Below, piece by piece: positions 1-22,784 of a DNA stretch of 22,784 bases (position 1 is the stretch's first letter; each line of letters opens with the position of its first letter). The notes under the pieces are model-generated. The model did not search any database and was not told the origin of the DNA. It saw only the letters and a list, made by a program, of their open reading frames with translations. The stretch comes from a virus. The stretch is taken from the IMG/VR virus record IMGVR_UViG_3300029448_000475, positions 1 to 22,784 of that record, one strand, 5' to 3'. The position numbers and the translations under genes were made by a program.

Positions 1-19
1 CAATAAGAGATTGTAACAT
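1..19 (-). CDS. start of a further gene, cut by the left edge
   Basis: An ATG at 19-17 shares one base with the TGA stop (21-19) of the EF-hand gene, giving a TGATG junction. Only the first six codons are visible (M-L-Q-S-L-I). The same style of stop/start overlap is used repeatedly in this window, so a real gene is likely to continue past the edge. An N-terminus of this kind recalls, from memory only, some small phage holins that begin MLQxLIGP. That is a guess from six residues and carries no weight alone. Confidence 0.45.
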
Positions 20-366
20 CAGTCAGTCTCCATTTGAATTGTTGTTTTCTTTGGCTCTGCTTTTGCGCTGTAAGCATTGAACCCCATGAAAGCTGCTACT
101 ACTCCTGACGCTGCAATGACGTATACACTTGCAATATCTGTGATAAGACTTGCTGCTTTGTCAAAACCTAGGACAGATGCTAGTAAAATTATAAATGGAT
201 AGATCAACATGCCCATCAAGGCGAAACCAGTAAACCGTCTTTCTGCGTTTCTTTTCAGATCTTTATCAATCATTTCTAATCTACGATCTTCAAGAGCAAG
301 CTTGTTCCATTCACTTGGCTCAATGACCCCATTGCCATTCTTGTCAGCTTTTTGAAATTCGTTCAT
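19..366 (-). CDS. EF-hand membrane protein, holin candidate
   Basis: A 115-residue protein with a canonical 12-residue EF-hand loop at residues 8-19 (DKNGNGVIEPSE). Calcium ligands are in place at loop positions 1 (D), 3 (N), 5 (N), 9 (E) and 12 (E), with the conserved Gly at 6 and Ile at 8. A charged linker (about 21-45) leads to two hydrophobic segments at about 47-67 and 74-98, followed by a short Lys-containing tail. Two transmembrane helices, small size and a position among other small membrane genes fit a holin or holin regulator. That role is inferred, since no lysis enzyme is visible here. Similar EF-hand proteins occur in marine phages as far as I recall. The start has a good ribosome site (AGGAG, six bases upstream). 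The first bases overlap the 43-residue gene upstream, and the stop overlaps the next start. Confidence 0.85.
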   Translation of the reverse strand: MNEFQKADKNGNGVIEPSEWNKLALEDRRLEMIDKDLKRNAERRFTGFALMGMLIYPFIILLASVLGFDKAASLITDIASVYVIAASGVVAAFMGFNAYSAKAEPKKTTIQMETD

Positions 367-475
367 TTATTCTCCTCGCAGTATGCAATGCTATAGAACG
401 CTCACGAGTGATAACGATCACTTTGCCATCCTGGTCATACAAGATGAAACGACCTTTCCATTCGCGTAAAATCAA
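344..475 (-). CDS. 43-residue protein with TTG start, unknown function
   Basis: This small frame has no ATG. A TTG at 475-473 overlaps the TGA of the 53-residue gene upstream (TTGA), the same geometry as the ATGA overlaps elsewhere in the window. The product looks like a real protein: it opens with ILREWKGRFILYDQDGKVIV and continues with alternating hydrophobic and charged residues and a basic helix near the end. The core GRFxLYDxDGKVIVITRER suggests a beta-hairpin followed by a helix. It runs 23 bases into the EF-hand gene in another frame. No Shine-Dalgarno site is obvious at the TTG, so initiation would depend on coupling to the upstream stop. Function is unknown. Confidence 0.6.
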   Translation of the reverse strand: MILREWKGRFILYDQDGKVIVITRERSIALHTARRINERISKS

Positions 476-633
476 AGCTCAATTTTAATACATACAACTT
501 TAGATTTATCGCTAGTTACCAATACTTTAGCGGCCTCTTTTGCTTCTTCGCAAACGACTTGTTTCGTGTAACTGCCAATGTGGTAGTGTTCAAATTCAGA
601 CGTTGCTAATTGTACCCAAAGAAGTACCCACAT
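472..633 (-). CDS. 53-residue protein with hydrophobic N-terminus and two cysteines
   Basis: The ATG at 633-631 directly abuts the TAG stop of the 26-residue gene (TAGATG). The 53-residue product begins MWVLLWVQLA, a short hydrophobic stretch, followed by a polar region with EFEHYHIGSY and a helix-forming segment. Cys28 and Cys48 could form a disulfide if the protein is exported, and the N-terminus could act as an anchor or uncleaved signal. It resembles a class of small phage proteins with W-rich starts and two Cys that I recall from alphaproteobacterial and marine phages, without known function. There is no convincing Shine-Dalgarno site, so translation is probably coupled. A spanin-like role is conceivable but unsupported. 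Confidence 0.65.
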   Translation of the reverse strand: MWVLLWVQLATSEFEHYHIGSYTKQVVCEEAKEAAKVLVTSDKSKVVCIKIEL

Positions 634-714
634 CTAAATACTTGCAACGAGCATATATAAAAATGGAGATGCTGCTACGCACATTAAAAACAAAACATGT
701 AATACTAATTTCAT
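634..714 (-). CDS. 26-residue hydrophobic micro-protein
   Basis: A very short frame whose ATG (714-712) shares one base with the TAA of the 158-residue gene (TAATG), as at five other junctions in this window. The product begins MKLVLHVLFLMCVAASPFLY and is almost wholly hydrophobic after Lys2. That fits a single membrane segment or a short signal-like peptide with a Cys at position 12. AGGGG lies about ten bases upstream of the start. The stop (TAG, 636-634) directly abuts the next ATG. Evidence for expression is the junction architecture and composition only. It could instead be a leader peptide that feeds ribosomes to the 53-residue gene. Confidence 0.5.
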   Translation of the reverse strand: MKLVLHVLFLMCVAASPFLYMLVASI

Positions 715-1190
715 TACCAGCGCCCCTGTTGCTTGCCCAAAAAGTAAAAAAACAAAAAGAGTAAGCCGCCACTTATAACAAAAATTACAGCTCCGATTGC
801 GAAATTAATGACAGCATCTACTTGAGCTTGCTTGCGGTATATCTCATCTTTTCGTTGCTTACGCATTTGTGCCTCGATGGCGAGCACCTCATCCCATTTT
901 TTCGGGCCGTAGTGCCAAGATATGTAATCTTTTAGCTCGCTCCTCATTCGAGCGAGTTCTTCTTTTTTTGACCATATAAGGATAGCTTGCTCTTCATCAG
1001 ATCCTTTGAAAGTCTTCTGCCACATCGGTGGATTTTTTTGACGCTCTTCTAGGTGATTTAAATCCGCACATGCTTTTCCCCAAGTTGCCAGAGACTGACC
1101 CATATCAGAAAGATCCTTGGCTGTGTCTAGACCAGCACGCAAAGTTTTGTACGCGCCAGCAGCGAGCATTGTAATACTAATAGGATCCAT
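714..1190 (-). CDS. 158-residue protein with C-terminal membrane anchor
   Basis: I do not recognise a characterised family. The N-terminal part (1-60) is a mildly hydrophobic, Ala/Gly-containing helix followed by mixed sequence. Residues about 63-125 are highly charged and should form long helices, probably a coiled coil (KKEELARMRSELKDY, then a basic run). Residues about 130-152 form a strong transmembrane segment, ending in the polar tail GKQQGRW. The arrangement suggests a tail-anchored inner-membrane protein. Proteins opening MDPIS with this layout are, as I recall, common hypothetical proteins in marine podoviruses near the lysis genes. A lysis or membrane-related role is inferred from position. 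The start is preceded by AAGG about nine to eleven bases upstream. The gap to the gene before it is 19 bases. Confidence 0.85.
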   Translation of the reverse strand: MDPISITMLAAGAYKTLRAGLDTAKDLSDMGQSLATWGKACADLNHLEERQKNPPMWQKTFKGSDEEQAILIWSKKEELARMRSELKDYISWHYGPKKWDEVLAIEAQMRKQRKDEIYRKQAQVDAVINFAIGAVIFVISGGLLFLFFYFLGKQQGRW

Positions 1191-1209
1191 GTGGGTTTGC
1201 CTTGGTGAA

Positions 1210-1407
1210 CTAGCCTAGAAAGTTCATGCGTATGAGAAGCAGTAAGCTCGCGCCAGTTATCGCAATCAATATCATCTCCAGGCGGCGAATTCTCGCGTAG
1301 AGCTCTTTTAGGGAAAGCTTCATAGTAGTCTTTATTTCAACCACATCTTTTTCCATGCCATCTAAGCGAGCATGAGCTTGGTTAAGTGTGCGTGTTCTTT
1401 TATCCAT
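1210..1407 (-). CDS. XhlA-like small membrane protein, possible holin partner
   Basis: A 65-residue protein with a charged helical N-terminus (about 1-42, heptad-like spacing of Leu/Met/Ile typical of a coiled coil) and one transmembrane segment at about 43-61, then a short tail MNFLG. This layout matches the haemolysin XhlA type of phage protein, which works with holins at the membrane. The assignment rests on architecture, not on a diagnostic motif, so a simple tail-anchored protein remains possible. The start shares one base with the stop of the tail chaperone gene (TAATG, 1409-1405), and CGGAG lies about ten bases upstream. Confidence 0.75.
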   Translation of the reverse strand: MDKRTRTLNQAHARLDGMEKDVVEIKTTMKLSLKELYARIRRLEMILIAITGASLLLLIRMNFLG

Positions 1408-1760
1408 TAACTTGGCTCCGTTGGAAATGTAACATCAGGCCAATCTGAACTAGACGGCAAGTCACGCAAAGCAGTCCTATACGTAGCCCACTCTATCTTC
1501 TTATCGTTAGCCAATGGACTGTCGTTTGCTTGTGTCCAATCGCTTTGTGCTAATAAAGAATTTCTTTTGCTTCTGTTACTAGCAGATTTTATTTCATCTA
1601 ACTGAGTTTGAGTAAGGGCATTTGGGTCTGTAAAACTTGATCCGTCATAAGTCCAACCAATACCACCGCTAGTAGCTTCTACTAAATTAGGCAAGTCAGA
1701 CAAAGAATTTACAATTATAGTATTCGTAACAACTCCGTCTTCAACTACATGAGCTTTCAT
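1407..1760 (-). CDS. tail fibre assembly chaperone-like protein
   Basis: The C-terminal half (about residues 62-115) has the pattern of the phage tail assembly chaperone family (Phage_tail_APC type): RNSLLAQSDWTQANDSPL, then WATYRTALRDLP and a Trp-Pro/Phe-Pro ending. In that family this domain follows fibre genes and is thought to help fibre folding or attachment. The N-terminal half (MKAHVVEDGVVTNTIIVN) forms short beta strands, as in T4 gp38/lambda Tfa-like assembly proteins. It sits directly after the adhesin genes, as expected. The start shares a base with the adhesin's stop (TAATG), and GAGGAG lies about nine bases upstream. Family assignment is from motif recall. Confidence 0.8.
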   Translation of the reverse strand: MKAHVVEDGVVTNTIIVNSLSDLPNLVEATSGGIGWTYDGSSFTDPNALTQTQLDEIKSASNRSKRNSLLAQSDWTQANDSPLANDKKIEWATYRTALRDLPSSSDWPDVTFPTEPS

Positions 1761-2389
1761 TAGGTGAACTCCTCTACAATAACAATACCAGCACTACCAG
1801 CAGCGCCTGTTGGGCTACCACTATCAACCCTACCGCCACCGCCAGCACCAAAACCAGTGCCAGGTTGTGCGCTCCCACCATAAGCCATAAATGCGCCACC
1901 AAATCCTAGTAGTGAATTACCACCCGAACCACCCATGTTATTCTCCTGAGAAACATTTTGGATCATACCGCCACTACCTTTTTGACCAGTAAAGTTTATA
2001 TCACCATTAGAACCCACACCGCCAGCAGAAGCACTTGGCACTGCGTTAGCTCGACTACCACCAGAACCTCCTGTTGCTTGTAAATAACTTCCAAAAGACG
2101 TAGTGCCGCCAGCACTTCCATTAGCATTGGTACCACTACCAGCACCACCAGCACCAATAGTTACAGTGACAGAAGATACACTCGAAACATCAATAATTTC
2201 TATGGAAGCGCCAGCACCCCCACCGCCCATTGCATTATCATCTCCAGAATCCCACGCCGATCCACCTCCACCACCGCCAACGACAGTGACTTTTACCTGT
2301 GCTATTCCAGAGGGTTTTGTCCAAGTTCCTGATGATGTAAATACTTGTTGTGATGCAAAGCCACCTATTAAATCACTAATGTTTGGCAT
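1760..2389 (-). CDS. glycine-rich adhesin, probable fibre-tip protein
   Basis: A 209-residue protein. Residues about 14-40 (VFTSSGTWTKPSGIAQVKVT) are a beta-strand motif common at the start of phage glycine-rich domains. It is followed by many glycine runs (VVGGGGGGS, MGGGGAGAS, GAGGAGSG, GGSGGSR, FGAGGGG) separated by short hydrophobic stretches. This pattern recalls the tip adhesins of T-even-like phages (gp38 type), whose glycine motifs pack as polyglycine-II helices and whose intervening loops bind the host receptor. The protein ends with the strand GIVIVEEFT. It follows the fibre and propeller genes and precedes a chaperone-like gene, consistent with host recognition. The start shares a base with the upstream stop (TAATG), with GAGGGAG just upstream. 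Homology to gp38 itself is not claimed. Confidence 0.82.
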   Translation of the reverse strand: MPNISDLIGGFASQQVFTSSGTWTKPSGIAQVKVTVVGGGGGGSAWDSGDDNAMGGGGAGASIEIIDVSSVSSVTVTIGAGGAGSGTNANGSAGGTTSFGSYLQATGGSGGSRANAVPSASAGGVGSNGDINFTGQKGSGGMIQNVSQENNMGGSGGNSLLGFGGAFMAYGGSAQPGTGFGAGGGGRVDSGSPTGAAGSAGIVIVEEFT

Positions 2390-2655
2390 TAATCATCTCC
2401 CTCTATTGTATCAGGGTCTACCCAATTAGGGTTAGCTGACCAAGTTGTGCCATCTAACTTATACTTGTTGCCTGTCCAATCGCTTGGTGCGTTGGTCACG
2501 TTCTCAGTAATAGTCGTGTTGCCACTGTTTAAATCTGCAATAATAAACTGAGGAGGATTACCTACTGTTATATTATCTGATGTCGCTGTTATGGTTACGT
2601 CATCTGCAAGGAGATACTTGCTTAACTTAGTTGATGTTTCCAAAATAGTTTTCAT
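2389..2655 (-). CDS. 88-residue fibre-cluster protein, unknown
   Basis: A small acidic, probably all-beta protein without transmembrane segments or cysteines. The middle has ITATSDNITVGNPPQFIIAD, followed by DLNSGNTTITENVT and a Trp-rich end (DWTGNKYKLDG, WSANPNWVDPD). From memory, similar short proteins with SKYLLADD and DWTGNKY motifs occur beside fibre genes in many marine phages, with no known function. A minor fibre or connector component is plausible from its place between the propeller protein and the glycine-rich adhesin. Both ends are TAATG junctions, and a strong GGAGGT precedes the start. Confidence 0.8.
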   Translation of the reverse strand: MKTILETSTKLSKYLLADDVTITATSDNITVGNPPQFIIADLNSGNTTITENVTNAPSDWTGNKYKLDGTTWSANPNWVDPDTIEGDD

Positions 2656-4265
2656 TATACTAGACCTCCAAGGTAAGCGTTCATTTCATCACCACTCATG
2701 TTTGAGTTAACGAGGATCTTGGATGCGCTTATTGCTTTACCAATCTTACGCCCATTGTTTGTTGTTTGCAGAACACCAACGTCACTTACATAGTAAGTAG
2801 TACCTATGGCTAAACCTGATTGCCCTTCGTTAATACCACCATTAATAGTGATAGAGCCTGTAGCAGTATTAGAAATTGCTTCTGCTGCTACGCCAATATA
2901 GTTTGAAACTGTTCTGTTAGCAGTACCATCAACAGTAAACACAGTGACATATCCAATCTCACTGTTAGAAGAATCATCATATGCTATTACAACTCTTTTC
3001 GACCCAGAGTCATAAACTGTAGTATATTTACTTGTAGAGTTTGTATTAGGGCCAAAGCTAGCTTCTGTATTAAAACTTATAGAAGTACCGCTAACTGTTC
3101 CTATAATATACTTACGAACTCTTGTTCCACCAACAGTTTCTCTGTAAAATATTAAAGCTTTACCTACGTTTTCATCAAACACTACACCAATGTCAGAATC
3201 TATAGGATCAGTAGAAAAAATTACTTCTGACCCCACAGATACAGACGTACCGCTAACAGTTCCAACAACTGCATGACCTCCGTTATCAGTTTCAGCCCAT
3301 GTAAAAATCATCTTATCGTTTTTTGTATCGTAAACAGCCCTTCCGTAACTTGGGCTTTCACCTGATACAGCTGTATCTGGACTTATTCTATTAGGTGACC
3401 CGAATGAAACAGAAGTACCACTAATTGTTGCTATAACAGCATCAGTATGTTTAGAGGTTGCCGAAGCATCCTTATAATAAATACAGAATTTATCTGCTGT
3501 TGTTATGTAAGCTAATGATACAGTATTTACCTCACCATCAAATTCTGCTGCACTACCAAAACTAATACTGGTATTTGAAACAGTTCCGACTAGCGCTTTA
3601 CCTTTATTGGAATCTCCAGTATCTCTATATACAACTAAAACTTTTTGTGCTGTAGGGCTGTATTTAACTATATTGTTTACACTTTGATTTGAAGATGAAT
3701 AAACAACAGGAGTACCAAACGATATACTTGTAGAGCTTATGGTTCCGACTACGGCTGTTCCGTAATTACTATTACCTTCATCTTTGTAAACAATAACTAT
3801 TCTATTATTTGCAACGTCATGCGCTATACTACCATGTTTAACTTTAACACCAGCAGATTCAAAAACGGCAGTAGATCCAAATGTAACTGAGTTATTGCTA
3901 GGGTCTATTGTTCCAACTCTAGCACTACCATAAGCATTATTACTCTCATCTGCCCACGCAACAACAATTTTGTTATTTGTGCTATCATAGCCCACGCCAC
4001 CATCAAATTGCGTTGAGAAGTTTACTGCTGTTCCCTCAGAAAGACTAAAAGACTCTGGTGTAGCTACAGTAACAGTTCCGTTGCTGTTTAATATAACAAC
4101 ATCCCCATTAGATATTGCACCACTCGCTACAAAGTCTGCGCTTCCTCCACCGCCACCAACCCCAGCAGCAGCTAATGCAGTTACCGTTGTACTATCTACA
4201 CTCGCAATATTACTAAGCTGCCTAGCATTAGTAATTACGTCTGTGCCACCTACTTTAATCGCCAT
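2655..4265 (-). CDS. seven-repeat putative beta-propeller, receptor-binding protein
   Basis: A 536-residue protein in three parts. Residues 1-41 (MAIKVGGTDVITNARQLSNI, ending in a glycine run) are a typical attachment leader of marine phage fibre proteins. Residues about 85-448 hold seven repeats of about 50 residues. Each has a YDxxNNKIVVAW-like strand, a DxxNSxxG turn, a VGTIS strand, then TSISFG. Seven such four-strand units suggest a seven-bladed beta-propeller. Residues about 450-536 form a conserved-looking end domain (NYIGVAAEAI, ATGSITINGGINEGQSG, GTTYYVSDVG). No enzyme motif or sialidase Asp-box consensus is evident, so binding is more likely than hydrolysis. The start is preceded by AGGAGTA and lies 15 bases after the fibre gene's stop. 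Confidence 0.85.
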   Translation of the reverse strand: MAIKVGGTDVITNARQLSNIASVDSTTVTALAAAGVGGGGGSADFVASGAISNGDVVILNSNGTVTVATPESFSLSEGTAVNFSTQFDGGVGYDSTNNKIVVAWADESNNAYGSARVGTIDPSNNSVTFGSTAVFESAGVKVKHGSIAHDVANNRIVIVYKDEGNSNYGTAVVGTISSTSISFGTPVVYSSSNQSVNNIVKYSPTAQKVLVVYRDTGDSNKGKALVGTVSNTSISFGSAAEFDGEVNTVSLAYITTADKFCIYYKDASATSKHTDAVIATISGTSVSFGSPNRISPDTAVSGESPSYGRAVYDTKNDKMIFTWAETDNGGHAVVGTVSGTSVSVGSEVIFSTDPIDSDIGVVFDENVGKALIFYRETVGGTRVRKYIIGTVSGTSISFNTEASFGPNTNSTSKYTTVYDSGSKRVVIAYDDSSNSEIGYVTVFTVDGTANRTVSNYIGVAAEAISNTATGSITINGGINEGQSGLAIGTTYYVSDVGVLQTTNNGRKIGKAISASKILVNSNMSGDEMNAYLGGLV

Positions 4266-4280
4266 CTTCGGATACTCCTA

Positions 4281-6086
4281 CTAGCTTATTGTTGCATTTG
4301 TATTTACGTTGCCAACCACATCTAAGTTGCCAGATGCGTCCAGTTTCATTTTGTTTGTGCCACTAGCTGCAAAATATAAACTTCCACCAGTTTCGGTAAT
4401 TGTCCAATCGCCAAAATCTATAGTTGTTGCTCCAAGTGTTCCAGTAAGAGTGCCGCCACTAAGCGCAAGAAATCCAGACCCAGCCGTTACTCCAGCTTCC
4501 CAAGCAGAACCAGTGTAAACCTTTAGAGTTCCTGATGTTGTATTGTAAAATAAATCGCCTGTATCTAATGATGAAGTTGGATCGCTTGAGCCTGTTCTAT
4601 AAACTGCAAAGAAATCAGTTACTGTTGAAAGATTATTTGCTACTGTCGTTATTTGAGTTATAGACCCACCGCAATTATTAACGTTTGCTATAGACCCAGC
4701 TACGGTTCCTACATTATTTGATCCACCTAGATCACTTGCAACAGTATTAACATTTGCAATCCCACCACTAACGTTGCTCATTGCCGTGACATTTGCAGAT
4801 GTGCCAAGCACATTCATATCGTTAACAACATCGGCTGTTCCTAAGATAGCCATATCTGCAACGACATCAGCCGTACCCAAGATGCCCATGTCAGTGACAA
4901 CAGCGCTTACACCAAGCAATCCAATTTCCGTTGCTTTCCCAGCAGTAGCGGTTACATCGCTGCTTATTCCAGCTACGGTAGTTACGTTAGATGAAACCCC
5001 AGCAACCGTGTTAATGTTGCTTGCATTTGAATTAACAGCAGTTATTGCTGTTTGATCTGAGCTTGTTGGTGTTGTACGGAGCCAAGTAGTTGTACCTAGG
5101 TTGTAAACCATAAGCACATTATTGGTGCTATCGAAAAATAGCGCACCGTCGATCAAAGCATCACCATCGTTATCAACTGTAGGGTTGCCGCCTGACGTTG
5201 ATTTAGCGCCTAAGTACCTATCATCAAAGTTGTCAAAACTAGTTGCTGCTGAAGTAGCTGAACTTGCAGCTGCTGATGCGCTTGATGAGGCTTCACTTGC
5301 TTTTGTCGTTGCAGTGCTTGCACTTGATGCAGCACCTGTAGCAGAACTTGCCGCTGCTGTAGCCGAGCTTGCTGCTGCTGTCGCAGAACTCGCAGCTGCT
5401 GTTTGTGAAGTTGTTGCTGATGCAGCATCTACGATTAAATCATACTTCGCACTATTTGCATTTGTTGTAAGAGGCTGAGAACCAGAGCTAGTGTGATCTG
5501 CGTTAACAATGAAAATATTGTTAGTGCCTGTATCCTTTACAATGTCACGAGCAACATATGTAGTTGACGTTGCCCAATTACCTTTAAATGTGCCAAGCTC
5601 TTGAGCAATACTTAAATTACCGCTGGCATCAAAACTAAACACTTTGTTTGCTCGATCTGTGGCAGAGATTGTAAACTCAGAACCTGTTAGTGTGTTTGTA
5701 CGTGATGCCTTAATCGCACGACCAAGTTCTTCTTCATGTTTCTGTGACATGAACACAAGCTTGTCTAAAGCTTCTTCTAGGCTTTCCGCTGGAAACGGAT
5801 CATTAGCAACTAAATCTAGACCCTGAGTCAGTGATTGCTCACGTATGATAACCACCGTAACACCACTTGCCGGAGCTGATCCAAACACAACATTGCCACC
5901 TGATGCAGACCCTACTCCGCTAACAGTGTAATGTGTCGTGATTGTCTGCGTGGTTTCAGTTCCATCAGCTGCCCTGAGAATGACAGTGAGATCGGACTGA
6001 TCAAAGATTTTAAAGCTATAGGCAAATGTGGTTAGAGAACCATTACCACTATAGCTGACTTTGTTTGTGCTGCTAGATACTGTCAT
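4281..6086 (-). CDS. tail fibre protein with T7 gp17-like N-terminus
   Basis: A 601-residue trimeric-fibre type protein. Residues 1 to about 135 match the T7 gp17-like head of podovirus fibres that docks on the tail (KVSYSGNGSLTTFAYSFKIF, then the TQGLDL...NDPFPAESLEEALDKL region). Residues about 220-285 are Ala/Ser/Thr seven-residue repeats (AAASSAT), probably a triple coiled coil. A globular segment with DDRYLGAKS follows. Residues about 350-480 are low-complexity beta repeats of twelve residues (VVADMAILGTAD). The C-terminus (LSGGTLTGTLGATTIDFG to NTNATIS) is a strand-rich end domain. No enzymatic motif is visible, so receptor contact may be delegated to the next proteins. The start overlaps the previous stop as ATGA (6083-6086), and AAGGAAGG precedes it. 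Confidence 0.9.
   Translation of the reverse strand: MTVSSSTNKVSYSGNGSLTTFAYSFKIFDQSDLTVILRAADGTETTQTITTHYTVSGVGSASGGNVVFGSAPASGVTVVIIREQSLTQGLDLVANDPFPAESLEEALDKLVFMSQKHEEELGRAIKASRTNTLTGSEFTISATDRANKVFSFDASGNLSIAQELGTFKGNWATSTTYVARDIVKDTGTNNIFIVNADHTSSGSQPLTTNANSAKYDLIVDAASATTSQTAAASSATAAASSATAAASSATGAASSASTATTKASEASSSASAAASSATSAATSFDNFDDRYLGAKSTSGGNPTVDNDGDALIDGALFFDSTNNVLMVYNLGTTTWLRTTPTSSDQTAITAVNSNASNINTVAGVSSNVTTVAGISSDVTATAGKATEIGLLGVSAVVTDMGILGTADVVADMAILGTADVVNDMNVLGTSANVTAMSNVSGGIANVNTVASDLGGSNNVGTVAGSIANVNNCGGSITQITTVANNLSTVTDFFAVYRTGSSDPTSSLDTGDLFYNTTSGTLKVYTGSAWEAGVTAGSGFLALSGGTLTGTLGATTIDFGDWTITETGGSLYFAASGTNKMKLDASGNLDVVGNVNTNATIS
4801..4908 (-). repeat. 36-base tandem repeat in the fibre gene
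   Basis: Three diverged 36-base units (4801-4836, 4837-4872, 4873-4908) encode the twelve-residue repeat VVxDMxxLGTAD. A fourth, weaker unit follows at the higher coordinate side. The bases differ mostly at third positions while the amino acids are kept, so selection is on the protein, probably a repeated beta-structure in the fibre shaft. Confidence 0.75.
5338..5400 (-). repeat. 21-base tandem repeat in the fibre gene
   Basis: Three 21-base units (5338-5358, 5359-5379, 5380-5400) encode the seven-residue repeat AAASSAT. More degenerate copies lie on both sides, between about 5240 and 5430. The units differ at synonymous positions. The seven-residue period fits a coiled-coil stalk. Confidence 0.75.
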
Positions 6087-9000
6087 CTTCTACCTTCCTT
6101 TTTAAGGCGTTCTACTTCACTGTAAGCTCGTGCAAGGTCTGCATATTGAGGCATCTCAACCAACACCTTAAAACCTTGATCTATAAATTGTTTGTTAATA
6201 CTTCTAAGCTGCGCTATTCGCGCCTTGTCTGGTAATTTTTTATATGTTTTGCTTTGCGTCACAGCTTCTAGTGTTTGCCTAAAAGTTAATGAACCAAACC
6301 CACTACGATAAACTTTCACTTTATTTTTAGCTAAACGAATGAGGTCAGACTGTGTGCCATAACTAAGGGTAATATTATTAAACTTTTCTGGATTTGTTAG
6401 AGGCCACTGATATGTCATATCGTGCAGCCGTATTAGTTCTTTTTCATAATTTTGCAGTGCATCACCATCTTTAATGCGAATACCAGTAAGTGCTGAAAAT
6501 ATTGCAGCGCCAGGACTAGTTGCAAAGCTTACGTCTTCGTCACCTACTACCTCGCCTAGTGAGTCATAAACGACTGCATTACGATCTCGCTCATCTCTAA
6601 AGAAACTATCCTTAGATTGCAGTGCATCCATTTCTTGATAAAAACTTATAAACGGATTGTACCATTCTGTTTTAGGTGTGCCGACTAAATTGTAATTAGG
6701 ACTACCGTCTGTCTTAGCATATTTATATATTCTGCGACCATCTACCTTCTGAAACTGCTGAACATCTTCCAAGGTGTAATATTCAAAATCTTCTCGTGCT
6801 TTTACCTTTGTTGGATCTGCTAAACGCTGAAACATGCGTTGCAAAGATGATAACGGATTAGGCAATCCAACAGGTGTTGAACTTTCAGCATATGATCGAG
6901 CGAGCTTTGCAGCATCGTAACCATCCATAAAAGCAACTACGTCTGCTACACCTTGCAACATAGGCAGCTCTTTATAGTACTCTAGAGTTGCAATGACACT
7001 GGCGTGAAAGTAATTCTTTTGTAACTCCGGATCTTTTGTTCTGTTAGCTCTTTGCACTGTATCAGCAGTAATAGCTAAGATGCCGCCTATTGGCTCATAT
7101 CCTGAAAAACCAACATATCTAAGCGGCCCATTAGGTCTACCAAATACATCATACAACTCGTCAACATCTTCGGGCCAGCCCTCACCTTTTATGACAAAGC
7201 TATAGGGTTGCCAGCCTGGTGGTAAGGCTTCACGTTCTTTTTGCGTTTCGGGCATACCGCCAGTAATCCGCCCATCCATAGCATACTGTGAAACTTTCCA
7301 AGTAGTAGCCATGCCTAGAGATAAACGACCAGCTGCTAATTGCTGGGCGCGTGGCCCATTTCTACCAAGCAAATCAACTGCTGATTTACTGAATGGTGTG
7401 TACTCCATCGTTCGCAAAAGTGCGTTTGTAGGAGCTGTTACAAACGGTACAATGAAACGACCTAATAGCGTTCTTTGAAATTTACCAACTACTTTTCCAA
7501 AAATACCTAAGTCACTTTGTAACGTGTCAAACTTTGCTTTTACATCTAACTCATCAGCTACGGCTCTTGTATCTAGCATAAGCATACCAGCCTCATCTAA
7601 GGCTTCTTGCTTAGATCCACCGTTTCTAATTGTATGCTGATATCTTTTGTTTAGCGCTGTGTAGAGTTCGCCACGTTGCGATATTGTTTTTGTAAACTCG
7701 TCTGCTGCCAAGAGTAAACGAAACGGTATACGGACACGTTTGCCTAACTGATCAAGTGATTTTCCAAGCATAGACTCAGCGTCTTTGAAACCTGGTTGAT
7801 ATTGATCAATGTCTAACTTGCTTGAGCCAGCCGGAAGCTCGGTACGCCATGCTATTGAGGCAGCTTTCATTGCATCACCAAAGGCATCGCTCCAACCTTT
7901 TACACGTAGCATGGCATCTTCAATGTAAATTTGATCTTCCGCTATGGGATAGCGCATTCCTAGTTGATTACGTCCAGCTCTTACAACCGAACCAAAAACG
8001 CCAGCAAAGATTTCTGTCGGCAACTGAAACAACATAAATGTCGCGTTAGAAAATATGTTTTTAAATTGTGTTGATGGTGATGATAACAATCCAGCAAGAA
8101 ATGCCTCATGCACCATTTGCTTTGTTTTTGCATAGTACCCAGCATTAGCAAAATCATTGATGGCTTTCATGCCACCTTCTTTACCTACTCGTAGCAATCG
8201 ATCTGCCAGTTGATCTGTTACATCGTCTTGACCACTATCTGCTAGTAATCGTTTTGCTTCTGCGCCAATTTGTTCAGCATTAAGCTCGCCACTTACTTCA
8301 ATTTTAAAAGACTGAAGCGCTCTTGCAGCTTCTGTTTGAGCACCTTTAAGCTGCAACTGTATGCCACTGTGAATAGCTAACTGTCTGCGAAACTTTAAAC
8401 GTATATCTGCACCAGCTCCGTTTTTTATTTGTTTTGCAAGATCTTCTAGCTTTGTTGCACTTCTTACTAAAAGCTCTCTTGCTGCCACAAACTCATCAGC
8501 TGATAAGCCACCCTCGCCAATACGCCTAGATAACAATCGATCTGTAAAACCAATTTCATCTGCTAAAATCATCATAGCGTCTTGCTTAGTCTTATTGTTT
8601 GGTATTTTGCCTCTTGTGCGAGCGACTGTTTCATCTGAGTAAATTTCACCCACAGCCGTAATCATGGCTTTTACGTCATCTGCTGTATCTACGTAATCAA
8701 AGTTAAAATCACCGCCATCTTTGAGCGATTGTATGTTTTGATCTTTTTGTGATGTCCGTAGCAATACCTCGTCTGCAATAGTTTCATCTATAACAGCAGT
8801 TTCTGGTTTAAAACCACGCTTGTCAGCTTGTAGCGCTTGCTGGGCTTGCTTGTTTACATCAATAGCTAAGTCTTCTGCAGATTGCTCATTCAGTGCGCTT
8901 TGTGCGTCTTTTAAAACTTCGGTGGGTGCTTCTTCCCCAATGCCAAAAGTTGACAATCCTCGATCTTGAAATTTCTCAACGCCCTCTGCGCTAAGTATTT

Positions 9001-9331
9001 GTGGTGCAAGCTCTCGCTTAGTCGCTGCTTCAGAATACATACCAGGTTGATCAACTAAACCACGCTCTTGCGGTGTTGGTACTCGCGGAGCTACACCTAC
9101 TGGGCTTTGCTTTGTGCCAAGACCACTTGCTGCACTTGGCTTAGAAACGCTGCTATCTACGCTATCAATAATTTTAATAACTGGCGCAAAAAGCTCCATC
9201 ACAGCGCTGCCTTTGCCAGCAACTTGCACACCTTGCGCTGGATCTGTTGCAAACTCTGTAGGCGAGCCAGCAGCATTTATCTCTGCACGTTGTGTTTGCT
9301 CTTCAGCTAGATCTTGTGGATTTACTGCCAT
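6083..9331 (-). CDS. large internal virion (ejection) protein
   Basis: A 1082-residue protein, the largest in the window. Its place between the other internal proteins and the fibre gene corresponds to T7 gp16, the protein ejected first into the host envelope. Residues 1-200 are disordered-looking and rich in Ala, Glu and Gln. Residues 200-400 are charged helices. A hydrophobic stretch lies at about 429-450, right after AGLLSSPSTQFKNIFSNAT, an SPxTxxKN signature seen in large phage ejection or polyvalent proteins as far as I recall. Further mildly hydrophobic segments occur at about 620-640 and 665-683. No lytic transglycosylase or peptidase motif is recognisable at the N-terminus, unlike T7 gp16. 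GAGG lies five bases before the ATG. An intrinsic terminator sits 13 bases upstream of the start. The stop overlaps the fibre start. Confidence 0.75.
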   Translation of the reverse strand: MAVNPQDLAEEQTQRAEINAAGSPTEFATDPAQGVQVAGKGSAVMELFAPVIKIIDSVDSSVSKPSAASGLGTKQSPVGVAPRVPTPQERGLVDQPGMYSEAATKRELAPQILSAEGVEKFQDRGLSTFGIGEEAPTEVLKDAQSALNEQSAEDLAIDVNKQAQQALQADKRGFKPETAVIDETIADEVLLRTSQKDQNIQSLKDGGDFNFDYVDTADDVKAMITAVGEIYSDETVARTRGKIPNNKTKQDAMMILADEIGFTDRLLSRRIGEGGLSADEFVAARELLVRSATKLEDLAKQIKNGAGADIRLKFRRQLAIHSGIQLQLKGAQTEAARALQSFKIEVSGELNAEQIGAEAKRLLADSGQDDVTDQLADRLLRVGKEGGMKAINDFANAGYYAKTKQMVHEAFLAGLLSSPSTQFKNIFSNATFMLFQLPTEIFAGVFGSVVRAGRNQLGMRYPIAEDQIYIEDAMLRVKGWSDAFGDAMKAASIAWRTELPAGSSKLDIDQYQPGFKDAESMLGKSLDQLGKRVRIPFRLLLAADEFTKTISQRGELYTALNKRYQHTIRNGGSKQEALDEAGMLMLDTRAVADELDVKAKFDTLQSDLGIFGKVVGKFQRTLLGRFIVPFVTAPTNALLRTMEYTPFSKSAVDLLGRNGPRAQQLAAGRLSLGMATTWKVSQYAMDGRITGGMPETQKEREALPPGWQPYSFVIKGEGWPEDVDELYDVFGRPNGPLRYVGFSGYEPIGGILAITADTVQRANRTKDPELQKNYFHASVIATLEYYKELPMLQGVADVVAFMDGYDAAKLARSYAESSTPVGLPNPLSSLQRMFQRLADPTKVKAREDFEYYTLEDVQQFQKVDGRRIYKYAKTDGSPNYNLVGTPKTEWYNPFISFYQEMDALQSKDSFFRDERDRNAVVYDSLGEVVGDEDVSFATSPGAAIFSALTGIRIKDGDALQNYEKELIRLHDMTYQWPLTNPEKFNNITLSYGTQSDLIRLAKNKVKVYRSGFGSLTFRQTLEAVTQSKTYKKLPDKARIAQLRSINKQFIDQGFKVLVEMPQYADLARAYSEVERLKKEGRR

Positions 9332-9343
9332 GATGCCTCACGC

Positions 9344-9368
9344 AAAAAAGGCCGCCAAAGCGACCTAT
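9344..9368 (-). terminator. intrinsic terminator upstream of the large ejection protein gene
   Basis: On the minus strand GGTCGC-TTTG-GCGGCC forms a six-pair stem (one G-T pair) with a four-base loop, extended by an A-T pair at the base, followed by TTTTTT (9349-9344). The hairpin ends 13 bases before the start codon at 9331, and its poly-T tail runs almost to the ribosome site (GTGAGG). No promoter fits between the T-run and the start, so the gene must be served by read-through. Confidence 0.82.
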
Positions 9369-9393
9369 AAGTAGTTAAAAATTTTAATTAGAT

Positions 9394-9579
9394 TTATTTA
9401 ATTCTAAATTGCTCTGGTAGCCCAGCTTCTTCTTCCGCGCCTAGCTCTTTGGGCATATCACCCATAAAAGCGAGTTCAAGATATTGTTCGCGTGTCATAG
9501 GTAAATTTAAACGTTGCATTAGTGCCAATACGCCATCTTCATTCCCAGGTTGGGGCGTTAACTCCGTTTGCTCGTTCAT
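9394..9579 (-). CDS. 61-residue acidic protein, unknown
   Basis: A small soluble acidic protein without cysteines. Its core is LNLPMTREQYLELAFMGDMP followed by KELGAEEEAGLPEQF, probably two or three helices. From memory, short phage proteins with a MTRExYLELAyxGdxPxEL pattern and a closing EEEAxLP occur next to internal virion genes in marine and rhizobial phages, with no known function. The first 41 bases lie inside the end of the 781-residue gene in another frame. A strong GAGGAG upstream of the ATG within that gene argues that the overlap is real and fixes this start. The gene is followed by a terminator. Confidence 0.78.
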   Translation of the reverse strand: MNEQTELTPQPGNEDGVLALMQRLNLPMTREQYLELAFMGDMPKELGAEEEAGLPEQFRIK

Positions 9580-11884
9580 TTACCAATCTCCTCGTTTCAT
9601 CTAACTCTATATCACCATTTTTATAACTTTGCCAGATCGCGTCTATATCAGCAACATTTTTTGCACTTGCTTTAAATTTGTCAGGAAACAAACCTCGAAC
9701 AGCTTCCCATGTTATAGATTGCATTTGCCTTGGTAAAATTTCACGTTCAGCAGCAGCTCGTCTATAAGCTTCAGCATATAATCCATAATTACCTGACACG
9801 CCAGTTTTTGCAGATCCTTTTGTTGTTCCCCTACCTTTTATAGCCTGGTTTTTAAAATTATGATCAACCTCTAACGAGTTGCCAGATAACGGCCTTAGAA
9901 GCCCAGCCGCTACCGCATGTGTATCTATTGTTACATCACCAAACGATGAATTAGGATCATAGATGTTATTATAAAAATTTCTTACTTTATGTCGCTCACC
10001 CATAAGTCTTGATATTGTATTAACATCACCAGCTGCATCAATTGAGGCAACTGCCTTCCCTATTTCATTTAATGATCCCCAAGCAGCTTTACTAGGTGTT
10101 CCATCTGCATTTGTTGCAACCTCTAGAAACTCACCTTCTGGACTTACAATTTTATAATCTGGTTTGTTATAGGTTTGATCATACAACCTTACAAACATAG
10201 CTCGTAATGTTGCTTGCACAGCTGGGTTTTCATCTACGATTTCCGCATATGATTTATTTTTTATTGCATCCAAAATTGGTTTATATTTTGGTTTGTTTAA
10301 TGATGGCAAATTAACAAACGTTTTTTCCATTTGTTTTGTAAATTTAAAATCTTTTTGTTTTGTAGCAACTTCAAGTGTTCGCTGTGCTAGACTTACATTT
10401 TGATACCAATCTTTTTGCGGAGACAAACCAGCTAATACACCAGCTATAGAGGTGTCAGACACATCATATTCTTTTGACCATCGATCAGTTATTGCTCTTG
10501 CACCATCGTACCACTTTCGGCTTCTTACTCGTGTGGCTTCTGGCACTTCATCATGCAAATATAACAGATTATTTTTTACATGCTCAATAAAACGCTCACT
10601 TGTTGCGTCTATTGTTTCTTCGTCCACAGAACGCATGTTTGGATAGTCTTTTGTAATGCTAACGTTAAAATCAAAAAGCTTTGGATCTTTTTTCATTTCT
10701 TCTAATCCAATGATTAACTCACCAGACATAGGATCTTCGTCTATTTGTTTAGCAGTAGGTAATCGTGTTGATATACGTCCAGGCAAATTATTACCTGTTG
10801 TAAGTTGTGTTTGTTGCCCAACGTTACCTAGATTACTACCCACAGTCGGCATTTCACCAGGCTGGTTAAGTCGTTCACCAACGTTAGACAGACCAGCTCT
10901 TAGTGTCGGAATGCTTTTCTTAATTGCTTTGCCGACAAACATACCAACGCCAGTGGCCTCTGCTAAACCAGCCAGTATAAGCAATGCACCCAAAGATCGA
11001 TCAACACCGCCACTTGTGCGACCCTGTTTGAACAATCTTGCACCCTCTTGGATATCCATAACGCCAGCAGTTACAAAATCACCCACACCAATGCCTAGTG
11101 AATTAGGGCTACCGAAAAACATGTCTGACAAAACGCTAGACTCATTTTTAAGGCGTGGCGTTTCTGTTTCTAACTCTTTTTGTATTTGCGCTGCTGTAAA
11201 GCCTTGCGCTTTCAAATCTTCAACAAAACTTTCTTCTGCTAATCTTAGAAGGAACTGGCTTAATTCTAATCTACCATTTTCTCTTATTGTTGGATCATAC
11301 TCGCCAATGACAGATCCACCGTTTCTAATAGTCTCTTCTATTTCGTCTGTTGATAGCGGCTCCGTTCTTATCTCTTCATTAGGCATGTTGTCTTGCGCTT
11401 GATTGCCAAACACCGCATTTGTTACTTCTGGAGAATATCCAGCCGCCAACAAATCTTGCGCTGTCGGATTGCCAAGAGAAGTGGCGTAAGCTCTTGCGTC
11501 CTCAATGCGTGTTTGCTCTGAAACAACCGGAGCTGCTTCTGCTTGTTCTGGCTCGCCCATTGATGGGCTTGTGCTCATAACATCTGGCTGTGGCTCTGGA
11601 TCTGGATAATACCGCTGATACTCTGGCGTTTCTCTGCCATACTCTTTGCCGTTAAGCAAAATAGACCCTGGCCTGGTAATTGTAACATCTAGCGTTTCTT
11701 CACCGATTTTGACGTACCCACCGCTAGACATTTCGGTAAGAATATCATGCGTACCAGTTTCTGGATTAAACACACTTTTTTTGTTTTTAAGTGTTTTAAG
11801 ATCTAGACCAGCCTGTTTAATACGTGCAGCTGCATTATACTTTTCAACTTCATCGTCTGTAAAATTACCAAGTAAATCACTCAT
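9539..11884 (-). CDS. 781-residue ejection-cluster protein with HhH-GPD glycosylase-like C-terminal domain
   Basis: Residues 1-260 are mostly polar, with a Pro/Glu-rich stretch at 86-125. A hydrophobic Gly/Ala segment lies at about 298-318. Residues about 400-740 form a distinct domain containing KWYDGARA (457), AGVLAGLSPQKDWYQNV (481-497), LMGERHKVRNFY (627-638), VTIDTHAVAAGLL (651-663) and QSITWEAVR (722-730). The second, third and fourth motifs match the order and local spacing of endonuclease III: LSAQxxDxxVN, LPGVGRK (catalytic Lys) and VDTH (catalytic Asp). Candidate catalytic residues are Lys633 and Asp654. There are no cysteines, so no iron-sulfur cluster. The domain also resembles an uncharacterised phage and actinobacterial family that I recall as DUF7178. 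Position suggests a virion internal protein, but this is inferred. The start overlaps the upstream gene by eight bases. Confidence 0.75.
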   Translation of the reverse strand: MSDLLGNFTDDEVEKYNAAARIKQAGLDLKTLKNKKSVFNPETGTHDILTEMSSGGYVKIGEETLDVTITRPGSILLNGKEYGRETPEYQRYYPDPEPQPDVMSTSPSMGEPEQAEAAPVVSEQTRIEDARAYATSLGNPTAQDLLAAGYSPEVTNAVFGNQAQDNMPNEEIRTEPLSTDEIEETIRNGGSVIGEYDPTIRENGRLELSQFLLRLAEESFVEDLKAQGFTAAQIQKELETETPRLKNESSVLSDMFFGSPNSLGIGVGDFVTAGVMDIQEGARLFKQGRTSGGVDRSLGALLILAGLAEATGVGMFVGKAIKKSIPTLRAGLSNVGERLNQPGEMPTVGSNLGNVGQQTQLTTGNNLPGRISTRLPTAKQIDEDPMSGELIIGLEEMKKDPKLFDFNVSITKDYPNMRSVDEETIDATSERFIEHVKNNLLYLHDEVPEATRVRSRKWYDGARAITDRWSKEYDVSDTSIAGVLAGLSPQKDWYQNVSLAQRTLEVATKQKDFKFTKQMEKTFVNLPSLNKPKYKPILDAIKNKSYAEIVDENPAVQATLRAMFVRLYDQTYNKPDYKIVSPEGEFLEVATNADGTPSKAAWGSLNEIGKAVASIDAAGDVNTISRLMGERHKVRNFYNNIYDPNSSFGDVTIDTHAVAAGLLRPLSGNSLEVDHNFKNQAIKGRGTTKGSAKTGVSGNYGLYAEAYRRAAAEREILPRQMQSITWEAVRGLFPDKFKASAKNVADIDAIWQSYKNGDIELDETRRLVNERANGVNAPTWE

Positions 11885-13661
11885 TGAACAATCCAGCTCC
11901 GCTAAAACGAGATTTTATTGCGCCCATATATACCGCTAGACCGTCTTCATATTTTTTTTGCTCTTTTTTATCTAAACTGGAAAACCACTTTTGTACGCTG
12001 CCAATTGGATCTTTTGAATCAATTTTAAAGCCTTGCGTAAAATCATCAATTTGTTGTTCTAAATATTCGTTATATTCTATTCTTAGTGCAGCTGTGTAAG
12101 CGACGTTAAACTGGTCAATTTGCTTTTTAGCAAACGCAAACATTTCTTCTCTGGTCATAGGGTTTTGGGCAATTTGTCTTTTACTTGTTTCTCTTAATAA
12201 TTCTCTAGATGCTTTTTCAAATGCTGCTTTAGATGCTTTCGCTAAATTATCGTCATTCCCAATTGCTTGCATTTCGTTATATCTAAAAGCTAACTTAATA
12301 TCGTTTGTTGCTTCACCTAATGCCTCATCACTTTCGGACTGCATTAGTTGCACTAAGTCTCTGTGCTGTGAGGGTTCTAGCAGTGGGCGGCTATTGTTGA
12401 GCTCTGAAGTTGTAAGCATTCCGGCTTGTGCCGTTGCATACAGTCGGCTGTATTCTGCTGCGTTGCCTTGACCAGGCGTAGCAAAGAAAACGTTTGTATT
12501 TACATCTAGTTCTTTTGCCAGCTGATCTTGTTGCTCTCTGTTTAGCCAAAACTGACCTTTTGCACCTAACTGATCATTAATAAAACTTTTTACTTCTAAA
12601 CCAGCAGCACCCTCTGGATACTGGTCTTCAAACTTAGCTAGGTCTGATGCATTTAATATTTGTGCCATTATCTCTTTTGTAACAGGCTCGCCATTATGCA
12701 CACCAAGCGCAAAGTTATATGCTTTTGTGTTCAGCCTGTTTTGTGTTTCTAGCACTTCGTCTTCTAGCGTTTCTTGCAGATTAAAAAACTTTGTTGCGAC
12801 TGCTATTGTATCTTGTAAAATTTGGTTTGCTTCTTCGGGCGGTATGGCTTGCAGCACGTTAATAACATGCGTAGGAATAGCGCCACTTACTTGCATTTCT
12901 TCAGCAGTTATTTCACCCCTTCGCACTCTTTCTATTTCAATAAAGGCATCGTAGAGCTGAGATGCTGTATCAATGCTAGATCCGGCATAGGCTGGCATCA
13001 GTCGCTTTGCTGCTTTTAGTAAAACGCGCTCGCTTACAGATTTACCATCAAGCTGCACAATGTTTGGATTTGCACCGCCATGCTCAACTGCCTGATTATA
13101 AGTGACCTCTAGCTGCGTTAGTTCCATAGCAACTTCGTCACTTGTGAAATCTAAGTCTGGTTTTGCAAGCATATTTACAACTTGCGCTTCTCTTGCGTCC
13201 AACGCTGCTTGTCTGCGCTTTTCTATCTTTAGATCAACAACTTCTTTTAATCTAAATCGTATTGGTATTTCTGCTTGCTTGAAGCTATTGTCAAAATCAG
13301 CAAGGGCATATTTGTTTTGCCCTACTGTTTTACGCAAGCTTTCTTGTATTTCCTTGACGCCTTGCTCATATTTAAGCTCGCCATCAAATATATTACCTAT
13401 GTCACGACTTTCGCTTAGAGTGCTTGATAACTCCATCAGCTTTTCTTTTGCAGCAAAAATAGCTTCGTTTTTCTGCGTTTCCACGAGCATCTTATAACGC
13501 ATGTTTGTATATTCAGTGGCTTCGTTTAATGCCGTTGTCAGCACAGCTCCTTTTTGTAGCTCCGCATTGATAAACGGTGTAGGGTTCATCCGAGCTGTAA
13601 TACGCGCACCTGGTGCTCTATTACTTAGTTCCGACTGTGCTCTGTAAACTGGTATTCTCAT
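11877..13661 (-). CDS. 594-residue helical internal virion protein, gp15-like by position
   Basis: No cysteines, transmembrane segments or enzymatic motifs are evident. After a basic N-terminus (MRIPVYRAQSELSNRAPGAR) the protein is almost all charged and amphipathic helix, with many Glu/Gln/Lys/Ala stretches, as in the middle ejection proteins of podoviruses. T7 gp15 (747 residues) holds the same position between gp14 and gp16 and forms part of the periplasmic ejection tunnel. Sequence homology cannot be judged by eye, so the assignment is by order and composition. AAAGG lies about eleven bases upstream of the ATG. An internal Met at residue 26 is an alternative start but lacks a better ribosome site. 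The end overlaps the next gene by eight bases. Confidence 0.7.
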   Translation of the reverse strand: MRIPVYRAQSELSNRAPGARITARMNPTPFINAELQKGAVLTTALNEATEYTNMRYKMLVETQKNEAIFAAKEKLMELSSTLSESRDIGNIFDGELKYEQGVKEIQESLRKTVGQNKYALADFDNSFKQAEIPIRFRLKEVVDLKIEKRRQAALDAREAQVVNMLAKPDLDFTSDEVAMELTQLEVTYNQAVEHGGANPNIVQLDGKSVSERVLLKAAKRLMPAYAGSSIDTASQLYDAFIEIERVRRGEITAEEMQVSGAIPTHVINVLQAIPPEEANQILQDTIAVATKFFNLQETLEDEVLETQNRLNTKAYNFALGVHNGEPVTKEIMAQILNASDLAKFEDQYPEGAAGLEVKSFINDQLGAKGQFWLNREQQDQLAKELDVNTNVFFATPGQGNAAEYSRLYATAQAGMLTTSELNNSRPLLEPSQHRDLVQLMQSESDEALGEATNDIKLAFRYNEMQAIGNDDNLAKASKAAFEKASRELLRETSKRQIAQNPMTREEMFAFAKKQIDQFNVAYTAALRIEYNEYLEQQIDDFTQGFKIDSKDPIGSVQKWFSSLDKKEQKKYEDGLAVYMGAIKSRFSGAGLFNE

Positions 13662-13678
13662 CTATCAGCTAACCTTTA

Positions 13679-14245
13679 TTAAAACGGTCTTGGCAAACCA
13701 AGTGTGCCAGTGCCTGACCCACCACCAAACATATTATTGCTGTAGCCAAATCGTGCAGCACTACCCAAACTACTAATGAAACTTGCCGTACCTTGTGCTC
13801 TAATTCCGGCTGCTTGAGCACCACCTTCCATGCGAGAGAGTTCTGCGCTCAGTCGTGCGTTTTCTTGCTGATCATTAATCTGCATGTTTGTGACCGCGTT
13901 ATTAAAATCACTGACCGCCATGTCATACTCAAACTCTCTGGCGTTTTGCCGTAGAACACGCATGGGCGTACCTTGTGATATTTCAATACCGCTGGCTGCA
14001 TAGTTTGCTATGACAGAGCCTTGTGCTTCAGCAAAACGAAAACGATCTACACGTTCTTGCAACACCGCATTGCGATTGATGATTTCGCGTTGCTTTTCTA
14101 ACAGATCTACATCACGCTCAATAAGCTTTGCGTTAAACTCACCCACTCGCTTGGCTGCGGCTGCTGCTTGATTTGACGCTCGCTTCTGTGACGCACCGCC
14201 AAGAATGGATAGACCTAACGTTGCAATTTCAAAAAAACCAGCCAT
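13679..14245 (-). CDS. 188-residue internal virion protein, gp14-like
   Basis: A short hydrophobic N-terminus (FFEIATLGLSILGGASQ) leads into an Ala/Gln-rich helix (ASNQAAAAAKRVGEFNAKLI) and a long charged helical region. Then comes ANYAASGIEISQGTPMRVLR, a pattern frequent in podovirus internal proteins of the gp14 class, another helical region, and a Gly-rich end (NNMFGGGSGTGTLG). The length is close to T7 gp14 (196 residues), and the position directly after tubular protein B is right for it. In T7 this protein is ejected to form an outer-membrane pore. A ribosome site AGGTG precedes the start, ten bases after the previous stop. Confidence 0.8.
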   Translation of the reverse strand: MAGFFEIATLGLSILGGASQKRASNQAAAAAKRVGEFNAKLIERDVDLLEKQREIINRNAVLQERVDRFRFAEAQGSVIANYAASGIEISQGTPMRVLRQNAREFEYDMAVSDFNNAVTNMQINDQQENARLSAELSRMEGGAQAAGIRAQGTASFISSLGSAARFGYSNNMFGGGSGTGTLGLPRPF

Positions 14246-14255
14246 TCAACACCTA

Positions 14256-16265
14256 TTATACATCGTGTGTGTTCATACGCGGATACAACGCAAGAACAGT
14301 CATTGGCAGTGGTTGGGTTTGCTGCACAAAAATGCGGTCACCCTCTTCAAAACCACCAGGGAATTCTATGTCTTTATCTCCGGTAAAAAGCGGCACAGCG
14401 GTATCCATGTCCATGCTGCTATCGCGGAAGAATATTCTATCGGCATTTACGGCACTTGTGCCGACCTCTGCACCCACCGTTTCATGGAAGCGCAACGTTA
14501 CATCGTGGATGCGTTTTGGTTTGCCTTGGCTTGTGCCATCAGCTGATCCAGCCTCAATACGCAATGTTTGCAATTTGCTAGTATATCCAAGCCCTACCGC
14601 ACCACTGGTAATGGCGAAATCAAGCGTAATACCACCGCTAGAGACAGTCTCGTCAGGGTGTGTTGCACCATTTGCCAAAACAGACGTTGATGCTCCCTCA
14701 AGATGATAAAGCCCTGACAGCGTTGTTGTAGAGCTTCCAGAGTATGCCAGCCCACTATCAACAAAGAATGCAGCTGATGTATCGCTTCCAAAATCAAAGG
14801 TTTTCATCACTTCGACGTATTGCTTTGTCTGTCCGTTAATCGTTCTTTTAACAATCATGTACAGCTCATCCTCACCGCTGTCGGTGGGCAATGAGATAAT
14901 GCTTTCTACTTGCGCTTGACCAGTTCCAAACACACCGCCCAAGACATGCTTGTGCCATGCAACGATTTCTTCTTCGCGTCTGTATGTTAGACCCAGTAAT
15001 GTGCCATCAGCCCTACGCGCCCATACAATGCTTTCCGGCTCTTGCTGAAACGCAAATTCTTTAATGCCACCTTCGGTCAAATGCTCCGCTAATACTGTTA
15101 TGTCAGGCGCTGTGTAGCCGCCTACATCCACCTCACCAACGTATCTAAACTCACGTACCTTACGCGCACCTCGTTGTGCAAAGAGCGTTACATCTGCCAC
15201 TTGCACCACTTCGCTATCGATGCAGCCGTAGTTGCTATACTTGCGAATAACTGTTGATGTAGGCGTTACCGGACTGCCATTTGTTGTTGTAAGCACATAC
15301 TCGCCACCAGATGTGCCGATATTAAGAATTCTTGTAGCAGACAAATACCTGATGGCATTTACCTTGTTTGATGCAATCGTATAAATCAGCGCATCATTAT
15401 CAGCTGTGCCAGTGGTAAAGTTTAGATAATCTGCGTTTTTGCTAAACCACAATGTTTGTGGCTGATTATTACTTGCTGCGAATACCAAGCGTTGTTCAAA
15501 AAATGTCACCACGCTGGGGTAATTATCTGAGCCTACGAGGCTTGGCGTATTGTTTTCCGTTATGGTTGGCGTGGCAAACGCCCAAGCATTATGATCTGTA
15601 CGTGAAAGTGTTCTTACAGCATGGCTTGGATGCACCAGGTACATTACGTCTGCAGACTGAGCAAAACGCACATCGTTTATTTGTGCGCTCGTATACGGTG
15701 TTGTTACTTCGTAGATCTTATCAACTTGCACACCTGATCCGGTATATGTTGTAAAACCTGTTGTATTGATCGCCACACCAAACAAGTCAGTGAGCTCAAA
15801 TGTATTCGTTGTTTTATTTGCAATCAGATAATTACGCGAGGCAAGCTCTGTCATGCCGCCACCGCCATTTACTAAATAAACTTCATCTCCGTCGCTGTAG
15901 CCATGACCGTTTGACGTAAACACGCCAGCACTTGCTTTTGTAATTGCAGATATAGATTTTGCACTGCCTGTTAGAACTTGCAGACCATTACGGAAAATCC
16001 GCATGTATGTATTACCAAACTCCAGCGCATAGGTATCTGACGTTTTAAACTCAAACGGTATGAGCCTGGTGACGTTTGCACTGGCTTTCACCTCGCCTAG
16101 ATATTCTGTACCAGGTCTTCTAGTTACACCGCCATGAGGCTGCACAACCATATTGGTTAAGTCAGCTAGACCCTCACGGTATTTAGCAATGGTAACTCGA
16201 CCCTCTAGACGCGGAGATATTTCTCCGGCTGTAAAAGACGATAGAGCTGGTGCAGATCGCGCCAT
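14256..16265 (-). CDS. tail tubular protein B-like tail nozzle protein
   Basis: A 669-residue protein whose N-terminus is diagnostic: SSFTAGEISPRLEGRVTIAK followed by a GLADLTNMVVQPHGGVTRRP segment and GTEYLGEV. This FxAGEISPxLxGR plus PHGGVxRRPGTxY signature is shared by podovirus tail nozzle proteins (tubular protein B class, T7 gp12 position). The rest is beta-rich, with repeated strand-turn motifs and a middle region (LYMIVKRTINGQTKQYVEVM) typical of the family. It forms the distal end of the short tail that the fibres attach to. Its ATG directly abuts the TAA of tubular protein A (TAAATG), consistent with equimolar coupled synthesis. T7 gp12 is longer (794 residues), but many marine homologues are in this size range. 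Confidence 0.88.
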   Translation of the reverse strand: MARSAPALSSFTAGEISPRLEGRVTIAKYREGLADLTNMVVQPHGGVTRRPGTEYLGEVKASANVTRLIPFEFKTSDTYALEFGNTYMRIFRNGLQVLTGSAKSISAITKASAGVFTSNGHGYSDGDEVYLVNGGGGMTELASRNYLIANKTTNTFELTDLFGVAINTTGFTTYTGSGVQVDKIYEVTTPYTSAQINDVRFAQSADVMYLVHPSHAVRTLSRTDHNAWAFATPTITENNTPSLVGSDNYPSVVTFFEQRLVFAASNNQPQTLWFSKNADYLNFTTGTADNDALIYTIASNKVNAIRYLSATRILNIGTSGGEYVLTTTNGSPVTPTSTVIRKYSNYGCIDSEVVQVADVTLFAQRGARKVREFRYVGEVDVGGYTAPDITVLAEHLTEGGIKEFAFQQEPESIVWARRADGTLLGLTYRREEEIVAWHKHVLGGVFGTGQAQVESIISLPTDSGEDELYMIVKRTINGQTKQYVEVMKTFDFGSDTSAAFFVDSGLAYSGSSTTTLSGLYHLEGASTSVLANGATHPDETVSSGGITLDFAITSGAVGLGYTSKLQTLRIEAGSADGTSQGKPKRIHDVTLRFHETVGAEVGTSAVNADRIFFRDSSMDMDTAVPLFTGDKDIEFPGGFEEGDRIFVQQTQPLPMTVLALYPRMNTHDV

Positions 16266-16871
16266 TTATGTTCTCGCTTGTAAAAAGTCGCTTGCCTCAA
16301 TCTTTTGAGGCGCACCCTCTGTGGCATCAACAAACTTAGCATTTCGCAGTTTGTCGGTGTATTCAGCTGCCATAATCTGTTTAACGGTATTTGATCCGGT
16401 GATTGCGTAGGCCAGTTCAAACGCCAGTGCTGATGCAATGGTTTCAACAAGCCCAGCGTCATATTCTTGCGGATCTGTAACACGACCTATATATCGTATT
16501 TTTGCAATGCCCTCATCGGTAACAAGCTTACGCCCCTCGATGACATATACAGGCCCACCGGAGTTGCTCGTCATATTGTCATATGGAAACGTCAGAGTGC
16601 CGTTGGAAAACTCTAGCACCCTAAGACAAAATGGATCTGTCGGGAGTGCGTATTGATAGGCGTAATCAAAGGTTGGTGTATCGCTTTCTCTTGCCAGCTC
16701 CACACGCCTTATAAGACAGTTCCAGGGATGCAAGCGAAACACATTATCGCGCACTGAATTATATCTTTGGTTGACCAATCGCGCTGGCTTACTGTTTTCA
16801 TCAAACGTAGAGATGTTATTAGCGCCCAGCGAATTAAGAGCATAGTTTGCAATATCAACCGTAGAAGTCAT
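16266..16871 (-). CDS. tail tubular protein A-like head-tail adaptor
   Basis: A 201-residue protein matching the T7 gp11 class. It opens with DIANYALNSLGANNISTFDE, then RLVNQRYNSVRDNVFRLHPW and NCLIRRVELA. This A-L-x-x-L-G plus Y-x-x-x-R-D-x-x-x-x-x-H-P-W pattern is characteristic of the family. A YAYQYALPTDPFCLRVLE strand region and a C-terminal helical region (ETIASALAFELAYAITGS) follow. It forms the ring between portal and nozzle. It is the first gene after the intrinsic terminator. The ribosome site is weak (GGGA about nine bases upstream), which may keep levels low compared with the capsid genes. The length is typical (T7 gp11 is 196 residues). Confidence 0.9.
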   Translation of the reverse strand: MTSTVDIANYALNSLGANNISTFDENSKPARLVNQRYNSVRDNVFRLHPWNCLIRRVELARESDTPTFDYAYQYALPTDPFCLRVLEFSNGTLTFPYDNMTSNSGGPVYVIEGRKLVTDEGIAKIRYIGRVTDPQEYDAGLVETIASALAFELAYAITGSNTVKQIMAAEYTDKLRNAKFVDATEGAPQKIEASDFLQART

Positions 16872-16884
16872 TTTAATATCCCAT

Positions 16885-16917
16885 AAAAAAAGGGGGGCGC
16901 TTTCACGCCCCTCTTAA
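16885..16917 (-). terminator. intrinsic terminator between head and tail genes
   Basis: On the minus strand GGGGCG-TGAAAG-CGCCCC forms a perfect six-pair GC stem with a six-base loop (stem 16911-16894 in reading order), then two more C and seven T (16891-16885). It begins a few bases after the stop of the decoration-like gene. The 201-residue tail gene starts 14 bases beyond the T-run. The position after the capsid genes and before tubular protein A mirrors T-phi of T7, which limits but does not stop transcription into the tail genes. Confidence 0.92.
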
Positions 16918-17379
16918 TTAATCAACCACGTATTTAATGGTTACTTCGATAGTGCCAGTGCCAGCAGCACCGCCCATTGTCACTGTTACAGCAACACCAC
17001 TTCCGTTAGTGTCTGTTTCTGTTCCAGAACCTAGAGCTAAAGTAGCAAGAATATCTACTTTTTGCGCTGATGTTGACGCAGCTGCTGCTTTATATGCTGC
17101 TGCTGATGCGCTTACGGCTGTACCAGCTGCATTTGTGTGTGCAGCATAGCCAACTGATAGAGTTGTAGATGAACCCAAAGCATCATGTGCTAGTGATCCT
17201 TCTAACAATCTCGCGCCATCTGGCAAGATAAACATCTCAATAACATCAGCAGATGCGAGTGAAGATGCCTCATAAACACCGTGAGCGACACGGATACGAC
17301 CGCCTAGCTCATTAGCTTTGTTCATAGCTACTGGTGTTGCTCGATTGTTGGTTCGTTGTGTTGAATAAACTGTTGCCAT
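16918..17379 (-). CDS. probable capsid decoration or cement protein
   Basis: A 153-residue Ala/Gly/Ser/Thr-rich beta protein without cysteines. Residues about 25-75 contain GGRIRVAHGVYEASSLASAD, VIEMFILPDGARLLEGSLAH and a DALGSSTTLSVGY strand. The middle is an alanine-rich helix. The C-terminus is strand-forming (VAVTVTMGGAAGTGTIEVTI, KYVVD). It follows the capsid gene by 13 bases and shares its strong ribosome site type (AAAGGAGA), so it should be made in high amounts. In the BPP-1 group the gene beside the capsid gene encodes a cement protein (Bbp16). Position and expression signals fit that role, while sequence homology is unproven. The intrinsic terminator follows immediately. Confidence 0.72.
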   Translation of the reverse strand: MATVYSTQRTNNRATPVAMNKANELGGRIRVAHGVYEASSLASADVIEMFILPDGARLLEGSLAHDALGSSTTLSVGYAAHTNAAGTAVSASAAAYKAAAASTSAQKVDILATLALGSGTETDTNGSGVAVTVTMGGAAGTGTIEVTIKYVVD

Positions 17380-17392
17380 TTCTCAATCTCCT

Positions 17393-18256
17393 TTAAGATT
17401 CAGTGCAAGCAATTTCGACTACCTTCACCTCTTCCATGCGCGTAGCGCCAAGAGTTTGACAGTAGTAGACTTGCGTTGCGTAAGATTTATCGGCACGTTC
17501 ATCAATTTTCGCCATAGGCTCTTTGCCCATTGCTACTTTGACACCATCTTGAGCAAAACAGATAACCTGACGGTTACCGTTTGTATCTGTGGTCAGACGA
17601 TTGCTTGTGATGAAATTAAAACCCATAAATGAGTTAATCTCGCCTTGAGCCAGTGCTTTAACAGTATTGAAATCAGATGATTTAATTTCTGTCGTATTCA
17701 ACAAATCAGATACTTGCTTTGGTGAAACCACAATGGTTCGAGCAATCGATGGATCGACAGATGCTGCATCCAACGTTTCTTTTGCGCTCAATAGTTTTGC
17801 CACAGTCAGGCCAGCTGATCCATGTGCAATTTTCTGACCTGATGGTAGTGCAGTTGATGTACTGCCATCTTTGCCAGTTTGTGATGTACCCAGTGCAGCT
17901 GTGATGATCTCATCATCCATTGCCCTGCCCATCGCAGCAGCCGCAGCTTTGCCATAGGTTGAGGTTGGATCGATCAGCAAACGCACTTTATCGTTATCGT
18001 CGATTAGGTCAGCCCACTCATAGTCTGACATTGTGACCATTCTACGAGTGTGTGGTGTTTCAACCAGTGGCGTATCTGCATGGCGGCTTGTTTTCTTTAC
18101 CGCTGCTGTTGATCCCACTTGATCAAAAAAAGCTTTCTCGCCATTCACACTTTCCACATCTACGGCTGTGCGTAGCAACGAACCCATTTGCTGACTTAGC
18201 ATTTGGATATTTGCGGAAAACTGATTGACAAAAGCTGTAGTGATTTGAGTAGACAT
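17393..18256 (-). CDS. major capsid protein, BPP-1 type
   Basis: A 287-residue HK97-fold-type capsid protein of the family that includes Bordetella phage BPP-1 Bbp17, as I recall the pattern: N-terminal STQITTAFVNQFSANIQMLS, then SLLRTAVDVESVNGEKAFFD (fitting the N-arm and E-loop region), a SRHADTPLVETPHTRRMVTM strand, and DYEWADLIDDNDKVRLLID leading to a long helix (AAAAAMGRAMDDEIITAAL), probably the spine helix. A second helix (LTVAKLLSAKETLDAASVD) and strands in the C-terminal half fit the P and A domains. It is compact for a capsid protein, and the separate scaffold gene upstream explains the lack of a delta domain. The ribosome site AGGAGAG is strong. A 145-base leader with hairpins precedes it, and a small decoration-like gene follows. 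Confidence 0.9.
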   Translation of the reverse strand: MSTQITTAFVNQFSANIQMLSQQMGSLLRTAVDVESVNGEKAFFDQVGSTAAVKKTSRHADTPLVETPHTRRMVTMSDYEWADLIDDNDKVRLLIDPTSTYGKAAAAAMGRAMDDEIITAALGTSQTGKDGSTSTALPSGQKIAHGSAGLTVAKLLSAKETLDAASVDPSIARTIVVSPKQVSDLLNTTEIKSSDFNTVKALAQGEINSFMGFNFITSNRLTTDTNGNRQVICFAQDGVKVAMGKEPMAKIDERADKSYATQVYYCQTLGATRMEEVKVVEIACTES

Positions 18257-18401
18257 AAGTCTCTCCTTTACAGTTGTGTTTCAATTTTAGATTTTGGGTT
18301 GCTGCGCTTGGTTATCCCTGTCGGGGCCGTGCTTACTGCTTGAGGCAGTCAGTCTGCATGTCACACATGCTTGTCGCGTGGGCCTATCGGTTATCCACGT
18401 A
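18257..18401 (-). promoter_or_regulatory. structured leader of the capsid gene, possible promoter
   Basis: The longest gene-free stretch in the window. Read on the minus strand it holds, in order: CGTGG...CCACG (13-base loop), GCATGT-GTG-ACATGC (perfect six-pair stem, 18370-18356), ACTGC-CTCAA-GCAGT (18349-18335), a weak CCC...GGG stem, then an A-rich unpaired stretch and the capsid ribosome site. The octamer GGATAACC occurs twice, near both ends (18396-18389 and 18317-18310). At its start, overlapping the scaffold stop, is TAATACG followed ten bases later by ATAGG, reminiscent of a T7-class promoter but with spacing three bases too long. No poly-T tail follows any hairpin, so termination is not supported. 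An RNA processing site, stabiliser or promoter region are the candidates. Confidence 0.5.
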
Positions 18402-19223
18402 TTACGATGATGCTTTAAAAAGATCCTCTACTTTTCGTACATAGGCATCGTGTTCTGGGTGTCCACCGTCCGTATAGGGCGTACCTGGACGCATTAAATC
18501 TTTTAATTCTTGCTTGGCTTGCTCTGGTGTCATTATGAGCTCTGAGGTTTCGCCAATAAGCTTATCCTCACCCATTTGCTCACCAAGAACCGCAAACATT
18601 TTAATTATTTCTGGATAGTCACCAAGCAAGCGACCATCTGCCATTGGTGCTTCAAACATTTGCATACCATCTTCACCTAGGAGCGTTTTGGCTGCGTTTT
18701 GTGATACTTTCACACGCTGATCAAATGCCTGACCATATTCTTGTTGTAGCTGTGCAATGCCAACATCATATGCCTCTTGCGAGGTAGTTTCCATGCCTTG
18801 CTGCACTTTGCTAGATGTTTCATTTAAATACTTGGTTAATCTCTCTACCTGGCGTGGTGCAAGCCCAGCCTCAAACGCTGCTTGCCGAAACGCTGCACTA
18901 TCTTCATCAGATAAAACGTTTTGCAAATCTACGCTGTATTCATCAAAACTTTCCGGACGGCCTGTTTTTGCATAGAAGTCAGACCATTGACTATCTGTCC
19001 AGCTTTGCTGTGGAACACCTATTTTATCAGTTCCGACCATAGACTCAAGATTGACATAGCCTTGTGCTAAACCAGGTACGTCTTTAAATTTCAGCATACC
19101 AGGCGCAGTACGCAAATCTTCTGGTAGACTGTCTCTAAAACTTACTTCTTCCACTGCGCTTTCTGCTACAGCTTGACTTGCGACTTCCTGAGATCCAGTG
19201 TCTTGGATTGCCTCTTCGCTCAT
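18402..19223 (-). CDS. capsid scaffold (assembly) protein
   Basis: A 273-residue acidic protein typical of podovirus scaffolds. It has a disordered Glu/Ala/Ser-rich start, then VSFRDSLPEDLRTAPGMLKF and DVPGLAQGYVNLESMVGTDK, a signature of this class (SLPEDLRxxPxLxxxxDxxxLAxxyvnxe). A Trp-rich IGVPQQSWTDSQWSDFYAKT and GRPESFDEYSV region follows, then charged helices through the C-terminus, ending in EDLFKASS. Scaffolds guide capsid assembly and leave the head before DNA fills it. The position just before the capsid gene is as expected. The start overlaps the Bbp19-like gene's stop as ATGA, and AAAGGAA lies upstream. No protease gene is seen, so the scaffold is presumably released intact. Confidence 0.9.
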   Translation of the reverse strand: MSEEAIQDTGSQEVASQAVAESAVEEVSFRDSLPEDLRTAPGMLKFKDVPGLAQGYVNLESMVGTDKIGVPQQSWTDSQWSDFYAKTGRPESFDEYSVDLQNVLSDEDSAAFRQAAFEAGLAPRQVERLTKYLNETSSKVQQGMETTSQEAYDVGIAQLQQEYGQAFDQRVKVSQNAAKTLLGEDGMQMFEAPMADGRLLGDYPEIIKMFAVLGEQMGEDKLIGETSELIMTPEQAKQELKDLMRPGTPYTDGGHPEHDAYVRKVEDLFKASS

Positions 19224-19429
19224 TGTGGTGGTTCCTTTTCTTCGGTCAGCATGCGGACAATCAGCAACACAGTTGCTCGCTGACCTTCATTAAATGCAGA
19301 ATTATATGGATTGTCCGAATACGTGGTTATCTCAAAACCGAACCGTGCCTTGAGGTCACTTAATACGATCTCGCCATCGTCAGTGTTAAATACTCTGCGA
19401 TATGCAAGCTTTAAATCTTCTACCTTCAT
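19220..19429 (-). CDS. Bbp19-like small structural protein
   Basis: A 69-residue protein with the pattern I recall for the Bbp19 family of BPP-1-type phages: YRRVFNTDDGEIVLSDLKAR, then an FGFEITTYSDNPYNSAFNEG segment and GQRATVLLIVRML near the C-terminus. Members sit between portal and scaffold, as here, and are thought to be minor head components of unknown role. Both ends are ATGA overlaps (19426-19429 with the portal, 19220-19223 with the scaffold), so it is coupled to both neighbours. No strong ribosome site precedes its ATG, which supports dependence on translation of the portal gene. Confidence 0.8.
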   Translation of the reverse strand: MKVEDLKLAYRRVFNTDDGEIVLSDLKARFGFEITTYSDNPYNSAFNEGQRATVLLIVRMLTEEKEPPQ

Positions 19430-21030
19430 TCTAGCGGTACGTTTCCAGCGGCCTTAATGAATGGCGCTATTTTGTTTGCAGCTTCAGCGGATTGCATTTG
19501 TTCTTGCATTGCTTGCTGCTGTTGTGCCGCCTCTGCCTGTTGTTGCCGGAGCTGCGCGACCTCATCATTACCACGGATTATTCTGGCTGGTAGCCCAGCG
19601 GTCTCAACGAGATACTGCACCATTTTATCTGGATCTAGATAATCGGTTACTGGTGCTACCTGGCTGACTTGCAACAATATCTCAAATCCACGGAGCATGG
19701 CTTGTAGATCTGTAAGCTTTTGCGCTTTCGCTAGGGGGCTGACGTATTCAATATCTATATCCTGACCTTGAAGCTCCTCCGGAGCCGGAGGGAGGAGGCC
19801 GTTCCGGAGAAGCAATGCAAAGGCACGAGATATAAGAGGTTGGAGCAATTCTGCTTGCATCCGTCCTAGAACAGGGCCAAGCAACCTCATTTTTTCTTCG
19901 TTCCGCTGCAACACTTCTGTCGCTGTCATGTTCTGACCCTGACCCAGTAACAGCTGATCTACATAGAATGCTTGACGTATTGCGTTACGCCTTTGCTCTT
20001 CCATGTTAAGCCCTAGTGGATTGTTGGCCCCGATTTGCAGCGGCTCTAGTCTATCTCTTGTTCCTGATCTGTAAAAATTCAATGCACCTGGTGATGTGCG
20101 TACTGTGCCTAGAAAACCATCGTCTGGAACCATCAATGGTGGATCGATTTGCTTTTGTGCAGCCTTAATAATTGTTTCTGACATTTTGTTGAGCATTTTA
20201 ACGTCAGGCAGTGCGGTCATTGCCGGACTACGTCCATATGTACTGACGCTATCTTTAACAAATCTTGGTGACATAAACGGCATTTCGTCAAAACCGCTTT
20301 CACTTAGCAGCTCACGACCCTCTGCCATGTAGTATACAGATGCTACTGGTTTATCTTTTGCAAATGCACCAGTAGCTTCCGCACGAGGAAATACCGCATG
20401 TACCACTTCATGTTCTTTATATGGATCGTTCTCCACATCTTTTTCCACAGTTTTGGGCATTGTCGCGTCAGGAAACTGCATTTTTATAGATCGAGCGGTA
20501 AGTTTAAACTTTCTATAGATGGTATCTACGCGGCCTTGCCCATCTTCGGATATGCAAACCTCTGCAATATGCCGACACGCAAACCTTAACCCCTCTTCTT
20601 CCATGCTGACATAAAAGCTGCCAGTACCAAAAACTACCAGGTCATAGTATAATTCATGTATTTCTTGCTGAAAATTACTTCTATTGAAGTGCTGGTACAT
20701 TTGATCTGTACACACTTCTAGCCATTCGTTCGCTGCATCATCCCTCTGTAGCGCTGGATTTCTGTATCGCATGGAAAACCAGGGTGTACTTGGGCTGGTG
20801 AGCATACCATGCAAGCTTGATGCTAAGAGCTCTACCGCATGTATTGCCGTACCATCAAAAATTAGTTCTGTTCTTTTATCACCTTGTGTACGCTTTTTTA
20901 CAATGTCAGCTTTTCTGGGCAGCATAAAGTCGGCTAGTTGTTGCCAGTGCTGTTCCCAATTACTGCGTTGCGTCTGTAGCGTTTTATAGCGCTTATCCAA
21001 ACGTTGTACTAAAGGATCTATCTGAGCCAT
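19426..21030 (-). CDS. portal (head-tail connector) protein, T7 gp8-like
   Basis: A 534-residue protein of the podovirus head-tail connecting family, essentially the same length as T7 gp8 (536). The N-terminus has LDKRYKTLQTQRSNWEQHWQ and ADFMLPRKAD. Then come the family's LIFDGTAIHAVELLASSLHG, MLTSPSTPWFSMRYR and LYYDLVVFGTGSFYVSMEEE. Later FMSPRFVKDSVSTYGRSPAM and an asparagine-rich loop with LGLNMEEQRRNAIRQAFYVD lead to the barrel region (ALPDVKMLNKMSETIIKAAQ). Residues about 490-520 are Gln/Ala-rich helix. Twelve copies form the DNA channel at the capsid vertex. The start shares one base with the previous stop (TAATG). The ribosome site is weak (GGAA), pointing to coupled translation. Confidence 0.93.
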   Translation of the reverse strand: MAQIDPLVQRLDKRYKTLQTQRSNWEQHWQQLADFMLPRKADIVKKRTQGDKRTELIFDGTAIHAVELLASSLHGMLTSPSTPWFSMRYRNPALQRDDAANEWLEVCTDQMYQHFNRSNFQQEIHELYYDLVVFGTGSFYVSMEEEGLRFACRHIAEVCISEDGQGRVDTIYRKFKLTARSIKMQFPDATMPKTVEKDVENDPYKEHEVVHAVFPRAEATGAFAKDKPVASVYYMAEGRELLSESGFDEMPFMSPRFVKDSVSTYGRSPAMTALPDVKMLNKMSETIIKAAQKQIDPPLMVPDDGFLGTVRTSPGALNFYRSGTRDRLEPLQIGANNPLGLNMEEQRRNAIRQAFYVDQLLLGQGQNMTATEVLQRNEEKMRLLGPVLGRMQAELLQPLISRAFALLLRNGLLPPAPEELQGQDIDIEYVSPLAKAQKLTDLQAMLRGFEILLQVSQVAPVTDYLDPDKMVQYLVETAGLPARIIRGNDEVAQLRQQQAEAAQQQQAMQEQMQSAEAANKIAPFIKAAGNVPLE

Positions 21031-21248
21031 TAAGACATTCCGTAACTGTTCATTATTGTGCGTTTTGGACGTAGTTTAGGATCTCTAATACCTTCCAGAG
21101 CACCACCTTGTGTGCGACCAGCCATTTTCTGCTGTGCGCGTTCCAGCGGATCGACAGTCATCTGCCCCATCATTTGCGCTGGCTGGGCTGCACTACCGCC
21201 CATAATACCAGCAATACTGGTTATTTTTTTCTTATCGCTTAGAAGCAT
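21030..21248 (-). CDS. 72-residue basic protein upstream of the portal, unknown
   Basis: A small basic protein without cysteines. It contains a short Gly/Met/Ala stretch (AGIMGGSAAQPAQMMGQMTV) and a Lys/Arg-rich end (DPKLRPKRTIMNSYG). It may be largely unstructured or bind the portal or DNA, but I recognise no family. Its ATG follows the 258-residue gene's TAA by one base, with AGGAT seven bases upstream. Its own stop overlaps the portal start (TAATG). The placement between terminase and portal genes makes a packaging or portal-associated role possible. Confidence 0.75.
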   Translation of the reverse strand: MLLSDKKKITSIAGIMGGSAAQPAQMMGQMTVDPLERAQQKMAGRTQGGALEGIRDPKLRPKRTIMNSYGMS

Positions 21249-21249
21249 A

Positions 21250-22026
21250 TTACGATCCTATGAGTGATCTTTTTTTGCGGAAGGGGTCTTCTTCATCCTC
21301 ACCAGACAAAAGCCCTTGTGCCGTTGTCAGCACATTACCCTTAATACCTTTGGTCATATTTGAGATGGCATCATCTTCTGCCTCACCCACAGATGTGGTT
21401 AGCGCAGATTCCATATTTGTTTGTGCATCAGCCGCTGTAAATCCAGAGGTGACCGTATTGTCATAAAAATTATTAATGTCTGTTTTATTATCAAATGTTG
21501 TAGTAGAAATATCCTCTACTGTATCCAGCGCTGTATCTGTAGTCGGATCAAGCACTGTGGTGTCATCATCATCATCGTCACCACCGCCAGTGTTAATCAA
21601 CGAGCTGTAATTAGAAACCTCATCAGCCAATCGTCTTACAGTGCGTACCTCATCTCCGGTTTTTCCATAGCTTGCACTTAGCTTTGTACCGTCCGATAAG
21701 GTAACCGTAGAAGCGACATCTTTTTTCTGACCCAAAATACCACGACCAGCCGTATCTTGACCCTCGTTTTCTGTAATATCATCATCGGTGTAACTTAAAC
21801 TTGTGCCACCCTTTGCTGTTTCTAACGCCTTCTTAAATGGATCAAACTGCCTTTGCACCGTACTTGCATTCGTGCTTCTACTGGTTTCTTTTTTTGTTGA
21901 TGCCAAGAGAGTTTCAGTACCATCAGGTGCAATCTTGCGTATGCGTGTACCCTTTTTACCAGCAAGCGCGACAAACTTCGTGCCGTCATCAGCCGTGAAA
22001 CTATCTACTTCTTTATAACTCGACAT
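21250..22026 (-). CDS. 258-residue acidic protein with internal repeat, unknown
   Basis: I do not recognise a family. Two similar segments occur at residues 14-32 (DGTKFVALAGKKGTRIRKI) and 112-130 (DGTKLSASYGKTGDEVRTV), agreeing at 8 of 19 positions plus several conservative ones, which suggests a duplicated beta-hairpin unit. A Gly-Gly-Gly then six-Asp run at 147-155 separates this from a Thr/Asp-rich, probably disordered region (156-215). The C-terminus is basic (DPFRKKRSLIGS). No membrane segment or cysteine is present. A strong ribosome site (GGAGA) lies in the nine-base gap after terminase. The position suggests a head or packaging accessory protein, and the acidic run might bind divalent ions or mimic DNA. 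Both ideas are guesses. Confidence 0.8.
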   Translation of the reverse strand: MSSYKEVDSFTADDGTKFVALAGKKGTRIRKIAPDGTETLLASTKKETSRSTNASTVQRQFDPFKKALETAKGGTSLSYTDDDITENEGQDTAGRGILGQKKDVASTVTLSDGTKLSASYGKTGDEVRTVRRLADEVSNYSSLINTGGGDDDDDDTTVLDPTTDTALDTVEDISTTTFDNKTDINNFYDNTVTSGFTAADAQTNMESALTTSVGEAEDDAISNMTKGIKGNVLTTAQGLLSGEDEEDPFRKKRSLIGS

Positions 22027-22035
22027 ATTTATCTC

Positions 22036-22784
22036 CTACGCTGCAAACGGATTATAACCGCTGTCAGCATTTTTCTGAGCCGGACGTAAGGTGTCCGAAA
22101 CAGTCTTAATACCCACCGCGCAATAACGCCAGGAATCGGCTGAATGCGAACTCCAATCATGAACAGGGGTGTTCCTAAAACTACGTAAACGCTCATTATA
22201 AGCGCGGTGATACTGCCTAAGAGCCTCGAGCCCAGGCTTGCACAACTCTGCATCAAACCAGCAACGAGGGAATAACATTTTTGCAGCATGTATCCCATCC
22301 TCTAGCGGCAATTTCGGAACGACCCTAAAATTAATCCCCAAGTCATAAGCAGCCTCTCGCCTAGACTTCCCAGTACTTAACTCTCGCACCTCAATGTCAT
22401 GCGGTGCATGATGCAATGAATATAAATATTCTTTCTGCTGCAGAACCTTCGCATAATGCGGCAAGCCCTCACCCCTATTCTCATAGTAATCGATCACATG
22501 AACAGCACGACCAACCTGTTGGACAAACCATATAACCGTACTGTCGTTTACGCCCAAATCCCAAAAAGTCTCTACCCTAACACTAGGATCATAAGGAACC
22601 GACGTTATGCGCCCCATCTCATGGAGCTCTTGTAACTCCTTGCCATATACAGCACCTGGTACATTCGCTACCCAAGAACACTCATACTCTTGTGCATACT
22701 GATCAGGGCTCATCATAGACGATGCGGCCTCTAATTCCTCATCATCCAGTATCCCTGTCTCACTTGCCTTGAATAAAGCAGTGT
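22036..22784 (-). CDS. terminase large subunit, C-terminal part (cut by right edge)
   Basis: The frame is open to the window edge. The first visible residues include LFKASETGILDDEELEAASS before MMSPDQYAQEYECSW, the usual region that links ATPase and nuclease domains in large terminases, so the Met at 22716 is internal and not the start. The RNase H-like nuclease domain follows: FWDLGVNDSTVIWFVQ carries the first catalytic Asp (codon 22560-22558), a later APHDIEVRE segment can supply the second acidic residue, and HDWSSHSADSWRY near the end carries the last one. The C-terminus is short (YNPFAA). The protein cuts concatemeric DNA and drives packaging through the portal. The ATPase domain lies outside the window. 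Confidence 0.93.
   Translation of the reverse strand, partial: TALFKASETGILDDEELEAASSMMSPDQYAQEYECSWVANVPGAVYGKELQELHEMGRITSVPYDPSVRVETFWDLGVNDSTVIWFVQQVGRAVHVIDYYENRGEGLPHYAKVLQQKEYLYSLHHAPHDIEVRELSTGKSRREAAYDLGINFRVVPKLPLEDGIHAAKMLFPRCWFDAELCKPGLEALRQYHRAYNERLRSFRNTPVHDWSSHSADSWRYCAVGIKTVSDTLRPAQKNADSGYNPFAA

Follow-up and report, generated by a model that had tools for sequence, protein, structure and literature searches.

A stop codon and a start codon that share four bases form the commonest geometry of translational coupling (PMC12548453). Short overlaps favour reinitiation or coupling, and they are enriched among genes whose products belong to the same complex as subunits (PMC10666635, PMC12548453). 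The small phage gene pair described here, p53-p43, resembles other NTGA (−4) coupled pairs in that its stop and start share four bases. It differs from them in that the family keeps a weak GTG or TTG start and excludes ATG, uncoupled copies of p43 start with ATG, and the Shine-Dalgarno sequence is nearly absent. A second comparison is with the reinitiation-dependent lysis genes of the RNA phages fr, MS2 and GA, where a tiny downstream gene is read by ribosomes finishing the upstream gene, as would be the case for p43. In phage fr, a UUG start is required. A UUG start has also been reported for the lysis gene of phage M, which lies inside the replicase gene and not at the coat-gene stop (PMC3561173). 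Unlike these systems, the pair described here belongs to a double-stranded DNA phage, and p43 is basic and probably soluble rather than a membrane lysis peptide. The closest described relatives of p53 are found in roseophages. CRP-2 gp22, CRP-3 gp38, CRP-9 gp21, CRP-13 gp14 and CRP-345 gp22 match p53 in length, have both of its cysteines and are 31–37% identical to it, but they are encoded at other genome positions with no p43 behind them. The p43 domain occurs in CRP-7 gp66, directly after a homologue of the membrane-protein gene g158 discussed below, but with an ATG start and no p53 ahead of it.

The stretch of DNA that was analysed, referred to here as the window, is a viral fragment of 22.8 kb, from a T7-like marine phage whose portal, major capsid and terminase genes are all on the minus strand. 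The portal protein belongs to phrog_332 (3e-164), with its nearest matches in Pelagibacter podophages (58–60%), and the major capsid protein to PF19821 (1e-89). An earlier reading, made from the sequence alone, had described three short minus-strand frames as tiling a gap through TAATG, TAGATG and TTGA junctions; their coordinates, lengths and junctions are borne out. The gap begins behind g158 (714..1190, minus strand, as are all features below), which encodes a 158-aa protein with one C-terminal membrane span (phrog_32327) and lies directly upstream of p26 or p53 in nearly all relatives. A TAATG overlap (712..716) leads from g158 into p26, and p26-bearing relatives likewise have TAATG or TGATG. 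The p26 gene (634..714), an optional 81-bp cassette, encodes a 26-aa single-span membrane micropeptide. It meets p53 at a TAGATG junction (631..636), for which relatives show TAAATG or TAGATG. The p53 gene (472..633) encodes a 53-aa acidic mini-domain, and its stop codon overlaps the weak p43 start codon in the sequence TTGA (472..475). The p43 gene (344..475) encodes a 43-aa basic mini-domain; its start codon is TTG, not ATG, and it has almost no Shine-Dalgarno sequence. The end of p43 overlaps the next gene, p115 (19..366, with its start at 366), by 23 bases. p115 has its own strong Shine-Dalgarno sequence, sited within p43 (duplex −8.9).

What is the evidence that frames this short are genes? 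First, a comparable ORF chain was found in 0.14% of 5000 Markov-1 resamplings of the gap. Second, a test of selection across relatives, computed as pN/pS, found purifying selection in all three frames, with values of 0.19 for p26 (10 distinct sequences), 0.12–0.16 for p53 and 0.24–0.31 for p43; the two remaining frames gave about 0.9 to 3.5. Third, relatives of p53 and p43 are encoded on 85 and 279 IMG/VR stretches, respectively. For p53 and g158, 80 loci each were retrieved; since several loci share contigs, distinct sequences were counted where so stated. In diverse contigs, p53 lies directly behind g158 or p26 and p43 directly behind p53, and p43 is the next gene after p53 in most loci. Hence, the sequence-only claim that the products are real peptides is upheld, both by selection that acts in the stated frames only and by relatives in many IMG/VR marine phage contigs: p26, p53 and p43 are real, conserved genes under purifying selection. 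Searches of PHROGs and Pfam with single proteins and with all alignment members gave weak matches only. A tblastn search of isolate phages with the p43 consensus and with p26 returned no matches, a weak negative because the queries are very short and because CRP-7 gp66 is a p43 relative that was recognised by its context.

The coupled form of p43, which overlaps p53 by four bases, keeps a weak start codon and avoids ATG. Across all loci there are 103 distinct coupled pairs, of which 90 start with GTG, 13 with TTG and none with ATG; clustering at 85% identity gives 36 clusters (30 GTG, 6 TTG, 0 ATG). The NTGA overlap is retained in every one of the 103. A scan for p43 yielded 57 distinct loci, with p53 upstream in all and an ATG start in none, whereas the five p43 sequences without an adjacent p53, which represent three lineages (CRP-7; L262/L279; L085/L086), all start with ATG. 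The A that would create an ATG in the coupled pairs is synonymous, because the base concerned is the third position of the last p53 codon, which mostly encodes Leu or Arg. Of 62 sequences, 47 have G here and 15 have T, and the tree shows 3 changes. By comparison, 19 other degenerate codons show 3–18 changes (median 13), and A is present in 18 of them. Among comparison genes of at least 120 aa at the same loci, 84 of 201 TGA stops are ATGA. Shine-Dalgarno pairing upstream of p43 has a median of −2.6, compared with −6.3 to −8.8 for its neighbours, and values at or below −5 are reached by 7% of p43 genes as against 76–90% for p53, p26 and p115; the window p53 has almost no Shine-Dalgarno sequence either (−0.2). 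In a distant clade, the TTG start of p43 lies inside p53 codons (at −20 in most members, −29 in some), so the p53 protein may dictate the weak start there. Taken together, the start pattern of p43 suggests that termination-reinitiation from a weak start has been selected for, and the p53-p43 overlap with its weak start looks like a tuned two-gene switch. In four loci (L088–L091), there is an in-frame GTG 18 bases ahead of the conserved p43 start, and ORF callers therefore over-extend p43.

The p26 gene behaves differently from this pair. The product has a maximum 19-residue hydropathy of 2.15 and one predicted transmembrane span, making it a convincing one-span membrane peptide. In a sister contig (L007), whose g158 protein is 96% and whose p53 is 100% identical to that of the window, the 81 bases of p26 are missing and p53 begins right at the stop of g158. 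The state of this site (p26, none or another gene) changed at least 11 times on the g158 tree. A DNA-pattern scan placed p26 in 41 stretches: before p53 in 26, before a gene for a DUF3799 PD-(D/E)XK nuclease in 7, immediately ahead of a gene for a cell wall hydrolase of the Hydrolase_2 family (SleB-type; PF07486, 7e-26) in 4 (L262, L279, L251 and L256), and elsewhere in 4. A constant tie of p26 to lysis genes was not found, given the seven contigs in which it precedes the nuclease. Of the contigs with p26 beside the nuclease or the hydrolase gene, six have p53 homologues too (1.9e-19 to 5.3e-19), and p43 homologues are present in two of the six (2.4e-10 and 6.2e-10); the genes lie no more than about 2.5 kb away and in a different order. 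The three families are thus found together or apart in other phage contigs and therefore travel between phages. Rather than a single fixed block, they comprise a near-constant pair, p53 and p43, and a p26 that close relatives may have or lack.

Both members of the pair are predicted to be soluble. For p53, AF2 was given an alignment from which isolate-phage rows had been left out, and the best model is beta-beta-alpha-beta with a pLDDT of 88, the other four of five models scoring 53–72. The protein is acidic (median pI 5.5). The sequence-only reading had noted a hydrophobic start and two cysteines; Cys28 and Cys48 are indeed invariant in 60 sequences, but the hydrophobic start is a beta strand in the AF2 model, and the best 19-residue hydropathy is only 0.67. 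Length variation among relatives maps to the predicted beta1-beta2 turn, which supports a hairpin over a signal peptide. The hydropathy and the AF2 model make a signal peptide or membrane anchor less likely. For p43, the AF2 model is beta-beta-beta-alpha with a pLDDT of 94.6, and the predicted domain is basic (median pI 10.3). Weak matches to DUF5678 (PF18929) were obtained for 15 of 53 p43 relatives (best 2.5e-4); the window p43 scored 12.5 bits, below the Pfam gathering threshold of 23.2, and nothing informative was found in the literature on DUF5678. Profile searches of the PDB with the p53 and p43 alignments gave nothing significant.

A second small two-cysteine protein, resembling p53, lies downstream of the endolysin gene in L007 (3744..3974; MIKFWTILWLTY...) and another in L274 (3390..3647), and there may be a larger two-cysteine superfamily in marine phages. 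In CRP-2 (L002) and CRP-345 (L006), p53 is followed directly by a 28-aa hydrophobic peptide, probably with one span, that overlaps the p53 stop by ATGA, so that here too p53 is paired with a membrane micropeptide. The sole p53 match in genome_contigs (L241, 2778..2933) is coupled to a GTG-start p43 on a contig labelled as a Euryarchaeota MAG, which is probably a misbinned phage contig.

Could p53 and p43 be a movable host-takeover or antitoxin-like pair, an inhibitor with a nucleic-acid-binding partner, that is unrelated to lysis? The mobility of the families suits this idea, since p53 and p26 recur in six contigs of a different type, two of which also have p43. The structural resemblances would suit it too, although all are at noise level: Foldseek/VIA matches of the p53 model include several small phage proteins, among them the inhibitors T7 Gp2 and AcrIC9, and the p43 model resembles the lambda Int arm domain (Z 4.5, rmsd 2.5–2.8, 43 aligned). 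However, no structural or sequence match is significant (for p43 and the lambda Int arm, the Foldseek E is 3.5 and the hhalign probability 4.7%), and in most phages the pair sits in the late operon. We regard this explanation as possible but on the unlikely side.

The genomic surroundings raise a different possibility. The gene after p53-p43 is p115 in 164 loci and a phrog_10198 membrane protein gene in 26, redundant contigs included. In L007, the same gene order continues with holin-like, spanin-like and endolysin (phrog_181, 5e-53) genes, and the L115 region ends in a different endolysin gene (phrog_465, 8e-50). The location had been called lysis-like from the sequence alone, and this description agrees with the spanin-like and endolysin genes that lie downstream in L007 and the endolysin gene downstream in L115. 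In the window, p115 joins one EF-hand (DKNGNGVIEPSEW; PF13202, 6.8e-6) to a two-span holin-like region (PF07332, 1.8e-3), and it could be a calcium-responsive holin. Further along L007, at about 4070..4529, an integrase-like start comes after a sequence like the 3' end of a tRNA, a combination that suggests a temperate phage with an attachment site; ARAGORN detected no complete tRNA in L007.

It had also been proposed from the sequence that all three products act on lysis timing or the envelope; on this reading they would be small membrane proteins by which the holin is tuned. The proposal is partly supported. Holin-like, spanin-like and endolysin genes follow downstream (L007, L115), p26 has one span and precedes the Hydrolase_2 gene in four contigs, and the 28-aa peptide follows p53 in CRP-2 and CRP-345. 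Nevertheless, p53 and p43 are predicted to be soluble, and p26 also precedes the DUF3799 nuclease gene. In addition, roseophage homologues of p53 lie before the thymidylate synthase gene or after the portal gene, so lysis is not the defining context of p53. Envelope or lysis-timing action is plausible for p26 only, and for all three proteins it is unlikely.

A frameshift fusion, with p43 as the C-terminal part of a joint p53-p43 product, would be compatible with the four-base overlap and the lack of an ATG start in the coupled form. It is highly improbable and was rejected, being contradicted by a relative frame that varies by clade (start at −4 versus −20), by a TGA two codons ahead of the TTG in the window p43 frame, by retention of the NTG in 103 of 103 coupled pairs and by uncoupled copies with their own ATG. 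No canonical slippery heptamer was seen on reading the sequence at the end of the window p53. Finally, although the frames are short and mostly without named homologues, the idea that they are chance ORFs is refuted by the pN/pS values and the relatives and has next to no probability.

The explanation we consider probable is that p26, p53 and p43 are accessory genes, with p53-p43 as a weak-start, translationally coupled pair and p26 as an optional membrane micropeptide. All three are genuine small genes, which would have been inserted into the late operon immediately ahead of the genes for lysis. Ribosomes that end p53 translation at the TGA would re-initiate on the overlapping GTG or TTG, such that p43 would not be produced unless p53 is translated, and then in a low and constant proportion. 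The two proteins would then be a working pair, probably a complex or an effector and its regulator, directed at a target of host or phage origin; a complex is suggested by the overlap and by the acidic and basic character of the partners. The optional p26 would most likely modulate the activity of the membrane or of lysis genes. Counting against a p53-p43 pair, some relatives have lost p43; they form two groups (L010; L035 and its relatives), in which the p53 stop is TAA instead of TGA. Moreover, p53 occurs without p43 in roseophages and p43 without an adjacent p53 in CRP-7, L262 and L085, so the two are not strictly interdependent. More tentatively, and with somewhat less than even confidence, we suggest that the three families are a movable micro-gene set in which selection keeps the coupled p43 start weak and removes ATG, so that the basic effector would be made only in a small, constant proportion to the acidic partner.

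What are the implications for marine phages? First, short genes with GTG or TTG starts, such as these, are readily missed or mis-started by gene callers, yet they are strongly conserved in marine phages. Second, three compact protein families are gained, for which a part in host takeover or in lysis can be tested. Third, the contrast between coupled p43 genes with GTG or TTG and uncoupled ones with ATG is a natural experiment on how start-codon strength relates to the ratio of coupled products. If the tentative reading is true, start-codon strength would be an evolutionarily tuned control of the stoichiometry of p43 to p53.

Follow-up and report, generated by a model that had tools for sequence, protein, structure and literature searches.

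A DUF7178 domain with a predicted HhH-GPD-like fold in an ejection-cluster protein of a marine phage, and a small gene overlapping its end

In a 22,784-nucleotide stretch of viral DNA (IMG/VR record IMGVR_UViG_3300029448_000475), referred to as the window in the following, a marine phage encodes a 781-residue protein whose last 393 residues are, by their profile match, a diverged member of the DUF7178 family. Structure models give good support to a two-lobed, all-helical fold resembling that of the HhH-GPD glycosylases, and two residues corresponding to the catalytic lysine and aspartate of these enzymes do not vary among 181 relatives. The gene lies within the ejection cluster, and its end is overlapped by a conserved small gene, p61. 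While the link between this family and glycosylases is not a new one, its placement in ejection and polyvalent proteins stands out, and the conserved p61 is new in this analysis. We see about an even chance that these observations reflect, as a whole, a diverged HhH-GPD-type N-glycosylase domain that would be ejected with the genome, act on DNA and have p61 as its partner.

The domain, its conserved residues and its genomic setting

The protein is encoded on the minus strand at 9539..11884, as given by its open reading frame and its Pfam match. Residues 1-388 contain no domain recognised by Pfam and returned a single weak phage match (E 0.5). The domain spans about residues 389-781 (9542..10720, minus strand), as judged from Pfam, an AlphaFold2 model and structural matches; the original prediction had located the region correctly, but its limits of 400-740 were too narrow. 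The proposed membership in DUF7178 is borne out by a score of 93.7 bits against PF23802, for which the Pfam cut-off is 27, and all 33 members of an alignment of relatives (A1) match this family.

Within the domain, three minus-strand motifs were found by translation exactly where they had been predicted: AGVLAGLSPQKDWYQNV (residues 481-497, 10394..10444), which includes LSPQKDWYQN; LMGERHKVRNFY (residues 627-638, 9971..10006), located in the helix after the hairpin and containing Lys633 (codon 9986-9988); and VTIDTHAVAAGLL (residues 651-663, 9896..9934), containing Asp654 (codon 9923-9925). The C-terminal family motif QSITWE follows at residues 722-727 (9704..9721, minus strand). Lys633 and Asp654 are 21 residues apart, as predicted; the corresponding distance is 18 in an Nth-type protein (L181), and a stand-alone DUF7178 protein (L201) has 17. 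Asp654 (D266 in the domain model) immediately precedes a predicted helix (267-274). Likewise, the hairpin reads MGERHK, with the first glycine kept and the second replaced, so that an L-P-G-V-G with both glycines is absent, and the entire protein contains no cysteine and hence no four-cysteine [4Fe-4S] loop as in Nth. Stand-alone DUF7178 forms retain the second hairpin glycine (GPK, GDK).

Lys633 and Asp654, proposed at the outset as the catalytic pair, occur in every one of 181 distinct relatives, and so do Ser488, Asn496, Phe637 and the histidine of the D-T-H motif, His656. Residue 493 is tryptophan in 178 and tyrosine in three of these sequences, and within QSITWE the glutamine is found in 179 and the tryptophan in 178. 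This set was reduced from 319 candidates by dropping those of the wrong length and retaining distinct sequences, with loci taken from collections of phages or plasmids, or from genomes without a name, left aside. The invariance of the pair is partly a product of selection, in that three retrieval patterns (NFYNNIYD, DGHAYCIW and K[VTL]..F) touch the lysine or aspartate region; the other patterns and the tblastn matches are largely free of this bias. An 80-sequence alignment (A3), whose 79 non-window rows were drawn from the same candidates, has 12 invariant columns that include both residues. They are also two of the 13 invariant columns in another alignment, which includes five stand-alone phage relatives retrieved by tblastn through their N-terminal halves. 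The signature common to the window protein and the stand-alone forms comprises W-Y, S, N, K, F, D and Q, and these alignments support the Lys/Asp pair as a conserved centre of the family.

Its neighbours place the gene in the ejection cluster, as originally predicted. Upstream lies a 594-residue gene (11877..13661, minus strand), which has no confident family in Pfam or PHROGs and occupies the gp15 position by comparison with cultured pelagiphages. It is preceded by a gp14-like internal virion protein (13679..14245, minus strand; PF24072 T7_gp14, E 2e-8; phrog_418, internal virion protein). Downstream follows a gp16-like internal virion protein (6083..9331, minus strand; phrog_6651, internal virion protein, E 2e-14), which also yields weak tblastn matches to phage internal virion proteins. 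The domain gene therefore sits between the gp15-position and gp16-like ejection genes, a position at which two cultured pelagiphages have no such gene. Among the 80 closest contigs, the only ones that are all distinct (the larger locus sets used for neighbours and p61 repeat some contigs), tail-tube B, gp14- or gp15-like genes are found upstream in 46 and gp16-like genes downstream in 45; detectable ejection-cluster neighbours flank the gene on both sides in 40 and on at least one side in 51.

Some relatives of the domain reside in giant proteins of 1,116-3,838 residues, polyvalent proteins of the kind described by Iyer et al. 2017 (PMC5512222), a paper whose main text does not contain the word 'glycosylase'. 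In seven of nine such proteins scanned, and in that of the phage Rctr197k, at least one further domain exceeds its Pfam cut-off, the fused domains being ART-PolyVal, InPase, LPD22, LPD38, RadC, GGDEF, methyltransferase and SLT; the other two (L059 and L066) have no second domain in Pfam. Polyvalent proteins combine two or more disparate enzymatic domains; in the window protein, a single domain is recognisable. At the other extreme are stand-alone proteins such as S-CRES3 gp63, Cece gp22, prophiGD54-2 gp151 and DroogsArmy gp83, which belong to the same family above its cut-off. These are single-domain proteins of 191-207 residues, whereas the form in the window comprises about 390 residues, is interrupted by large insertions and forms part of an ejection-cluster protein. 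No structural genes are annotated within the few kilobases shown around the stand-alone genes. Their depositors label all four 'glycosylase' or 'N-glycosylase/DNA lyase', so we do not regard the glycosylase reading of DUF7178 as new.

Resemblance to HhH-GPD glycosylases

In hhalign, the stand-alone DUF7178 proteins align with an Nth/MutY-type profile lysine on lysine and aspartate on aspartate, with a score of 31.7 that none of 100 column-shuffled decoys reached (maximum 20.9), although the enlarged set that gave this score includes a sequence (L359) added after its resemblance had been noticed, and the probability is 31% at best. A smaller set without this sequence scored 26.1 at a probability of 8%, both values coming from shallow alignments, and no signal came from the virion-type alignment by itself. 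The Pfam family PF00730 (HhH-GPD) was not among the 12 families matched by the 33 members of A1 at E-values up to 10, nor did the window protein or five stand-alone members match it. Phmmer and hmmsearch found no related chain among the PDB sequences, and a search of NCBIfam gave unrelated weak matches only. We reject a proof of HhH-GPD membership from sequence alone, the enlarged hhalign set being the only one to beat all decoys; together with the invariance of the pair, that score places the motif resemblance beyond chance.

AlphaFold2 modelled the window domain with a pLDDT of 94.8 and a pTM of 0.91, and a compact family member of about 200 residues with a pLDDT of 94.4. For both predicted models, the top-listed match in VIA-align is the glycosylase SsOgg: the window domain reaches Z 9.3 over 186 aligned residues (rmsd 3.9) and the compact member Z 12.8 over 172 of 207 residues (rmsd 3.5). 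The confident model of the window domain hence resembles the HhH-GPD glycosylases, as predicted. The Ogg2/AGOG set recovered in these comparisons (SsOgg 3fhg, MjOgg 3knt/3fhf, TmOgg 3n0u and Pa-AGOG 1xqo) shares 9-15% identity with the models, and we take these closest solved structures to be 8-oxoguanine glycosylases of the archaeal and Thermotoga type. For the compact member, each of the best 50 matches listed is a DNA glycosylase or an endonuclease III, enzymes of the HhH-GPD class. For the window domain, the nine matches with Z of at least 5 are all Ogg, AGOG, OGG1 or DUF2419 structures; these glycosylase-like matches end at Z 5.6 or more, and the tenth is an unrelated fold at Z 3.3.

The DUF2419 structures (7uk3, 7u07 and 7u1o) rank second to fourth for the window domain, with Z 8.4-8.8 and 220-222 residues aligned, and by the rule of the tool their best value is tied with that of SsOgg; they are absent from the best 50 matches listed for the compact member, further down which they may still occur. 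Searches with sequences and profiles found no match between DUF2419 and the domain. DUF2419, or Qng1, is described in PMC9406330 as a queuosine nucleosidase whose target is an N-glycosidic bond and whose structure is similar to that of DNA glycosylases. It is a cellular salvage enzyme with a different class of substrate, a nucleoside instead of DNA.

A mixed outcome was obtained with Foldseek. With the compact member, ranks 1-8 are all 8-oxoguanine glycosylases (probability 0.99-1.00), but for the window domain the first ranks went to trichodiene synthases, with probabilities of at most 0.14, and Pa-AGOG followed no higher than rank 11 (probability 0.51). Neither model gave an E-value of 0.001 or below, the best value (0.011) belonging to the compact member. 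The large insertions are the likely cause of the weak recovery with the 393-residue model, given that the superfamily is recovered with the compact one. Taken together, we consider the HhH-GPD-like fold of the domain to be well supported by the models.

The kinship with endonuclease III suggested in the original prediction holds for the fold and for the register of lysine and aspartate, which the family shares with Nth (compact member against 1orp, Z 10.7). Ogg2 and AGOG are nevertheless closer, and strict membership is rejected, as the domain has neither the iron-sulfur cysteines nor a match to PF00730; the complete GxG hairpin is missing as well. Ogg2/AGOG enzymes need no iron-sulfur cluster. 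Compared with these cellular enzymes, the domain has kept its hairpin in part and contains large insertions.

The overlapping gene p61

Immediately behind the domain, in the +1 frame, lies p61 (9394..9579, minus strand), which was absent from the original prediction. It encodes 61 residues, overlaps the end of the 781-residue frame by 41 bases, and was recognised by its sequence, profile matches and codon-position constraint. Across the domain's end, relatives encode a conserved protein that is mostly acidic and about 60 residues long. A p61 profile, trained on the closest-contig set and one further retrieval set, matches in 78 of the 80 closest distinct contigs, and six matches on bacterial contigs fall outside the training set. 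With its frame under codon-position constraint, p61 is a selected reading frame. A separate set of 2,681 background ATGs likewise contains repeated contigs.

The profile found no match at seven of 13 bacterial-contig loci (L164, L165, L167, L168, L170, L171 and L172, the last two being short partial domain matches only), at any of 80 stand-alone DUF7178 loci on viral contigs (L201-L280), or in the four phage isolates that carry the domain (the Roseobacter phage CRP-738, zth2-2, LS06-2018-MD07 and Rctr197k). Because these four isolates have no p61 match, the link between p61 and the domain holds among the closer relatives without being universal. In LS06-2018-MD07, a p61-like stretch can be made out by eye only. 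Tblastn with three p61 members against 50,697 phage records returned nothing, and p61 has no match in PHROGs or Pfam; with all these searches empty, we reject it as a general phage protein.

A programmed +1 frameshift that fuses the domain to p61 is disfavoured. In the window, the ATG of p61 immediately follows an in-frame TAA stop, and an AGGAG lies 8 bases before this start; for these reasons, we prefer independent initiation of p61.

Possible functions

We propose that the domain, which retains the Lys/Asp pair of bifunctional glycosylases, most likely enters the head as part of the 781-residue protein and is ejected together with the gp14-, gp15- and gp16-like proteins. In the newly infected cell, it would most likely cleave the glycosidic bond of a particular DNA base, probably a modified or damaged one, with Lys633 forming a Schiff base and Asp654 assisting. 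Translated from its overlapping start, p61 would probably be the domain's cognate partner, serving as a restraint on it or as its chaperone in the virion-producing cell. A bolder form of this proposal seems rather unlikely to us: the putative glycosylase/lyase would be an attack or defence-breaking enzyme that tailed phages deliver with the genome, p61 a dedicated inhibitor protecting the producer, and the two a mobile cassette of enzyme and overprinted antidote, inserted by recombination as one unit in many polyvalent proteins.

The substrate need not be DNA. Like DUF2419, the domain could be an injected nucleoside or nucleotide N-glycosidase that destroys a small-molecule signal or a defence-related modified nucleotide, which would suit the greater number of residues aligned with DUF2419 than with SsOgg and the fusion of relatives to nucleotide-related domains (InPase, 2'-5' RNA ligase-like and ART). 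The Gly-x-Gly hairpin, which grips DNA, is not fully kept in the domain, which with a net charge of -2 and a pI of 6.3 is also not basic. The compact member, however, is most similar to Ogg, Nth and AGOG, with DUF2419 outside its best 50 listed matches, and the register of lysine and aspartate with Nth/MutY also argues for a DNA glycosylase; we therefore regard a nucleosidase as a distinctly minority option. Less probable still is a working glycosylase that stays in the producing cell and acts late, for instance by clearing bad bases before packaging, its location being explained by late expression. That the domain can work apart from a virion protein is suggested by the stand-alone forms without a nearby annotated structural gene, but the position between gp15- and gp16-like genes and the fusions to polyvalent domains, among them SLT transglycosylase and ART, fit ejected proteins, and p61 has no match at any of the 80 stand-alone loci.

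The loss of the second hairpin glycine, the large insertions and the absence of iron-sulfur cysteines would also be compatible with a dead enzyme, its fold being repurposed for DNA binding or for structural support in the ejection channel. Catalytic residues are normally lost in dead enzymes, and the complete conservation of Lys633, Asp654, His656, Ser488, Asn496 and Phe637 makes this improbable. Finally, helical proteins can obtain middling Z-scores by chance, and given the weak Foldseek result for the window domain, one might suspect an unrelated helical fold with coincidental motifs. As the leading matches of two separate models come from one superfamily, the Z-scores of the window domain drop sharply after the glycosylase-like matches and no decoy reached the profile score, we consider such a coincidence very improbable.

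Polyvalent and ejection proteins are a main store of uncharacterised effectors of early infection, and bacteria are reported to use glycosylases against phages. If the domain is active, base excision would join the chemistries that phages send into the cell with their DNA, and p61, a small protein found only beside the domain, offers a direct handle with which this can be tested.

Family membership and conserved residues

The three motifs on which the original prediction of an endonuclease III-like domain was based are present as described in the 781-residue ORF (9539-11884, minus strand); K633 and D654 are indeed spaced by 21 residues, and the protein is free of cysteine throughout. The suggested family, DUF7178, is recovered by Pfam with 93.7 bits, and the domain (residues 389-781) also matches PHROG 3842, a family of unknown function. 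DUF7178 is an already known family, which includes stand-alone proteins of 191-207 residues from isolated phages as well as others from viral contigs. A scan of viral contigs yielded 381 relatives; the 80 best were retained, and 32 of these were aligned with the domain (alignment A1). Both residues are invariant in an alignment of 13 sequences covering both kinds of protein (13 invariant columns) and in one of 80 sequences (12 invariant columns), and the proposed comparison of homologs found them in all 181 distinct sequences extracted. Since the five stand-alone phage proteins in the 13-sequence alignment were found via the N-terminal half of the domain, their lysine and aspartate were not selected for.

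Bacteria rarely carry the family: it occurs in 2 of 299 genomes from one phylum, one of these being the genome on which the survey was centered, and in none of 14 control genomes. Two conjugative Bradyrhizobium plasmids carry a short remnant resembling the C-terminus of DUF7178 (46% identity across 89 residues; locus L179, 8001-8264); it adjoins a TIR-domain gene, and a terminase-like gene of phage type lies about 5 kb away.

Structural relationship to HhH-GPD enzymes

AlphaFold2 models were obtained for the domain (pLDDT 94.8, pTM 0.91) and for a compact, 200-residue stand-alone member (pLDDT 94.4, pTM 0.90). For the compact member, all 50 rows listed by VIA-align are DNA glycosylases or endonuclease III, including SsOgg (Z 12.8, 172 of 207 residues aligned at 3.5 Å), MjOgg (12.7), TmOgg (12.2) and endonuclease III (10.7). 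Because helical proteins may reach such Z values by chance, the coherence of this list outweighs the values themselves. The domain of the 781-residue protein matches SsOgg (Z 9.3, 186 residues), DUF2419 (8.8), AGOG (8.0) and OGG1 (6.6), and below Z 5.6 its list turns to unrelated folds, starting at 3.3. Foldseek, one of the suggested checks, places 8-oxoguanine glycosylases in the top eight chains for the compact member (probability 0.99-1.00, E 0.011 to 0.22), but is unconvincing for the larger domain. Against predicted viral proteins, the latter has 18 matches at E <= 0.001, among them a protein with an ART-PolyVal-like name and a 198-residue protein of S-CBP42.

In both models, the lysine stands at the start of the helix that follows the hairpin, and the aspartate directly before the next helix; Nth places the two residues in the same way. 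A profile of 37 stand-alone members, compared with one of 14 Nth/MutY-type proteins and a single HhH-GPD-like protein (L359) that was added only after its resemblance had been seen, likewise aligns lysine with lysine and aspartate with aspartate with a score of 31.7 and a probability of 31%. The best of 100 column-shuffled decoys scores 20.9, and leaving out L359 while taking another set of 41 stand-alone members gives 26.1. Three observations speak against a strict label: Pfam finds no match to PF00730, the second hairpin glycine is lost, as had been noted, and an iron-sulfur cluster is absent.

The protein L359 (2-613), from a genome in the same phylum as that of locus L160, reads GVGQKVRDFALSLFLDEYLAVDIHI, which in its lysine helix is by eye close to the phage GERHKVRNFYNNI. 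It is possibly a bridge between cellular enzymes and DUF7178.

The ejection cluster and an overlapping gene

The 22,784-base virus record contains a structural block of podovirus type. It comprises a terminase-like end, a portal of the Head-tail_con family, the capsid, tail tube proteins, an internal virion protein resembling gp14 of T7, a protein of 594 residues at the place of gp15, the 781-residue protein itself, a small protein of 61 residues (p61), a gp16-like internal virion protein and the tail fiber. Between 1760 and 6086, several open frames lie opposite the tail-fiber and glycine-rich minus-strand ORFs (e.g. 2103-2429 and 5122-5478, plus strand) and are probably by-products of composition.

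The ten Pelagibacter phages that rank best in the portal comparison share 58-60% identity with this portal. In Lederberg EXVC029P and HTVC034P, which belong to these ten, the gp14-like, gp15-position and gp16-position genes are directly adjacent with none between, and neither is among the four phage records matched by tblastn with the whole 781-residue protein; on this evidence, the gene appears to be an accessory part of the ejection cluster in this lineage. Across the 80 distinct contigs of the closest relatives, tail tube B, gp14- or gp15-like genes lie upstream of the domain in 46 and a gp16-like gene downstream in 45, with detectable cluster neighbors on both sides in 40 and on either side in 51; in the remaining 29, a pool of short contigs and distant phages, none of these neighbors was detected. 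In the isolate CRP-738, the domain is part of an 835-residue protein just after the portal and a small ORF. In LS06-2018-MD07 it belongs to a protein of roughly 3,100 residues, which is preceded by an internal virion protein and a single hypothetical one.

The p61 ORF (9394-9579, minus strand) shares the final 41 bases of the 781-residue ORF, which it reads in the +1 frame; an AGGAG stands 8 bases upstream of its ATG. Its profile matches 78 of the 80 distinct contigs, and the two without a match, L040 and L042, stop inside the domain. Counting repeated contigs, 237 of 238 matching loci have p61 in the +1 frame, 235 have its start no more than 100 bases before the domain's end, and in 127, about half, it is nested, the main ORF continuing past the match. 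It is found in 6 of 13 bacterial-contig loci and in none of 80 stand-alone DUF7178 loci, and the four phage isolates that carry the domain give no profile match; a separate scan seeded with one p61 gave 16 loci, all with the domain alongside. Shine-Dalgarno-like words precede 74 of 85 distinct p61 starts, against 12% (323/2,681) of the ATGs that lie out of frame within the domain. Divergence by codon position in the p61 frame is 0.41/0.32/0.58 for the 57 nested sequences compared and 0.38/0.20/0.63 for the 42 non-nested ones. Residue likeness in nested sequences is 0.47 for p61 vs 0.31 for the overlapped main frame; this pattern argues that selection at the protein level acts more strongly on the p61 frame. 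Most p61 proteins are acidic (34 members; net charge from -11 to +1 with a median of -4.5, median pI 4.5), and the family has no match in Pfam or PHROG. In LS06-2018-MD07 (L085, near 16200-16400), the +1 frame behind the domain, within the 3,100-residue ORF, reads YTQENYLTVSAAGLEE, which resembles the p61 core by eye, below profile detection.

Polyvalent fusions and probable function

Seven of nine long relatives scanned combine DUF7178 with further domains: ART-PolyVal, InPase, LPD22, methyltransferase or SLT transglycosylase in one scan, and ART-PolyVal, LPD38, RadC, GGDEF or methyltransferase in a second; for the other two (L059 and L066), the first scan found DUF7178 only. A 2,039-residue protein of virus Rctr197k (L086, 3786-9902) joins InPase, DUF7178 and 2'-5' RNA ligase-like domains; annotated as hypothetical, it also has a weak ParB-like match under the cut-off. 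Passages of PMC5512222 describe ART, InPase, RadC and LPD domains among those of polyvalent proteins, a class proposed to be injected along with DNA.

In the open-access library searched, no paper names DUF7178, and the searches brought up none that connects a glycosylase of this type to polyvalent or internal virion proteins; passages of PMC7824862, PMC11288001 and PMC10783043 deal with glycosylases of the T4 type or for pyrimidine dimers, and those of PMC5336643 with a separate phage HhH-GPD gene. Some stand-alone members had already been labeled glycosylases by their depositors.

The strongest rival to a DNA glycosylase is a glycosidase that, like DUF2419 (passages in PMC9406330), would act on nucleosides or nucleotides, a reading based on the structural match at Z 8.8. 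Most likely, we infer, the 781-residue protein would be an ejected N-glycosylase that acts on a base in DNA, with Lys633 and Asp654 as its working residues, and p61 would serve as its cognate restraint or chaperone inside the virion-producing cell.
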